DNA of 64,000 bases, taken from Candidatus Neomarinimicrobiota bacterium (GTDB lineage: Bacteria > Fidelibacterota > Marinisomatia > Marinisomatales > TCS55). A model generated the notes under the pieces. That model saw only the letters and a program-made list of their open reading frames with translations, was not told where the DNA came from and made no database searches. Location: positions 1 to 64,000 of the forward strand of contig JABIDL010000033.1 in NCBI GenBank assembly GCA_018651745.1, read 5' to 3'. Position 1 is the first letter of the stretch. Every line of letters begins with the position of its first letter. The position numbers were made by a program, and so were the translations under genes. Shown one piece after another: positions 1 through 64,000 of this stretch.

Positions 1-95
1 AGCGGGTTGCTAATCATGGCAAAATGTGCGCGATACAACAAGGCGTAGCCGTCAATGAGAAAAAGACGTTTTCTTTCTGGTTTTTTAGTAGACAT
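1..95 (-). CDS. polA: DNA polymerase I, N-terminal fragment (partial at window edge)
   Basis: Only the first 31 codons are in the window; the gene runs off the left edge. The translation begins MSTKKPERKRLFLIDGYALL and continues YRAHFAMISNP. LIDG..LLYRA is the hallmark opening of the PolA 5'-3' exonuclease (FEN-like) domain, and its Asp is the first metal-binding acid. Pol I fills gaps and removes RNA primers during replication and repair. The start is the ATG at 95. A possible 17-codon reading frame lies just upstream at 108-161. The fragment is short but the motif is very specific. Confidence 0.85.
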   Translation of the reverse strand, partial: MSTKKPERKRLFLIDGYALLYRAHFAMISNP

Positions 96-219
96 GAAGC
101 GTGAAGTTTACGACGGAATTTGCCGAAGGTGAACAGGCAAATCATCAGCATAGCCAAACATTATTTCACTACCTTTTGTCTCTGCCCGTATAACTTGTTT
201 ATTCTGGACAGAGCCGGAT

Positions 220-2502
220 TTAATACGTATAAATTAAATTAACGAACAGATTCCGGTCGGCGCCTGGCCAGTAAGATCCCCAAGATTCGCCATGCGTAAT
301 AACTAGATCATCCAAAGCATTATTTAATCTTATTTGAATATCCAGCGGACCTCTATTCATGTTAACCCCAATATTCATTATATGATATTGTGCCATTGCA
401 CTTGTTTCAGTATTCAAATCATCCACAAATCGTTTTCCGACAAGTTGCCCGTGTATAAATGCTTCCACCGATAAAAGCGGACGAAAAAACAATGTTGCAT
501 TCGCCAGATAATCAGGATTATTCGGCAAAGTGTTTCCCTTTAATTCACTTCCGTTATCGGAAAATTCATGTCGTGAAACTGTAAAATTCCCTTTAAATTT
601 TATGGATTTAGTTGCCTTCCATCCAAAATCAAATTCCAAACCTTTTCGCATAACTTTCGGGACAGTAGTATAGTCATATGTACCTTCTTCTTCTGAACTT
701 ATTTTTCTGAGTATTTCATCTTCTAAATCCATCCAATACGCATTGCAAGATGCATACAAAAATTCGGTAGTGTAATTCGCCCCAAATTCAAAATCAGACA
801 CAATCTCCGGATATGCACCTTTTATTTCGAATGACCATTCATCCGGATTGATTATTTGAGCGTCTGCCGGTTCTTTCCTGGTTTGACCAACACTTGCAAA
901 CATTGAAAAATCATTGTTGAAGGAATATACACCACCAAATTTCGGATTCACAAAAACCCAATTCGCGGATAGCTGATGCCCTTTTGCATGTCCGATTTTA
1001 TCTTGATCTATATTCCATCCATGATTTACCAACTGAACATCTGCAGATAAAATGAGTTCGTCCGTCAACTGATAATGGTAATACACAAATCCAGTAAAGG
1101 ATATTTTTTTTCCGGTATAATCGTAATACTGATACGACCCCACATCGTTCAAAAGCGAATGACTAAAATCCGAAATTTCCCCATAATGATTTCCGCTGTA
1201 ATATCGTATTTCTCCGCCAATGTCCAACCGATACCACTCAGATTGCTTCGTCCATTGCGGAACGAAACCCACATATCGATTTACCAACCATTTTCGGCGC
1301 AATAAATTAGTTGTGGTGTCCGCATAGGATGAATCTGTAATTGCATCAAGATTGTAATTATAAAATGAGACGTCGGATTTATTGGCTTCATAATAACCAC
1401 TGCCCAAAACTAAATAGAATGTGTTATGAAATACAGATTCATTTTGAAGTCTAAACCGCGAATTCAGTGCATAAATTTGCTGTAGAAAATCATCTGTGAA
1501 TGCTTTACCTCCTAATCTACGTTTTTCTCTGTCAAAAATGTCGTCCCCATATACTCCGTCCCATAATAAATCTGTATTTTCGTATCCAATTAACCCTGTG
1601 AATTTATGGGAAACATTTCGATCGCTAAATTCAGCGCTAAGCGATAACGCACGCTGAGTAGATGAATGATCCTCTCGGTAGCCATCTGAAGTAATGTGTG
1701 ACAATCGTCCGGAAAATGCCCAGTTTTCACCAAATCGTTCTCCGGATGTGTATTTAAGGGATGATTTTTTTGTGTTGTACGAACCGGCACCAAAAGAAGC
1801 AATCACATCTTCATCTTCATATCGAACCTTGGATAAAACATTAATAGAACCTCCAAATGCAGCTGAACCATAGAGGCTGTTTCCAATACCTCGCTGAATC
1901 TGAACATCTTCCGCATCACTAAGTAAATCACCATGATCAAGCCAATATACTTGATGACTTTCATTATCATTCAGTGGAACATTATCGAGCATTACGGCAA
2001 TCCGACTTTGGTCAAATCCACGGATCGAAACGTAGGAATATCCCGTTCCATTTCCACTTTCGCTATAGGACTGGACTCCGGGTTCTGTGGCTAAAACCAT
2101 TGGAACATCCTGATGCGTAAAATAGGTTTTGATTTCCGGCTCTGTCAGCGTAGAAAAAGCAACCGGTGTTGTGCCTGGAATTGCTCTGCTTGCTGTAACA
2201 TGCACAATATCTCCCGGTAAAATAATGGATTCTAATTCGATCGATAAATCTTCTGATAATGCAATGGTTCGGTACACTCGATAGCCAATCCTTATAACCG
2301 TAATTTCTGTTCCAAGCGGAACGTGTAGGAAAAAATTCCCAAGTTTATCGGTTGTGCTTCCCTTTGCGCCAGCGGTTACATTTGCTTCAGAAATTGCTTC
2401 TTTGGTGATGGAATCAATTACCTGCCCGGATATTCCCACATCCTGTGAGTGTGAAACGGAAATAAATAATCCGACACTAAATATGATTGACAATAGTTTC
2501 AT
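220..2502 (-). CDS. TonB-dependent outer-membrane receptor under TPP riboswitch control (probable thiamin/thiamin-precursor uptake)
   Basis: 760-residue outer-membrane transporter. In order: signal peptide (about residues 1-19), carboxypeptidase-regulatory-like beta-sandwich (about 23-95), a VTASR segment at 102-106 typical of the start of the plug, the plug domain (about 110-225, including SIRGFDQSRIAVMLDNVPL), then a long beta-barrel ending in an aromatic residue (Tyr). TonB-dependent receptors import scarce large nutrients using proton-motive force through TonB-ExbBD. An open frame runs 26 codons further upstream, but that stretch is the TPP riboswitch itself. The ATG at 2502 has an AAGGAA ribosome-binding site and opens a clean signal peptide, so it is taken as the start. 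Riboswitch control makes thiamin, its phosphates or its pyrimidine precursor the likely substrate. THI-regulated receptors of this kind (called omr1) are known in Bacteroidetes. Substrate is inferred; receptor identity is certain. Confidence 0.93.
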   Translation of the reverse strand: MKLLSIIFSVGLFISVSHSQDVGISGQVIDSITKEAISEANVTAGAKGSTTDKLGNFFLHVPLGTEITVIRIGYRVYRTIALSEDLSIELESIILPGDIVHVTASRAIPGTTPVAFSTLTEPEIKTYFTHQDVPMVLATEPGVQSYSESGNGTGYSYVSIRGFDQSRIAVMLDNVPLNDNESHQVYWLDHGDLLSDAEDVQIQRGIGNSLYGSAAFGGSINVLSKVRYEDEDVIASFGAGSYNTKKSSLKYTSGERFGENWAFSGRLSHITSDGYREDHSSTQRALSLSAEFSDRNVSHKFTGLIGYENTDLLWDGVYGDDIFDREKRRLGGKAFTDDFLQQIYALNSRFRLQNESVFHNTFYLVLGSGYYEANKSDVSFYNYNLDAITDSSYADTTTNLLRRKWLVNRYVGFVPQWTKQSEWYRLDIGGEIRYYSGNHYGEISDFSHSLLNDVGSYQYYDYTGKKISFTGFVYYHYQLTDELILSADVQLVNHGWNIDQDKIGHAKGHQLSANWVFVNPKFGGVYSFNNDFSMFASVGQTRKEPADAQIINPDEWSFEIKGAYPEIVSDFEFGANYTTEFLYASCNAYWMDLEDEILRKISSEEEGTYDYTTVPKVMRKGLEFDFGWKATKSIKFKGNFTVSRHEFSDNGSELKGNTLPNNPDYLANATLFFRPLLSVEAFIHGQLVGKRFVDDLNTETSAMAQYHIMNIGVNMNRGPLDIQIRLNNALDDLVITHGESWGSYWPGADRNLFVNLIYTY

Positions 2503-2506
2503 TCGA

Positions 2507-2590
2507 TTTCCTTCGCTGGTATTATCCATATCAGGTTCAGTGGGTTTATTCTCAGCCGTCAAACCTGTACCTGACAGCACCCCTGTTGGA
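2507..2590 (-). promoter_or_regulatory. TPP riboswitch (THI element)
   Basis: Read on the minus strand, the leader contains the full THI-box signature in order: GGGGTGC, a 7-bp P3 stem (GCTGTCA pairing with TGACGGC), CTGAGA, ACCC, TGAACCTGAT, then GGATAATACCAGCG followed by AAGGAA. ACCC can pair with the GGGGT of the 5' side (P2). The 3' end of the element contains or abuts the AAGGAA ribosome-binding site of the receptor, 6 nt before its ATG. This implies control at translation initiation: TPP binding would hide the site and shut off receptor synthesis. No terminator hairpin is visible between element and gene, which also favours translational control. Confidence 0.93.
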
Positions 2591-2595
2591 TTTGA

Positions 2596-2625
2596 ATATT
2601 ACGAACTATTCCTTACATGCTTCAA
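2596..2625 (-). promoter_or_regulatory. Candidate promoter of the TPP-controlled receptor
   Basis: On the minus strand TTGAAG (2620-2625) and TAATAT (2596-2601) are separated by 18 bases, just upstream of the riboswitch. They match the -35 and -10 consensus at five of six and four of six positions. The position fits a transcript starting shortly before the aptamer. No experiment supports it, and FCB promoters often deviate from this consensus. Confidence 0.35.
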
Positions 2626-2676
2626 TCTCAATTACTTAAAGATGGAATGATTTAGTCTGTTCATCATTACGATCCT

Positions 2677-2745
2677 TGGCGCTGGGGACTAGAACATCCG
2701 ATCCTTATCACAATTCATTTCTAGCGAGCTCCTCATACCTGTTGA
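2677..2745 (-). pseudogene. tRNA-like remnant (degenerate)
   Basis: Read on the minus strand, this stretch has a tRNA-like order: GGAGCTCG in the D-arm position, a central arm, then GTTCTAGTCCC like a T-arm and CAGCGCCA at the end. The stems do not close: the T-stem has mismatches and no 5' acceptor strand pairs with the 3' end. At most it is a decayed tRNA. It shares the gene-free 2591-2852 stretch with a second similar remnant. Confidence 0.2.
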
Positions 2746-2770
2746 AAAGCCATATATCTAAAACACTTTT

Positions 2771-2839
2771 GGCTTGGAATCGAACTCACACACCATCCTT
2801 GATGTGCATCAGCATTCCGTTCTACTTTTGAAGCTAACA
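2771..2839 (-). pseudogene. tRNA-like remnant (degenerate)
   Basis: On the minus strand the sequence contains TTAGCTTCAAAAGTAGAAC (compare the usual D-arm TTAGCTC..GGTAGAGC), a short self-complementary centre TGATGCACATCA, and GTGAGTTCGATTCC, which strongly resembles a T-arm. The T-stem carries two or more mismatches and no good acceptor stem forms, so it is unlikely to be a working tRNA. Resemblance to a real tRNA in the T-loop is the main evidence. Confidence 0.3.
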
Positions 2840-2852
2840 AATTGAGAGAAAA

Positions 2853-4718
2853 ATGACGAATAAACAACTACCAGAAATTACGATTAAGGCATTACTGCTT
2901 GGGATCATCCTTTCGATGGTTCTCGCTGGTGCCAACGCCTACCTCGGACTTTTCGCCGGGATGACAGTATCTGCATCCATTCCAGCGGCGGTAATATCTA
3001 TGGGAATTCTAACTCTTTTCAAAAAATCAAATATTCTTGAAAATAATATTGTTCAAACTGCTGCTTCTGCGGGAGAATCTTTAGCGGCCGGTGTCATTTT
3101 TACCATCCCGGCACTTGTCCTTCTCGGATACTGGGAAACGTTTGATTATGTGGAAGTTGCTAAAATAGCCGCAATCGGCGGAGTTATCGGTGTACTTTTT
3201 ACCATTCCACTTAGGCGAGCCCTTATTATAACTGCCAAACTCAAATATCCGGAAGGTGTTGCTACTGCCGAGGTCCTACGCGCAGGCGATGCCGCTAAAA
3301 AAGGAACAGAAGATGACGGTTCCGGCGGACTGAAGACTATCGGATTGGCAGGATTGGTCGGCGGCGCTATGAAACTTTGTCAGCAGGGATTTGGCATGTG
3401 GCATGCAGAAGTAGCCGGCGCCATGAATTTTGGAAAATCCATATTCGGGATTGGAACTGACATTTCTCCTGCCTTGATTTCAGTCGGATATATTGTAGGT
3501 CGTAACATTGGGATTCTGGTGGTTGCCGGCGGACTTATTTCCTGGGCGGTGGCTATTCCCATTTATTCAGCATTGGTGGGATTTGAAGGCGATGCACTTG
3601 ATTCGGCTTGGACAATCTGGAATTCCAAGATCCGTTACCTCGGCGTCGGCGCTATGGTTGTCGGCGGTGTGTGGTCTCTCATTAAACTTTTTAAGCCTTT
3701 AATCGAAGGAATTAAAGCAAGTCTCGATGCGGTTAAAAGTCGGTCTATTGACGAAGATGTTCCTTTGGAAGAACAAGATCTGCCGATCAATTACGTTGGC
3801 ATTGCTTTGGTGGCATTATTGGTGCCTGTTTTTCTTTTATATTTAGATATAATTGGCTCGGTTGGAATTGCTGCATTATTATCGGTTGTCATGATGATTT
3901 TCGGATTTTTATTCTCAGCAGTTGCCGCATATATGGCAGGTGTTGTTGGATCCTCTAATAATCCTATTTCAGGAGTAACGATTGCAACCATTCTCTTCTC
4001 GTCCATATTGCTATTGGCTTTGCTGGGAACTGATTCTGGTGTGGGCGCGGCAAGCGCGATCATGGTCGGCGCCGTGGTGTGTTGTGCCGCTGCCATTGGA
4101 GGAGACAATCTGCAGGATTTGAAGGCAGGACATATTCTTGGCGCGACGCCATGGAAACAGCAAGTGATGCAAATCGTTGGAACTCTCAGCGCCGCGGTCG
4201 TGCTTGGACTTGTACTGGATATTCTTCATACAGCATACACAATCGGCTCGCCGACGTTATCCGCGCCGCAAGCGACGTTAATGAAATCTGTCGCCGACGG
4301 AGTCTTTACCGGCGACCTTCCCTGGACATTTGTGTATATCGGTGCAATCATTGCAGTGATAATTATCCTGATTGATATTAGACAGGAAAAAGCAGGATCC
4401 GATTTCAGAGTTCCCGTGCTGGCCGTTGCGGTTGGAATTTATCTCCCCATCACATTGACGGTCCCTATTTTTATCGGTGGAATGATCAATCATTTGGGTA
4501 AAAAAGCAGGAGGATCCAAAGCATCAGAAAAACGAGGGCTACTCATGGCTTCCGGTTTAATCACTGGTGAAGCTTTGATGGGAATTCTCGTAGCGCTTCC
4601 TATTTTTCTTACCGGCGTAAAAGCATGGTGGCCGAATTTCAGCGGGTTTGAATGGGCAGGGCCCGTAGCATTTCTCGTTGTGATTTATTGGCTATACAGC
4701 TCGGTTTCTAAAAAATAA
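2853..4718 (+). CDS. OPT family oligopeptide transporter
   Basis: 621-residue polytopic inner-membrane protein, hydrophobic along nearly its whole length with many predicted helices and one charged cytoplasmic loop (about residues 285-310). The N-terminus (GANAYLGLFAGMTVSASIP) and the central GGDNLQDLKAGHILGATPWK are typical of the OPT family, which symports oligopeptides or metal chelates with protons. It is transcribed away from the TPP-controlled receptor, so the two need not be linked in function. It shares a TAATG stop/start overlap with the adenosine deaminase gene, so those two are translationally coupled. The ATG start has only a weak GAGAGA site. Substrate cannot be told from sequence. 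Confidence 0.9.
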   Translation: MTNKQLPEITIKALLLGIILSMVLAGANAYLGLFAGMTVSASIPAAVISMGILTLFKKSNILENNIVQTAASAGESLAAGVIFTIPALVLLGYWETFDYVEVAKIAAIGGVIGVLFTIPLRRALIITAKLKYPEGVATAEVLRAGDAAKKGTEDDGSGGLKTIGLAGLVGGAMKLCQQGFGMWHAEVAGAMNFGKSIFGIGTDISPALISVGYIVGRNIGILVVAGGLISWAVAIPIYSALVGFEGDALDSAWTIWNSKIRYLGVGAMVVGGVWSLIKLFKPLIEGIKASLDAVKSRSIDEDVPLEEQDLPINYVGIALVALLVPVFLLYLDIIGSVGIAALLSVVMMIFGFLFSAVAAYMAGVVGSSNNPISGVTIATILFSSILLLALLGTDSGVGAASAIMVGAVVCCAAAIGGDNLQDLKAGHILGATPWKQQVMQIVGTLSAAVVLGLVLDILHTAYTIGSPTLSAPQATLMKSVADGVFTGDLPWTFVYIGAIIAVIIILIDIRQEKAGSDFRVPVLAVAVGIYLPITLTVPIFIGGMINHLGKKAGGSKASEKRGLLMASGLITGEALMGILVALPIFLTGVKAWWPNFSGFEWAGPVAFLVVIYWLYSSVSKK

Positions 4719-5776
4719 TGACTCTTTCGTTAGAGCTTCTGAAAAAATTACCAAAGGTAGAACTTCACTGCCACCTTGACGGATCGCTTCGAGTAAAAAG
4801 CATCCTCGATTTAGCCCAAAAGCAAAAAGTTGATTTACCGAGCACCCATCTTGATGAATTAACAAAGATACTCACCATTGGAAAAAATCGTGGTACGCTT
4901 GAAGAATATTTGGCACGCTTTGAAATAACACTCAGTGTAATGCAAACACCCGAAGGTCTAGAACGAGCAGCATTTGAATTGGTCGAAGATGCGGCACGGG
5001 AAAATGTGCGTTATATCGAGATTCGCTATTCACCAATCCTACATACAGAAATGGGAATGACACCGGATGAAACAGTAGATGCAGTGAAAAAGGGATTGAA
5101 ATCGGCCGAAAATGAATTCGGTGTGAAATCCGGTATCATTATCTGCGGAATTAGAAATATCAGTCCTGAAGCTTCCTTGCATTTGGCTGACCTTTCCGTC
5201 CGATATAAAAAGAAGGGGGTGGTCGGTTTCGACCTTGCCGGTGCAGAAGAAAATTTCCCGGCAAAAGATCATCGGGAAGCATTTTACATCATTTTAAATA
5301 GCAACGTTAACGCCACTATTCATGCCGGCGAAGCCTTTGGACCTGCATCTATTCACCAAGCGATTCATTATTGCGGTGCCCACCGAATCGGGCATGGAAC
5401 CCGCCTAAAGGAAGATAAGGATTTAATGCATTATGTAAATGATCATCGCATTACCCTTGAAGTTTGTCTTACATCAAATTGGCATACAAAATCGATTCGT
5501 TCTCTGAAATATCATCCATTTAAATTTTATTACGACCAGGGAATTCGGGTTACATTGAATACAGACAATAGACTGATGTCCGATACAACAATGACAAAGG
5601 AATTTGCCCTCGCTCATTCGCTTTTCGGATTATCCCTTCACGATTTTCGTGAGATTACCATTATTGCAATGAAGAGTGCATTCCTTTCTCACAACAAACG
5701 AAGTGTCATGATTAAATCAATCGCACATGAGCTTGAATCTGAGTTTGGACTGATGCCAGAATACATTAATCAATAA
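4718..5776 (+). CDS. add: Adenosine deaminase
   Basis: 352-residue cytoplasmic zinc hydrolase that converts adenosine (and deoxyadenosine) to inosine in purine salvage. All family motifs are visible: HCHLDGS (metal His17 and His19), HAGE (His202, catalytic Glu205), RIGHG, and the zinc-ligand Asp283 in NTDNRLMS. The residue after Asp283 is Asn rather than the Asp of the animal enzyme; this variant is common in bacterial homologues, so it is not read as a defect. The ATG overlaps the stop codon of the OPT gene, suggesting joint uptake and breakdown of nitrogenous solutes. Length is normal. Confidence 0.92.
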   Translation: MTLSLELLKKLPKVELHCHLDGSLRVKSILDLAQKQKVDLPSTHLDELTKILTIGKNRGTLEEYLARFEITLSVMQTPEGLERAAFELVEDAARENVRYIEIRYSPILHTEMGMTPDETVDAVKKGLKSAENEFGVKSGIIICGIRNISPEASLHLADLSVRYKKKGVVGFDLAGAEENFPAKDHREAFYIILNSNVNATIHAGEAFGPASIHQAIHYCGAHRIGHGTRLKEDKDLMHYVNDHRITLEVCLTSNWHTKSIRSLKYHPFKFYYDQGIRVTLNTDNRLMSDTTMTKEFALAHSLFGLSLHDFREITIIAMKSAFLSHNKRSVMIKSIAHELESEFGLMPEYINQ

Positions 5777-5791
5777 ACGAAATAATTGACC

Positions 5792-7054
5792 ATGGATAAA
5801 AAAGATCTTCAAAAAATTATGAAACCGGAAAGTTTAATGATGTCTTTTGGGTACGAACCAAAATGGTCCGAAGGTTCCGTAAAATGTCCCATTTTCCAAA
5901 CATCCACATTTGTTTTTAATACCGCAGAAGAGGGGAAAGCATTTTTTGAAGTTGCCTATGGAATAAGAGATAAAAAACCGGATGAAACATTGGGATTGAT
6001 TTACAGCAGACTGAATAATCCGGATCTGGAAATTTTAGAAAACAGATTAACTTTATGGGAAAAAGCGGATGACTGTGCCGTATTTGAAAGCGGAATGTCA
6101 GCCATTGCCACTTCCCTGCTGGAATTTTTGAAACCCGGTGATGTATTGCTATTCAGCAAACCTCTTTATGGAGGCACTGATCATTTCATTAAACATTTTC
6201 TGACGAAATACGGAATCAACATTATCGGTTTCCATGCGGATAATACCAAAGAAGAAATCATTGAAAAAATTGAAAAATCCGGGCACGCAGATAAACTAGC
6301 TTACATTTATATCGAATCACCGGCAAACCCCACAAATGCACTGATCGATATTCAAATGTGCAAATCCATAGCGGATCAATATGCAACCAAAGAAAAACCT
6401 GTCATGATAAGTGTAGATAACACTTACATGGGACCTTTGTGGTGCAGTCCCTTGGAACACGGTGCAGATATTGTAATTTATTCCGCTACAAAATATATCG
6501 GAGGCCACAGCGATCTTATTGCAGGTGCTTGTCTGGGCTCAGAGAAAACCATTGCCCGGTTAAAAGGATTGCGAACCTTTATGGGAAATATGACAGGTCC
6601 TTGGACAGGCTGGTTATTAATGCGTAGTTTAGAAACATTAAAACCACGAATGGAACTTCAAGGAAAAAATGCTTTAAAGGTGGTGGAGTTTTTAAATCAA
6701 CATCCCAAAATTGAAAAAGTGTATTATCTTGGACTTATTGAAGAATCAAATCACCATTTTGAAATATACAAAAAGCAATACACCGGACCGGGCGCAATGT
6801 TAAGCTTTGATGTGATTGGTGGTGAAGCAGAAGCGTTTAAAGTGCTAAATAATATGAAATTAATTAAACTGGCAGTGAGCCTTGGGGGAACTGAATCGCT
6901 TGCTGAACATCCAGATACCATGACGCATGCAGATGTTTCTCATGAAGAAAAACGTGCTATGGGAATCAGCGGGAAAATGATTCGCCTTTCTACAGGAATT
7001 GAAAATTCCGACGATATTATTTGGGATTTAAAACAAGCGCTGGAAGCAATTTAA
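5792..7054 (+). CDS. Cys/Met metabolism PLP-dependent enzyme (methionine gamma-lyase / cystathionine gamma-synthase family)
   Basis: About 420 residues, fold-type I PLP enzyme of the trans-sulfuration family. Visible features are YSRLNNPDLEILENRL (cofactor phosphate and substrate region), ESGMSAI, the lysine that binds PLP (Lys234 in SATKYIGGHSD), and SLGGTESL near the C-terminus. Members make or cleave C-S bonds in cystathionine, homocysteine or methionine; the exact reaction cannot be assigned from sequence alone. The ATG at 5792 was chosen over an in-frame TTG six bases earlier. The gene lies 15 bases after add and probably ends that operon. An insertion (about residues 45-60) before the YSR motif is longer than in E. 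coli MetB. Confidence 0.85.
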   Translation: MDKKDLQKIMKPESLMMSFGYEPKWSEGSVKCPIFQTSTFVFNTAEEGKAFFEVAYGIRDKKPDETLGLIYSRLNNPDLEILENRLTLWEKADDCAVFESGMSAIATSLLEFLKPGDVLLFSKPLYGGTDHFIKHFLTKYGINIIGFHADNTKEEIIEKIEKSGHADKLAYIYIESPANPTNALIDIQMCKSIADQYATKEKPVMISVDNTYMGPLWCSPLEHGADIVIYSATKYIGGHSDLIAGACLGSEKTIARLKGLRTFMGNMTGPWTGWLLMRSLETLKPRMELQGKNALKVVEFLNQHPKIEKVYYLGLIEESNHHFEIYKKQYTGPGAMLSFDVIGGEAEAFKVLNNMKLIKLAVSLGGTESLAEHPDTMTHADVSHEEKRAMGISGKMIRLSTGIENSDDIIWDLKQALEAI

Positions 7055-7102
7055 ATTGATCGCAAGGAACCATTGGGTCCGGATAATTACGGTTAAATTA
7101 TT

Positions 7103-7547
7103 TTGAATAATAATTTCAAGATCCGCCTAGCGAGCTCTATTGATTTAGAACATCTTATATCTTTCGATCATATCGCTAAAAGTCAACATTCGAGGGTAGA
7201 ATATTTAAGAGATAAAATTAATTTATCATCTTTGTATATAGGCATAAGTGATACTAAAATTATTTGCTATGGTATTTTAAGTTATAATTTTTTTTCAAAA
7301 TGGATGGCTTGAATTAATTTATGTGGATAAATCTCATCGGAATATGGGAATAGGTTCTAAAATGATACAATTCTTTATTGAAATTTGTGAAACATCAAAA
7401 CTATTTACATCTACAAATAATACAAATATTGCAATGAGAAAACTTCTTGAAAAAATGGGGTTTGAAAAAAGTGGGGTTGTTAATAATCTTGATGAAAATG
7501 ATTCAGAGCAAATATTTTTCAAACTTATTCGTTATAGCGCCCTTTAA
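7103..7547 (+). pseudogene. GNAT-family N-acetyltransferase, frameshifted at a T8 run
   Basis: Two adjacent reading frames together form one GNAT protein. The first (7103-7312, TTG start, opening MNNNFKIRLASSIDLEHL) carries the N-terminal half. The second resumes in the +1 frame after a run of eight T (7288-7295) with ELIYVDKSHRNMGIGSKMI, the acetyl-CoA-binding loop (R-x-x-G-x-G/A-like), and ends MRKLLEKMGFEKSG, the usual GNAT C-terminus. Removing one T restores a single frame of about 147 codons. The gene looks clearly more AT-rich than its neighbours, which hints at recent transfer. It may be a true pseudogene, a sequencing slip in the homopolymer, or expressed by slippage. Substrate unknown. 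Confidence 0.75.
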
Positions 7548-7635
7548 TTCCCTCGCTGATTTTCTGCAGTCAGGTGGACTCAATTATACATAGTCAGCCA
7601 ACCTTCGCTTGCGTGTTCAAGCTTGATTTTAATCT

Positions 7636-7839
7636 CTAATCCTTCTCTTTTTTAGCGAGGAATTTTTCTTTCATTTTATCCACCCATTTTTTGAGAGGTG
7701 GAAATACGCTACTAAGCAATAGCAGTCCCGGTAAACCAAACATCCATCCTTGAAAAATCGGTATCAATCCACCGATCAACCCGATAATCACAAGGATCAC
7801 CCCAATAATTACTTTGACTGTGTCTGTGAAAAATTTCAT
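7636..7839 (-). CDS. Small two-helix membrane protein
   Basis: 67 residues with two hydrophobic segments (about 9-27 and 30-46) separated by a short turn, then a Lys-rich cytoplasmic tail. The pattern (GGLIPIFQGWMFGLPGLLLL) recalls the small PGPGW-type membrane proteins, but the exact motif is not present, so no family is claimed. It begins nine bases after the porZ-like gene and is probably the last gene of that operon. Function unknown. Confidence 0.65.
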   Translation of the reverse strand: MKFFTDTVKVIIGVILVIIGLIGGLIPIFQGWMFGLPGLLLLSSVFPPLKKWVDKMKEKFLAKKEKD

Positions 7840-7848
7840 CCCAAGAAT

Positions 7849-10173
7849 TTAATGCCGAATAAGGGTTATTTTTTCAAAAGCTGATGAACCGTCTGTTCCA
7901 TAAATAGCAATCAAATAGACCCCAGACCCAACGTAGCGACCTGAGGAATCTTTTCCATCCCAAAACGCCTGATAACCGCTAACACCACTATTCCCTTCAT
8001 CTAGTTTTTTCAGCACATTTCCATTGAATGTCATAATCATCACCGAACTGCCTTCAGTAAGTCCATCAATTACAAGAGATTTATCGCTTGGCGTATGAAA
8101 TGGGCTTGGAAAAACATCGATAGAACTGTAAGAAGATTTTTGATCTGCAAAGGGAATTTTGATTGCGTTAATTCCTTTGGATGTCGTGACATAGGCAATC
8201 CCACGTTTTTCATCAAAATCAATGTCAGTAATTTCATTCGATAAAAGAAAACTATTATCTACGTTCAAACCATTAATATCAGGCCAATAGGTTGCGCCAG
8301 ACGTAAGAACATGAATTCCTTCGGATGCAGACACAGCCCAGATATTTTCAGATGGATCAATTTTTATTCTTGAACCACTTCCGAAAGGAATATTTGGGAA
8401 ATAAGTAAATCCGCGGTACGACTCAGGATCACTGTTTGAAGCTTGAAGCCAAATCCCGGTCAAACCTACCGGAGATAAAATATAGAGGACATTGGAACTG
8501 GTGACCCCTAGCGACCAAACGGTTGTATTGGAATGACTTGAACTCACCGTAAGTGAAGCCCATTCTTTAGTCATAGGATTATCAGGATCGCCTTCGTAAG
8601 CAAGCATCGCAAGACCGCCATCATCCACGCCGGCAGGATTGATGTAATCATCTTCAAATGAGCCAATCCATAAGCGTCCCCATCCATCAAAAGCTAAGGA
8701 ATTTGGCGTAAGGCTAACATCACCCCCGCTTTCTGATGCACTAAAATTCCCCCAATTACCAGAAGCGGAACGAACTGCAATCGGATCTAAATCGTGAGTA
8801 GCATATGTATTTGCAGCCCAAAGATTTCCGTCCGCATCAAACTCAATATCTTTAACGGACATATGTTCATCGAGATTCCAATCAAGGTAGGCGGTATCAA
8901 TAAGTGTAAATGTTTCCGGATCATCAACATCCATGATTACGATCCCACCGCCATGCTGCCGCGGAAACGGATAAGTTCCACGAATAGCGAGATACAGCAT
9001 TCCATCCGGGCCTTGCTCTATATCAGCGACAAAATCCCCAAAATCAATTTTCAGCGTATCGGCAGTATAAAAATCATAATCGTGCGAAGTTTTGATGGAT
9101 TGTTTGGTATAATTTTCTACAATATTCCGCCAACCTGCAGTTTCTCGAATCGCCAACCCCGCATTTCCCCCGGCAACAATCCGACCGTCATTCAATACAC
9201 AAATCGCGGAAAAATAATTGGTAAGGGGTGCATTTGGAATCCACCTACTAAAGGTGTAAGAACTTTCATGAAATTCTGCAATGCCCTGTTCTGTTCCGGC
9301 GAAAATTTTTCCGGATGCGGAAACCAAAAGTGATGTTAAATCAAAGGATGGCGAAGCAGCAGCGTTTGAGCCATGGAAAATCGAGTTTTCGGTCACTGCC
9401 CAAAATGAACCGGTCCTGTCATTTGAAATATCTAAAATTTCATTTGATCCGGATAAGACGAGAGACAAGCCATCATTTGCGATGCGGTAAATAGATGATC
9501 CAAGCACTACAAAAACAGTATCATTCGAAAGGCTGACTGCATTCACATTGTCGGTTAAACTAGAAAAAGGCCTCCCCCACGTTGCCGGGCCTTTGAGGTT
9601 ATCTTCTACCCAATTTGCGGAAAAAAGTCCTGCGTCGGTTCCCACCAAAAGACTATCCCCTCTCACTGCAATTCCTGAAATGGAACTGATAGAAACAGGC
9701 CAATTTTTATACACATCTCGATATTCAAACCCAGAGTTTGTCAATCGAAATTCGATAATCCCAAGATCTTGATTCAATTTCATAGCGCCGAATACAACCG
9801 AATCCGAAACGGCGAAATCTAAAATTTCTGATAAATCGTAATCAAAGGTGGCGATAACTTCTTCTGCAATCGGATCAAATATATTAATAAAGCCATCCGG
9901 ACTTGATCCGCCGACCCAGATATTATTTTCCAGATCTTTTGCAATGGCGGCGAGATCCGTGCCGGAAAGCCCGTGCAGGTTTGTGAATGTTTTAAAGGAT
10001 GATGTTTCAGTTTCAAATCTGAGAATTCCACCATCCGTTGCATTAAATACAGTGTCTCTGATTTCAACCAACATGCGGACCTTGAGAGGCGATGTAAAGG
10101 AATCCCAATCACCAATTCGGACTTGGCCGCCGACCAAACCGACACACATTATCAATGCGGTAAAACGATTCAT
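7849..10173 (-). CDS. PorZ-like beta-propeller protein with T9SS C-terminal sorting domain
   Basis: 774-residue secreted protein. A short signal peptide (MNRFTALIMCVGLVGGQ) is followed by repeated propeller blades (for example LYLAIRG, LWAANTY, LWIGSFEDDY, AVSASEGIHVL), then a FlgD-like beta-sandwich sorting domain from about residue 690 (PSPFHTPSDKSLVIDGL ... AFWDGKDSSGRYVGSGVYLI). The size, the opening (IGDWDSF..., then FTNLHGLSGTDLAAI) and the two-propeller-plus-CTD layout match PorZ, the surface protein of the PorU-PorV-PorQ-PorZ attachment complex that delivers anionic LPS to cargo in Porphyromonas. A PorU homologue lies elsewhere in this window. The ATG at 10173 overlaps the stop of the M50 gene (TAATG); in-frame starts further upstream lie inside that gene. 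It could instead be a generic propeller surface protein. Confidence 0.7.
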   Translation of the reverse strand: MNRFTALIMCVGLVGGQVRIGDWDSFTSPLKVRMLVEIRDTVFNATDGGILRFETETSSFKTFTNLHGLSGTDLAAIAKDLENNIWVGGSSPDGFINIFDPIAEEVIATFDYDLSEILDFAVSDSVVFGAMKLNQDLGIIEFRLTNSGFEYRDVYKNWPVSISSISGIAVRGDSLLVGTDAGLFSANWVEDNLKGPATWGRPFSSLTDNVNAVSLSNDTVFVVLGSSIYRIANDGLSLVLSGSNEILDISNDRTGSFWAVTENSIFHGSNAAASPSFDLTSLLVSASGKIFAGTEQGIAEFHESSYTFSRWIPNAPLTNYFSAICVLNDGRIVAGGNAGLAIRETAGWRNIVENYTKQSIKTSHDYDFYTADTLKIDFGDFVADIEQGPDGMLYLAIRGTYPFPRQHGGGIVIMDVDDPETFTLIDTAYLDWNLDEHMSVKDIEFDADGNLWAANTYATHDLDPIAVRSASGNWGNFSASESGGDVSLTPNSLAFDGWGRLWIGSFEDDYINPAGVDDGGLAMLAYEGDPDNPMTKEWASLTVSSSHSNTTVWSLGVTSSNVLYILSPVGLTGIWLQASNSDPESYRGFTYFPNIPFGSGSRIKIDPSENIWAVSASEGIHVLTSGATYWPDINGLNVDNSFLLSNEITDIDFDEKRGIAYVTTSKGINAIKIPFADQKSSYSSIDVFPSPFHTPSDKSLVIDGLTEGSSVMIMTFNGNVLKKLDEGNSGVSGYQAFWDGKDSSGRYVGSGVYLIAIYGTDGSSAFEKITLIRH

Positions 10174-11051
10174 TATCCGGATTGAAACGGCGCAGGAATG
10201 AAACAAAGAATAAAAATCACGAGACAAGCATAGCCGATGAGTTTATTATTTTTAGAGAGCGGAATATGAATATCTTGAACCGGTGGATGACTGGTAGTCC
10301 TCATTAACACAATAATTAGAATCGCCCAAACCAACCAATTCAATGAAAACAAACTAAGCGGAATTAATGCAGCAAACGCAATTTTTGCGAATAGGTCGTG
10401 CTTCTTCCCCAACATCGCATAGGCGATGTGTCCACCGTCAAGTTGACCAATTGGGAGGAGATTCAGCATGGTAACTAACAAACCAATCCACCCTGCAAAT
10501 GCCACAGGATGCAGCATAATATCCTGTGAATCACCCAAGCCGGGATAAATCGCAACAGTCAGTAATTTCATGAGAATAGAATCACCCAGAATTATTCCTT
10601 CAAATTTCGGAGAAAGGTCTATCACTTCGGACATCATTAATCCAATAATCAGCGCCGGAACTGCTACGAAAAATCCTGCGATTGGCCCAGCCGCACCAAT
10701 CTGAAGCAAGGCATCTCTTTTGCGTACGGGTGATTTCATTTTAATAAAGGCGCCAAAGGTTCCAATAAATGTCGGTGCCGGAATGAAATAAGGAAGTGTC
10801 GCTTCTACATGATGTTTTTGAGAATAATAAAAATGCCCAAATTCGTGGGTTCCCAATATCAGCATTAACGTTAAAGAAAATGGAATTCCTTTCAGCAAAT
10901 CCAATGGATGAGTCCAAAAAGTGCCACCTTCCATCATTGATCCTGCCATTAATGTCGTGAATAACGTCATGAAAAACAAAACGGTATTGATTCGGGGGAT
11001 TTTTGGAATCCTCAGGATTACATCATCTTTGGTTATTTCAGGATCTGTCAT
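10173..11051 (-). CDS. Site-2 protease-like M50 metallopeptidase, integral membrane
   Basis: 292 residues with about seven hydrophobic segments. Zinc-binding HEFGH at residues 69-73 lies in a membrane helix, and the second metal-ligand region NLLPIGQLDGGH lies near residue 200. Both are diagnostic of peptidase family M50. Such proteases cut transmembrane substrates such as anti-sigma factors or remnant signal peptides. The gene begins the operon M50-porZ-small membrane protein, so a role in envelope or surface-protein maturation is possible (inference). It diverges from the 11139 gene with a palindrome between the two. Confidence 0.88.
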   Translation of the reverse strand: MTDPEITKDDVILRIPKIPRINTVLFFMTLFTTLMAGSMMEGGTFWTHPLDLLKGIPFSLTLMLILGTHEFGHFYYSQKHHVEATLPYFIPAPTFIGTFGAFIKMKSPVRKRDALLQIGAAGPIAGFFVAVPALIIGLMMSEVIDLSPKFEGIILGDSILMKLLTVAIYPGLGDSQDIMLHPVAFAGWIGLLVTMLNLLPIGQLDGGHIAYAMLGKKHDLFAKIAFAALIPLSLFSLNWLVWAILIIVLMRTTSHPPVQDIHIPLSKNNKLIGYACLVIFILCFIPAPFQSG

Positions 11052-11070
11052 AATAACGAGGTAAAATCTA

Positions 11071-11097
11071 CCTTTGAACCTGTAAGTAGGTCAAAGG
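11071..11097. promoter_or_regulatory. Interrupted palindrome in a divergent intergenic region
   Basis: CCTTTGAACCT and AGGTCAAAGG face each other across TGTAAGT-type spacer bases, a nearly perfect dyad with one extra base in the left arm. It sits in the 87-bp gap between two divergent genes. That is where a shared operator would be expected, but it could equally act as an RNA hairpin in the leader of either gene. No regulator is identified. Confidence 0.35.
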
Positions 11098-11138
11098 GTT
11101 CCATTTTGTTTTTTCCCTGATTGCTCCGAAGTTCTGCC

Positions 11139-11537
11139 ATGCGAATATTATCTGCACTCATTCTTCTGTCTATGTTGGTTGCACAGGAAGCCGATTCACC
11201 CTTTTCTATTGAGGTCCGTCCGCGCGTGATGGATAAAAATCGGTTATACGTTGTGGTGCAGGTTGAAAATAATACCGGGAGGCGCATCACCCATCTTGAG
11301 GGATTTATTTCTAAACTGAATGCATCTGGAAGACGCACTGCCCAGCGAAGATTATCCATGATACGGAGAGCCGATCCGGGTTTTGAACCGGGATTTTCCA
11401 TATCGCGAGGTCTTCATTATCCGCATTCCGGAACAATAGTTGAAGATTATATTTTTGAAATTTCGAAATTAAAATTCTTCGGAGATCAAAATATCTATAC
11501 GTATCACCCGGCGGCGGGATTTATTCGGATTGACTGA
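11139..11537 (+). CDS. Small secreted protein of unknown function
   Basis: 132 residues starting MRILSALILLSMLVAQEADS, a clear signal peptide with cleavage near residue 15. The mature part is a short beta-rich domain (LYVVVQVENNTGRRITHLEGF, then KLKFFGDQNIYTYHP) suggestive of a periplasmic or outer-membrane-associated Ig-like fold. No family is recognised. The ATG at 11139 was chosen over an in-frame upstream start because it opens the signal peptide. It lies alone on the plus strand between two minus-strand operons. Confidence 0.7.
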   Translation: MRILSALILLSMLVAQEADSPFSIEVRPRVMDKNRLYVVVQVENNTGRRITHLEGFISKLNASGRRTAQRRLSMIRRADPGFEPGFSISRGLHYPHSGTIVEDYIFEISKLKFFGDQNIYTYHPAAGFIRID

Positions 11538-11560
11538 TATTTCCTAATTCCTTTTCCAGT

Positions 11561-11643
11561 TTTGTCATCCTGAGGAGGTACGACGAAGGATTACAACCAT
11601 CTGTTTTCCTACTTCAAACAGTTTGAAGTTCTTTAAAATGACA
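11561..11643. repeat. Short interspersed repeat-like element with inverted ends
   Basis: The stretch begins TTTGTCATCCTGAGGAGG and ends AAAATGACA, so the outer bases form a short inverted repeat (TGTCAT / ATGACA). GTCATCCTGAG..GAAGGAT resembles the TGTCAT(T/C)CTGAG..GAAGAAT repeats seen between genes in many FCB genomes (from memory, not searched). Inside lies a perfect 9-bp palindrome (11611-11629: ACTTCAAAC-A-GTTTGAAGT) that could act as a weak bidirectional terminator between the convergent 11139 and 11654 genes. Only one copy is seen in this window. Confidence 0.4.
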
Positions 11644-11653
11644 TTGTTCTTAA

Positions 11654-12157
11654 TTATTCTTTTACTTTATTAAGGTGTTTTTGAACTTTACTGTCCAATA
11701 ATTCATTCAAATCTTTTTCGCTTAAATCCAAAATTAATTTATTAATCCAAAATTTAGTTTGCTTAATGTAAGCATCAATGATTTGCATAGGGGCTCGCTC
11801 AGCATACATAGTTGCCACGAGCATTGCCGATGGAACTGGTACATACACATGCAGCGGATCCTTATAAAAATTATCGAGAGAGCGAACCATTTCTCGTGTT
11901 GTCAAATAATCAATCGTTTCGCTGTAGAGACTATCGGCGAATTCACTTTGAGACTCCCACGCTTTTAAATAATAATAGAGTCGGCCATCCAGCACACCAT
12001 TGATGTACGCCGCCTTGATCCGATACACCATTTCAGGATTATGATTCCCGAGCTGATCAACTCGGCGCCAATCTCCGCCATCCCAAAAGAGTCGGTTTTC
12101 TTGCTGACCCAACAAGAGAGAGAGAAAAAAACTGATGAAAATTGCTGTACGCTTCAT
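11654..12157 (-). CDS. Secreted protein of unknown function
   Basis: 167 residues. The N-terminus MKRTAIFISFFLSLLLGQQ is a signal peptide. The mature part is mostly helical, aromatic-rich and ends in a Lys/Glu-rich segment (SEKDLNELLDSKVQKHL). No domain family is recognised. The ATG at 12157 was chosen because it opens the signal peptide; an in-frame start 14 codons upstream would bury it. It follows the YwaF-like gene by about 50 bases on the same strand. Confidence 0.7.
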   Translation of the reverse strand: MKRTAIFISFFLSLLLGQQENRLFWDGGDWRRVDQLGNHNPEMVYRIKAAYINGVLDGRLYYYLKAWESQSEFADSLYSETIDYLTTREMVRSLDNFYKDPLHVYVPVPSAMLVATMYAERAPMQIIDAYIKQTKFWINKLILDLSEKDLNELLDSKVQKHLNKVKE

Positions 12158-12208
12158 GGTTGTTATTGGAAAATAGAACTGAAAAATGGGTATTTCCACC
12201 CTGATATT

Positions 12209-12952
12209 TTAAGTGACGTTTCTTTTTTTAATGAAATAAATCGGAAGATAAGCTACAGCAAAATGCGCCAGTGCCACAAATTCCGCCGACAATATATACC
12301 ATGGCCACGGTCCTAAATAATCCAACAAGGATGGAATGTGTTCGCCAAGATCGTTCACCGGTTTGCCACGGATCCAGAAATAATTCGCGTCGAGAATAAG
12401 ATTCACAGGAATGGTTAACAGAAAAAAGGCATTTAACCCAATAAACGCTCGTTTGAGGCTTATGATAGTTGGTTTCATTTCATACACTACTGTTGCATAA
12501 ATCAAGGCAAGAATAAGTCCATTATGTCCAATCCAAAACCGGATAAAATGAAAATGCGGAAAGGCCTGCGAAATATCCGGTGTAATCGCTGCTTGAAACA
12601 TGCCGGAAAAACCCCAAAAATACAGCACTTCGTACACCCTGAAATTCTTTTTCAGCATGACAAACGGAATAATTAAGTTAGCGAACCTACAAAGATGAAA
12701 CGGAAGGTGAAGTTTTAAATCGAAGGTTCCTGCTATCAATTCCAGCCCAACCCACACGATGTAGTTTCCCATTACAAGGAAACCGATTACCGCGCCGAAA
12801 CGATCCTGTTGAGATGGATTAAGTTTTTGCTTCGCATAGATCGGAATTGCGATGAACAATACCAATGAAATGGAAAGCGCCCACAGATGCTGACTTCCAA
12901 ACATTTCGAACGAGTCAAACGTGTATAGGTATCGGTGGACGGACTCGCGCAC
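12209..12952 (-). CDS. YwaF-like / TIGR02206-type integral membrane protein
   Basis: 247 residues with about seven transmembrane segments. The conserved spots of the TIGR02206 family are visible: FGSQHLWAL at the N-terminus, LPFHLCRFANL in the third helix and FWIGHNGLI further on. This is a membrane family of unknown biochemical role found mostly in Firmicutes and FCB bacteria. The start is a GTG at 12952, six bases after the stop of the 63-codon upstream gene, so it is probably cotranscribed. Confidence 0.75.
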   Translation of the reverse strand: MRESVHRYLYTFDSFEMFGSQHLWALSISLVLFIAIPIYAKQKLNPSQQDRFGAVIGFLVMGNYIVWVGLELIAGTFDLKLHLPFHLCRFANLIIPFVMLKKNFRVYEVLYFWGFSGMFQAAITPDISQAFPHFHFIRFWIGHNGLILALIYATVVYEMKPTIISLKRAFIGLNAFFLLTIPVNLILDANYFWIRGKPVNDLGEHIPSLLDYLGPWPWYILSAEFVALAHFAVAYLPIYFIKKRNVT

Positions 12953-12958
12953 GCGGAT

Positions 12959-13150
12959 TTAAGGTTTATCTTCGAATGCTTTTTGTAAATGATGTGCACC
13001 GCCCCATCCTGCTACGGCAGCTCCCATCCAAATGTGGCTAAACTTTTGCCCAAGCTCTTTCAAAGTATATCCAAAATAAACCAATGCAATGGCTCCAACT
13101 AGTAGGACTAACGCTAAAAAAAGGCGTAATCGCCAATCAATGTGGATCAA
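12959..13150 (-). CDS. Small membrane protein of unknown function
   Basis: 63 residues with one strong transmembrane helix (LFLALVLLVGAIALVYFGYT) and a second weakly hydrophobic stretch (IWMGAAVAGWGGAHHL). The only usable start is a TTG at 13150, preceded by AAGGAT at good spacing and three bases after the histone-like gene. No family is recognised. Tight packing between two real genes supports translation. Confidence 0.55.
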   Translation of the reverse strand: MIHIDWRLRLFLALVLLVGAIALVYFGYTLKELGQKFSHIWMGAAVAGWGGAHHLQKAFEDKP

Positions 13151-13153
13151 AGG

Positions 13154-13495
13154 TTAATCCTTGGCCTTGGCTTTTTTCTTGGCGGCGGGTTTCTTTTTTG
13201 TAGCCGGTTTTTTCTTAGCAGGTGCTTTCTTTGCCGGTTTCTTTTTGGGAGTTGTCTTTTTGGCTACAGATTTCTTGGTTGCTGTTTTCTTTGCGGTTGG
13301 TTTCTTCTTAGTTACCGGTTTTTTCTTTGTCGCTGTTTTTTTCTTGGGAGCTTCCTCTGTTGCAACCGGTTCTTCAACTTCAACCGGTTTGGGTGCAGCT
13401 GACTTCGCTTTCGATAATAATGCCTGAGATTTTAATCGCATCCGTTCTTTATTTTTTCGATGGCGGATGTTGACCATTTTCTTTTTCTTATTCAT
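13154..13495 (-). CDS. Lys/Ala-rich histone H1-like protein
   Basis: 113 residues. A basic N-terminal segment (MVNIRHRKNKERMRLKSQAL) is followed by a short acidic linker (EVEEPVATEEAP) and a C-terminal tail of about 65 residues made almost wholly of Lys, Ala, Pro and Thr in KKKPA/AKK-type repeats. Such tails resemble eukaryotic histone H1 and bacterial H1-like DNA-binding proteins (Hc1, AlgP). By analogy it would bind DNA or RNA without sequence specificity. It has a good AAAGGAA site before the ATG. The long frames on the opposite strand here are by-products of the Lys-rich codons. Function by composition only. Confidence 0.7.
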   Translation of the reverse strand: MNKKKKMVNIRHRKNKERMRLKSQALLSKAKSAAPKPVEVEEPVATEEAPKKKTATKKKPVTKKKPTAKKTATKKSVAKKTTPKKKPAKKAPAKKKPATKKKPAAKKKAKAKD

Positions 13496-13570
13496 AAGTT
13501 CCTTTCAATATTTCATTACGCTGGAATAAAAACAATATAAGCAAAGAAATTACTGATTGTTGCCAATAAA

Positions 13571-14134
13571 TCAATCCACAATTAATCCCCGCACAATAAA
13601 TCTGTCTCTGGCTTTTCCTACATGATTAAACGGATAACAGGTAATGAGGGTAATGCAGTCATTTTCTGTTTCATCAATCCAGTAAATATCATCGCCGAAG
13701 ACTGGGCGGACTTCGCTCACAGTGAATGATTGAGTTGCAAATGTAGATTCAAGCTCAATCGTGTCGCCGATTTTAATGTCTTTTAGCGGACGAAAAAAAC
13801 TATCGCGGTGCCCAGCAATGACGATATTGCCACTACTGCCGGGTCGAGACGAGTTTGAAAGATGCCCCGGTCCAAACGCCAGTGCTTCACCGGAGACACC
13901 GCCCAATACTACATTCTCAATTCCAACTGAATTTATGGTCAATTTTCCCACCGGATGCGTGTCCGCCCATTCCCATGGATTCTGCACAGTCTTTTCAGAT
14001 TTTGTCCGTTCCCATGCCTTTTCCAGCAATATCGAGGCCAATTTCCCCTTTCCATAGTAATAGGTGGATTTCCCGACCAAAATAAATCCGAGTAAAATCA
14101 GTAAAGTTGGAACAAAACGATACAGTTTTGTCAT
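13571..14134 (-). CDS. Sortase (class D-like) paired with its LPQTG substrate
   Basis: 187 residues: one N-terminal transmembrane anchor (about 4-24), then a sortase beta-barrel. Catalytic His109 (NIVIAGHRDSFF), Cys166 in the TLITC motif (CITLITCYPF) and Arg178 (RDRFIVRG) are all present. Sortases cleave LPXTG-type signals and join the new C-terminus to an acceptor amine. The ATG at 14134 overlaps the stop codon of the preceding VIT/vWA gene (ATGA), whose product ends in an LPQTG signal. This gene pair matches the sortase/target pair annotated as TIGR03784/TIGR03788 in marine proteobacteria. In-frame starts upstream fall inside the substrate gene and are rejected. Confidence 0.9.
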   Translation of the reverse strand: MTKLYRFVPTLLILLGFILVGKSTYYYGKGKLASILLEKAWERTKSEKTVQNPWEWADTHPVGKLTINSVGIENVVLGGVSGEALAFGPGHLSNSSRPGSSGNIVIAGHRDSFFRPLKDIKIGDTIELESTFATQSFTVSEVRPVFGDDIYWIDETENDCITLITCYPFNHVGKARDRFIVRGLIVD

Positions 14135-16239
14135 TTTCTCGTCCTCTCTACAAACATCCGCGTTAGCGCGAAACCTGTTCCAATCAGAACACATCCGATC
14201 AAAATCATTAGCGGAAAGGATGTTCCGGTCTGCGGTAACGTTATATTCGATACCTTTTGGATGAGGTTCTGCTGACCGTTGGAATCGGCACTTTTCATCA
14301 CAACCATCTTTGCACTGCCGAAGACAGCATCGTAATTCCAACCTTTAGGAAGATCCGTCGGAATCGAAAGCGAGGCTAACTGCCCACCCGGATTCATAAT
14401 CCTGTTTTCTACCGCCACGAAAGAGGTGAATTTTGTAACGAGATTATGATCGAGCGCGAGTTGGATGATATTATCCTTCACATCTTTATTCCCGAGACGA
14501 TAGTCATCCATCAAGTCACCGATGTTGCGTCTTGCCCAAATCGACGGGATACCCGGATCATTTTTGGTGTTTTCAAGGTCTAGAGGAAGATCCATCCGAA
14601 AATATCCCGCCGGTGTCTTTCCGGTCAGCACAGCAGTTTCATTTTTCAAACCGCTGGTTTTCCCGAATATCAGCATCGGCTCATCATGGAAAAGGTCTCG
14701 AATTGGATTTGGATGAAAATCTACGTTGCCGTCAATCTTGAGGTTCATGTTTGTGAGCACCGGCTTTTCAATCCGCCTTAGAAGCGTGTTCATTTTCCCC
14801 TCTACCTGAGATGTAGATGATATGTGTGTAAATGTTCCCTTCCCAATCTTCGCTGATTTTCTTAGCAAAAACGAGTTTGGCGAAGATCCGATTCCTATGG
14901 GAAAAAGACGAGAATTTCCGAGATAATTCTTGATATCGGATAAAATTGCATTCTCATTTCCGACATCGCCATCCGTGAGAAACATGATCATTCGCACCGC
15001 GCTGGGATCGGACACTTCTTTCAATGCTGCTTTTAGTGCAGGCCGCACGTTCGTTCCACCCGAAGCAGTAAAATATTTGACATGCTTTACCGCATCACGT
15101 TTGTTAGCCCATGAAGCGGGAACTGGCGCTAGACTGAACTTTTGGAAATGGTTGTTAAAACGAATGATGTTAAAATGATCTTGATTGCCCAAAGATTCAA
15201 TCGCTTTCACCAAAACCTTTTTCGCCTGGCGTATTGATTCACCGCTCATCGAACCTGAAACATCCAGAACATAGATCATTTCCTTTGGAAGGTTTTCTTC
15301 CGGTACATCCACAGGCGGAACTGCCATCAGCATGAAATAATCGTCATTCCCTTTTTTCGCTGAAAAGAGCGCTGCTTTCGGTTCGCTTCCTTGCGCAATC
15401 TTGTATTCCAAAACAAAATCCCGATTGGGAATTTCATCCGAATTTTTAAGAACAATAAAACGCGAGCCGGTTCCAGTGTGAATGATGTCCACTTCGTGGG
15501 AAACGGAAAACACCGTTTCCAGTTCAAGACCTGTTTCCAATTCAACTGAAAGGCTTACCGTGTTTCCGCTGCGCTTTTCGTCCTTCACCACCGGCGGCGT
15601 GATGCGGCTGGCATCCGGTACTTTGTCCGTGTCCACGGACCAGCCTGAGCCTGAAAATCCCGGAATCGTATCTCCCGGAATGTATCTCGGGCCTACCACC
15701 ATCGGGAACCGAAGGTGGAAAGTGCCGGAAGAGTAATCCACGTGGTCCACGTACTGCAGGCGAACTATTATCGTGTCGCCGGGCAAAATATTGGCTACGG
15801 AATTGGTAAAGATATTCGGCCGTTCCTGTTCGGTGAGGCTAGTGCGCCTCCCTTCCTTTTTCGCTTGTTCGTACTTCTTTTTCGCTTCTTTCCGCTCGGC
15901 GACTTCGCTCTGGATCAGCCGGTCGTTGACCAGCATCTGCATGTCCGAGACAGCCGCCTGATCCGGAAGCGGAAAAACATAGATCGCCTCGATCGGCGCA
16001 TCGTTATCGTTGGTGAATACCTGATCCACCGTGGCGGTGGCGACCATACCGCTTATCTTTATCTTTACGCGAGTATCGAGCTTTGGCATTTCATAATAGG
16101 CACCGGGTTCTTCTGCCGCAATCAGCAGCATTCCTTCCTTTACATCATTCAGGTTAATCGGGATTTTGTCGCTTGTGTTCGAAAAACCGAACGATACAAA
16201 ACACATGGTTAAGACAAAACGAGGTAACAATCCGTTCAT
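14131..16239 (-). CDS. VIT/vWA-domain surface protein with C-terminal LPQTG sorting signal (sortase target)
   Basis: 702 residues. In order: signal peptide (1-20), VIT domain (about 50-185, including VFPLPDQAAV), von Willebrand A domain (about 320-500) with an intact metal site (DVSGS at 326-330, SGGTN, LTDGD), a beta-rich linker, and a C-terminal sorting signal: LPQTG at 668-672, a hydrophobic helix, then the basic tail RMFVERTRK. The layout equals the marine proteobacterial sortase target family (TIGR03788), related to inter-alpha-trypsin inhibitor heavy chains. It is exported, anchored by the sortase encoded next to it, and probably binds a protein ligand through the metal site. Good AAAGGAAC ribosome-binding site. 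The substrate-sortase assignment is strong; the acceptor in a diderm is unknown. Confidence 0.9.
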   Translation of the reverse strand: MNGLLPRFVLTMCFVSFGFSNTSDKIPINLNDVKEGMLLIAAEEPGAYYEMPKLDTRVKIKISGMVATATVDQVFTNDNDAPIEAIYVFPLPDQAAVSDMQMLVNDRLIQSEVAERKEAKKKYEQAKKEGRRTSLTEQERPNIFTNSVANILPGDTIIVRLQYVDHVDYSSGTFHLRFPMVVGPRYIPGDTIPGFSGSGWSVDTDKVPDASRITPPVVKDEKRSGNTVSLSVELETGLELETVFSVSHEVDIIHTGTGSRFIVLKNSDEIPNRDFVLEYKIAQGSEPKAALFSAKKGNDDYFMLMAVPPVDVPEENLPKEMIYVLDVSGSMSGESIRQAKKVLVKAIESLGNQDHFNIIRFNNHFQKFSLAPVPASWANKRDAVKHVKYFTASGGTNVRPALKAALKEVSDPSAVRMIMFLTDGDVGNENAILSDIKNYLGNSRLFPIGIGSSPNSFLLRKSAKIGKGTFTHISSTSQVEGKMNTLLRRIEKPVLTNMNLKIDGNVDFHPNPIRDLFHDEPMLIFGKTSGLKNETAVLTGKTPAGYFRMDLPLDLENTKNDPGIPSIWARRNIGDLMDDYRLGNKDVKDNIIQLALDHNLVTKFTSFVAVENRIMNPGGQLASLSIPTDLPKGWNYDAVFGSAKMVVMKSADSNGQQNLIQKVSNITLPQTGTSFPLMILIGCVLIGTGFALTRMFVERTRK

Positions 16240-16400
16240 AGTGAGTTCCTTTCTCTCTTTAACGAAGAAAGCCGAAACACTGCTATGCAGCAGTACCTCG
16301 GCCTCCTCTTTTTACTGATTAGGTTTGCTTACAACCTATTGTGGACTGCTACAATGGATTGGGTGGAAAGTTCCAACTAAACCACACTCTTACATATTTT
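16240..16400 (-). promoter_or_regulatory. Hairpin-rich leader upstream of the sortase operon
   Basis: Part of the gene-free stretch 16240-16684. The region just before the VIT/vWA start contains a two-part stem at 16271-16302 (GCCGA, AAC, ACTGCT, loop ATGC, AGCAGT, ACC, TCGGC) and two smaller hairpins about 20-60 bases further upstream (TAGGTT...AACCTA and ATTGT...ACAAT). In the minus-strand transcript these would fold in series ahead of the start codon. The first stem read on the plus strand is followed by CTCCTCTTTTT and could also stop plus-strand transcription. No known riboswitch class is recognised. Confidence 0.35.
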
Positions 16401-16565
16401 TTGAATAATTAATTGAAACTTTTTTATTGATGTATAGCATTGATTCATAAAAAAGGATAATTACTATGCCTTATCAAAAAATAATAAATGGTTCATGACA
16501 ATGGAAAGTTAATTAGAAATCTCTCAGCATACTTTAAAGAATGCGGCGAGCGAGAATATGAGTTT

Positions 16566-16603
16566 GGCTTTTCCTACATGATTAAACGGATAACAAGTGA
16601 TGA
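16566..16603 (-). pseudogene. Decayed sortase fragment (active-site Cys region)
   Basis: Positions 16566-16595 are identical over 30 bases to 13610-13639 inside the intact sortase gene, and the next eight bases match at six. On the minus strand the fragment still reads ITCYPFNHVGKA, the segment around the sortase catalytic Cys. Both sides soon diverge into stops and unrelated sequence. It is best read as the remnant of a second sortase copy, or of a duplication, in the otherwise gene-free stretch 16240-16684. The remainder of that stretch (about 16400-16560) is AT-rich with nothing recognised. Confidence 0.6.
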
Positions 16604-16684
16604 TTCTGGATCAATAATTGCCAAGGTTTTTTAAGAATCGCAATATCAATACTTTCAGGTTTTTATAATTAATAGGTTGCCAGG

Positions 16685-17467
16685 TTAAAAAATAAATGAA
16701 ATCCCATTCGATAATTGAATGTACGTATTCCCCAAAGTTCCGTGGGGATCATTATCATATCGGTAGTTTAACTTGATCGCAATTGAAAATGACTTGTTCA
16801 GCGCAATATCAAACCCTCCATCATATAACACACGGTAATCCTTCGCATCCGAAGAAGCAACTTGAAAATAGGCCGTATTATTCAACTGAATCGTGTCGGA
16901 TAATTTCCACATATACGTTAGGTAATTGGTAGATCGAATTAGTTTCATTTCCGGTTCTGTCGCTAGCCCGTAAGTCTCATTTTCCTGCATGGCGCCGATT
17001 CCTAAAAAAATCGTTGTTCGATTGCTGTTAGACAGTTTTACTCTTAGGCCCGAACCTACAAGAAAACGGTTGTTCAAATCTAAAAAATCATTAAATCCGA
17101 ATTGAGAAAACCCTTCTAAAAAGTACTTTTCCGTTAGCGATTTAGTCACTCTCAAATGGCCGAACCCCTTATTTACAATGGTATTTATATCCGCACCCTT
17201 TTCTTTTTCATATCCATTTTCATAATTAAGAATTAAGAAACTGGTCAATCCTTTTTTGATAGCCACATCCAGCCTGTATTCTGCTGCAATGTCCACAACT
17301 TCTTCATCTGCTTTTTCTACAGCAAGGTCAAGGCTGAATTGGTGCATAATTCCATTGGCATCCTCCGCCCTCAAATCCTCGGTATTAACCTGCGCTATCA
17401 GACATCCAACGGAAAGTAGAATCAGGATATAATGAATCAAATTTTGTTTTCTATTGATAACAACCAT
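16685..17467 (-). CDS. DUF481-family outer-membrane beta-barrel protein
   Basis: 260 residues. A signal peptide (about 1-26, hydrophobic YILILLSVGCLIAQ) is followed by alternating beta-strands with charged turns and a C-terminal Phe (ISFIF), as expected of an outer-membrane barrel. The spacing and motifs (FGHLRVTKSLTEKYFLEGF, then LGNTYIQLSNGISFIF) fit the DUF481/YdiY group, sometimes called salt-induced outer-membrane proteins, whose function is not known. ATG start at 17467. It lies alone, downstream of the tRNA-Sec gene on the same strand. Confidence 0.7.
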   Translation of the reverse strand: MVVINRKQNLIHYILILLSVGCLIAQVNTEDLRAEDANGIMHQFSLDLAVEKADEEVVDIAAEYRLDVAIKKGLTSFLILNYENGYEKEKGADINTIVNKGFGHLRVTKSLTEKYFLEGFSQFGFNDFLDLNNRFLVGSGLRVKLSNSNRTTIFLGIGAMQENETYGLATEPEMKLIRSTNYLTYMWKLSDTIQLNNTAYFQVASSDAKDYRVLYDGGFDIALNKSFSIAIKLNYRYDNDPHGTLGNTYIQLSNGISFIF

Positions 17468-17549
17468 AATGATCTTTCTTGCGCATTAGCGCTTATTAAG
17501 GCTTACAGATGAGCTCAACCTTCATGACAGTGAGGGAACTCAAATCTAG

Positions 17550-17641
17550 CGGGAACGCGTGAGAATCGAACTCACCGGACTTGTCACCAAGTCCCAGCGG
17601 TTTTGAAGACCGCGGCCGGCACCAGCCTTGCAATCATTCCC
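17550..17641 (-). tRNA. selC: tRNA-Sec (anticodon UCA, reads UGA)
   Basis: About 92 nt. On the minus strand it folds as a selenocysteine tRNA: acceptor GGGAATG pairing with the 3' strand ending CGTTCCC (one G-T pair), discriminator G, anticodon stem GCGGT/ACCGC with loop CTTCAAA (anticodon TCA), a long variable arm (GGACTTG, loop GTGA, CAAGTCC) and a perfect T-arm (GTGAG TTCGATT CTCAC). The long extra arm, long acceptor side, TCA anticodon and G73 are the defining selC features. CCA is not encoded. It implies that the organism makes selenoproteins and needs SelA, SelB and SelD elsewhere in the genome. No in-frame UGA selenoprotein was recognised in this window. Confidence 0.93.
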
Positions 17642-17647
17642 ATGTTT

Positions 17648-17745
17648 TTAACACAGAGGCACGAAGGATGTTAAGCAAATCTAAAATAAAAACTACAAAA
17701 CCATCTTGGTGGTCTTGGTGATCTTTGTGCTTGAATCTTTCCTCT
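17648..17745. repeat. Possible interspersed intergenic repeat
   Basis: The gap between the SPOR gene and tRNA-Sec holds AACACAGAGGCACGAAGGAT and the internally repeated CTTGGTGGTCTTGGTGAT. From memory these resemble the CACAGAGG..CACGAAGG / CTTGGTGGT-type repeats that litter intergenic regions of many bacterial genomes. There is one copy only here and no clear ends, so the call is weak. Confidence 0.25.
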
Positions 17746-17774
17746 TTGTCTTCTTCACGCCTCTTCGGCAACAT

Positions 17775-18593
17775 TTACTTCGGTCTGTTTAGCACCCGAT
17801 AGTTAACACCAAATTCTTTTTTAATTCTTTTGCCAATTTCTTCCGCGTCATCCTTCCGCTCAAACCGAACAACTCTCACTGCATGTAGTCTCATGCCGTG
17901 AGAGGCCACTTCATCAATCTGTACCGGAAATCCGCCGGTCATAATCTGTTCCATTAATCTCCGTGCATTTGCATATTTTCGAAAGGCACCTACTTGTACA
18001 ATCCAAGGTTTGGGCAGTATCGCCCCACCCTGCTTTATTGTGCCTGCACTTTCCGGGTTCAATTTCACGAATTGCATTTGACTTCCCGCAGGCTTCAGTT
18101 TTTTATAGCCGTAATGGTCAACCTTTAACCCGGGATAATGACGCATGACCAAACGCAAATAAATCCGAGCACTGTCACGCTCACCTGTGGCTTCAAAACT
18201 GTCAACCAATAAGTCGAGCGTCCGTTGATGATTTTCCGCGTCTTTATAATAAAAGAGTGCTTTTTTTAATTGCACACTAGCCTGAGAATACAACCCACGG
18301 GCGAACATATATTCGCCAACCTTTAACATGGATTCATCTGCAAATTGACTTCGGGGGAAATTCCTCAAAATTGCCTGAAATTTTCGGATAGACGAATCAC
18401 CATCAGAAGATGTAAGCGCATCCAGATATAACACACCGTCATTTTTGGGGAAACGAGACTTGAGTTCCGGGACAGCCTCACGGACTTCCAATACCCGACC
18501 TTCCGAAATCAGGGAAAGATAAAGATCAATATTTTGTGCAGTGATAAAGGAAAAGAAAAAAAATATTCCCGAAAGCGCCTGTCGGAATTTCAT
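17775..18593 (-). CDS. TPR-like periplasmic protein with C-terminal SPOR domain
   Basis: 272 residues: signal peptide (1-19, FFFFSFITAQ), tetratricopeptide-like helices (about 25-160, including RNFPRSQFADESMLKVGEYMF), a Pro/Gly linker, and a SPOR domain at about 195-270 (WIVQVGAFRKYANARRLMEQ ... AVRVVRF). SPOR domains bind septal glycan strands lacking stem peptides, so this protein probably goes to division sites. It overlaps lapB by four bases (ATGA) and is the last gene of the miaB-lapA-lapB-SPOR set. Confidence 0.85.
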   Translation of the reverse strand: MKFRQALSGIFFFFSFITAQNIDLYLSLISEGRVLEVREAVPELKSRFPKNDGVLYLDALTSSDGDSSIRKFQAILRNFPRSQFADESMLKVGEYMFARGLYSQASVQLKKALFYYKDAENHQRTLDLLVDSFEATGERDSARIYLRLVMRHYPGLKVDHYGYKKLKPAGSQMQFVKLNPESAGTIKQGGAILPKPWIVQVGAFRKYANARRLMEQIMTGGFPVQIDEVASHGMRLHAVRVVRFERKDDAEEIGKRIKKEFGVNYRVLNRPK

Positions 18594-19642
18594 GCGTTTT
18601 TTTCTTGGGATGTAATGAGATCAGCCAATTCATCAATCTGGTGAGCCAGTTCATGAGGCCGTGATGTATTAAGAGACAACTTCAATTTCATCAGACGAAC
18701 ATGAGCCGAATCTTGATTTTGATTCAAGGTTTCATTCACAAGATTTAGTGCTTTTTGATGCTCTCCCTTCTCCTCGTACACATTTGCCAACTTTGCCAAT
18801 GCATCAATGTTTGAGGAATCTCTCTCAAGAACCCGTTGATAAAATTTTTCCACTTCACTAAATCGTCCCAGATCAAACAATGCTGTTTCGATTTTTGAAA
18901 ATACACACCGACTTTGTTCAGGTGATAAAATAGCAAACTGTTCCCACGCGTCTATTGCTTTTACAAGATTTCTCTCTTCCGCGAGAAAATCACCTTTTCT
19001 CAGGTACGGCAGACCAAATGTTGGTGCCAGTTGTATGGCTTTGTTAAAACTGGTTTCCGCTCCGGGTCTATCACCGCGGGCAAGTTTGTCCATACCCTGA
19101 TACACTTGGAATTTCGCCAACCGGTTTTCGTCCTGACTATGATTCAATCTCTGCGAAAGTTTCGCCATAGAAGCGGCTTGTTCCCAATCACGTTCGCGTT
19201 CGGCAATTTCAAGAAGAAATTCAATGCACCATGTATTTTTTCTATCAATTTTGAGAATGCGCTCCCCTTCAATTTTTGCCTTCTCCATTTCTCCCTTCCT
19301 GGAATAATCTAGCGCCAATGATTTATGAATGTCAACTTTGAGAGAGTCGGGAAGATTTGGCCTCACTGTTAAAGCTTGGTGAATTTTGATTGCTTGTTCA
19401 GGATGGTTATCTTCCCGCAAAAGATCACCAAGCTGCAAATAAGCGCCCACATGTTCGGTATTTTGCTTCACAACATTCCGCAAATGTTCCATAGCCGTAT
19501 GATTATCACCACGGACGATAGCATTTAGCGCATCCGTGTAAAGAGATTCGGTTTTGGGTTTAATCTTTGGGCGAGAAACGTAAAATGCAACACCGGCAAT
19601 CACCAGAATGGTAATTACTATTGCTATAATCAATAGGTCCAA
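18590..19642 (-). CDS. lapB: TPR membrane protein, LapB/YciM-like
   Basis: 350 residues: an N-terminal transmembrane anchor (about 3-22), then eight to nine tetratricopeptide repeats filling the rest (for example AYLQLGDLLREDNHPEQAI, ALAKLANVYEEKGEHQKAL). It sits directly after a LapA-like gene, as in E. coli, where LapB recruits the FtsH protease to LpxC and so limits LPS synthesis. Unlike E. coli LapB, it has no CxxC pairs of the C-terminal rubredoxin-like metal domain. The start is TTG at 19642, two bases after lapA, preceded by GAGGAT. Homology to LapB rests on context plus layout. Confidence 0.72.
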   Translation of the reverse strand: MDLLIIAIVITILVIAGVAFYVSRPKIKPKTESLYTDALNAIVRGDNHTAMEHLRNVVKQNTEHVGAYLQLGDLLREDNHPEQAIKIHQALTVRPNLPDSLKVDIHKSLALDYSRKGEMEKAKIEGERILKIDRKNTWCIEFLLEIAERERDWEQAASMAKLSQRLNHSQDENRLAKFQVYQGMDKLARGDRPGAETSFNKAIQLAPTFGLPYLRKGDFLAEERNLVKAIDAWEQFAILSPEQSRCVFSKIETALFDLGRFSEVEKFYQRVLERDSSNIDALAKLANVYEEKGEHQKALNLVNETLNQNQDSAHVRLMKLKLSLNTSRPHELAHQIDELADLITSQEKNA

Positions 19643-19644
19643 TC

Positions 19645-19971
19645 TTAAATATCCTCATCCTCAGAGTCGTAAATGCCTTCATCAATAGCAACATTCCGTA
19701 GATCATTGAGTTCATCCGATAGACGGCGGTTTTTGGTGCGCAGGGATCTAATATCCGCTTTGGCAGATAAAATGGATGTTATACCAACGCCGTAGCCTAT
19801 CAAGATTCCTATGGCTAGAGCGCCTAGCATAATCATAGACACAGGTGCATCAACATATTCCGCAAATAATAGATTGACGTACACCCTAGATTCGTCTCCA
19901 GCATTTTCGGTGAGAAAATATACCAGCGCTAATACCAATATCAGAGATGCAAATATTCTTACAAGTTTCAT
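19645..19971 (-). CDS. lapA: LapA-domain membrane protein
   Basis: 108 residues. Two transmembrane helices (about 5-22 and 43-66) flank a short periplasmic loop (SRVYVNLLFAEYVDAP); a coiled coil (ADIRSLRTKNRRLSDELNDL) and an acidic tail follow. This is the LapA (DUF1049) layout. In E. coli LapA acts with LapB in control of LPS synthesis, and here too the two genes are adjacent. The ATG overlaps the miaB stop codon (TAATG), so translation is coupled. Confidence 0.8.
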   Translation of the reverse strand: MKLVRIFASLILVLALVYFLTENAGDESRVYVNLLFAEYVDAPVSMIMLGALAIGILIGYGVGITSILSAKADIRSLRTKNRRLSDELNDLRNVAIDEGIYDSEDEDI

Positions 19972-21293
19972 TATGCTGCCACCTTTGCTTTCAAAAGTTT
20001 ACCATGAAGTGTTATGCCCTTAGCTTCCAATATCTCTACCGGAACCATGTCCTTAATTTTAGCATTCCCACGGTTAAAAATAACCCATTTATTTGAATCG
20101 GTTCTACCTGCCCATTTTGTACTTGACCGTTTACTTCCTTTCTCCACCAAAACCTGTTCCACTTTTCCAACCTGATCAAAATTTCGTTCAAAAGTATGCT
20201 GCTTTTGTATGTCGATAACTTCTGCCAATCTATCCTGCATAACATCTGCCGAGATATGATCTGTATACTCCGCCGCTTTGGTCCCGGAACGCGAAGAATA
20301 TTTGAATGTATATGCCGAATCAAATTTAACTGCACGCATCACTTCGACTGTTTTTTCAAATTCGGCTTGCGTCTCTCCGGGGAAACCAACAATAATATCG
20401 GTAGAGATTCCAACACTTGGGAGCGTTCCTCGAATGGTGTCAACTAAAGCAAGAAAATGCTCTCGCGTGTAGGTTCTATTCATTCGTTTCAAAATTCGGT
20501 TTGATCCTGCTTGAAGCGGAAGATGGACATAATTGCAGATGGCATCATGAGAAGCCATCACATCCAGAACATTTTGCGTCATATCCTGAGGATGTGGTGA
20601 GGTGTACCGAATTCGGCGGATTCCATCCACGTTTGCTGCTGCATCTAAAAGATCAGCAAATCCTTCTCCTTCATGAAGATATGAATTCACATTTTGACCA
20701 AGAAGTGTCACTTCCGGAAATCCATCCTGTACGGCTTTTTTCATTTCAGTTACAATACTTTCAATGCTGCGACTTCGCTCTCGGCCACGAGTAAAAGGAA
20801 CGATACAAAACGTGCAAAATTTATCACATCCGCGCATAATGGAAATCCACGCATTAATACCCTCTTTCCTGCTGGGAAACAGTCCATCGTACACTTCTAA
20901 TCGGGATAATTGTGTATCCACTCTAGAATGAGAGGGTTCCATTCTGCTTCGGATTAATCCCGGAAGTTTCCGATAGGAATCTGGTCCGAGTACAAGATCC
21001 ACATACGGTCGTGATTCCAAAATATAATCTTTCAAATGCTGAGCCATACAACCAAGCACTCCAATAAGCATGCCGGGTTTTTCCTGCTTCAGTTTGTAAT
21101 AACGCCCAAGCTGCGAGTGTACCTTTTCTTCCGCATGTTCCCGAATGGCACAGGTATTTACAAATACCGCATCTGCATCTTCTATGTGCTTTGTGGACGT
21201 AAATCCCTCTTTCTCTAGCAACCCGGAAATAAGCTCGCTGTCTGCCACATTCATTTGGCAACCAAACGTTTCTATGAAATAAGATTTATTCAT
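19971..21293 (-). CDS. miaB: tRNA-2-methylthio-N6-dimethylallyladenosine synthase
   Basis: 440 residues. Radical-SAM methylthiotransferase that converts i6A37 to ms2i6A37 in tRNAs reading UNN codons. N-terminal UPF0004 domain with cluster ligands Cys11 (FGCQMNVADS), Cys48 and Cys82; radical-SAM triad Cys156, Cys160 and Cys163 in RGCDKFCTFC; C-terminal TRAM domain (about 375-440). These identify MiaB rather than RimO or MtaB. It begins 27 bases past the M23 terminator and so heads its own transcript with lapA, lapB and the SPOR gene. Confidence 0.95.
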   Translation of the reverse strand: MNKSYFIETFGCQMNVADSELISGLLEKEGFTSTKHIEDADAVFVNTCAIREHAEEKVHSQLGRYYKLKQEKPGMLIGVLGCMAQHLKDYILESRPYVDLVLGPDSYRKLPGLIRSRMEPSHSRVDTQLSRLEVYDGLFPSRKEGINAWISIMRGCDKFCTFCIVPFTRGRERSRSIESIVTEMKKAVQDGFPEVTLLGQNVNSYLHEGEGFADLLDAAANVDGIRRIRYTSPHPQDMTQNVLDVMASHDAICNYVHLPLQAGSNRILKRMNRTYTREHFLALVDTIRGTLPSVGISTDIIVGFPGETQAEFEKTVEVMRAVKFDSAYTFKYSSRSGTKAAEYTDHISADVMQDRLAEVIDIQKQHTFERNFDQVGKVEQVLVEKGSKRSSTKWAGRTDSNKWVIFNRGNAKIKDMVPVEILEAKGITLHGKLLKAKVAA

Positions 21294-21319
21294 GAGTCTC
21301 CGGGATGATCATCTCAGAG

Positions 21320-21352
21320 AAAAGAAAAATTCCGGTTACTTTAAGTAACCGG
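21320..21352 (-). terminator. Rho-independent terminator overlapping the end of the M23 peptidase gene
   Basis: On the minus strand CCGGTTACT, loop TAA, AGTAACCGG (perfect 9-bp stem, 21332-21352) is followed by AATTTTTCTTTT. The loop contains the stop codon of the M23 gene, so its last codons (GYLK) form the left arm of the hairpin. It should end the long acn...rpoD-M23 transcript and separate it from miaB. Confidence 0.9.
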
Positions 21353-22271
21353 TGAAAATATAATTCAACGGGTTTTGCGCCTGACCGTTCCGGTGAATTT
21401 CATAATGCAAATGCGGTCCATCAGACCGTCCTGAATTGCCGGATTTTCCGATAAGTTGTCCACGGTCAATTTTCTGTCCCCTCTTAACAGATATTTTTGA
21501 CAGATGCGCATAAATGGTTCTATAACCCATACCGTGATCAAGTTTAATCACTTTCCCAAATCCGCCCTCTCTACCGGAAAATTTCACCACACCATCAGCC
21601 GGAGCGTAAATCGGCGTTCCGGTATTCACGGCAAAATCCTGGCCATAGTGAAACCGGGATTTTCCCGTAAAGGGATCTTTGCGATATCCAAATCTGGAAT
21701 TTAAATAGCCGTCTGTCACAGGAGAAATGGATGGTACAGAACTTAAATGATTAGAATTTTGAGTGACTCGATCATAGATATCCACGTAGCTTTTGAGCTC
21801 AAGTTTTATTTTTCTTGAAAGTTGATCAAGATCCGTTTGAAGAGACGAAATTTTGGATTCTAATTTCTTTCTATGATCATCTGCTATATTAGCAGTAGAT
21901 AACCGAACTCCCCCAATGCCAACCTTTCGTACGTCTTCGTCAATTTCAGGAAGACCGGCGTATGTACGCAACGCTTTGTCTTTTTCCTCAATATGTGTGA
22001 CTTTCCCGGTGATCGATTCCATTTTCAGTTGAAGATCAATAAGATCGTTCTCCATATCCTTGTACTCATCTTGCAATGAAGATACTTGTACTTTGTACAA
22101 CGTATTGGTTAGGAATTCCGCGCTTAGAAAAAGAACGGATGCTATAACAACAACCGATACAGACAACAGCGCAAACAAGCGCTGGCCGCTCAAGGACCAA
22201 TGCCGAACGCCTGCATCATATTCCGACACAAGTGTATAACGCTTATAAGATTTGGATTTCTTCATCATCAT
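21336..22271 (-). CDS. M23 (LytM-type) peptidoglycan peptidase, membrane-anchored
   Basis: About 311 residues: short cytoplasmic N-terminus, one transmembrane helix (about 34-54), a periplasmic coiled coil (about 60-165, heptad pattern through LQDEYKDMENDLIDLQLKM), and a C-terminal M23 domain (about 205-300) with zinc ligands in HYGQDFAVNTG and the catalytic HLHYEIH. This is the layout of cell-wall endopeptidases and EnvC/MepM-type factors. The ATG at 22271 is one of three consecutive ATG codons; a longer in-frame extension upstream looks unnatural. The gene lies 61 bases after rpoD and ends in the strong terminator. Confidence 0.88.
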   Translation of the reverse strand: MMMKKSKSYKRYTLVSEYDAGVRHWSLSGQRLFALLSVSVVVIASVLFLSAEFLTNTLYKVQVSSLQDEYKDMENDLIDLQLKMESITGKVTHIEEKDKALRTYAGLPEIDEDVRKVGIGGVRLSTANIADDHRKKLESKISSLQTDLDQLSRKIKLELKSYVDIYDRVTQNSNHLSSVPSISPVTDGYLNSRFGYRKDPFTGKSRFHYGQDFAVNTGTPIYAPADGVVKFSGREGGFGKVIKLDHGMGYRTIYAHLSKISVKRGQKIDRGQLIGKSGNSGRSDGPHLHYEIHRNGQAQNPLNYIFTGYLK

Positions 22272-22332
22272 AATTGCTCTAATTAAAGAGAAGGGTATTT
22301 TACGCAATTTACTGAATGCGATTCAAATGATT

Positions 22333-23172
22333 TTAAGAGATATATAATAAAAGAAGTTTTGAGTTTGTATTATGCCGAAGGCGCTGAAGAGCGCGCTCTT
22401 TTATTTGGCGAATCCTCTCTCCGGATAAGGATAGATCACTGCCAATTTCTTCGAGTTTTTTTGATTCGGTACCATCAAGACCAAAGTAGCTCAATAATAC
22501 AAATTGTTCCTGTTCTGTCAAGGATTTCATTGTATTTCTAATTTCTGTTTCGAGTGATTCCTTCATGGTCTGCATTTCCGGTCGATGATCTTCCGAGGAT
22601 AATAAATCCTTTAATGTGGTTTCGGAGTTACCCACCGGATCATCTAAAGATAATGGATCGCTTGTGGATTGAAGCAGGTTTTCTATCCAATGAATTGTGG
22701 TATCGGCGATTTCTGCTAATTCTTCCGATGTCGGTTCCCGCTCGTACAAACTTTCTAATTCAAGAGATTGCTTATACAACTTTCCCATAGATTCAGTAAC
22801 ATTGGTTGGCAAACGAATGGTCCTCCCCGTTTTGGAAATTGCTTGGCGAATACTCTGGGAAATCCACCAAACAGCATACGAAATGAATTTAAATCCCCGG
22901 GTTTCATCAAACTTATCGACTGCTTTTATGAGACCAAGATTCCCTTCATTAATAAGGTCTTCTAATGGAATGCTATGATGTTGGAATTTTTTGGCGACTG
23001 CAACAACAAACCTAAGATTATGTGTAATGAGTTTGTTGAACGCATCTTGATCACCTTTTTTAGAGAGTTGTGCAAGTTTGACTTCCTCTATTGGATCAAG
23101 AGGTTCAATCGATTTAATCTCATTGATATAAAGGTCAAGGGCTGTTTTTCCGCCCTGTTGGGATTTTGCCAA
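22333..23172 (-). CDS. rpoD: Primary RNA polymerase sigma factor (sigma-70, short FCB type)
   Basis: 279 residues. Region 1.2 opens the protein (ALDLYINEIKSIEPLDPIEE); region 2 has DLINEGNLGLIKAVDKFD and FISYAVWWISQSI (-10 recognition); regions 3 and 4 follow, with the -35-binding helix-turn-helix (LEEIGSDLSLSGERIRQI). Region 1.1 and the large non-conserved region are absent, as in Bacteroidetes primary sigma factors of about 290 residues. The start is a TTG at 23172, as no upstream ATG fits. It lies nine bases after the coiled-coil gene in a long operon that starts at acn. Confidence 0.92.
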   Translation of the reverse strand: MAKSQQGGKTALDLYINEIKSIEPLDPIEEVKLAQLSKKGDQDAFNKLITHNLRFVVAVAKKFQHHSIPLEDLINEGNLGLIKAVDKFDETRGFKFISYAVWWISQSIRQAISKTGRTIRLPTNVTESMGKLYKQSLELESLYEREPTSEELAEIADTTIHWIENLLQSTSDPLSLDDPVGNSETTLKDLLSSEDHRPEMQTMKESLETEIRNTMKSLTEQEQFVLLSYFGLDGTESKKLEEIGSDLSLSGERIRQIKERALQRLRHNTNSKLLLLYIS

Positions 23173-23181
23173 ACCGATGCG

Positions 23182-23604
23182 TTATTCAGTTTCTGCCGGG
23201 CGATCGGTTTTTGGCGCAGGATCATCGTGTGATCCCTGAGTAAATTTTGCAATCTCTTCTTCGTTTAAATCGTATTCTTTTTTGATCCGCTCAATCTCTT
23301 CATTTTTATCATCTATCGCACTTTGGATATCATCAATCCGCTGAACCAATTGATAGAATTCGGTATTGCCGGTAAAATTTACCATATTGTCTTTTCGGGC
23401 GTGCTTATGGGAAAGTTTTCCAAGTTTTTCATATTCTTGGGATATTTCCCTGCCAAGCTGATGGATCTCAATTTTTATTTTGCTGATCCGAGTAATTTCC
23501 TCTGTTTTAGCAACGGCAATTTTACTGACCTCTTCGGCCTTTTCAACTGCAGCATCGCCCCAGTCTTTCATATTTTTCTTTAGATCGTCCCAAAGTTTTG
23601 ACAT
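23182..23604 (-). CDS. Coiled-coil protein of unknown function
   Basis: 140 residues, highly charged. Two long helical stretches (about 5-60 and 75-115) have heptad character (VEKAEEVSKIAVAKTEEI; IDDIQSAIDDKNEEIERI), with a short acidic, Pro-containing tail. There is no signal peptide or membrane helix, so it is probably cytoplasmic. The ATG at 23604 has GGAG five bases upstream; a GTG two codons earlier is less likely. Its position directly before rpoD is notable, but nothing links the two in function. Confidence 0.7.
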   Translation of the reverse strand: MSKLWDDLKKNMKDWGDAAVEKAEEVSKIAVAKTEEITRISKIKIEIHQLGREISQEYEKLGKLSHKHARKDNMVNFTGNTEFYQLVQRIDDIQSAIDDKNEEIERIKKEYDLNEEEIAKFTQGSHDDPAPKTDRPAETE

Positions 23605-23655
23605 ATGCACTCCGTTAGTTCATTTAATTTAATAGATTCTTTCGTCTGAAAAAAA

Positions 23656-23823
23656 TCATTTACTCCCACCCAAATACTTGTTAGCAAGGAAAAAGATCCC
23701 GGATCCAATGATTAATGCATTCAGCTCAAGCATAACATTTTTATCCCGAATGCCGATAGCTAACCCCGATAATATCAGTATCATGGAAAAAATTTGAAGA
23801 CTTCTAAGTAAAATGTATTTCAA
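23656..23823 (-). CDS. Small two-helix membrane protein
   Basis: 55 residues: MKYILLRSLQ, then two hydrophobic segments (about 11-25 and 33-50, ending FFLANKYLGGSK) separated by a charged turn (GIRDKN). The start is a TTG at 23823 with AAGGAAACC as ribosome-binding site, overlapping the end of the FAD-enzyme gene; an internal ATG lies at codon 14. It fills an otherwise empty 193-bp gap in a tight operon, which supports it being real. Function unknown. Confidence 0.6.
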   Translation of the reverse strand: MKYILLRSLQIFSMILILSGLAIGIRDKNVMLELNALIIGSGIFFLANKYLGGSK

Positions 23824-24853
23824 CCGGTTTCCTTCTCGAAGTAAATGTCAATAAGCGTTTCCAATTCCATTCGTACGAACTGCGTAAATGCTGAATCGGA
23901 TTATCAGATTTTGCAAGCGTAAGAGTTAAAGCATATTTCATCGAGTCGTTCAGCCTTTCGTAAATCACTCTGTTGATGTACGAAAATCGTAATTTTTCGC
24001 GAAGCATCTTGTTCAATTCAAATGCGTACTGATTATTACCCGCAAGATAAGATGCCGCCATCCATCCGGACATCATTCCCACTTTCATCCCAAATCCAAA
24101 TAAACAATCCTGATATCCACCAGCTTCTCCAATATAAATCTGCTTAGAAAATGGATTTCGGACCGGAAGTTGAAAACTTCCTCTGCTGGCAAACATGTCA
24201 TCCAAAGAGATTGAAATTCCGGCGCGTTGAAAATACGCGGTCGTCTCTTCTATATAATTTTTGGCGCCTGATTTCGGTTTTTTATACGCCGTTGCGAGCG
24301 TTCCTTTTCCCCTTTTGATAATGATATATGCATACCCTTTGGGTGCAAAATTGTCACCCAACAGTAAATGAACTTGATCAGAAAGATCTGATTTAAAACT
24401 TCCTCCCTGAATATAGGCCGCGGCTTTTCGAGAACCCGTGGCAATTATGTCTGCTTTTTCGAAATTGCACGTTTCACCCAGTTTAATTTCTACGCCATTA
24501 TTGATGCACGACCGATACAGCCATTGATCAATCGATTTTGAATGTGCACCTCTACTTACAATCGAAAAAAATGGTTCCCGCGATGATATATTGATAGGAT
24601 CATTCGGTGGACAATGCACCAAAAATTCGGTAACCGGAAAAGAATCAAGGGAAAATGAATCCAACCCTATTTCCTGAAATAGTTTAAACCGAGTAGGGAA
24701 AATCCAATTTTCTAGTCCTTCATAATCTCCGTTCCGAGCACCCCCAATTGTACTTTGTTTCTCAAAAACAACGGAATCAATTCCATTTTTTGCCAGATTT
24801 AGCGCGGCCGAAAAACCAGAGATTCCTCCTCCTGCTATCTGTACAGGTTTCAA
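23804..24853 (-). CDS. FAD-dependent oxidoreductase (flavoprotein, Rossmann N-terminus)
   Basis: 349 residues. The N-terminal dinucleotide-binding motif is GGGISG (8-13) in a beta-alpha-beta unit, followed by VFEKQSTIGGARNGD. The later segment IYIGEAGGYQDCLFGFGMKVGMMSG is the second FAD-contacting motif (GD/GEAGG..dp..G.G), as in geranylgeranyl-reductase-like and lycopene-cyclase-like flavoproteins. Substrate unknown. The start is a TTG overlapping the gatB stop codon (TTGA). Confidence in the flavoprotein class is good, in the reaction none. Confidence 0.8.
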   Translation of the reverse strand: MKPVQIAGGGISGFSAALNLAKNGIDSVVFEKQSTIGGARNGDYEGLENWIFPTRFKLFQEIGLDSFSLDSFPVTEFLVHCPPNDPINISSREPFFSIVSRGAHSKSIDQWLYRSCINNGVEIKLGETCNFEKADIIATGSRKAAAYIQGGSFKSDLSDQVHLLLGDNFAPKGYAYIIIKRGKGTLATAYKKPKSGAKNYIEETTAYFQRAGISISLDDMFASRGSFQLPVRNPFSKQIYIGEAGGYQDCLFGFGMKVGMMSGWMAASYLAGNNQYAFELNKMLREKLRFSYINRVIYERLNDSMKYALTLTLAKSDNPIQHLRSSYEWNWKRLLTFTSRRKPVEIHFT

Positions 24854-26298
24854 CCCAATTTTTCCGTGAGGATTTTTTTTACTAATTTGGGATCAGACTT
24901 CCCTCCCATGGCTTTCATTGTTGCGCCCATAAAAAATCCGAACAATTGTTTTTCACCATTTTGGTATCGTTCAAATTCATTCGAATTATCTGTAATTACA
25001 GATTTAACAGCAGATCCAAGTTCATCCATATCTGAAACCTGCAAAAGTCCCTCTTCTTTAATCATTTCTTCTAACGATCTGGGATCATTACCAATTCGCC
25101 CCAACAATTCTTTCGCTGTCCCTGCATTTAGTGTTCCGTTTTCCACACATAAAATCAATTCCGCGAGGCGAGCAGGGTCAAGGCCAAGTTGATCAATATC
25201 TTTTTGTTTTTCTTTTACAAGTCGAAGTACCTCAACAATGATCCATTTTCCTGCATTCGAGCTGGATATCCCTTCGGAACGAACCCTGTCATAATAATTT
25301 AATATAGGTTTTTCACTGGCAAGAATTGTAGCATCTTTATGCGAGAGTCCATCCGACACAAGACGTTTTTCTGCATAAGAAGGAACTTCCCAAGATTCTT
25401 TAGATACTCGTTTCATCAGCCCGTTTGTCAAATCCAATTTCACCAAATCCGGTTCAGGGAAATATCGATAGTCATGGGCATCTTCTTTGGTCCGCATGAT
25501 TTCTGCTTTATTATTTTTTTCATCCCAAAGTAAGGAGCATTGTTTAACGTCTCCTCCGGAATTCAAAACTCCCCCTTGGCGTTCAATTTCGTACCACAGC
25601 GCTTTTTCAACGTAACGGAATGAGTTCATATTTTTCATTTCAGTTTTGGTCCCGAGTATCGTTTCACCCCGTTTCCTTAACGAAATGTTCGCATCACAGC
25701 GTAATTCACCTTTTTCCATATTGGCATTCGATATTTCTAGAAACCTGACAGTTTGGTGAATTCTCTGAAGATATGCTCTAGCCTCGGATGGATGTCTCAT
25801 TTCTGGTTCGCTTACTATTTCGATTAGAGGTGCGCCACACCGATTGAAATCCAGTAACGTGTCATCAGTGCCGTTTGAATGAATCGATTTTCCGGCATCT
25901 TCCTCTAAATGAATTCGAGTTAGATTAATAGAAGTCTCTTTTCCATCATGCCAAAATGAAACAGCCCCTCCTTCAATGATAGGTTCGTCAAATTGGGAAA
26001 TTTGGTAGCCTTTGGTTAAATCCGGATAAAAATAATTCTTCCGTGAAAAATGACAAACTTCTCTAATCGAACCCCCAAAGGCTAGACCGAGCCGTATCGC
26101 AAGAGCGATTGCTTCTTCATTGACAACCGGCAATGCACCAGGCAATCCGAGGCAAGTTGGGCACGTATGTGTATTGGGATCATCACCGTACACCAATGAA
26201 CATCCGCAAAACATTTTAGTTTGAGTATTAAGCTGAACATGAACTTCCAACCCGATGACCGGTTCCCAATCCGATAAAATAGAATCTATTTTCCCCAT
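24850..26298 (-). CDS. gatB: Aspartyl/glutamyl-tRNA amidotransferase subunit B
   Basis: 482 residues. GatB activates misacylated Glu-tRNA(Gln) or Asp-tRNA(Asn) for amidation within GatCAB. The opening VIGLEVHVQLNTQTKMFCGC, the zinc Cys pairs (CGC...CPTC), NYFYPDLTKGYQISQ and MRTKEDAHDYRYFPEPDL are family signatures; a C-terminal helical plus YqeY-like tail binds tRNA. The ATG at 26298 overlaps the serA stop (ATGA). gatA and gatC are not in the window. Confidence 0.95.
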   Translation of the reverse strand: MGKIDSILSDWEPVIGLEVHVQLNTQTKMFCGCSLVYGDDPNTHTCPTCLGLPGALPVVNEEAIALAIRLGLAFGGSIREVCHFSRKNYFYPDLTKGYQISQFDEPIIEGGAVSFWHDGKETSINLTRIHLEEDAGKSIHSNGTDDTLLDFNRCGAPLIEIVSEPEMRHPSEARAYLQRIHQTVRFLEISNANMEKGELRCDANISLRKRGETILGTKTEMKNMNSFRYVEKALWYEIERQGGVLNSGGDVKQCSLLWDEKNNKAEIMRTKEDAHDYRYFPEPDLVKLDLTNGLMKRVSKESWEVPSYAEKRLVSDGLSHKDATILASEKPILNYYDRVRSEGISSSNAGKWIIVEVLRLVKEKQKDIDQLGLDPARLAELILCVENGTLNAGTAKELLGRIGNDPRSLEEMIKEEGLLQVSDMDELGSAVKSVITDNSNEFERYQNGEKQLFGFFMGATMKAMGGKSDPKLVKKILTEKLG

Positions 26299-27875
26299 CA
26301 ACAGGATAGCTGGCGTATGCTTACAATTTCAGGAATTCCTTCTAATTTACTCATAACATCTTTCGGTAATTTTGAATCGACTCGAATTACGGCAAATGCT
26401 TCCCCGTCTGTTTTCTTTCTTCCCAACAAATATGCGCCAATATTCACTCCACTTTCTCCAAGCATTGTTCCTACTTTTCCAATCACGCCGGGGACATCTT
26501 TGTTGGTTGCAAAAATCATGGTCCCTCGAGGAGTAACGTCCATTTCATTCCCTAAAATATTCACAAGCCGGAGACGACCTCCATCAAATACACTTCCGTC
26601 AATGCAATTTTTTTCGCCGGTAGAAATAAGCTTCGTCCTCACCAAATTCGTATAGGCACCACTGTCAGATGAGCGACCTTCTTCAATTTTAATTCCGCGT
26701 TCCATCGCCAGCGTTTCTGCATTAATAAAGTTTATCCTTTCCGGCGTTCTGGATTTTAATAATCCTTTTAGAAATGCAAGTACCACCGGTTTTACTTCTT
26801 CAATCGTCCCGGCACACTCTACATGAGCAGATACAATTACATCTCCGGCAAGCTGACTTTGAATGGATCCCATAGATTCCGCAAGATCTAGGAAAGGTTG
26901 AATTTCTCCTAATTTTGCAGGATCAGAAATCGGCATATTCAACGCACCTGTCAATTTTCCTTCTAATAAAAAGTCTCTTACTTGCTCACAAACAGCAATG
27001 GAAACACCTTCTTTTGCTTCTTCAGTGGATGCGCCAAGATGTGGTGTTAGCACGATATTTTTCGCTGACAATAATGGATGGTTTTGCGGCAACGGCTCTT
27101 CGGTAAATACATCAACAGCTGCACCTGCGATCCTATCCGAATTCAAAGCGTCTGCGAGATCTTTTTCATTGATGATGCCCCCTCGAGCTACATTTATGAT
27201 TCTGGCAGTCGGTTTCATCATGGTAAATTTATTGCTATCAATCAAATCCCGAGTGTCATCCGTTAATGGAACATGAAGCGTAATAAAATCTGCCTGTTTC
27301 AAAAGGGAATCCAAATCCATCATGGTAACTTCTTCCGGATTGAATAATTCAGGATTTAAAAATGGATCAAACCCTAATACATTCATGTCAAAAGAACGGC
27401 ACCTTGTCATGACTTCTCTCCCAATTTTCCCCATGCCTACAATACCTAAAGATTTTCCTCTAAGCTCAGAACCCACGAGTGCATGACGATTCCATTCACC
27501 CATTGCAAGCCCGGCGTGACCTAAATGAATGTTGCGGGATAAAGATAGCATGACAGCAATCGTATGCTCTGCTGCCGAAACTGTATTGACGTCGGGTGTA
27601 TTCATAACGACTACACCTTTTCTCGTGGCAGCAGGAATATCTATATTATCCACACCAACGCCAGCGCGGCCTACAACTTGGAGGTCTTTTGCTTGCTCAA
27701 GAATGTCTGCATTCACCTTGGTGCCACTCCGAATTACCCAACCGCTAATTTCACCCACAGAATCAGCAAGCTCAGATGGATCTGCATTCATTTTATCTAA
27801 TACATCAAATCCGGCTTTTTCCAAAATGGAAAGACCGGCAGGAGCAATGGGATCACTGACTAATATTTTTTTCAT
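26298..27875 (-). CDS. serA: D-3-phosphoglycerate dehydrogenase
   Basis: 525 residues, the first enzyme of serine synthesis. N-terminal substrate domain; NAD-binding domain with GIVGMGKIGREV; catalytic Arg/Glu/His region (NVARGGIINE, then HPLLSAKNIVLTPHLGAST); intervening ACT-like (ASB) domain; C-terminal ACT domain (about 450-525) for serine feedback. This is the long, type-I-like form. It lies four bases after acn and overlaps gatB. Confidence 0.95.
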   Translation of the reverse strand: MKKILVSDPIAPAGLSILEKAGFDVLDKMNADPSELADSVGEISGWVIRSGTKVNADILEQAKDLQVVGRAGVGVDNIDIPAATRKGVVVMNTPDVNTVSAAEHTIAVMLSLSRNIHLGHAGLAMGEWNRHALVGSELRGKSLGIVGMGKIGREVMTRCRSFDMNVLGFDPFLNPELFNPEEVTMMDLDSLLKQADFITLHVPLTDDTRDLIDSNKFTMMKPTARIINVARGGIINEKDLADALNSDRIAGAAVDVFTEEPLPQNHPLLSAKNIVLTPHLGASTEEAKEGVSIAVCEQVRDFLLEGKLTGALNMPISDPAKLGEIQPFLDLAESMGSIQSQLAGDVIVSAHVECAGTIEEVKPVVLAFLKGLLKSRTPERINFINAETLAMERGIKIEEGRSSDSGAYTNLVRTKLISTGEKNCIDGSVFDGGRLRLVNILGNEMDVTPRGTMIFATNKDVPGVIGKVGTMLGESGVNIGAYLLGRKKTDGEAFAVIRVDSKLPKDVMSKLEGIPEIVSIRQLSC

Positions 27876-27879
27876 TTAT

Positions 27880-30138
27880 TTATCCTTGGGATGCAATCAA
27901 GTTAAGAGCAGAGCCTGCTTTAAACCATTCAATCTGAATATCCGATAAAGTATGAGAGGCAGAAATAATGTCTTCTGTCCCATCTTTATGTTTTGCGATA
28001 ATTGTTATTTTACTTTCTGGCGCTAAACTATTTAAATCGCCAATGGCCAATCTGTCTTCTTCCTTGATTAAATCATAATTTGATTTTTGAACAAATGTTA
28101 GAGGTAAAATGCCCTGTTTTTTGAGATTCGTTTCAGCAATCCGAGCAAAACTTTTAGTGATAATTGATCCACATCCAAGAAATCGTGGTTCCATGGCAGC
28201 ATGTTCTCTGCTGGATCCCTCTCCATAATTCTCGTCTCCGACTGCTACCCAACCAATTCCATTGTCTTTGTAAGCCCTCGCAATTTCATTAAAGTCCATT
28301 CCCGTTTCACCGGTTAAAACATTAAACCCTTTCCCAACTTCATCTGTAAATGAATTGACCGCACCAATGAACATATTGCCGGATATATTATCTAAATGTC
28401 CTCGAAATTTCAACCATGGTCCAGCTGGTGAAATATGATCTGTAGTACATTTCCCTTTGGCTTTTACCAACACGGCAAAATCCTTAAAATCATTTCCGTC
28501 CCACGGTTCAAACGGTTCTAAAAGCTGTAACCTTTTACTATCTGGACTCACAATAATGTTAATAGCCGACCTATCTTCCGGCGGGGCGGAAAATCCTGAT
28601 TCACATTCACTAAATCCGGTTGGAGGAAGTTCCTTTCCGATCGGCGGAGCGAGAAAAATTTCTTCACCATTTTCATTCGGAATGGAATCAGTCATCGGAT
28701 TGTAACTGAGTTTTCCACCGATGGCCAAAGCAGTCACAATTTCTGGACTTGCGATAAACGCTTGGGTAGCAAAATTTCCGTCATTCCTTCTTGCGAAATT
28801 CCGATTGAAAGATGATAAGATAGAATTTGCTTCGCCTTCTTCCTTATCCAACCGCTTCCATTGCCCAATACACGGTCCGCAGGCATTTGCTAAAACGGTT
28901 CCGCCTAAATCCTCTAATACTTTAAGCTGACCATCGCGTTCAATGGTTGCCCGGACCAATTCTGAACCGGGAGTAATCATAAAATGGGTTTTTGCGGTCA
29001 GTCCTTTTTTCAAAGCTTGCCCGGCAACATTCGCTGAGCGATCAATATCCTCATACGAAGAATTGGTGCAACTTCCGATAAGCGCTACGGATAAATCATC
29101 CACATAATCATTTGTAACAATATCTTCTTTCATCTGAGAAAGGGGTCGAGCTAAATCCGGTGTAAAAGGACCAACAATGTGTGGTTCGAGTTCTGATAGG
29201 TTTATTTCAATAATTTCATCGTAATACGGTTCCGGATTTTCAATGACTTCAGGATCAGCACATAAATGGGTTTTGACTTCATTCAATATAGATTCCAGCT
29301 TCTTCCTACCCGTAAGATTCAAGTAATCATTCATCCGATTATCGTAGGGAAAAACAGACGTAGTTGCTCCAATTTCGGCGCCCATATTTGTAATCGTTCC
29401 TTTACCTGTGCAACTAATAGATGATGTTCCCGGACCAAAGTACTCCACAATTTTTCCAGTTCCGCCCTTCACAGATAAAATACCCGCAAGTTTAAGAATA
29501 ACATCTTTCGGCGATGTCCACCCGTTTAATTCTCCAATTAAGTGCACACCAATAATTCCAGGACATTGCAGTTCCCAAGGCATGCCAGCCATTACATCTA
29601 CAACATCGGCGCCTCCGACTCCAATAGCAAGCATTCCGAGCCCTCCAGCGTTAGGAGTGTGGGAATCGGTCCCAATCATCAGTCCACCGGGAAAAGCATA
29701 ATTTTCGAGTATTATTTGATGAATAATTCCGGCGCCGGGTTTCCAAAATCCGAGTCCGAATTTTTTACTTACTGAATGCAGAAAATCATACACCTCTTTA
29801 TTGGTAACCTCCGCATTATTCAAATCTTCGAGCGATCCTTCGTGAGCTTGAATCAAATGATCGCAGTGGACAGTGGACGGAACAGCTGTGGTATTTTTCC
29901 CTGCGGACATAAATTGAAGCAAAGCCATTTGGGCTGTAGCATCCTGCATCGCAACGCGGTCTGGATTTAAATAAAGATAATCACCTTGTCTTTCGGGAAT
30001 GGACGAGAGCGGTTCGCACAAATGGGAAAATAATATTTTTTCAGAAAGAGTTAACGGGCGATTAAACGTAGTACGAACATCCAAAACTTTTTGAGGCAAC
30101 TCAGACATCATTTTTTTAATCATTTCTAAATCAAACAT
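27880..30138 (-). CDS. acnA: Aconitate hydratase, mitochondrial type
   Basis: 752 residues. Interconverts citrate and isocitrate in the TCA cycle using a labile [4Fe-4S] cluster. The three cluster cysteines are Cys357 (GSCTNSS), Cys420 and Cys423 ([10 protein letters not shown]), almost the same positions as in mitochondrial aconitase. [20 protein letters not shown] and the mobile C-terminal domain ([19 protein letters not shown]) are intact. An AAGGAGAA site precedes the ATG. It heads the long minus-strand run acn-serA-gatB-...-M23 and diverges from porU. Confidence 0.95.
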
Positions 30139-30279
30139 AGTGGGTAATTCTCCTTATGAACTAATGCCCGGGAACACTCAAGGGCAGATGTCCGTATGAA
30201 ATTCAATCTTAAAAATTACGCAGGTCATTACCTTTATCCAATTTCAATACCAATGAATACAGTATATTTTCACCTAATT

Positions 30280-33200
30280 ATGAAACGATCTTTAATCCTT
30301 AGCTTCATTTCGCTGGTTTGCATATCTGCTGCGCCTCAAATTACCGTGATATCCTCCAACGAATCTGCACTTGTTTTTCGAGTTGATTTTTCACCTCAAA
30401 CCGAAGATGATTTAAAACCATTTTCAGTTTTAATGGGAATCCCAACCGATAGTTATCCGAATTTAGAAGTTGTGAATGATGGACTGGAAGAATTTCAGAA
30501 AATTCCCGAAAATCAATTCAAACAAGGCGTCCGGTGGATCCAAAAACAGAATCTTCGCGGACTACATACAGCTTCCTTAGAAATCTCACCCGTTTACAAT
30601 CCAACACAATATTATAAATCCATGTTGATTTCGATTCAATTTGAGGACGCAAACATACGCACCACTACTGCAAATCCGACCCAGAAAAATTTTCTCTCTA
30701 ACAGAATTCTAAATTGGAATGTTGCGCAATCGTGGTTTTTACCACAAAACATTTCGAGGAAGAGAATCGCACCAGAATTTTCAAGCGGAACCTGGATTCG
30801 TTTCTCGGTTCAATCTGACGATGCATATTATATCACTGGCAACACACTTTTGGGTTTATCCGGAATCCCCCTCGATTTTGATTTGCGAAGTTTGAAAATG
30901 TATTCAAGCGCACAGTATGGACGTTCTCTTACCAATGCATATACCCAAGGAACACAATCCGAGCGTCCCATCCCGGATAATTTGACAGAAATTGCAATTA
31001 CTTTCCGTGATAATAATGACGATTTATTGGATTCAGGCGATACTCTAATATTTTACGGAAGAGGCGCGAGTGGGTTCGATGTTAATGTGTCCAGTATAGA
31101 TTATCATACCAATCTTTATTTTACAGGGAATACGGTTTGGCTTTTCATTCCGGACGATTCAACAGAAAGAGGGAAAAGAATGGAAGCTCAAACAACAGTT
31201 CCATCTCCACTCGTCAGTATGACCTACGGATTAATGTTTAAACACGTTGAAGTTGATCTTATCAACCCTTTTGAATCCGGATTGGCTTGGGTTGGACCGT
31301 CCATTTCCAATGGATCATCCTATTCAACGGTTTTCTCCTTGGGAACGCCCAATGCATCCGTTGCACCAACTACAACTATTGGCCTTTACGGCGGAGAAGC
31401 TTCTTCCACATCAAATTCCAATACATCTCACTTGATTCGCCTTTACCAGAGCACCACATCAGGATCTTCCCTTGGTTCCCTTTCTTGGTCTGGAGTTGGA
31501 TCAAAAACTGGTTCATTTCCTATCAATAACTTGAATTCCGGAACCAATACTTTCTTCCTAAAAAATGAAGCATCCTCTTCGAATTCAAAGCCGTATATGG
31601 ATTATTTTACTCTTTCATATGGGGAAGAATTGTCCGCCTCCGAAACCTACGAATTTTTTGCGCCAATCGATGGCAACAAAATCACTTTCGAATTTGATGG
31701 CATTCCAGATCAAGTGTGGAATATCACCGATCCAGCAGCGCCAATACCATTATTAATTGGTTCAAACAATTCAAAAGGAACAATTTCTTTAGACCTACCT
31801 TCCGATACAACACAACGTTTTCTGGTGGTTAATCTGGATGACATAACTGAAATCATCGAATTTGATTTGGAATTAGAAAACCCATTTGAAACACTCAGGA
31901 TTCAACATTCCGGTACAGATCATTTAATTATTGGACCTCGTTTATTTTCAGAAGAAGCTGCTGATTTAGTCAATCATAGAACCAGTTCTATTTACGTGAA
32001 TCTCGAAGACATTTATGCAGAATTTTCCGGAGGGAATGCTGATCCGGTAGCTATCCGATTTTTTATTCAATGGACTCAAGAAAATTGGACGACCAAACCA
32101 AGCCATGTTTTGTTGTTAGGCGATGCAGATTTTGATTATCGAAATATTAGTGGAGAATCAAAAAACCAAGTTCCAACCATTGAGGTCGGATACAACTCTT
32201 CTGCACGAGCAACAGATGATCGCCTTGCCACCATTAAAGGTGTACTTCCGGAAGTCTCACTTGGCCGGTTTCCAGCTCAATCGGAATCGGAGGTTTCTGA
32301 CTATATAGAAAAAGTAATTGAATATGAAACCAATCCAATTTCCGGGCTTTGGCGACAAAAAGTAACCCTTGTTGCAGATGACGGTGCTCGTCCTGAAAAT
32401 GACCTTCCCGAAATTTCCACGGGAAAAAGCCATACCAACAATTCCGAAAGTCTTGATAACATTGTACCGCAAAGTATTGAAGTTCAAAAACTGTATATGC
32501 TGGAATATCCTGAAGTAAGTGATGCGTCCACTTATGGAGTGTCTAAACCTGACGCCACTGAGGCACTTTTAAATGTGTTGCAGGATGGAACTGCAATCAT
32601 TAATTATATCGGTCACGGATCTAGCAGCCAGTGGGCACAAGAAGCTCTCATAATTCAAAGTCGCGATTTGCAATCTATCAATACGGGTATGAAATTACCG
32701 CTCTGGATTGCCGGTACATGTTCTTGGGGGCATTTTGATCAATTAGATTCCGAGTCGTTTTCCGAGGAGTTAATTCGTCAAGACATGAACGGAGCAGCCG
32801 CAATTATTACTACCAGCCGTGCTATTTCAGTCTACAGCAATCAAACGTATCTTGTAGCGATATTTAATGCGTTATTTCCAAATGGAAATGTAACGGATAA
32901 TTCTATTGGATCAATTTTGCAATCTGTTAAAACAGGCGGGTCATCCGGTGAATTATTTCATCTTTTTGGCGATCCCGCTTTGAAAATATCAATTCCCTCG
33001 GATACTGCTTCGGTAACTTCAGTTTCACCAGATACCTTAAAGACGCTCGAAACCGGAACATTTTCAGGATCATGGCTTGGCCAAACAGGAAAAAAATCTT
33101 CGGGATTTGCTTCACTTTTAGATGCAGAACGATCAGTAACGCGACAATATAATTTTTTATCTACCACACAGGAACTATCTTATTCTCTTCCGGGCGCAAC

Positions 33201-34020
33201 ATTATTCAGGGGACAGTTTTCGGTTAATGATGATCAATTCACCGGAACACTACGAGTTCCAAAAGATATTTCTTACTCAAACAATCCCGGACTTTTACGC
33301 GTGTACCTAACTCATAATGATGCCAGCACCGGCGCACTTGGACTTTTTCAAAACATTCTATTTGCAGGTGGATCAGAATCAACCGATAATGCCGGTCCTA
33401 TCATTTCCTTTGAAACTGAAGATAGGCGAGCAATTCGAACCGGAGATCATTTAGTTAAAGAGGATAGACTTTTTGTAAGAATTTCGGACCCGATTGGCGT
33501 AAATCTCACCGGTGAGGTTGGACACGAAATCATTCTGACGAATCTCACAAGTGAAACATCCAAAGATATAACCGCTGGGTTCGTCTATGATCTTGATCAA
33601 ATACAAACAGGCACAACAGAACTTAATCTTTCTGAATTTTCTAATGAATTATCCATACAAATTAAAGCGTGGGATAATGCCAATAATCCGACAGAAACAG
33701 ATTTATCTCTATCTCTTACTAATATAGACCAACTAAACCTTTACCACGTTTTAAATTTCCCGAATCCATTTTCTACCACCACACAATTCACATTTGAAAT
33801 AACAGCTTCTGCGGAAGTATTAATTAATATATATACTCTCGGTGGACGAAAAATAAAATCTATAGAAAAATATTTTCAAATCGGATATCACTCTGTTGAT
33901 TGGGATGGGCGGGACTCATTTGGACACCGGATAGCAAATGGATCCTATTTATATGAAATAATTGCAGTAAACGGCGAACGGAAAGTTTCCGAAATTAAAA
34001 CAATCGTAAAATTTCAATGA
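30280..34020 (+). CDS. porU: Gingipain-family (C25) protease with T9SS sorting domain, PorU-like
   Basis: 1246 residues: signal peptide (MKRSLILSFISLVCISAA), a long beta-rich N-terminal region, a C25 cysteine-peptidase domain (about 530-900) with catalytic His779 (NYIGHGSSS) and Cys814 (AGTCSWGHFD), then Ig-like domains and a FlgD-like C-terminal sorting domain (FPNPFSTTTQFTFEI ... VDWDGRDSFGHRIANGSYLYE). PorU is the T9SS sortase that removes the C-terminal signal of cargo and attaches it to anionic LPS; size and layout agree, and a PorZ-like gene is also present here. The ATG at 30280 opens the signal peptide; a longer in-frame start 28 codons upstream does not. It might be a secreted C25 protease other than PorU. 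Confidence 0.82.
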   Translation: MKRSLILSFISLVCISAAPQITVISSNESALVFRVDFSPQTEDDLKPFSVLMGIPTDSYPNLEVVNDGLEEFQKIPENQFKQGVRWIQKQNLRGLHTASLEISPVYNPTQYYKSMLISIQFEDANIRTTTANPTQKNFLSNRILNWNVAQSWFLPQNISRKRIAPEFSSGTWIRFSVQSDDAYYITGNTLLGLSGIPLDFDLRSLKMYSSAQYGRSLTNAYTQGTQSERPIPDNLTEIAITFRDNNDDLLDSGDTLIFYGRGASGFDVNVSSIDYHTNLYFTGNTVWLFIPDDSTERGKRMEAQTTVPSPLVSMTYGLMFKHVEVDLINPFESGLAWVGPSISNGSSYSTVFSLGTPNASVAPTTTIGLYGGEASSTSNSNTSHLIRLYQSTTSGSSLGSLSWSGVGSKTGSFPINNLNSGTNTFFLKNEASSSNSKPYMDYFTLSYGEELSASETYEFFAPIDGNKITFEFDGIPDQVWNITDPAAPIPLLIGSNNSKGTISLDLPSDTTQRFLVVNLDDITEIIEFDLELENPFETLRIQHSGTDHLIIGPRLFSEEAADLVNHRTSSIYVNLEDIYAEFSGGNADPVAIRFFIQWTQENWTTKPSHVLLLGDADFDYRNISGESKNQVPTIEVGYNSSARATDDRLATIKGVLPEVSLGRFPAQSESEVSDYIEKVIEYETNPISGLWRQKVTLVADDGARPENDLPEISTGKSHTNNSESLDNIVPQSIEVQKLYMLEYPEVSDASTYGVSKPDATEALLNVLQDGTAIINYIGHGSSSQWAQEALIIQSRDLQSINTGMKLPLWIAGTCSWGHFDQLDSESFSEELIRQDMNGAAAIITTSRAISVYSNQTYLVAIFNALFPNGNVTDNSIGSILQSVKTGGSSGELFHLFGDPALKISIPSDTASVTSVSPDTLKTLETGTFSGSWLGQTGKKSSGFASLLDAERSVTRQYNFLSTTQELSYSLPGATLFRGQFSVNDDQFTGTLRVPKDISYSNNPGLLRVYLTHNDASTGALGLFQNILFAGGSESTDNAGPIISFETEDRRAIRTGDHLVKEDRLFVRISDPIGVNLTGEVGHEIILTNLTSETSKDITAGFVYDLDQIQTGTTELNLSEFSNELSIQIKAWDNANNPTETDLSLSLTNIDQLNLYHVLNFPNPFSTTTQFTFEITASAEVLINIYTLGGRKIKSIEKYFQIGYHSVDWDGRDSFGHRIANGSYLYEIIAVNGERKVSEIKTIVKFQ

Positions 34021-34640
34021 CCGAAATTCCCATTATATTAGCATCTGAGTCTCCACGGAGGAAACAACTTTTGGATCAGATTGATATCAAATGTACCGTG
34101 ATCCCATCCGAAATTGAAGAAGAAAAACCCAAAAGGGAAAATCCGATGGATTATGCTGTTAGACTTGCTTCAGCTAAAGCATCTGCCATAGCAAAAACCC
34201 ATCCGGATGGGCTAGTGATTGGCGCAGATACCATTGTGGTCCTGAATGATGAAATCCTCGGAAAGCCAGCTGACAGAAATGATGCAATCCGAATTCTTTC
34301 CAAACTTTCCGGCAAAACGCATACAGTCATCACGGGAGTGTCAATTCAATCGATTAATCACAAAGTTGCAAGCGACTTTTATGAAGAAACAACCGTATCA
34401 TTTAAAAATATAAATGATTCGGATATCTACAAATATATTGATACTTACAAACCATTTGATAAAGCTGGAAGTTATGGAATCCAAGATCCTTTTACCGTTT
34501 GGATAAGGAGCATTAATGGATGCTTTTTTAATGTTATGGGATTCCCATTATCTTCGTTTTTTGAGCGATTTCGTACAATTATTTCACAAATTGACAATAA
34601 AAAGCGAAATACTGTTGGTGGCAAGAGTTCAGCCCTTTAA
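34017..34640 (+). CDS. maf: Maf-family nucleoside triphosphate pyrophosphatase
   Basis: 207 residues. Opens ILASESPRRKQLLDQI, the classical Maf nucleotide-binding motif, followed by VIGADTIVVLNDEILGKP with the catalytic acid and DKAGSYGIQ. Maf proteins hydrolyse non-canonical or modified NTPs and dTTP/UTP to monophosphates. The ATG overlaps the porU stop codon (ATGA), so the two genes are coupled although their functions look unrelated. Slightly longer than usual (about 190) at the C-terminus. Confidence 0.93.
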   Translation: MTEIPIILASESPRRKQLLDQIDIKCTVIPSEIEEEKPKRENPMDYAVRLASAKASAIAKTHPDGLVIGADTIVVLNDEILGKPADRNDAIRILSKLSGKTHTVITGVSIQSINHKVASDFYEETTVSFKNINDSDIYKYIDTYKPFDKAGSYGIQDPFTVWIRSINGCFFNVMGFPLSSFFERFRTIISQIDNKKRNTVGGKSSAL

Positions 34641-34654
34641 TTTTAGCCTAAGCT

Positions 34655-35479
34655 ATGGCAGAATTTTATAAAGAACTCAAAGCCCTCCGGGAAGAGAAAC
34701 AAATCATCCTTGAGGATATCCACGCTAAGACTAAAATTAACTTGGAATACCTCAAGGCGATTGAAGATGGTCAGTTTGATATCCTCCCAAAACCGTATAT
34801 CCGTCTATTTCTGAAAGCATATACTATCCAAATCGGTGGTGAGCCAGAAAAATCTTTAAATCAATTAGAACAAATGATGGCTGCGAGGGAAAATAAACCT
34901 TTCTCTACTCCGGCGCCATCGCAAAGGATCATTAAAGAAATACAATCCGAAGAAAATATGCACCCTGAGTCGCGCTCACCCAAAAAAGTGCGATCGGATG
35001 TGACCAAAGGAATCCTTCTGCTTACAACATTTCTTTTTGCCATTTTTATTATCCGCAAAATAAATACAGAAGTGCCACCGCCATCCTTAAAAGAGCAGGG
35101 TTCAATAAAACCCAACCAAGAAGCATTTATCACTTCGGAGGATTTGATGCTTCATTTCGGCTTAGATTTATCCCATGAAAGTATTATCGAAACCGATCCG
35201 CCATACATGGTTAAAATCAGTACAATAAATCCCTTGTTGTTTTCGGTAACGAATGATCATAAAAATACCGAATATCAATCTTTGTCAGCTGGAGATCATT
35301 TGATTTATTCTTTTCAACAAAAATTAAGTCTTATTCTCAAAAGTTCTCTGGGTGTCAAAATCACCATCAATGGTCAATCTCTTTCCACTTTTGAAGAACG
35401 TCAGAATCCTGTACGGCTTCATTTTTCTGTGGAATCGTCTTCAAAAACTGTGAAGACAGACTACTTCATTCCGAAGTAA
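34655..35479 (+). CDS. RodZ-like protein (cytoplasmic HTH, one transmembrane helix, periplasmic domain)
   Basis: 274 residues. An N-terminal helix-turn-helix of the HTH_25 type (LKALREEKQIILEDIHAKTK ... YLKAIEDGQFDILP), a Lys/Arg-rich linker, a single transmembrane helix (about 118-136, GILLLTTFLFAIFII), then a periplasmic beta-domain (DUF4115-like, about 200-270). RodZ links MreB to the elongation machinery. It lies 14 bases after maf and just ahead of the dcw cluster, consistent with cell-shape work. Confidence 0.8.
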   Translation: MAEFYKELKALREEKQIILEDIHAKTKINLEYLKAIEDGQFDILPKPYIRLFLKAYTIQIGGEPEKSLNQLEQMMAARENKPFSTPAPSQRIIKEIQSEENMHPESRSPKKVRSDVTKGILLLTTFLFAIFIIRKINTEVPPPSLKEQGSIKPNQEAFITSEDLMLHFGLDLSHESIIETDPPYMVKISTINPLLFSVTNDHKNTEYQSLSAGDHLIYSFQQKLSLILKSSLGVKITINGQSLSTFEERQNPVRLHFSVESSSKTVKTDYFIPK

Positions 35480-35571
35480 ATCACTTAACCCTTTCCTTTA
35501 ACTCAGATCGCCTAATCCATCCTTTAGCGATGGAATACCCTAAATAATTCAAGTTATTATGTAAATAAGTA

Positions 35572-35601
35572 TTGACAAGAGTGGGTAATAGTAAATATAT
35601 T
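35572..35601 (+). promoter_or_regulatory. Promoter of the dcw cluster
   Basis: TTGACA (35572-35577, perfect -35) and TATATT (35596-35601, five of six to -10) are separated by 18 bases. Transcription would start near 35608, about 35 bases before the mraZ ATG. The core overlaps the TGGG repeats of the adjoining MraZ-box-like region, as expected for autorepression. Confidence 0.75.
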
Positions 35602-35617
35602 GTGGGTAGTTGTGGGT
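35582..35617 (+). promoter_or_regulatory. MraZ-box-like repeats (candidate operator)
   Basis: TGGGT occurs at 35582-35586, 35603-35607 and 35613-35617. The last two are exactly 10 bases apart, start to start, and the first is 21 bases before the second, so all three lie on the same helix face. Known MraZ boxes are TGGGN repeats separated by five bases ahead of mraZ. The repeats overlap the spacer and start region of the promoter, so MraZ binding would block transcription. Binding is inferred. Confidence 0.6.
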
Positions 35618-35642
35618 TACAATCCCTAATCATTATGTGGCT

Positions 35643-36107
35643 ATGACATTAACAGATAATACATTTTCCGGCGAATATTCATATTCGATTGATTCTAAAG
35701 GAAGGGTCAATATCCCGGCCAAATTCCGACAGGCGCTCTCTGTAGAGAATGAAAACACATTCGTTATTACTCGTGGAATGGACCCATGCGTTTGGGTTTA
35801 TCCTTTGACTGAATGGAAATTTATCGAAACAGAATTAAGAGAACTCTCATCTCTAGCATCTCTCAATAGAACATTTATACGAAATACAACTCGGTACGCC
35901 ACACCAGTTACATTCGACAAGCAGGGGCGAATTCAAATTACATCGTCCCTGATAGAATTCGCAGGACTCAAAAAAACATCTCTCATCATTGGGATGATTA
36001 ATAAAATAGAAGTTTGGAATCCGGAAACTTTGAAAAAAACGGAAAAGAAGAATCTTGAAATTGATTCAACGGAATATGACACTCTCGCAGAAAAAATTAT
36101 ACTCTAA
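35643..36107 (+). CDS. mraZ: Transcriptional regulator MraZ
   Basis: 154 residues. Two AbrB-like half-domains, each with the signature loop: DSKGRVNIPAKFR (about 16-28) and DKQGRIQITSSL (about 95-106). MraZ forms a ring that binds repeats before its own gene and represses the dcw cluster. The ATG at 35643 was chosen because it opens MTLTDNTFSGEYSYSIDSKG; an earlier in-frame TTG at 35610 lies in the operator. No strong ribosome-binding site is visible. Its stop overlaps the rsmH start (TAATG). Confidence 0.92.
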   Translation: MTLTDNTFSGEYSYSIDSKGRVNIPAKFRQALSVENENTFVITRGMDPCVWVYPLTEWKFIETELRELSSLASLNRTFIRNTTRYATPVTFDKQGRIQITSSLIEFAGLKKTSLIIGMINKIEVWNPETLKKTEKKNLEIDSTEYDTLAEKIIL

Positions 36108-37006
36108 TGCCTTCCCAGCATACGCAGGAAACCGGACAATACCATATTCCTGTGATGGCACCGGAAGTTCTGGAATTTTTGAAAGTTCAACCAGGCCATG
36201 TGTATCTGGACGGAACTGTGGGTGCAGGTGGGCATGCTTCTCACATTCTTGCAGCGCTGAAACCTGTAGGGAGGCTGATCGGTCTTGATCGCGATGAAGA
36301 CGCTTTGGACATCTGTAAAACTCGGTTCACAAGCGCCTCTTCGCTTCTTTCTCTTCACCATTGCTCCTACCATAATTTTCCCCAAATCCTCGAAAAGCTC
36401 GGGGTAACTCAATTGAAAGGATTATTATTAGACCTTGGTCTTTCATCCATGCAATTGGATTCATCCCATCGAGGATTTTCTTACCGCTCTTCGTCTCCTT
36501 TGGATCTTCGTTTCGATCCATCCAAAGGTCTAACAGCCGCAGAACTCATTGAAGCTTCAACCGAAAAGGAGTTAAGCACATTTTTTCGAGATTTCGGTGA
36601 AGAACGTCGGTCCGGTAAAATTGCGTATATGATTAAAAAAATAGGATATATCGGAACAACGGACGATTTGATTGAAGCTATCAGGCGGAGCACGCCACCC
36701 GCTAATAGAAATCGTACTCTTGCCCGAATTTTTCAAGCGCTGAGAATTGCGGTGAATGGTGAATTAAAAAAACTCTCTTACTTTTTAAATCATTTTCTCG
36801 ATTCGCTCGAAATTGGTGGGAGAATTGTTATTTTAAGCTACCATTCTCTCGAAGACAGATTGGTGAAGCACAAATTTAAATCTCTAAAGCAACAGAGTAA
36901 GTTAACGATTCTTACTCGAAAACCCCTTATTCCGTCTGAAAAGGAACAAAATGAAAACAGCCGATCGCGAAGTGCAAAACTTCGTGCGGCAGAACGGATT
37001 GCCTAA
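36107..37006 (+). CDS. rsmH: 16S rRNA (cytosine-1402-N4)-methyltransferase
   Basis: 299 residues. SAM-dependent methyltransferase acting on C1402 in the decoding centre, formerly MraW. HIPVMAPEVLEFL at the start, the SAM site DGTVGAGGHASHIL, LLLDLGLSSMQLD and the C-terminal SYHSLEDRLVKHKFK are all family marks. It overlaps mraZ and ftsL by single bases. Confidence 0.95.
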   Translation: MPSQHTQETGQYHIPVMAPEVLEFLKVQPGHVYLDGTVGAGGHASHILAALKPVGRLIGLDRDEDALDICKTRFTSASSLLSLHHCSYHNFPQILEKLGVTQLKGLLLDLGLSSMQLDSSHRGFSYRSSSPLDLRFDPSKGLTAAELIEASTEKELSTFFRDFGEERRSGKIAYMIKKIGYIGTTDDLIEAIRRSTPPANRNRTLARIFQALRIAVNGELKKLSYFLNHFLDSLEIGGRIVILSYHSLEDRLVKHKFKSLKQQSKLTILTRKPLIPSEKEQNENSRSRSAKLRAAERIA

Positions 37007-37347
37007 TGCCAGTATCGCGATCAAAGCGGAAACGTTTAAAAAGTCAAAAAGAATTTTTACACACTTTGCTCTTTTTCGGAATTATTACTATGTCCATTTC
37101 AGGGCTTCTGTTTTACCTCTGGGTTTATACAGAAATTGATGAAACGCTCACAGGCATTGAAGTTCAAAATAAGACAATAAATGAACTGCATAATTCTATT
37201 GAAGAGTTGAATGGAGAGATTGCTCGCCTCGAAAGGGTTGACCGAATTACTTCTATCGCTCGAAAAAAATTAGATATGGTAGTGGCGCATCCTGAAACGA
37301 TCGTCGTCTATGTCGATTCATTTGTTTCGCTGGACAACAATGACTAA
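37006..37347 (+). CDS. ftsL: Cell division protein FtsL
   Basis: 113 residues. A basic cytoplasmic N-terminus, one transmembrane helix (about 20-42, LLFFGIITMSISGLLFYLWV), then a short periplasmic leucine-zipper-like coiled coil (VQNKTINELHNSIEELNGEI). FtsL proteins are poorly conserved; the call rests on this layout and on its position between rsmH and ftsI. Start overlaps the rsmH stop (TAATG). Confidence 0.82.
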   Translation: MPVSRSKRKRLKSQKEFLHTLLFFGIITMSISGLLFYLWVYTEIDETLTGIEVQNKTINELHNSIEELNGEIARLERVDRITSIARKKLDMVVAHPETIVVYVDSFVSLDNND

Positions 37348-39340
37348 AACATTTATGAAATATCGGGCGCGGGTTACCGTTGTGTCGGGCTTCGTTATTA
37401 TTACGTGGGTAACCTTGTCTATGCGGCTATTTCAAATTATGATTGTTGACGGCGAAGGGTACCGTGAAAAAGGAATGGCCCAAGCCCGTAGAACAGAACC
37501 GATTCCTTTTGTTCGCGGAAATATCTATGACAGGAAAAACCGATCTTTAACCAAAAATATTATACAATATTCATTCGCTTTTGTGCCTAATGAAATTTCA
37601 AATCCTGAAACTTTGGCAGAAGCGCTTAGTCAAATTAGCAAGCGATCAAAAGATTATTACGTAGAAAAAATAAGTGGGGCAAATAAATTTACCTATTTAG
37701 AACGAAACGTTGAAAAACGGGATTGTCAGACTTTAATTGAAAATCCACCTGAAGGATTAATTGTCCTGCGAAATCCTCGGCGATACTACCCCCATTTAAA
37801 TATTGCCTCTCAAATATTGGGATTAACAAATGTGGATGATAAAGGAATTGCCGGAATCGAAATGCAGTTTAACTCCTACCTCACTGGAAATAAGGGTTGG
37901 ATCGTCAAACAGAAGACCAATAATGGAAGACTAAATCCAAAAAATGGATTTCCATTTAAAAGACCTGATGATGGAAAAAACATTCAACTCACAATTGATT
38001 TAGACTTCCAAGCCATCCTTCAAGAAGAATTGTTATCCCAAATGATTCGATCGAAATCCATCGGTGCAACAGGCGTTATTTTAGATCCGCAAACAGGATC
38101 GATTTTAGCTATGGCATCTCTTCCAGATTTTGATCCAAATCGACCTGGGCTCTATCCGATTGAAAACCAAAAAAATAAAGCTATAACTGATCAAATTGAA
38201 CCGGGGTCAACCTTTAAGATTGTCGCTGCTTCTGCAGCGTTAGATCGGAAAGCAGTCCAGCTCATGGAAGAATTTAATTGTGAGAATGGAAGTTTTGAAT
38301 ATGCCGGTCAAACCATAAAAGACTGGGAAAATTTCGGTCTGCTAACTTTTTCACAAATCATCGAACAGTCTAGCAATGTTGGTGTAATAAAAATTGCAGA
38401 TCGGCTTGGTCCGAACCTTTTGCATCGGTATGCCAGAGATTTTGGGTTTGGAATTCCAACAGCTGTATCTTTGCCGGGCGAAGCCAAAGGAATCCTTCGA
38501 GCGACTAATGAATGGTCTGCAATCACCTTAGCCGAATTATCTCTTGGGCATGAAGTCGGTGTAACTGCCCTTCAGTTGGGACTTGCATATTCTGCAATTG
38601 CTAATGGTGGATTTTTAGTCAAACCTAGGATTGTAAATCAAATTATGACTTCCAACATGAATGGAAAGTCGTCCATTGTGTACACCGAGCGTCCGGAGGT
38701 GATTCGAAAAGTAATGCCGGAATCAGTTTCTCGGACCATGCGAGAAATCCTCGTGAAAGTTGTCGATCGAGGAACCGGAACGAACGCTGCAATTCCCGGA
38801 TGGTCTGTAGCCGGAAAAACAGGTACAGCGCAGAAATTTATAGATGGAAAATATTCGGATAAAAAATTCATTTCAAATTTTGTCGGATTCTTCCCTGCCG
38901 AAGATCCGAAATTGTTAGCTGTCATTATTTTGGATGAACCTGCTCATGGATTTCATTGGGGCGGCCAAGGTGCAGCTCCGGTATTTAGAAGAGTGATGGA
39001 ACGGATTATTAATATGGATGATTCATTTATGCCAACTCCACAAAAAAAGAAATTTCAAAACAATCCTATTCTTGCGCAAAACAATCCGGTTGTATCGTCC
39101 TCACTGAAACCGGTCAACCCAGTTATTCTTGCCACGCAATCTTTAGGTATCATTCAGCACAGCGATAATCGATCTTTTGTTCCAAACGTACGCGGAATGA
39201 GTCTTAAAAAAGCAAAACAAATTTTTAAGGAAAATGGCTTTAAAGTTATGGCGGAAGGGTCCGGACAAGTCACGTGGCAACATCCTAAACCGGGAACAAA
39301 CCTGGTTCACGGTGCTATATGCAAGATAGGATTAAGATGA
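37340..39340 (+). CDS. ftsI: Septal peptidoglycan transpeptidase (PBP3) with C-terminal PASTA domain
   Basis: 666 residues: one transmembrane helix (about 10-32), a pedestal domain, and a class B PBP transpeptidase with Ser290 in GSTFK, SSN at 344-346 and KTGT starting at Lys493. A single PASTA domain closes the protein (about 605-660, [20 protein letters not shown]). PBP3 cross-links septal peptidoglycan together with FtsW. The ATG at 37340 overlaps the end of ftsL by eight bases; an earlier in-frame ATG at 37310 lies deeper in ftsL and is less likely. PASTA is usual in Gram-positive and FCB enzymes, not in E. coli. Confidence 0.94.
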
Positions 39341-40794
39341 GCGTTCCTCTCAATAAACTAATAACTGGACTTGTGTTTCAAAACGGCGATGTGCCACCGA
39401 CTCCCATTACCGGAATTGCTACCCATGCTGATCAAGTAAAATCGGGCAACCTGTATATTGCTATTCATGGTACCGTCGCTGACGGGCATGATTTTGTTCC
39501 GATGGCACTCGACAACGGCGCTGCTGCTGTGATCAGTAATGGACGAGACTTGGGAAATTTACCGGTGCCACAAATAAAAGTCGGAAACCCTAGAAAAGCC
39601 ACATCTATTGTAGCAGCGGAATATTTTGGACATCCATCCAAATCACTTCATGTGACTGGAATTACAGGAACAAATGGAAAAACCACAGTCGCCACTCTTT
39701 TGAAATCCATCTTCACGCAGGCGCAATTCAAAACTGCTCAATTGGGCACTTTGGGAATAATCGCTGATGGATTCCCACGGGAAAAAATTTTAACTACTCC
39801 CGACCCGATCTCGCTTCATCGTATGCTTGCTAAATTAAAAACTCAGGGATTTACGCATATTATTATGGAGGTTTCATCGCATGCATTAAATCAGCACAGA
39901 GTTTCGGATGTGGAATTCAATACAGCAATTCATACCAATTTGACGCCTGAGCATCTGGATTATCATGAAACAATGGAAGAATATTTTCAAGCAAAGGCGC
40001 GGCTTTTCAAATCGTTGCCCATCACTGGAACATCTATTGTTAATATGGACGACGAGAGCGGGATTCGATTCCAAAAGGAGTGCGTTGCGCCGGTCATTAC
40101 AACAGCACTTCAAAATGGTACAGACATTTCCTTTGCAGAAATTGAAAATGATTTGAACGGAATTCATGGAATTATCAAAGCAGGCGACCTACGAATCCCG
40201 ATCGCTTCCTCCCTTATCGGAACCTTTAATGCTGAAAATATTTTATCCGCAGTTGCCGGCGCCATACCCATGGGTATTCAACCTGAAACCATTTCGGAAG
40301 GAATCAACAACTGCTTTGCGATTGAAGGGCGAATGGAGCAATTTCCATTATTATCCGGCGGAACAGCAATTGTTGATTACGCACATACACCGGATGCTTA
40401 TGAAAAAGTGCTTTCGACCATAAAAATATCTGCAGGCAAACAGTCTCGCATTACGCTCATATTTGGATGTGGTGGAAACAGAGATCATCAAAAACGACCG
40501 TTAATGGCATCGGTTGCTGAAAATTATACCGATCGATGCTTTGTAACGCCGGATAATCCGCGAAACGAGAAACTTTCTAGCATCAATGCGGACATCCTTA
40601 AAGGGTTTTCATCCAATTGCTACACCGTTTTCAATGATCGTGGCGAAGCACTACGAAAGGCTCTTAAGGAGGCAATTGATAACGACATCGTCATTGTACT
40701 TGGAAAAGGACGGGAAAATTATCAGGATATTAAAAATGAAAAAGTACCCTACTCTGATGTAGAAATTATTCTGGAATACGCAAATGCGGATTGA
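39337..40794 (+). CDS. murE: UDP-MurNAc-tripeptide synthetase (meso-DAP adding)
   Basis: 485 residues. ATP-dependent ligase adding the third residue to UDP-MurNAc-Ala-Glu. P-loop [15 protein letters not shown]; the amino-acid-selecting motif is DNPR (from Asp406), the form specific for meso-diaminopimelate rather than lysine, so the peptidoglycan is DAP-type. The ATG at 39337 overlaps the ftsI stop (ATGA). Confidence 0.95.
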
Positions 40795-42112
40795 CCTTCC
40801 ACACCCCTCCGAATTTGCCGCATTGCATAAGTTCAATGTTTCTGAAACGATTTCAGGGATTTCAACCGATTCTAGGGAATGCCAAAAAGGGGATCTCTAT
40901 ATTGCAATAAAAGGGGAACGCTTGGATGGGCATCAATTTGTTTCAAATGCGCTTGAGCAAGGAGCCGTTGCCGCATTGGTAAACCAAGAATATTCTACAG
41001 GATCTTCTCAAGAAATTGTTGTCCATGATACTATTGTTGCTTTGGGTGACCTTGCAAATCAATGGCGCCAGCAATTCGATATACCAATTATCGGCATAAC
41101 GGGTTCCAACGGAAAAACGTCCACTAAAGACTTAGTGACTCACGCATTGTCAAAATTCCAATCCGTTCATGCAACTCAGGGTAATTATAACACGTCTATC
41201 GGGCTACCACTAACCCTTCTTTCCATGGCGAAAAGCTCAACCATTGCTATTTTAGAAATGGGAGCCAATCAGCCCGGTGACATTCAGACCTTATGTGAAA
41301 TTGCAGAACCCACTCACGGATTAATTACTAATATTGCTCCTGCTCATCTTGAAGGGTTCGGAACAATAGATTCCATTGCGCAAACAAAGGCAGCCTTATT
41401 TGATACGCTCGTAAATGGGATATCTTTTGTGAATGCAGCAGATTCAAGAATTCTTGAATTGAACGTTCCCAATGAGAAAATGACATTCGGATTAACATCA
41501 GATTGTGACTTCCCTGCCGATATTCACCATGAAGAAGATGGAACCATTACATTAACTGTGGATTCCCAAGAAATTCCGACAAATTCTCAAAATTTATCAT
41601 TTTCGAAAAATGTGATAGCAGCTGCAGCTCTTACAGTAACATTGGGGTTAGAGTGGAATCATTTCAAACAAGCAGTTCTCTCCTTTAACCCTCCACAAGG
41701 TCGCTGTCAGGTAAGACGTTCGAATGGTATTACCATTATAGATGATACCTACAATGCGAATCTAGAATCCACCGAAGCGGCGATAGATTACTTGTCTGCA
41801 TTCAGCGGAAACGGACGAAGAATGCTCGTGTTTGGCGACATGTTTGAACTTGGATCAAGTTCTCTTGATCAGCATCGAAAAGTAGGGAAAAAATGCGTAG
41901 ATGCAAAATTAGACGTACTATTTACCGTTGGACCTGAATCTGCCCAAACAGACTTGGTGGCATCTATGCTTCCGCTTCATCAACATTTTGATTCAAAAGA
42001 AGAATTGGTTGAAAAGTTGAAAAATATTATTGAATCTGGAGACCACCTTCTGATAAAGGGTTCGCGAGGGATGGCGATGGAAACTATCGTAGATAAATTG
42101 GTGACCACCTAA
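40784..42112 (+). CDS. murF: UDP-MurNAc-pentapeptide synthetase (D-Ala-D-Ala adding)
   Basis: 442 residues. Completes the cytoplasmic pentapeptide by adding D-Ala-D-Ala. P-loop [14 protein letters not shown], the MurF-type [12 protein letters not shown] and [15 protein letters not shown] are visible. It overlaps murE by 11 bases and mraY by one. The D-Ala-D-Ala ligase gene (ddl) is not in the cluster. Confidence 0.95.
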
Positions 42113-43215
42113 TGTTGTATCACCTTCTTTTCCCACTTCGAGATCAATTTTCGCCGCTAAATCTTTTCCAATACATCACTTTTCGTTCCGCATCTGCAGC
42201 AATGGTCGCCCTGATTATTTGTTTTTTCTTAGGACCCAAGATTATCAGGTTACTTCAAAATCGGCAGATTGGCGAAGAAATTCGTGAAGATGGACCAAAA
42301 TCTCATCAATCCAAAAAAGGAACACCTACAATGGGAGGATTGATTATTCTTTTCGCAGTCATTCTTCCGACAATTCTATTCGCTGATTTAAACAACCCGT
42401 TTATTCAGATTATTTTAGTTACTGTCGCTTGGATGGGAATGATCGGATTTTTAGATGATTACTTAAAAGTAGTAAAAAAAATGAAAATGGGACTTATCGC
42501 GCGATATAAAATGATTGGGCAAATACTTTTAGGGTTGCTCGTTGCTGTGTGGATTCAATATACGCCCGAATTTAAAGACGTGTGGAGTTCTACATCCGTT
42601 CCCTTTTTGAAAAATGTGGAAATCAATTTTGGAATGCTTTATCCGCTCTTTGTCATTTTAGTCATCACGGGTACATCAAATGCTGTAAATCTTACGGATG
42701 GATTAGATGGTTTAGCTGCAGGATTGCTTGCCATCGCTTTCGGAGTTTTCGGCGCAATTGCTTATATCACCGGGCGAGTAGATTTTTCGGATTATCTAAA
42801 TATTCTCTATCTTCCCGGTGCAGGAGAATTAACCGTTTTTGCTTCCGCCATTGCCGGCGCGTGTCTCGGGTATTTATGGTTTAATGCTGCTCCTGCTGAA
42901 ATCTTTATGGGCGATGTCGGATCCCTTTCTACCGGTGCGGCTTTGGGATCAATGGCAATTTTATTGAAAAAGGAATTTTTATTGCTGATCATTGGTGGAG
43001 TCTTCGTTTGGGAAGCAGTGTCTGTCATACTTCAAGTTGGTTATTTCCGTTGGACAAAAAAGACAACCGGCGAAGGAAAGCGATTATTTCTCATGGCGCC
43101 AATACATCATCATTTTGAATTGAAAGGGTGGCCGGAATCCAGAGTTGTTATCCGTTTTTGGATTATTGGAATATTACTTGCACTTTTTTCACTAACAACA
43201 TTCAAAATCCGCTGA
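42112..43215 (+). CDS. mraY: Phospho-MurNAc-pentapeptide translocase (lipid I synthesis)
   Basis: 367 residues with about ten transmembrane helices. Transfers phospho-MurNAc-pentapeptide to undecaprenyl phosphate. Conserved loops: KKGTPTMGG, FLDDYLKV (the aspartate pair), TDGLDGLA, MGDVGSLSTGAALG and the HHHFE(L) metal-binding loop near the C-terminus (APIHHHFELKGWPE). Overlaps murF and murD by single bases. Confidence 0.95.
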   Translation: MLYHLLFPLRDQFSPLNLFQYITFRSASAAMVALIICFFLGPKIIRLLQNRQIGEEIREDGPKSHQSKKGTPTMGGLIILFAVILPTILFADLNNPFIQIILVTVAWMGMIGFLDDYLKVVKKMKMGLIARYKMIGQILLGLLVAVWIQYTPEFKDVWSSTSVPFLKNVEINFGMLYPLFVILVITGTSNAVNLTDGLDGLAAGLLAIAFGVFGAIAYITGRVDFSDYLNILYLPGAGELTVFASAIAGACLGYLWFNAAPAEIFMGDVGSLSTGAALGSMAILLKKEFLLLIIGGVFVWEAVSVILQVGYFRWTKKTTGEGKRLFLMAPIHHHFELKGWPESRVVIRFWIIGILLALFSLTTFKIR

Positions 43216-44594
43216 TGGACATTTCAAACAGAGCGGCTATTGATTTAATGGGAAAAAATGTTACCGTTCTCGGTATCGGTAAAAGTGGCATTGCAGCAGC
43301 AAAGCTCGGACAGAAATTGGGTGGTTGTATTTTCATAAGTGACCAAAACAATTCTAATAAAATCAGTTTATCATTGAATACTTTATCCGAAATGGGAATT
43401 TCTGGCGAAGCGGGAATACATTCTGACCGCGTTCAAGAGTCAGACCTCATAGTCGTTTCACCTGGAATTTCACGATGGGCTGAAGTCATTGCGAAAGCCG
43501 ATTCAAACAATATCCCGGTAGTGGGTGAAATCGAATTTGCCAGTTGGTTCACAAATGCACCCATTGTAGCAATAACGGGATCCAACGGTAAAACGACAAC
43601 CGTTCATTTATTGCATGAAATGTGTAGCACAGATTCACTTCACAGCAGTTTAGCAGGAAATGTTGGATTTCCCTTTTCTGAAGCTGTTTTGAATGATATT
43701 AATTCACCTGATCAGAAACGGATATATGTTCTCGAAATTTCTAGTTTTCAGATGGAATTTACTATCCACTTCTACCCCCATATATCTGTATTTCTCAATA
43801 TTACACCTGATCATTTAGACCGCCATAAGGACATGGAAGAATATGTTAACGCAAAATTAAAATTAGCGGATCGCCAAACTTCTTCTGATTTTATTATTTA
43901 CAATTTAGATGATACCCTTCTGTCTTCAGCATTTGATTCGGCCACCGCTACAATATTCCCATTTAGTCTTAAATCAAACGAAACATTATTTGGATTGAAT
44001 GAAACAAAAATTTTCGATGAAGAGCACGCAACCCTCATCGATCTGGAACGAATCGCCCTGCCTGGCAGGCACAACCTCGCTAACCAGTTAGCTGCCGCAT
44101 CTGCGGCCCATCTTTTGGGTGTGGATCATAACCACATTTCCCAGGTGATGGAAACGTTTGCTGGTGTGGAACATCGCCTTGAAACTGTGATGGATAGTAA
44201 AGGTGTGACATACATAAACGACTCAAAAGCCACCAATGTGGACGCGGTCAATGTCGCCCTTGAAAGTCTTAGCACGCCAACCATCCTAATCCTCGGAGGA
44301 ATTGATAAAGGTGGTGATTTCACAACGCTCCTTCCACATACCCACAACTACCTAAAAGAGGTTATTGCTTTCGGGCAGGCGCGAAACCAGATTGAAAACG
44401 TCATCGGAGACTCGGTGATTTTCACGTCAGTTGAAAATCTTCAAGAAGCTGTTAATCTTAGCCGCGAGCATGCTGAAGCTGGATATTCAGTATTGTTTTC
44501 ACCCGGATGCTCTAGTTTTGATCAGTTTCAAAGTTATGAAGAGCGTGGTAGAGCATTTAAAAATGCCGTAAGAAAATTTGATGTAGCATCATGA
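43215..44594 (+). CDS. murD: UDP-MurNAc-L-alanine:D-glutamate ligase
   Basis: 459 residues. Adds D-Glu to UDP-MurNAc-L-Ala. N-terminal Rossmann-like domain (VTVLGIGKSGIAAAKL), P-loop [14 protein letters not shown], then NITPDHLDRH and YINDSKATNVDAV of the ligase core. The ATG at 43215 overlaps the mraY stop (TGATG); an open frame extends further upstream but only as the shadow of mraY. Confidence 0.95.
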   Translation: MDISNRAAIDLMGKNVTVLGIGKSGIAAAKLGQKLGGCIFISDQNNSNKISLSLNTLSEMGISGEAGIHSDRVQESDLIVVSPGISRWAEVIAKADSNNIPVVGEIEFASWFTNAPIVAITGSNGKTTTVHLLHEMCSTDSLHSSLAGNVGFPFSEAVLNDINSPDQKRIYVLEISSFQMEFTIHFYPHISVFLNITPDHLDRHKDMEEYVNAKLKLADRQTSSDFIIYNLDDTLLSSAFDSATATIFPFSLKSNETLFGLNETKIFDEEHATLIDLERIALPGRHNLANQLAAASAAHLLGVDHNHISQVMETFAGVEHRLETVMDSKGVTYINDSKATNVDAVNVALESLSTPTILILGGIDKGGDFTTLLPHTHNYLKEVIAFGQARNQIENVIGDSVIFTSVENLQEAVNLSREHAEAGYSVLFSPGCSSFDQFQSYEERGRAFKNAVRKFDVAS

Positions 44595-45736
44595 AGCAGC
44601 TTAACATTATTAATAAAAAATACGATAGACCGCTTTTGATCGGAATTTTTGGATTGTGTGTTATCGGAACCGTCATGTTGTATAGCGCCAGCACAACACG
44701 ATCACTTAATTTTACAGATGGATTTACCAACACCATGTACCTTCAGTTGCACTTAAAAAGGTTGTTCGTTGGAATCATTGCCCTCATCTTTTTTACCATG
44801 TTTGATTACCGTAAACTAAAGCGCATTGCCCCCATTGCAGTCGTTGTTTCCATCGTAATGCTTGCCTTAACAAAAATCGTTTATCTAATTCAAGGAAACA
44901 CATTTCCCGCAAGATGGCTTCACTTCGGATTTATGACGTTACAAACATCAGAGCTTGCAAGGTTTTCACTCATTCTTTTTTTGGCTTCTTACATTGACCG
45001 GAAGCGTAATACGATTAAGGATTACTATAACGGATTTGCGCCACCAATCATAGTTATGGGCGTTATAACTGCACTCATTATTATTCAACCAGATTTTAGT
45101 ACGTCTGTCCTGATTTCCGTTATCGGAATGGCGATGCTTTTTTTCGGAGGAGCTAGATTTTCGCACATCCTAGCTACTACCATTGGTGCCATTACAATTC
45201 TCATTCCTGCAGGATTGGCGAGAGGCTACCGAGTTTCTAGATGGGAAACATGGTGGAGCCCCGAAAATGCTTCGAGCGACGCGATGCTTCAAATTAGCCA
45301 ATCCTTGATTTCCCTCGGGAATGGCGGTCTGTTTGGAATGGGACTTGGAAATAGTACCGAAAAAAATATGTTCCTTCCAACGCCACATACAGATTTCATC
45401 TTTGCTATTATTGGAGAAGAAATTGGGTTTCTTGGAACCGTTGCCGTACTTACGCTTTTTCTTTTCCTATTTCAACGTGGAATAAAAATCGCTAAAGAGA
45501 CTACTGACTTATTTGGTGTAATGGTCGCTTTGGGCATTTCATTCAGTTTCATTCTATATGCATTTACCAATGTAGCTGTAGTTACGAATCTTGTACCTAC
45601 AACCGGACTACCGATGCCACTCGTTAGTTATGGTGGTTCTGGACTGGTGATCAATATGGCGAGCCTTGGAATATTGCTCAATATCAGTCAAGGAAAACGA
45701 TCAGTGAATTCTCGTAAAGGATGGAGCTTAAATTAG
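44591..45736 (+). CDS. ftsW: Septal lipid II polymerase FtsW (SEDS family)
   Basis: 381 residues with about ten transmembrane segments. SEDS glycosyltransferase that polymerises lipid II at the septum with FtsI. Visible SEDS features: MLYSASTT near the N-terminus, IQPDFSTSVLI with the catalytic Asp region, and the C-terminal TGLPMPLVSYGGSGL. Start overlaps the murD stop (ATGA). Confidence 0.94.
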   Translation: MKQLNIINKKYDRPLLIGIFGLCVIGTVMLYSASTTRSLNFTDGFTNTMYLQLHLKRLFVGIIALIFFTMFDYRKLKRIAPIAVVVSIVMLALTKIVYLIQGNTFPARWLHFGFMTLQTSELARFSLILFLASYIDRKRNTIKDYYNGFAPPIIVMGVITALIIIQPDFSTSVLISVIGMAMLFFGGARFSHILATTIGAITILIPAGLARGYRVSRWETWWSPENASSDAMLQISQSLISLGNGGLFGMGLGNSTEKNMFLPTPHTDFIFAIIGEEIGFLGTVAVLTLFLFLFQRGIKIAKETTDLFGVMVALGISFSFILYAFTNVAVVTNLVPTTGLPMPLVSYGGSGLVINMASLGILLNISQGKRSVNSRKGWSLN

Positions 45737-45737
45737 T

Positions 45738-46840
45738 ATGATAAATAGTATTCGCATTTTAATTGCCGGTGGAGGGACCGGAGGACACCTCTTCCCTGCC
45801 ATTGCGCTTGGTGAGCGAATTCTTGCAGATTGCCCATATTCCAGCATGCATTATATGGGCTCAACTTTTGGAATTGAAGCAAATATTTTTCCAATTAAAA
45901 ATATGAATCATACGTTAATCCCGATTCGAGGATTGCAACGAAACTTTAATCCTTCTGGAATTGGAAAAAATTTATTATTGCCGTTTAGAATTTTGAAATC
46001 AATAAAAATGACCAAAAAAGTATTTAACGCATTTAAACCTGATGTTGTTGTCGGAACTGGAGGGTATGCATCTGCCTTACCCATTCGAGAAGCAATAAGC
46101 CGAGATATTCCAGTTCTCATACAAGAGCAAAATTCTTTTCCGGGGATCACGACCCGATGGTTTGCAGACAAAGCAGATACAGTCTGCATCGCATTTGAAG
46201 AAGCAAAAAACCATCTCAAAAAAAAACTCTATTTGTCACCGGAAACCCAGTTCGAGCCGGAATTAATGAAGGAAACAGCATGATAGCTGCGCAAAATTAT
46301 GATCTTGATCCCAAGAAAAAAACACTCCTCATTTTTGGAGGAAGTCAAGGATCGGCATTATTAAATAAGACAGTGAGTGAGAGTGTAAAATTATTAGAAA
46401 AATCTAAAATCCAATTCCTTTGGCAAACCGGGAAAAACCAATATGATCAATTAAAATCATTCGAGTCAGATTTTACAAGGGTTTTACCGTTCATTGATGA
46501 CATGGGAAGTGCGTATGCATTGGCCGATTTGGCCTTATGCAGAGCCGGAGCTTTAACAATATCTGAATTGACATTGTGCGGCGTTCCGGCACTATTCGTT
46601 CCTCTCTCCAATGCGGCCGGAGACCACCAAAAAAAGAATGCATCTGTCATGGAAAAAGAAGGCGCAGCAATTGTGTGCAATGAGGATGATTTCACTTCAA
46701 ACATTTTTTCGAATCAAGTGATTGGACTTTTGAAGAATGAAAATCAATTATTCCAAATGAGCGAAAAGTCTCAAAAATTGGGAAAGCCGAATGCAGTCAA
46801 AGACATTACAAATCATATCATGGAATTGGTTCATGCATAA
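45738..46840 (+). CDS. murG: UDP-GlcNAc:lipid I GlcNAc transferase, split by a -1 frameshift at A9
   Basis: Makes lipid II on the inner face of the inner membrane. The first frame (45738-46283) gives the acceptor domain with AGGGTGGHLFPA and GTGGYASALP. The second frame (46280-46840) gives the UDP-GlcNAc domain with LIFGGSQGSALLN and CRAGALTISEL. They join at a run of nine A (46218-46226). Reading the run as ten A, or slipping back by one, gives LKKKTLFVTGNPVRAGINEG, the expected MurG linker, and a single protein of about 367 residues. MurG is essential, so either this is an assembly or sequencing error in the homopolymer, or the gene depends on transcriptional slippage or -1 frameshifting. 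All other cluster genes are intact. Start overlaps nothing; it lies two bases after ftsW. Confidence 0.9.
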
Positions 46841-48228
46841 TGTTTAGAAAAGTAAAAAAACTTCATTTTGTCGGTATTGGTGGGATTGGGATGAGCGGTA
46901 TTGCAGAATTACTTTTAAACCTTGATTTTGAAATTTCAGGATCTGATATCTTGGAATCTGAAATTGTACAAAAATTAAAGTCGAAAGGCGCCAGCATACA
47001 TATTGGTCATGATGCGAAAAACTTGGGGGATGCGGAAGTCCTTGTTTATTCCAGCGCTGTCAAAGAAAATAATCCGGAAATTCAAATAGCTAAGCAACGC
47101 AATATTCCCATCATTCGGAGAGCGGAAATGCTGGGAGAGCTAATTGATGTGAAAGAAACATCCATCGCAGTTGGCGGTACACATGGGAAAACATCCACAT
47201 CATCCATGCTTGGCGCTATTCTTGCAAAAGCAAGATTGGATCCAACGCTCGTTGTCGGAGGACTTGTGCAAAGTATTGGCACCAATTCCATGCTTGGATC
47301 AGGAGACATCATTGTGGTAGAAGCTGATGAATACGACCGCAGTTTTCTTGCTTTAAATCCCACCTTATCCCTTGTGACGAACATTGAATTGGAGCATACG
47401 GATATTTATTCTGATTTGGATGACATGAAGCAGGCATTCGTTCAATTTTGTAATTCAGTTCCCTTTTACGGAGCCGTTGCTCTTTGTATCGATTCCCATC
47501 ATGTGAATAATATTTTACCTGAAATTCGGCGTCCTATTTTAACCTATGGACTTCATTCGAATGCAGATGTTAGAGCAGAAAATATTAGTTACAATAAAAC
47601 TCAGGCAACATTTACTCTAATCCATAAAGGAGCAGAATTGGGGACGATCCTATTGCAGGTTCCTGGCGAGCACAATATTTTGAATTCGCTGGGGGCAGCT
47701 TGTATTGGGATTGAATTGGGTCTTGTGTCCCATGATATAATTCAGGGATTAAATAAATATAATGGTGTTCGTCGGAGATTTGAAATAAAAGGAACCATTA
47801 ACGACATTTTAGTGGTTGACGATTATGCTCATCACCCAACGGAAGTAAAGGCAACCCTTAAAGCTGCAAATGACGGGTGGGATAGAAGAATTATCTCCAT
47901 TTTTCAACCTCACTTATTCACGAGAACTCGAGACTTTTTTATGGAATTTGCAAATGCATTTCTCAATAGCGATGTGCTGATTATAACAGAAATTTATCCC
48001 GCACGAGAAGAGCCAATTAAGGGAATTACAGGCGAATTGGTTGCGAAGGCTGCAGAAAATGCTGGGCATAAAAACGTTTTATTTATTCCAGACTTAGAAG
48101 ATCTTAACAAACAACTTGATTTAATTGCGCAACCAGGGGATATGGTATTAACTATGGGTGCCGGTACAATTTGGCGATACAGCGACAAATATTTTTCTCA
48201 TTTAAAAAATGTGGAGGCCGCAGCCTAA
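46840..48228 (+). CDS. murC: UDP-MurNAc:L-alanine ligase
   Basis: 462 residues. Adds the first L-Ala to UDP-MurNAc. N-terminal GIGGIGMSGIAELL, P-loop VGGTHGKTSTSSML, EADEYDRSFL, and VDDYAHHPTEVKATL in the C-terminal domain. Start overlaps the murG stop (TAATG). Confidence 0.96.
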   Translation: MFRKVKKLHFVGIGGIGMSGIAELLLNLDFEISGSDILESEIVQKLKSKGASIHIGHDAKNLGDAEVLVYSSAVKENNPEIQIAKQRNIPIIRRAEMLGELIDVKETSIAVGGTHGKTSTSSMLGAILAKARLDPTLVVGGLVQSIGTNSMLGSGDIIVVEADEYDRSFLALNPTLSLVTNIELEHTDIYSDLDDMKQAFVQFCNSVPFYGAVALCIDSHHVNNILPEIRRPILTYGLHSNADVRAENISYNKTQATFTLIHKGAELGTILLQVPGEHNILNSLGAACIGIELGLVSHDIIQGLNKYNGVRRRFEIKGTINDILVVDDYAHHPTEVKATLKAANDGWDRRIISIFQPHLFTRTRDFFMEFANAFLNSDVLIITEIYPAREEPIKGITGELVAKAAENAGHKNVLFIPDLEDLNKQLDLIAQPGDMVLTMGAGTIWRYSDKYFSHLKNVEAAA

Positions 48229-48238
48229 GGTGGATCCA

Positions 48239-49150
48239 ATGACGCAGTTAAAATCCATGATAAAAGGATCATTTCTCGAAAATGAACCGATGTCTATTCA
48301 TACTTCTTACGGCATTGGCGGACCGGCAAAAGCATTTATTACACCAAAAAATAAAGAAGATCTTTCATTTGCGCTACAATGTGCACATCAACATCAGATT
48401 CCGGTTTACTTTGTTGGATCAGGATCTAATTTACTGGTAAGTGATGATGGGATTGATGGAATAGTCTTTACGCTTGGGAAATCATTTACACATTTAGAAA
48501 TCGAAGGAATTCATATTTCCGCAGAATCCGGTGTTATGCTTGGAAAAATGGTGAAAGAAGCTACAAGTCACAACCTGACCGGATTGGAGAATTTGATAGG
48601 AGTCCCTGGAACAGTAGGCGGTGCATTGGTTATGAATGCTGGTGCATTTGGGGGAGAAATTTCTAATGTTCTCAAATCTATAGAAGTCATGACCTTGGAA
48701 GGACAATTAAAAAATTATTCTGTTAACGACATTGAATTCAGCTACCGGCATTCTACTTTTAATGAGGATGAAATTATTATACATGCAGAGTTTGAATTAA
48801 CAATAGCGGATCATGAAACCATTCAGAATGAGAAAATTAAGGCAAGCCAAGGACGGAAGAAAAATCAGCCTCTACGGTTCCGTTCTGCAGGTAGCGTATT
48901 TAAAAATCCAAAAGGGGATAAAGCTGCTGGATTCCTTATAGATAAAGCCGGACTCAAAGGTACACGCTCTGGCGATGCAGAAATTTCTACTCATCATGCT
49001 AATTTTTTTATCAATCATGGACAGGCAAAAGCTATGGACATCGTTACACTGATCCAACTTGCAAGGAAAGAAGTCTATGATAAATTTGGGGTCAAACTTG
49101 ATCTTGAAATAAAGACATTAGGATTTCACCCGGAAACCTTTACAGTATGA
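48239..49150 (+). CDS. murB: UDP-N-acetylenolpyruvoylglucosamine reductase
   Basis: 303 residues, FAD enzyme that makes UDP-MurNAc with NADPH. TSYGIGGPAKAFITPK opens the FAD domain; GSGSNLLVSDDGIDG and GVPGTVGGALVMNAGAFGGE are signatures; the catalytic Ser is in RSAGSVFKNP. The ATG at 48239 was chosen because AAGGTGG lies five bases upstream; an earlier GTG at 48209 falls inside murC. It overlaps ftsQ by four bases. Confidence 0.94.
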   Translation: MTQLKSMIKGSFLENEPMSIHTSYGIGGPAKAFITPKNKEDLSFALQCAHQHQIPVYFVGSGSNLLVSDDGIDGIVFTLGKSFTHLEIEGIHISAESGVMLGKMVKEATSHNLTGLENLIGVPGTVGGALVMNAGAFGGEISNVLKSIEVMTLEGQLKNYSVNDIEFSYRHSTFNEDEIIIHAEFELTIADHETIQNEKIKASQGRKKNQPLRFRSAGSVFKNPKGDKAAGFLIDKAGLKGTRSGDAEISTHHANFFINHGQAKAMDIVTLIQLARKEVYDKFGVKLDLEIKTLGFHPETFTV

Positions 49151-49902
49151 AAAATAATCGTCAATTGATGGTTAAACTCGCTCTTTTTGCAGGATTGTTG
49201 GGTTTTGTAGGATTTGCTTGGGCAGCAATTGCTTGGTCTTCCGAAACAGAACTTTTTAGAATTGAGCAAATTCAAATTAACGGAAAAACAGTCATTGATA
49301 AAGACGACTATATTGAAATTCTTGGCGATTGGGAAGGATTGTCCACCCGCGAGATTCACCAGTCAGATATTCGGTTAGCGTTTGAATCTCATCCCTTTGT
49401 CGAGGCTGTTCGTGTCAGTAAGCAATACCCAAAAACTATTCGCATCGATCTTGTAGAAAGGAATCCGGTTGCCTTTATCAATATGAAACCATTAGTGATG
49501 GTTGATAGATTGGGTGTTATCCTTCCTGCAAAGGGAATTTCTGATCATTATGATATTCCCTATTTCTCTGGATTTAACCCTGACAAAGCATTATATCCTC
49601 CAGGTTTCGAGACACGTTCACAAAAAATGCAAGAAGCCGTCGGGATCCTTTCAAGAATCAAACGCGAATATGTGTCTCTTTATAATAATATTTCGGAAGT
49701 AACTCTGAGCGGGAATGATGAATATATCTTCATATTAGCAGAACGGCCGACCCGAATTATTCTGGGGAAAAACAATCCGTGGCAAAAGCTTGAAGTATTA
49801 CGGGAATTTGAATCTGCCCTGGAACAACCTCATGGAATAACCTTATTTAAACAAATTGATCTCAGACATCAAAATCAAGTGGTAACCCGTACATGGTCAT
49901 GA
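49147..49902 (+). CDS. ftsQ: Cell division protein FtsQ
   Basis: 251 residues. Short cytoplasmic start, one transmembrane helix (about 9-29), a POTRA domain (FRIEQIQINGKTVIDKDDYI; VRVSKQYPKTIRIDLVERNPVAF), then the FtsQ beta-domain. Bridges early and late divisome proteins. Overlaps murB and ftsA (ATGA both times). Confidence 0.9.
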   Translation: MKNNRQLMVKLALFAGLLGFVGFAWAAIAWSSETELFRIEQIQINGKTVIDKDDYIEILGDWEGLSTREIHQSDIRLAFESHPFVEAVRVSKQYPKTIRIDLVERNPVAFINMKPLVMVDRLGVILPAKGISDHYDIPYFSGFNPDKALYPPGFETRSQKMQEAVGILSRIKREYVSLYNNISEVTLSGNDEYIFILAERPTRIILGKNNPWQKLEVLREFESALEQPHGITLFKQIDLRHQNQVVTRTWS

Positions 49903-51170
49903 AAAATTTCAGTCTTCCAATAGATAAAAATATCTTTGTAGGGATTGATGTTGGATCCTCAAAGATCTGCTGTACCATATCTGGTATTGATCCAATTGAG
50001 GGTACATTTCAGTTGTTGGGAATTGGAACTAGTTCTTCTTCAGGAGTCAAAATGGGATCAATTACTCATCGGGACAATCTTATTTCAGAAATGGAAATTG
50101 CAATGAGAGAAGCTGAAACGATGGCCGGTGCTAAAGTTGATTCCGCAATTATAAGTATTTCTTCGGAACAAATCAGAGGAATCAATACTCAAGGCGCCAT
50201 CGCTATTCAAAAAAATCAAATGAGCAATGTTCCAATTCAACATGAAATTACCGAATCCGATATTCAAAAAGTTGTAGATCTTGCAAAAGGAATATCGCTC
50301 CCGATCGACAGAGATATTCTGCATGTTCTTCCTCAGGAATACATGATAGATACTCTTGATAAAATAAAGGATCCTGTTGGAATGTCTGGACACCGCCTCG
50401 AAGCCCATGTCCATCTCATTACTGTTGGAACTACAGCCGCAACCAACGTTGCCAACTGTGCACAAGAACTAGGTATTGTCGTGGACGGACTAGTTTTTCA
50501 AGGATTGGCATCGGGCGCAGCAGTTTTAGATCAAGATGAAAAAGATCTAGGCGTTGCTCTTGTTGACCTTGGCGAAGGCACATCCGATTTAGCTATTTAT
50601 CATGAAGGCGGAATTCGTCATACATCAGTTTTAGGGATTGGTTCTGGAAATATCACAAACGATATTGCAGTTATGTTACAAGTTGGAATGGAAGAAGCAA
50701 AACAAATAAAAGAAACCTATGGCTCAGCAAAAGCATCTATGTCCTCCCCAGAATTAGAATTTGATTTACCTGTAAAAAATGGCGGGTTAGCACGAAAAAT
50801 TTCTGAACATGAATTATCTCGATATGTAGAAGCACGTACTGAAGAAATATTGCGATTGGTAAAACGAGATATCATCCGTGCTGGATTGAAAGACAATCTT
50901 ACCTATGGTGTGGTACTCACCGGAGGCGGGGCAAACCTGAAAAATATTATAGGTCTTGCAGAAGAAGTACTTGAATTGCCGGTGAGAATTGGAAAACCAA
51001 AAGGGATCCAAGATTCAGTTGGTGTTGCTTCGGATCCACAATTCTCAGCAGCAGTCGGATTGGGTATTTGGCGTTATCGGCCAGATGAGCTCCAATCCAA
51101 TTATGAAATAGAATCACCCATACAAAACACTATGAGAAAAGTTATAGAATGGTTCAAAGACTTTTTTTAA
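49899..51170 (+). CDS. ftsA: Cell division protein FtsA
   Basis: 423 residues, actin-like ATPase that tethers FtsZ to the membrane. FVGIDVGSSKICCTI (phosphate 1), VDLGEGTSDLAIY (phosphate 2) and VLTGGGANLKNI (adenosine motif) are visible, and the C-terminus (NTMRKVIEWFKDFF) is the amphipathic membrane-targeting helix. The ATG at 49899 overlaps the ftsQ stop; an ATG two codons earlier is possible. Confidence 0.95.
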   Translation: MKNFSLPIDKNIFVGIDVGSSKICCTISGIDPIEGTFQLLGIGTSSSSGVKMGSITHRDNLISEMEIAMREAETMAGAKVDSAIISISSEQIRGINTQGAIAIQKNQMSNVPIQHEITESDIQKVVDLAKGISLPIDRDILHVLPQEYMIDTLDKIKDPVGMSGHRLEAHVHLITVGTTAATNVANCAQELGIVVDGLVFQGLASGAAVLDQDEKDLGVALVDLGEGTSDLAIYHEGGIRHTSVLGIGSGNITNDIAVMLQVGMEEAKQIKETYGSAKASMSSPELEFDLPVKNGGLARKISEHELSRYVEARTEEILRLVKRDIIRAGLKDNLTYGVVLTGGGANLKNIIGLAEEVLELPVRIGKPKGIQDSVGVASDPQFSAAVGLGIWRYRPDELQSNYEIESPIQNTMRKVIEWFKDFF

Positions 51171-51206
51171 TCAACATACCAAACTAAACCAAAAGGAGAA
51201 CATACT

Positions 51207-52394
51207 ATGTTATTTGAATTCGATCCACAAGAAGATCAACAAGCGAAATTGAGAGTTGTCGGAATTGGCGGAGCAGGCGGGAATGCTGTCAATCGAATGA
51301 TCCAATCCGGGATGCAAGGCGTTGACTTCATTACTATAAATACCGATGCACAAGATCTGGAAAACAATGCTGCAGAGCAAAAGATTCAAATCGGTAAAAA
51401 TTTGACTAAAGGCCTAGGCGCAGGTGCAAAAGCCGATGTCGGAAAAGTGGCAATGGAAGATGACAGGGAAGCTATTACTGCCATGCTAGAAGGCTCGGAT
51501 ATGGTTTTTATTACTGCCGGAATGGGTGGTGGAACCGGAACCGGAGCTGCGCCCGTTATTGGACAAATATCTAAAGAGTTGGGAATCCTCACCGTCGGAA
51601 TTGTTACACTTCCCTTTAATTTTGAAGGACCAAAACGGATGAATCGCGCGCTTAATGGTATCGAAGAACTCAGGAAAAGTTGTGATACGGTGATAGGAAT
51701 TCCAAACCAAAAGCTAATGTCAATTGTAGATAAAAGCACTACAGTTATAGAAGCTTTCCAATTGGCTGATTCTATCCTAAATCAGGCAACGAAAGGAATC
51801 TCGGATCTCATTAATGTACATGGACTCATCAATCTCGATTTCGCCGATGTTGAAACAATTATGAAAAATATGGGAGATGCTATCATGGGAACAGGGCAAG
51901 CAAGTGGCGAAGAACGAGCAGTTTTGGCAGCACAACAGGCGATATCCAGTCCATTACTTGACGATTCAACCATTGGCGGTGCTCAAGGCGTTTTGGTTAA
52001 TATAACCGGAGGGCCTGATTTGACCCTTATGGAAGTAGATGATGCATCCGGGATTATCTTTGAAGAAGCCGGAAAAGGAGTCAATCTTATTTTTGGTGCT
52101 GTGATTGACCCGGCATTAACTGATGAAATCCGTGTCACAGTCATCGCTACTGGATTTAACCATAAAAAATCTATTGAGATGAGTCATGAACATGTCGTAG
52201 ATGAAGATCCACCTCGACACAAGGAAACGCATATTCTTTCTGACCAAATGAATGTTCCTCTTCATCAAAAAGAAGAAGAAATACCAGCAATATCCTTACC
52301 ACCAGCTATTCTAAAAAAGGAAATAATTGAAGGATCGGTTATTTATGGCAATGATTTAGATATTCCGGCTTTTATACGCCGACAGCATGAATAA
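51207..52394 (+). CDS. ftsZ: Cell division protein FtsZ
   Basis: 395 residues, tubulin-like GTPase that forms the division ring. Tubulin signature GGGTGTG at 107-113, GIGGAGGNAVNRM at the N-terminus, NLDFADVETIM (T7 loop). The C-terminus DLDIPAFIRRQHE is the conserved peptide that binds FtsA. A strong AAAAGGAG site lies before the ATG. Last gene of the plus-strand cluster, convergent with the ribosomal operon. Confidence 0.97.
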   Translation: MLFEFDPQEDQQAKLRVVGIGGAGGNAVNRMIQSGMQGVDFITINTDAQDLENNAAEQKIQIGKNLTKGLGAGAKADVGKVAMEDDREAITAMLEGSDMVFITAGMGGGTGTGAAPVIGQISKELGILTVGIVTLPFNFEGPKRMNRALNGIEELRKSCDTVIGIPNQKLMSIVDKSTTVIEAFQLADSILNQATKGISDLINVHGLINLDFADVETIMKNMGDAIMGTGQASGEERAVLAAQQAISSPLLDDSTIGGAQGVLVNITGGPDLTLMEVDDASGIIFEEAGKGVNLIFGAVIDPALTDEIRVTVIATGFNHKKSIEMSHEHVVDEDPPRHKETHILSDQMNVPLHQKEEEIPAISLPPAILKKEIIEGSVIYGNDLDIPAFIRRQHE

Positions 52395-52459
52395 TTAAGC
52401 TTTGTAAGAGAGAAGGCTGGCATTATTCGAGATTGGATTAAAGCGCTGATTCTGAGAAT

Positions 52460-52482
52460 AAGTAAGTCGTTACTTTTCTTTT
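52460..52482 (+). terminator. Weak candidate terminator after ftsZ
   Basis: AAGTAA, loop GTCG, TTACTT, followed by TTCTTTT. The stem is six base pairs with only one G-C pair, so it is weak. It overlaps the last codons of the convergent GHL10 gene. A better terminator for the dcw transcript is not seen in the 75-bp gap. Confidence 0.3.
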
Positions 52483-53645
52483 AAGAATGGAAAAATACGA
52501 TCACGGATTTCTTGAATATACCGTGGGTTTTTATTCAAAGAATTATAGGAGAATAAAGAAATCCCGCGAAAGCGTGTAATACTTGTGTAGGTTACTTTAT
52601 CTGCTGCATCTAATGGTGATTGATTGTATGTACCAATTCCCATAATTATTTTTTCCCTATACCGCGCGGGTAAATGATCATAAATAATATTAACGTTATC
52701 TGCAAAAGTCCTTAAATCTGGTGTATAATTCATTGGCATTGCCCAATCCAAATATCCTGCTGCTAACCATACATCCCATTCCTGTAAAAATACGTTACGC
52801 GCTTGATATAAATTTGGTTTTACAGCGGCAGAAAGTTGACAAGTAGGTCGAATTACTTTTATCATTTTGCTGACATCACGAACAAATTTTGTTATTGCTT
52901 GTCGGCGATAGTCTGACCATTCTGCTAGAGCTTGCCTCTCGGAATAATCAGGTGCTAAATCAGATAAACTTTTCCCTGGATCAATCCCCCCTTTTTTTAA
53001 AAATACCGACATGGCCGTTTGATTGCGACCATAACTACTATTTTGAAAACGAACATAATCAAGATGAATTCCATCAAGATCATACTTAGCCACCAATTCT
53101 CTGAAGACGCTTAATAGGTATTTGTTCACTTCAGGATGGTGTGGAGCAAGATAAAACCCTTCGTCACCATTTTCAGGTTTATACTGTTTTATATCATTGG
53201 GAAAGGATATCGATCCCTTTCCGTTAGAATCAAGCCAATCAGAATTCTTGAATAGTAGGTGGGTACGCTGTGTTGGTATTTTGTTTTTGGACCATATTAA
53301 ATAGGTATTTACCCATGCATGTACTTTAATTCCACGTAATTTTGCTTTCAAAAGAATATCAGCTAAGGGATCAAATTCAGATTCTTCAATAAAAATACTT
53401 TTCGGAACAATTCCTGATTTATAATAAGCATCTCCCCTTCCCCTAACCTGAACAAGTATATGATTGAAACCATTCTGATCTGCATATTTTACTGCAGCGG
53501 AAATTTTCTTTTCAGATGTCATTGCATCGCGTACAATCCAAAGGTAGCGATGTTGAAAAAGAGACACTTCTGCATTCAAATTATTGTATAAAAAAAGAAG
53601 GGCAACTATGTTAGCCGCCCTTCTTAATATAAACCAATTTTTCAT
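52470..53645 (-). CDS. GHL10-family (DUF187) glycoside hydrolase, DigH-like
   Basis: 391 residues. A signal peptide or membrane anchor (about 8-25) is followed by a TIM-barrel of the GHL10 type: LWIVRDAMTSEKKI, ILVQVRGRGDAYY, IKVHAWVNTYLIWS, DGIHLDYVRF (probable catalytic Asp), YLDWAMPMNYTPD. E. coli DigH (YddW) of this family cuts denuded peptidoglycan strands. Gene position argues the same: it follows rplQ by four bases at the end of the ribosomal operon and converges on ftsZ. The ATG at 53645 opens the export signal; earlier in-frame starts lie inside rplQ. Confidence 0.85.
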   Translation of the reverse strand: MKNWFILRRAANIVALLFLYNNLNAEVSLFQHRYLWIVRDAMTSEKKISAAVKYADQNGFNHILVQVRGRGDAYYKSGIVPKSIFIEESEFDPLADILLKAKLRGIKVHAWVNTYLIWSKNKIPTQRTHLLFKNSDWLDSNGKGSISFPNDIKQYKPENGDEGFYLAPHHPEVNKYLLSVFRELVAKYDLDGIHLDYVRFQNSSYGRNQTAMSVFLKKGGIDPGKSLSDLAPDYSERQALAEWSDYRRQAITKFVRDVSKMIKVIRPTCQLSAAVKPNLYQARNVFLQEWDVWLAAGYLDWAMPMNYTPDLRTFADNVNIIYDHLPARYREKIIMGIGTYNQSPLDAADKVTYTSITRFRGISLFSYNSLNKNPRYIQEIRDRIFPFLKEK

Positions 53646-53649
53646 AAAT

Positions 53650-54072
53650 TTAGTCAGAGTCACCTTTAGATTTCTTCTTTGTTTTATCATTGACATCTTC
53701 AGATGGTTGTCCGCTTTCCATTCCAACAAATTCTATCAAAGAGACGGGCGCTCTATCGTTATCTCTAAATCCTAGTTTTGTAATACGAGTATATCCGCCT
53801 GGGCGATCGACAAATTCGGGAGCGATTTCTTTGATTAGTTTTTGTACCGTATTTTTACGTGGTAGAATCTTCATGAGCTGACGGATTGTATTCATATCCG
53901 CATTCCGAGCTTTAGTAATCAGGGGTTCAATGAATCTTCGGAGTTCCTTTGCTTTAGCATCCGTTGTTTTCATTTTTCGATGCTCAATAAGATTCACCGC
54001 CATGTTCCGCATAGTGGCTTTCCTATGCGCTGGATTCCGTCCGAGTATTCTACCTTTTTTCAGGTGCCTCAT
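53650..54072 (-). CDS. rplQ: Ribosomal protein L17
   Basis: 140 residues. Opens MRHLKKGRILGRNPAHRKAT, the L17 signature, with the core (LIEHRKMKTTDAKAKELRRF) and GGYTRITKL intact. The C-terminal Lys/Asp-rich tail is longer than in E. coli (127 residues). Binds 23S rRNA near the exit tunnel. It starts directly after the rpoA stop. Confidence 0.96.
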   Translation of the reverse strand: MRHLKKGRILGRNPAHRKATMRNMAVNLIEHRKMKTTDAKAKELRRFIEPLITKARNADMNTIRQLMKILPRKNTVQKLIKEIAPEFVDRPGGYTRITKLGFRDNDRAPVSLIEFVGMESGQPSEDVNDKTKKKSKGDSD

Positions 54073-55044
54073 TTAGATATCTTCTTTCAAATAGTCATCA
54101 ACATCCATACCAAACGAAAGCCCCATTCCATCTAACTTCTCAATGAGTTCTGTCAGAGATTTTCGTCCAAAGTTTTTGTATTTCAACATTGCAGATTCTT
54201 CTTTACTAACAAGCTCGTAAATATATTTTATTCCAGCAGCTTGCAGGCAGTTATGGGATCGGACAGATAGTTCCATTTCGTCAATCGTTCGTTTTAGAAG
54301 TTCACGAATTTGAAGTACTTCCTCATTCATTCCTTCGCTAACCTCAAGAACTTGTGGTTTTGCAATTGCTTCAATCGCATTAAAATGTTCAATCAAAACT
54401 GTGCTTGAATGACTCACTGCATCCATTGGAGTAATCGAACCATCCGTTTCAATTTCCATTGTTAGAATTTCAATTGGATCTTTAGCACCCGGAACCGGTT
54501 TTATATCAAAAGTCACATTTCGGACCGGATTAAAAATGCTATCAATCGAAACCATGCCAATGGGAGCATTTGGTAAATAATTTTCATCTGCCGAGACATA
54601 TCCGCGACCAATTCCAACGCGAATTTCCATGTCAATCTTTCCTGATGAATTCAAATCTGTGATATAATGATCCGGATTGAGAATTTCAAATTGATCGCTT
54701 ACTTTTTGGATTTCAGCAGCAGTAAAAGTTCCTTTTCCTTTCATTTTCACACGGACTTTATCTGGATTGCTATCGGTTAGTTTAAAACGAACACCTTTTA
54801 GATTTTGAATAATGTCCATCACATCTTCTTTAACACCTTTAATGGTAGAAAATTCATGAAGGACGCCATCCATTTTGATATTCGTAATTGCAGCACCGGG
54901 TATGCAGGTCATAAGAATACGCCGAAGAGCATTCCCAATAGTGACGCCATACCCCCTGTCTAAGGGTTGAACACTAAATGTGCCAAAAGTATCTGTCAGA
55001 GACTTTTTATCAAATTCAATTTTTAGTTTTAAATCAATAGCCAT
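54073..55044 (-). CDS. rpoA: RNA polymerase subunit alpha
   Basis: 323 residues. N-terminal dimerisation domain (LDRGYGVTIGNALRRILM; PGAAITNIKMDGVLHEFSTI) and C-terminal domain with two helix-hairpin-helix motifs (ELSVRSHNCLQAAGI; NFGRKSLTELIEKL) that touch upstream promoter DNA and activators. Length normal. ATG at 55044. Confidence 0.97.
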   Translation of the reverse strand: MAIDLKLKIEFDKKSLTDTFGTFSVQPLDRGYGVTIGNALRRILMTCIPGAAITNIKMDGVLHEFSTIKGVKEDVMDIIQNLKGVRFKLTDSNPDKVRVKMKGKGTFTAAEIQKVSDQFEILNPDHYITDLNSSGKIDMEIRVGIGRGYVSADENYLPNAPIGMVSIDSIFNPVRNVTFDIKPVPGAKDPIEILTMEIETDGSITPMDAVSHSSTVLIEHFNAIEAIAKPQVLEVSEGMNEEVLQIRELLKRTIDEMELSVRSHNCLQAAGIKYIYELVSKEESAMLKYKNFGRKSLTELIEKLDGMGLSFGMDVDDYLKEDI

Positions 55045-55067
55045 TTTTAATTTCCTCTACGGTTTAA

Positions 55068-55685
55068 TTATTTTGAATACAGCTCAACAATAAGCTGTTC
55101 ATTTACAGTTAGTTCCATATCTTCGCGTTCCGGCATTACTAAGAAGGTGCCTTTCATTTTAGCTTTATCTAATTCAAGCCAAGGAAGCGCAATATCGCCT
55201 TTAATTCTTTTTAGAGAATCTAGAATCATATCCATTTTCTTACTACGATCTCTAACCTGAATTTCATATCCGTCCTTTACCCGAAATGACGGGATATTTG
55301 TTTTTTGCCCATTTACTAAAAAATGCGCATGACTTACCATTTGCCGTGCTTGTGTTCTGGTGGAAGCAAAACCCAAACGATAAACTACATTATCTAAACG
55401 AGACTCTAAAAGCTGAAGGAGGTTTGTTCCTGTTTCACCACTCATACCTTCGGCCTTTTGAAAATAATTACGGAATTGTTTTTCGAGTACACCATACATG
55501 AATTTGACCTTTTGTTTTTCTTGAAGCTGTTCACCATATTTTGATTTTCGCTTCCGTCTATTCGGTCCATGCTGTCCAGGTATATACGATTTTCGGTTTA
55601 AAAGGCGATCATATTTCGGATTCCCGAAAATATTTTCCCCAAATTTTCGAACAAGTTTTCCTCTTGGTGTTGTTGATTTTGCCAT
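55068..55685 (-). CDS. rpsD: Ribosomal protein S4
   Basis: 205 residues. Primary 16S rRNA-binding protein. S4 RNA-binding domain LESRLDNVVYRLGFASTRTQ is present; no zinc Cys cluster at the N-terminus (C-minus form). The ATG at 55685, two bases after rpsK, is preferred over a TTG two codons earlier. Confidence 0.96.
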   Translation of the reverse strand: MAKSTTPRGKLVRKFGENIFGNPKYDRLLNRKSYIPGQHGPNRRKRKSKYGEQLQEKQKVKFMYGVLEKQFRNYFQKAEGMSGETGTNLLQLLESRLDNVVYRLGFASTRTQARQMVSHAHFLVNGQKTNIPSFRVKDGYEIQVRDRSKKMDMILDSLKRIKGDIALPWLELDKAKMKGTFLVMPEREDMELTVNEQLIVELYSK

Positions 55686-55687
55686 CG

Positions 55688-56077
55688 TCAAACTCTTCGT
55701 CTTTTAGGAGGTCTGCAACCGTTATGTGGTAATGGAGTCACATCCTGAATTGAAGTAATTTCAAGCCCGGCAACTGCAAGTGCCCTAATGGCAGCTTCGC
55801 GCCCGGATCCGGGTCCTTTGACCTTAACATCAATAGTTAAAAGTCCAAGCGCCATTGCTTCCTTAGCTGCAATTTCTGCTGCTTGGGTAGCGGCAAAGGC
55901 TGTACTTTTTCGTGAACCTTTGAAACCAGATGTACCTGCGGTTTTCCAAGTAATCACATTTCCAATTTTTGTCGTGAGTGTAATATGAGTATTGTTAAAA
56001 GTAGCCTTAATATGAGCTACACCTGCAGCTTCTACTTGGTCTTTTTTCTTTTTACTTTTTGTTGGTTTGTTAGCCAA
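55688..56077 (-). CDS. rpsK: Ribosomal protein S11
   Basis: 129 residues. Core [17 protein letters not shown] and the C-terminus [13 protein letters not shown] are diagnostic. Part of the platform near the mRNA exit. The start is a TTG at 56077 six bases after rpsM; no ATG fits. Confidence 0.96.
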
Positions 56078-56082
56078 TGAAT

Positions 56083-56472
56083 TTATCCTTTCTTCTCAAC
56101 GGTACCTTTTCCAAGCCCAACTGTCCGTTTTTTCCCTTTTCTAGTTCGAGCGTTGGTTTTTGTCCTCTGCCCGTTTACTGGCATTCCACGACGATGGCGA
56201 AGTCCTTTATAACTTCCTATATCCTTTAATCGTTTTATATTCATGGATGCAGTTGTTCTCGATTCACCTTCCACAATAATTCCAAGATCAGTGATAGCAG
56301 TTCTTAACGCCGTTACCTGATCCTCACTGAGATCATCAACCCTTGAATCAGGATCAATATTAGCGGCTTCACAAATTTTGAAACCCGTCGTTATCCCGAT
56401 TCCATAAATGTAACTCAGGGAAAATGGTACTTTTTTATTCCGGGGAATATCAATTCCAGCAATACGTGCCAC
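56083..56472 (-). CDS. rpsM: Ribosomal protein S13
   Basis: 129 residues. Opens with [20 protein letters not shown] and carries [20 protein letters not shown], the helix-turn-helix and basic C-terminal tail that reach tRNA in the P site. The start is GTG at 56472. Confidence 0.96.
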
Positions 56473-56481
56473 TGTCTTCTC

Positions 56482-56595
56482 CTAACCTTGTCTTTGTTTA
56501 TGTTTAGGATTGACGCAAATCACCAACACCACTCCTTTGCGGCGGACAATCTTGCACTTTTCACAAATCTTTTTAACTGATGCTCTTACTTTCAT
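56482..56595 (-). CDS. rpmJ: Ribosomal protein L36 (zinc-binding form)
   Basis: 37 residues, translation [20 protein letters not shown] continuing [17 protein letters not shown]. The zinc ligands Cys11, Cys14, Cys27 and His32 are all present, so this is the C-plus form rather than the zinc-free paralogue made on zinc starvation. It lies in its usual place between infA and rpsM, two bases after the infA stop. Confidence 0.96.
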
Positions 56596-56596
56596 T

Positions 56597-56824
56597 TTAT
56601 TTATTCCGATATGTTATCCGCCCACGAGATAAATCGTATGGCGAAATTTCCAGCGTAACAACATCGCCTGGAAGAATTTTGATGTAATGCATTCTCATTT
56701 TACCACTGACGTGCGCCAACACTTCATGAGCCGTTTCACCAATTTCAACATTTACTCTAAACATCGCATTTGGTAATGTTTCCTTAATAATGCCCTCAAT
56801 GGTAATGGGTTGTTCTTTGGCCAT
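56597..56824 (-). CDS. infA: Translation initiation factor IF-1
   Basis: 75 residues. S1-like OB fold: [47 protein letters not shown]. Blocks the A site during initiation. Three residues longer than the usual 72. The ATG overlaps the map stop codon (TAATG). Confidence 0.96.
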
Positions 56825-57576
56825 TACGCTTGCCTTTGAGTTAATATTTGCGGACCGTCCGCTAGTATTACAATTGTATTTTCAAAATGCGCTGATGACT
56901 TTCCATCCAGCGTTTTAACAGTCCACCCATCGTTATCAGTAAAAATTTCTTTTGATCCAAGATTGATCATAGGTTCGATCGCAAGACACATTCCCTCTTT
57001 CAATTCATGCCCTTGTTTTGGAACACCAAAATTTGGAACCTGAGGATCTTCGTGCAATTTAGTACCAATTCCATGTCCTACAAGCTCTCTTACAACAGAA
57101 TACCCTTTTTCTTCTGCAAAGGATTGTATAGCATGTCCAATATCCGAAACAAAATTGCCAGGTCTCGCTTCATTAATTCCAATAAACATGGCTTTCTTAG
57201 TTGCATCCAACAATGCCTGTTTTGATTCAGACACATTTCCAACGGCAAAAGTTCTAGCAGCATCCCCAAAGTAACCACTTTTTTCAGCGCCACAATCAAT
57301 ACCAACAATTTGTCCATCTTCCAAAACTCTTTCAGATGGAATTCCATGCACCACGACATCGTCTACAGAAACACATAAGGTTGCAGGAAATCCTAAATAT
57401 CCTTTAAAGGCAGGTCTTGCATTTCTTGAACGGATAAATTTTTCAGCCATGATATCCAATTCCAAAATTGAAACACCAGGGCTAACATGATCAGAAAGCA
57501 TTTCTAATGTATCTCCAACAATCTGACAACTATCAGCAATCAAATCAATTTCTCTTTTAGATCTAATTCGAACCAT
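56824..57576 (-). CDS. map: Methionine aminopeptidase, type I
   Basis: 250 residues. Removes N-terminal Met from new proteins with two divalent metals. Metal ligands are in [18 protein letters not shown] (two Asp), [17 protein letters not shown] (His), LAIEPMI (Glu) and [10 protein letters not shown] (Glu). It overlaps the secY stop codon; adk, which often lies between secY and map, is absent. Confidence 0.96.
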
Positions 57577-58904
57577 TACATGCGTCTCCGACCACGAATT
57601 TTTCCTTTACTTAAAAAACCATCATAATGCCTCATCAATAAATGAGATTCAATTTGTTGTAATGTATCCAGAGAAACACCAACGATTATTAGAAGGCTTG
57701 TTCCACCAAAAAATGACGCCAAATCGTATCCAACGTCCATCGTTTGCATTAGGATATAGGGAAATACTGCAACAAATGCCAAAAAGAAAGATCCTGGAAG
57801 AGTAACTCTTGTCAGAATATTGTCAATGTATTCCGCTGTTTTCTTCCCCGGACGAATTCCTGGGATAAATCCACCATTTTGCTTCATCTGGTTAGAAACC
57901 TGAACCGGATCTAATGCTATTGCGGTATAAAAATATGTAAAGAACACAATCATAGTTCCAAACACAAACCAGTAAAATGGGTGGTCAAATGAAAACCATC
58001 TCATCATACCTTGCATAAAGGGACTTTCGCTAAAAAAGGTGGCAATCGTACTAGGAATAAACATAATAGACTGTGCGAAAATAATTGGCATAACACCGGC
58101 TGTATTTACTCGTAAGGGAATATGAGTTGCCTGGCCACCGTAAACTTTTCTGCCTACAACCCGTTTGGCATATTGAACTGGGATTTTACGCGTCCCCTGT
58201 GTTAGCAATACCACAAATCCGATAATTAAAAACATAATTCCAATTAAAATGATTTCAGCGAGTATACCTCTAACTTCTTCCTGAATGAGCGTGATTTCAC
58301 TTAGAATTACATTCGGAAGTACAGAAACAATTCCCACCATAATCACAAGTGAAATTCCATTTCCAATACCACGTTCCGTAATACGTTCACCAAGCCACAT
58401 CAGCAAAATCACGCCTGTCACTAGACTAACAATGCCTGTAAAAGTGAATCCAAAACCAGGATTAATAACAACGGACTGTCCACCAGCAGACATGGAAGGT
58501 AAGAAAACTGCAACAACACCATAGGATTGCATAGTTCCAATGAGAACAGTCCCATAACGTGTTATTTGGGTAATTTTTTTCCGACCAGCTTCTCCTTCTT
58601 TTTGGAGTCTTTGAAAATAAGGTACAACTGTTCCCATAAGCTGGATGATAATTGAAGCTGAAATATAAGGCATGATCCCTAAGGCAAAAAGAGTCGCCTT
58701 TTGAAAAGCACCGCCCGCAAAAAGATCATATAGCCCAAAAAGCGTATTTTGAAAATCAGCGACAGCTAACGCAAGAACTTCACCGTTAATCCCGGGAATA
58801 GGGATATGAGCACCTGTCCTCACAATGACGAGAATTCCAAGTGTAAACAGAATCCGATTACGCAATTCGGGAATACTGAATATATTTCGGATTTTATCGA
58901 TCAC
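57576..58904 (-). CDS. secY: Protein translocase channel subunit SecY
   Basis: 442 residues with ten transmembrane helices. The channel through which unfolded proteins cross or enter the inner membrane. Signatures: HIPIPGINGEVL, LGIMPYISASIIIQLM, and the cytoplasmic loop IPVQYAKRVVGRKVYGGQ that contacts SecA and the ribosome. The start is GTG at 58904, overlapping the rplO stop (GTGA). Confidence 0.97.
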   Translation of the reverse strand: MIDKIRNIFSIPELRNRILFTLGILVIVRTGAHIPIPGINGEVLALAVADFQNTLFGLYDLFAGGAFQKATLFALGIMPYISASIIIQLMGTVVPYFQRLQKEGEAGRKKITQITRYGTVLIGTMQSYGVVAVFLPSMSAGGQSVVINPGFGFTFTGIVSLVTGVILLMWLGERITERGIGNGISLVIMVGIVSVLPNVILSEITLIQEEVRGILAEIILIGIMFLIIGFVVLLTQGTRKIPVQYAKRVVGRKVYGGQATHIPLRVNTAGVMPIIFAQSIMFIPSTIATFFSESPFMQGMMRWFSFDHPFYWFVFGTMIVFFTYFYTAIALDPVQVSNQMKQNGGFIPGIRPGKKTAEYIDNILTRVTLPGSFFLAFVAVFPYILMQTMDVGYDLASFFGGTSLLIIVGVSLDTLQQIESHLLMRHYDGFLSKGKIRGRRRM

Positions 58905-59341
58905 TGAACGATGGCCTCTCCGCCAGCATCTGTAATTTTTTTAATCGCAGCATCGCTAAAAGCTGTTGCTGTTATTTTGACCGCTTTTGTAATATCGCCA
59001 TTGGCTAATACCTTTACCGGTTTTAAGGCGGAACGAATCAATCCGTTTTCTTTCAGGACAAAAGAATCAATCTCTGACGCGCCGCATTTTTCTAAAGAAC
59101 TGACATTAACAATCTGAACTTCATTCCGAAATTTTAAATTAGAAAATCCGCGCTTTGGGAGTTGGCGTTGAATTGGCATTTGTCCACCCTCAAACCATGG
59201 ACGCCTTTTACTTCCACTTCTTGAATGATATCCGTTATGCCCGCGGCCTCCGGTTTTACCAAGACCTGTGCCGGGCCCGCGACCTCTGCGTTTTTTGGAA
59301 TGGGTTGATCCAGATGAAGGTTTTAATTGGCCTAACTTCAT
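58901..59341 (-). CDS. rplO: Ribosomal protein L15
   Basis: 146 residues. Gly/Arg-rich N-terminus GSTHSKKRRGRGPGTGLGKT and GGQMPIQRQLPKRGFSN, the usual L15 marks. Late-assembly protein of the large subunit. Overlaps rpmD (ATGA) and secY. Confidence 0.96.
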   Translation of the reverse strand: MKLGQLKPSSGSTHSKKRRGRGPGTGLGKTGGRGHNGYHSRSGSKRRPWFEGGQMPIQRQLPKRGFSNLKFRNEVQIVNVSSLEKCGASEIDSFVLKENGLIRSALKPVKVLANGDITKAVKITATAFSDAAIKKITDAGGEAIVQ

Positions 59342-59526
59342 ACGTCTTCTACCCTTAATAAATATGCAATTTTATTAATCATTCCTCTAATTGCAGGAGT
59401 GTCTGTCATAATAACCGTTTTATTCAATTTTCTTAGACCAAGCGCATCCAATGTGCGCTTTGCTTTCGGTTTATAGCCAATCCTACTCCGAACTTGTGTA
59501 ATTTTTAATTGAGGTTTTTTCGCCAT
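59338..59526 (-). CDS. rpmD: Ribosomal protein L30
   Basis: 62 residues: LKITQVRSRIGYKPKAKRTL and TPAIRGMINKIAYLLRVED are typical. The ATG at 59526, just after rpsE, was chosen; a start four codons upstream would overlap rpsE. Confidence 0.94.
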   Translation of the reverse strand: MAKKPQLKITQVRSRIGYKPKAKRTLDALGLRKLNKTVIMTDTPAIRGMINKIAYLLRVEDV

Positions 59527-59527
59527 C

Positions 59528-60034
59528 TTAATTTCCAAAAACTTCTTTGATTTTCATACCGCGCTTGTTTGCGATCATAACGGCATCCTCAAGAGATTCA
59601 AGTGCTGCTAAAGTTGCCTTCACAACATTCAGGGAATTACTAGATCCGTACCTTTTCGTCAGAATATTATGAATACCAACTTGTTCCATTACTGAGCGAA
59701 CTGCAGCTCCTGCGATGATGCCGGTCCCCGGTGCAGCTGGTTTTAGCATCACTTTACTCGCACTGTATTTTGCAATGATTTTATGAGGAATTGTCCCATT
59801 CACAACGGGAATACGCACCAAATTCTGTTTCGCATCTTCCTTCGCCTTACTTATAGATGACATTACTTCATTGGCTTTACCCTGTCCAATACCTACATGT
59901 CCTTTTCCATCTCCTATAACAACTATAGAAGCAAATCTAAAACGTTTTCCATGTGCTGTTACCTTCGCAACACGGTTGACACGAACAACTGTCTCTTCTT
60001 GCAGTTCTAATTCTGCTGGATTAATCATTCCCAC
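59528..60034 (-). CDS. rpsE: Ribosomal protein S5
   Basis: 168 residues. N-terminal double-stranded RNA-binding fold (VRVNRVAKVTAHGKRFRFAS) and VVIGDGKGHVGIGQGKANEV; C-terminal VMEQVGIHNILTKRYGSSN. Proofreading protein of the decoding region. Start is uncertain between GTG at 60034 (AGGAG seven bases upstream, preferred) and ATG at 60028. Confidence 0.96.
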   Translation of the reverse strand: MGMINPAELELQEETVVRVNRVAKVTAHGKRFRFASIVVIGDGKGHVGIGQGKANEVMSSISKAKEDAKQNLVRIPVVNGTIPHKIIAKYSASKVMLKPAAPGTGIIAGAAVRSVMEQVGIHNILTKRYGSSNSLNVVKATLAALESLEDAVMIANKRGMKIKEVFGN

Positions 60035-60045
60035 CGATGTTCTCC

Positions 60046-60408
60046 TTAAAATTCCAATCCATCTTCACGAACCGCCTCAGCAAGTGCCTTTACCCGGCCA
60101 TGGTATGGATATCCATTCCTATCAAATACAACTTCTTTTATTTTTGCTTCCAATGCTTTTTTTGCCAGTGTAGTGCCAACCAATTTACTTTGATCAACTT
60201 TTGACCCAGTTTTAACTATATCTTTCTGCAAATCTTTGTCTTGAGAAGAAGCCGACACAAGAGTTACACCTTCATTATCATCGACTATTTGTGCTGAAAT
60301 ATTATTCAAGCTCCGGTGAACAACAAGCCTGAGACGTTGCGAATTCATAGGTTTGCTTCGGTTGCGCCTGCGAATTTTTTTCATCTTTAATCGAGATTCA
60401 CGACTCAT
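60046..60408 (-). CDS. rplR: Ribosomal protein L18
   Basis: 120 residues. Binds 5S rRNA with L5 in the central protuberance. Basic N-terminus ([20 protein letters not shown]), IYAQ-type core ([20 protein letters not shown]) and [17 protein letters not shown] are typical. One-base overlap with rplF. Confidence 0.95.
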
Positions 60409-60950
60409 TATTCTGCTCCTCCAACTGTTTTACCCTGCTTACTTCTTACATATTCATCTTTGTATCGGATTCCTTTCCCTTTATAGGGTTCGGGTTTCCT
60501 GAATGATCTAATTTTCGCTGCTACCTCACCAACAAGTTCTTTCATAAAACCAGACACTTTAATGTCAGTACGTTTTGCTTCAATTTTAATACCTTCTGGC
60601 GGATCAAAAATTATATCGTGGGAATAGCCTAATTGAAGAACAAGTCTGTTTCCTTGCATATTCGCTTGGTAACCAACTCCAATAATATTTAGTTCAATGG
60701 AAAATCCTTCAGAAACGCCTGTGATACCATTTGCAATAATTTGACGGGTTGTACCGTGGAGAGCACGATGCAGCATTTCGTCTGATGGCCGCGTTACCAA
60801 AATTTTGTCATTTTCGTATTTAACAATCATATCTGCATGAAAAGGGACATTCAAATTTCCATTGGGACCTTTGATATCAACGCTATTATCCAGAACGGTA
60901 ACGTTGACACCATCTGGAATTACAATTGGCTGTTTACCTATTCGGCTCAT
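60408..60950 (-). CDS. rplF: Ribosomal protein L6
   Basis: 180 residues, two repeated alpha-beta domains. [16 protein letters not shown] at the start, LQLGYSHDI, and the C-terminal signature [16 protein letters not shown]. Binds the factor-binding region of 23S rRNA. Start ATG at 60950, three bases after rpsH. Confidence 0.96.
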
Positions 60951-60953
60951 GGT

Positions 60954-61352
60954 TTACCACACATTGCAAAGGATTTCACCGCCAACATTAATTTTTTTGG
61001 CGATTTTATTAGAAACAACACCTTGAGAAGTAGACAAAATCGAAATTCCAAGCCCGTCTCTCACCCTAGGTATTTCCTTGGATGAAACATACACTCTAAG
61101 TCCAGGTTTGCTTACACGTTCGATTCCTCTAATCACAGCAACACCTTTGTGATCATATTTTAGAAAAACTCTGACAGATTCTTTATGACCATCTTCCACA
61201 AACATAAAATCTTTAATATACCGTTCTTCACGCAAAACAAACGCGATGCGTTTTTTGGAAGCAGACGAAGGAATATCAACCCACCGTTTATTAACAGCTA
61301 GACCATTTCTGATGCGGGTCAACATATCTGCAATTGGATCACTCATTGACAT
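60954..61352 (-). CDS. rpsH: Ribosomal protein S8
   Basis: 132 residues. DPIADMLTRIRNGLAVNKRW at the N-terminus and GLGISILSTSQGVVSNKIA at the C-terminus are diagnostic. Central 16S binder and, in E. coli, a translational repressor of the spc operon. Start ATG at 61352; another ATG lies two codons later. Confidence 0.96.
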   Translation of the reverse strand: MSMSDPIADMLTRIRNGLAVNKRWVDIPSSASKKRIAFVLREERYIKDFMFVEDGHKESVRVFLKYDHKGVAVIRGIERVSKPGLRVYVSSKEIPRVRDGLGISILSTSQGVVSNKIAKKINVGGEILCNVW

Positions 61353-61366
61353 AATAAATTATCTCC

Positions 61367-61552
61367 TTACCAACTCGCCTTAGTTATACCCGGGATTTCA
61401 CCTTTTAATGCCATTTCGCGAAAGCAAATTCTACACAATCCAAATTTTCGCAAGTACCCATCCGGACGTCCGCAATTAAAACATCGGTTGTATGCCCTGG
61501 TAGAAAATTTAGGTTTTAATTTCGCTTTATTAATAAGTGATTTCTTTGCCAT
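61367..61552 (-). CDS. rpsN: Ribosomal protein S14, zinc-binding short form
   Basis: 61 residues, the short type Z. Two zinc Cys pairs, CFNCGRPDG and CRICFREMA, and the terminal [11 protein letters not shown] are intact. One-base overlap with rplE. Confidence 0.95.
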
Positions 61553-62196
61553 TAGGCTTCTCCATTAATGGTTTCGATCGGATTCGATTTGACAGGTTTT
61601 ACTCTCAGGGGAAAACCAAAATCTTTTAACAGCCAATAAGCTTCATCATCCGTCCCGGCTGTTGTAGTAATAGAAATATCCATTCCGCGAATACTATCAA
61701 TTTTATCATAATCAATTTCAGTAAATATAATCTGCTCTTTAATACCAAATGAATAATTTCCCTGTCCGTCAAATGATTTGAATGAGAGTCCTCTAAAATC
61801 ACGGGTCCGAGGTAATGCAATGGAAACCAGCCGTTCAAAAAACTCAAACATTCTGGATCCGCGTAGCGTCACTTTACACCCCACAGGAAATCCACGACGG
61901 ATTTTAAAATTTGAGATATCTTTTTTAGACTTGGTTATTACGGATTTTTGCCCAGAAATCATTGCAAGTTCTTTCTCGGCACTTTCCAAAGCTTTTGAAT
62001 TTATCTTGGCATCGCCAATTCCCATATTGATAGAAATTTTGCTGATCTTCGGTACTTCCATTACATTTGAATATTCAAAACGTGCTGTCATGCTCGGGAT
62101 AACTTCATCAAAATATCGTTTTTTAAACACAGGAGTATAGTCTGCCGTCTTTTTCACAACTTTCAATTTCGGTTTAGATTTATTTTTTTCAGCCAT
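61552..62196 (-). CDS. rplE: Ribosomal protein L5
   Basis: 214 residues, longer than the usual 180 because of a Lys-rich N-terminal extension of about 20 residues ([16 protein letters not shown]). Core [24 protein letters not shown], and [10 protein letters not shown] are typical. Binds 5S rRNA and the P-site tRNA. ATG at 62196. Confidence 0.95.
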
Positions 62197-62197
62197 T

Positions 62198-62506
62198 TTA
62201 GGAATCTATTTCTGCGCCAGTGTTTTTGGCGATCCGAACTTTCGACCCATCTTCAAGTTTTTTATATCCAATGCGAGTCGGACTACCACCGTGTACAACC
62301 ATCAAATTTGAAATATGAATTGGAGCTTCCTTTTCAATAATTCCACCTTTTTGATTTTGCTGACTCGGACGAGTGTGGCGTTTAATAAAATTAATACCTT
62401 CAACCAAAGCGCGCTGTCGCTTTGGAAAGACATGGAGTACTTTTCCTTCAAGTCCTTTACTATTGCCGCGAATTACTTTGACGATCATGCCAGTTTTAAT
62501 ATGCAT
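62198..62506 (-). CDS. rplX: Ribosomal protein L24
   Basis: 102 residues with a KOW motif: [20 protein letters not shown], then [20 protein letters not shown]. Early-assembly protein at the exit tunnel. The ATG at 62506 follows the rplN stop by one base; a longer in-frame start lies inside rplN and is rejected. Confidence 0.95.
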
Positions 62507-62507
62507 T

Positions 62508-62876
62508 TTATATGACCTCCGGCGCCATTGAAACAATTCGCATATAACCACCGTCACGCAATTCTCTGGCGACGGGACCAAAAATTCGGGTTCCTCTTGG
62601 ATCACCGGTGCTGGTTAGCAAAACGGCAGCATTATCATCAAACCGAATATAAGAACCATCTGGACGACGCACTTCTTTTCTAGTGCGAACCACCACGGCG
62701 CGGCTGACTTCGCCTTTTTTAACCATTCCGTCGGGAATTGCTTTTTTCACTGTAACCACAATCTGATCTCCCAAAGATGCATATCGGCGTTTAGAACCTC
62801 CCAAAACTTTGAAGCAAAGCACTTCCTTTGCTCCGGAATTATCTGCCACTTTTAATCTTGTTTCTTGTTGTACCAT
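62508..62876 (-). CDS. rplN: Ribosomal protein L14
   Basis: 122 residues, usual length. [20 protein letters not shown] and [20 protein letters not shown] are the family marks. Lies at the subunit interface. Two bases after rpsQ. Confidence 0.97.
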
Positions 62877-62878
62877 AT

Positions 62879-63148
62879 TTATTCGTTAATCAATACCGAT
62901 TCCCTGATAATTTCACTTACTTGCCATCGGATTGTTTTACTCAAAGGCCGAGTTGAGGTAATTTTTACCATATCACCCATTTTGGGTGTCACAGATCCGG
63001 CATGCGCTTTATGTTTTTTAAATCGTTTAATATATTTTTTATAAATAGGATGTTTCACCTGCCGTGTAACTTTCACAACAACAGTTTTATCCATTTTATC
63101 GCTCACAACTTCACCAACAAGGGATTGCCTTTTGCGTGCTTTAATCAT
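62879..63148 (-). CDS. rpsQ: Ribosomal protein S17
   Basis: 89 residues, OB fold: [20 protein letters not shown], then [18 protein letters not shown]. 16S rRNA binder. Overlaps the end of rpmC by eight bases. Confidence 0.95.
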
Positions 63149-63368
63149 TTGAGTTTTTCGCCTCTCCGCTGGATCTTATTTTTAATTCCAATTCTTTTAA
63201 CACTGTATTAATCTGTGCGATTTCTCGTCTTAAATATCTGAGTTGAAGCGGATTCTCTAACTGATGCATCGCTTTTTGAAATCGTAAATTCCGTAGCGCC
63301 TCTGTATTATCTTGAAGTCTAGATTTTAATTCCATCCGATTCATACCTATAATCTCGCTACGCTTCAT
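63141..63368 (-). CDS. rpmC: Ribosomal protein L29
   Basis: 75 residues, two-helix hairpin: [20 protein letters not shown] and [14 protein letters not shown] with the usual R-R-x-I-A. Sits at the tunnel exit where SRP and trigger factor dock. Slightly long C-terminal tail. Overlaps rplP by four bases. Confidence 0.93.
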
Positions 63369-63778
63369 ATTTTTCTCCGCTCGACCACTTTAGTTTTAAC
63401 GGGTAGTTTGCTCGAGGCTGCATAAAATGCTTCCTCAGCTATTTCTTTTGTTACACCTTCAACTTCAAATAAAATCCGTCCAGGTTTCACAACTGCAACC
63501 CAATATTCTGGTGCACCTTTTCCTTTACCCATCCGAGTTTCAGCAGGTTTTTGAGTAATCGGCTTATCCGGAAAAATACGAATCCACATTTTTCCAATTT
63601 TTCTAACTGCTCGAGCAACGGTTATACGAGCTGATTCAATTTGGCGAGCAGTAATCCAACCACCTTCAACTGCTTTAAGACCATAACTCCCAAACGCTAC
63701 ATGATTCCCACGCATTGCCATTCCTCGACGATTTCCTCGATGATGACGGCGGTATTTAGTTTTTTTCGGTTCCAGCAT
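63365..63778 (-). CDS. rplP: Ribosomal protein L16
   Basis: 137 residues. Opens [20 protein letters not shown]; carries [20 protein letters not shown] and the loop reaching the A-site tRNA. Organises the A site of the large subunit. Five bases after rpsC. Confidence 0.97.
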
Positions 63779-63783
63779 CGTTA

Positions 63784-64000
63784 TTACTTGTTACATATCC
63801 AAACTTTTATTCCAATAACACCGTACTGCGTCTGAGCTTCGGTTAACGCATAATCGATGTTAGATCTAAGTGTGTGTAAGGGAACGCGTCCCTCAGAAAA
63901 TTTTTCGCTTCGGGCGATTTCAGAACCCCCAAGCCGACCAGCAACATTAACGCGGATACCTTCAGCTCCCATTCGAATTGTGGATTGAATTGCTTTATTT
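63784..64000 (-). CDS. rpsC: Ribosomal protein S3, C-terminal part (cut by window edge)
   Basis: The last 71 or so codons are present; the frame stays open to the edge of the window. The translation ([20 protein letters not shown], then [20 protein letters not shown]) is the S3 C-terminal domain, which with S4 and S5 lines the mRNA entry. An ATG at 63972 is internal, not the start. Confidence 0.96.

Follow-up and report, generated by a model that had tools for sequence, protein, structure and literature searches.

The genome of a marine Candidatus Neomarinimicrobiota bacterium carries a class GN-type sortase and a single VIT/vWA target protein in two overlapping genes, preceded by a conserved promoter-like element and a structured leader RNA. 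The window, by which we mean the whole stretch of 64,000 nucleotides that was analysed, comprises positions 1–64,000 of contig JABIDL010000033.1 (GCA_018651745.1). We propose that the locus is a self-contained anchoring cassette, in which the sortase would cut the LPQTG motif of the target between T and G and transfer the protein to the meso-diaminopimelate (mDAP) of peptidoglycan, with the leader setting the level of expression. We give this model as a whole a probability of roughly 60%. Sortase-target pairs of this kind were known before: NCBI annotation includes them routinely, and a dedicated pair had been described by 2011 (Haft and Varghese, PMC3237569). The new points are the host phylum, the divergent clade to which the pair belongs, and a promoter and leader RNA that are conserved across the cassettes of the phylum.

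The sortase and its VIT/vWA target

The sortase gene is located at 13571–14134 on the minus strand and encodes 187 aa. The mechanical open reading frame spans 13571–14341, and the start is most likely the ATG at 14134, which overlaps the stop codon of the target gene (14131–14133) as ATGA. The overlap claimed in the initial annotation can thus be read directly in the sequence. The enzyme scores 161.3 bits against TIGR03784, a narrow margin over the cut-off of 158.25 (E = 1.7e-47), and 93.2 bits against PF04203. An N-terminal membrane helix (helical at about residues 2–47) is followed by the sortase beta barrel. The best PDB matches of the AlphaFold model (pLDDT 82) are sortases, with 4d70 as the best Foldseek match.

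The codons of the catalytic residues lie on the minus strand at 13808–13810 (His109), 13637–13639 (Cys166, within TLITCYPF) and 13601–13603 (Arg178). All three residues are invariant in 11 homologues, and their earlier numbering is exact. The solved structures nearest to the sortase are the class D enzymes 2ln7 of B. anthracis and 4d70 of C. perfringens, which have the same His/Cys/Arg centre. The description of the enzyme as class D-like therefore holds as a resemblance but fails as membership, since it scores below the class D cut-offs (98.4 vs 165 bits for NF033746, 111.3 vs 140 bits for NF058671). The cut-offs of classes C, E and F are missed as well (57.8, 57.1 and 21.6 bits vs 160, 160 and 166). 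Judged by sequence, the enzyme belongs to class GN and resembles class D without being a member.

We also notice a 39-nt stretch upstream of the operon (16565–16603, minus strand), identical at 37 of 39 positions to the part of the sortase gene (13609–13647, minus strand) coding for ITCYPFNHVGKA, which surrounds the catalytic Cys. This upstream copy also occurs in the congener, with 36/39 positions identical to the copy in the window and 29/39 to its own sortase gene. The pattern suggests an old duplication of a fragment with later homogenisation.

The target gene, at 14131–16239 on the minus strand, encodes 702 aa and scores 656.6 bits against TIGR03788 (cut-off 551.65; E = 3.6e-197). With the E-values given here for the sortase and the target, neither match is due to chance, and both proteins pass the two curated NCBIfam equivalog models, TIGR03784 and TIGR03788, that the initial annotation had named for the pair. 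Features of TIGR03788 members, namely VIT and vWA domains, a signal peptide and an LPXTG-like tail, are all found in the target: VIT is matched by PF08487 (122.8 bits), vWA by PF13768 (65.1 bits) and PF00092 (47.5 bits), and the N-terminus looks like a signal peptide, as judged by eye. The structural model resembles inter-alpha-inhibitor heavy chain 1 (6fpy). The MIDAS motif DVSGS (residues 326–330; 15250–15264, minus strand) is completed by T396 and D423. D326, S328, S330, T396 and D423 are invariant across 12 homologues, which bears out the earlier reading of a complete metal site.

The sorting signal

The LPQTG motif (residues 668–672; 14224–14238, minus strand) is followed by a hydrophobic helix and ends in RTRK at the C-terminus, as had been read from the sequence. 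The tail scores 16.8 bits against TIGR01167 (cut-off 15.9). In the host genome, whose assembly is 95.8% complete, we found no other LPXTG anchor over the TIGR01167 cut-off and no second sortase at E<=1. Three weak TIGR01167 matches (E 0.26–0.76) were rejected, as they lack model positions 1–8, where the motif lies. Several unrelated LPXTG proteins, which according to the initial annotation would point to a general sortase, were looked for and not found in this genome; its claim of a dedicated pair agrees with one sortase and one LPXTG signal.

Of 18 family members, some from this phylum and others from proteobacteria, most have LPQTAT or LPKTAT; LPQTGT is found in the window and in Novosphingobium. 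The sorting motif of the family is thus LP[QK]TAT-like rather than LPXTG, with LPQTG as a variant, so the LPXTG motif of the initial annotation is correct for the window and less so for the family. LP[QK]TAT is the class D pattern.

The host envelope and the surroundings of the cassette

The host genome encodes BamA (461 bits, cut-off 297) and SprA of the type IX secretion system (T9SS; 730.8 bits, cut-off 200). On this basis the host is a diderm, as had been supposed. MurE is encoded within the window and carries the DNPR motif, which is typical of mDAP-adding MurE enzymes and therefore indicates mDAP-type peptidoglycan. Taken from the gene content, the envelope is most probably that of a diderm with mDAP peptidoglycan.

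The window contains several further features, all on the minus strand. A PorZ-like protein with a T9SS-type C-terminal domain (7849–10227; NF052228 175.9 bits, below the cut-off of 260) is encoded about 3 kb from the sortase. A tRNA-Sec gene (17549–17641; ARAGORN and Rfam RF01852) lies two genes upstream of the cassette, and selenoproteins are therefore likely in this genome. A TPP riboswitch is found at 2491–2594 (RF00059, 59.8 bits). Just downstream of the sortase, 13154–13495 encodes a protein of 113 aa whose long tail is rich in K/A/P/T and resembles histone H1; a search found no family match for this protein. A TMEM164-related integral membrane acyltransferase (TIGR02206, 151.2 vs 75 bits) is located at 12209–12952.

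A conserved promoter-like element and leader RNA

A promoter-like element and an RNA leader, both conserved, precede the target gene and were missed by the initial annotation. The element, GGAACT-N-TGTAGCAG (16346–16374, minus strand), is kept in 6/6 cassettes of the phylum. All six have the pattern GGAAC-N16/17-TGTAnnA at −135 to −146 before the ATG, which occurs in 0.06% of shuffled 250-nt upstream regions. Many extracytoplasmic-function sigma factors have GGAAC as their −35 sequence. A regulon sharing this promoter was rejected, because the pattern occurs twice in the host genome against three control matches.

Between this element and the target ATG lie, on the minus strand, a small hairpin P1 (16320–16338), a hairpin P2 of about 20 pairs (16256–16310) and a Shine-Dalgarno-like AAAGGA (16247–16252), of which AAGG is invariant in six leaders. 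P2 is kept in sequence and structure in all six cassettes. Seven of its 20 pairs are changed on both sides with the pairing kept, and 98.3% of cells pair. Its covariation score is 0.533, compared with 0.298 ± 0.039 in shuffles, and 0 of 500 shuffles reach it. Sliding the partners by 1–3 columns lowers the pairing to 43–60%. The fold z-score of the hairpin is −4.5.

An RNA model of the leader (R1) finds one strong match in the host genome (66.1 bits; the next scores 16.3). It scores 59–75 bits, once each, in precisely those six genomes whose target exceeds the cut-off; as R1 was built from these six genomes, their high scores are by construction, and the information lies in the absence elsewhere. 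In the other genomes of the phylum R1 reaches <=28 bits, and the matches of 25–28 bits resemble generic hairpins. With a single strong match per cassette genome and none elsewhere in the phylum, an RNA regulon was rejected. Rfam yields only the tRNA-Sec and the TPP riboswitch in the window and nothing in four other loci scanned, so the hairpin matches no Rfam family and a known riboswitch was rejected. Two exact matches of viral contigs to the 5′ arm of the leader lie inside phage genes, have no RNA-model score and were attributed to chance. We found no description of such a promoter and folded leader in the sources searched.

The evidence for P1 is weaker; it folds in the window, L041, L043 and L044. 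In L042 (11816–11920) and L045 (3283–3393), two pairings are open to its 5′ arm, one with the 3′ arm of P1 and one with the Shine-Dalgarno region, as in a translational switch. The alternative pairing is missing in the window, L041 and L044, and we do not propose a conserved switch.

Could the hairpin be no more than an intrinsic terminator, ending transcription of the upstream gene or serving as a simple attenuator? In L042, L043 and L045 it does run into 7–8 U. Against this, the hairpin lies downstream of the conserved promoter-like element and ahead of the start codon, has no Rfam match, and keeps the sequence of its outer stem across three families, a conservation that terminators do not need. 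The U run is interrupted in both the window and L041 (UUUCUUCGUU) with the pairing retained, which makes a plain terminator unlikely in the window, where a terminator scan detected nothing at the hairpin. We consider the terminator reading rather doubtful overall. The leader may act as a regulated attenuator.

Proposed anchoring mechanism and acceptor

In the anchoring model, an extracytoplasmic-sigma-like promoter would drive a structured leader RNA followed by a bicistronic mRNA, and the leader hairpin would set the output of the cassette as a protein-binding site, an attenuator or an mRNA stabiliser. Sec would export the VIT/vWA protein by its signal peptide, and the C-terminal helix and basic tail would hold it in the inner membrane. 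There the membrane-bound sortase, made from the overlapping second gene, is predicted to cut between T and G of LPQTG through Cys166, forming a thioacyl intermediate. The VIT/vWA protein would then be passed to an amino nucleophile; the likeliest candidate is the side-chain amine of meso-diaminopimelate, carried by lipid II or peptidoglycan. The metal-binding vWA module would thus become covalently fixed in the periplasm-facing wall, as an enzyme-made counterpart of Braun's lipoprotein. Enzyme, sorting signal and pairing are established by the sequence, which makes cleavage of the target tail a well-supported prediction; the acceptor, the cellular location and the role of the leader we infer.

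The choice of mDAP is based on the class D-like structures, the LPQTG/LPQTAT tail, the mDAP-type MurE and OmpA-domain neighbours of related pairs. The preferred motif of C. perfringens SrtD is precisely LPQTGS, and its operon includes a gene for an LPQTGS protein (PMC4498605). B. anthracis SrtC/D cuts LPNTA between T and A and uses m-diaminopimelate as the nucleophile (PMC3297441), which matches the LP[QK]TAT consensus of the class GN family. In two gammaproteobacteria, a gene with an OmpA domain (PF00691) lies directly upstream of the class GN pair (L051 3023–3847, L052 3087–3830). It is a possible functional partner, and its peptidoglycan-binding fold hints at peptidoglycan. As the class D models are missed, the acceptor and specificity may differ from those of class D. 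Family members whose motifs depart from LPXT (IPQGAT, LPQGGT) count against wall anchoring. Among open-licence papers, we found no assay of any class GN sortase.

The main rival to wall anchoring is a surface acceptor: the same cleavage would join the VIT/vWA protein to an amine of the outer membrane or cell surface (a lipid, LPS or an outer membrane protein), and the protein would be displayed outside. In other species, T9SS attaches its cargo to LPS at the surface. In this phylum, VIT/vWA homologues (L019, L020, L022, L024 and L026) have C-terminal T9SS type A sorting domains that exceed the curated cut-off, and in a Bacteroidota homologue the module is joined to a TonB-dependent receptor, so that the module tends toward the surface; these tails and the receptor domain point to the outer surface and against the wall model. 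T9SS is also present in the host, with SprA in the genome and the PorZ-like protein in the window. On the other hand, the T9SS-tailed homologues are distant (20–28% identity), and the substrate is retained by its C-terminal helix and basic tail at the inner membrane, where the sortase is located, so a carrier would be needed for a surface route. For these reasons we hold a surface acceptor to be unlikely.

It is more improbable still that the sortase is mainly a processing protease, with water resolving the intermediate and the VIT/vWA protein released into the periplasm. Such a role would agree with the little or no positive charge of some tails (RKLSYV in L043, RRILYV in L044) and with the lack of a dedicated acceptor gene common to the cassettes, since outside the window's genus the loci have only the two cassette genes in common. 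Yet every residue of the transpeptidase centre is retained, and amines are the acceptors of the known sortases with this fold (PMC4498605, PMC3297441).

Distribution and phylogeny in the phylum

The sortase is found in 5 of 245 Neomarinimicrobiota genomes, three of these sortases scoring below the TIGR03784 cut-off, and a target over the cut-off is found in 6 of 245. In the sixth genome, the contig (5.7 kb) ends close to the target and thereby excludes the sortase. The named close relatives of the host are all Candidatus Neomarinimicrobiota. The initial annotation had noted that such pairs were first annotated in marine proteobacteria; that origin applies to the annotation of the family, and the host here is no proteobacterium.

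In both trees, the Neomarinimicrobiota proteins form one clade with support of 100/100, on a long branch from the gammaproteobacterial relatives; the root is uncertain because of the long outgroup branch. In the congener G081, the upstream neighbours (DUF481, SPOR, TPR, MiaB and M23) are syntenic and the cassette occupies the same place; in the congener G082, the DUF481 gene is missing along with the cassette. Binning contamination, by which proteobacterial DNA would sit in the wrong genome, might be suspected from the marine proteobacterial annotation of the family and the rarity of the cassette in the phylum, but is refuted for practical purposes by this synteny, the single clade and the presence of the cassette in four independent metagenome-assembled genomes named Neomarinimicrobiota.

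By taxonomy G110 is a member of the window's family, but the trees contradict this and place it with the f13 genomes, with support of 98/97 in the target tree and 97/91 in the sortase tree; its leader RNA, too, is closer to the f13 leaders than to that of the window. The gene trees and the leader likeness together suggest that promoter, leader and genes were transferred as a unit inside the phylum. We tentatively go one step further, at somewhat less than even odds: the leader could be a dedicated, hitherto undescribed cis-regulatory RNA. It would control the cassette by responding to an envelope or ionic signal, or by binding a regulator protein, and would be exchanged inside the phylum as a single unit with the sortase and target. 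The window and its congener have nearly identical promoters and leaders, whereas the 170 nt further upstream are hardly alignable.

As a separate observation, about 130 nt of non-coding sequence after the DUF481 gene (about 16554–16684, minus strand) are nearly identical between the congeners, and the next 170 nt are unalignable. No sortase relatives were found in viral contigs, and the matches to the sortase in the phage database are partial sortases of gut phages.

Comparison with known sorting systems

The pair shares with the class GN system (TIGR03784 and TIGR03788) scores over both cut-offs, adjacent and overlapping genes, one pair per genome and a VIT/vWA target with an LPXTG-like tail. 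It differs in its host phylum, so that the proteobacterial part of the family name, which is a name and no mechanistic criterion, does not apply; in its divergent clade near the TIGR03784 cut-off; and in its promoter-like element and leader RNA, which are absent from the proteobacterial cassettes examined (RNA model in six, promoter pattern in nine). With class D sortases it has in common the nearest structures and the LPQTGS/LPNTA preference, matching LPQTG and LP[QK]TAT here; it differs from them in the diderm envelope, the VIT/vWA substrate and the lack of a link to sporulation, besides the missed cut-offs.

T9SS with PorU/PorZ is likewise a Gram-negative system, present in the host genome, that cleaves a C-terminal signal, re-attaches surface proteins and handles VIT/vWA homologues within this phylum. 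PorU, however, is an unrelated cysteine peptidase at the outer membrane, and its signal is a folded domain instead of a short motif. GlyGly-CTERM/rhombosortase and PEP-CTERM/exosortase follow the same tripartite tail logic, but their enzymes and motifs are unrelated to the sortase pair. In other bacteria, the VIT/vWA family has GlyGly-CTERM, PEP-CTERM or LPXTG tails (Haft and Varghese, PMC3237569), to which the T9SS tail would add a further type. The Bacteroidota fusion of VIT, vWA and TonB-dependent receptor is encoded by a plasmid gene of Pontibacter sp. G13 (L071, 3372–8066) that is annotated merely as SusC/RagA.

Implications

In 2023 the role of such pairs was still called unknown and their distribution limited to halotolerant proteobacteria (PMC10581121), and we found no open-licence paper on sortases in Neomarinimicrobiota. 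The system now extends beyond proteobacteria, and within one phylum the same VIT/vWA module is served by two unrelated sorting systems, sortase or T9SS. A class D-like enzyme, an LPQTG/LPQTAT tail and an mDAP wall narrow the attachment site of the one substrate of diderm sortases to a testable prediction, namely a C-terminal threonine linked to a muropeptide. The single-copy, covarying leader offers a starting point for finding out under which conditions the cassette comes into use.
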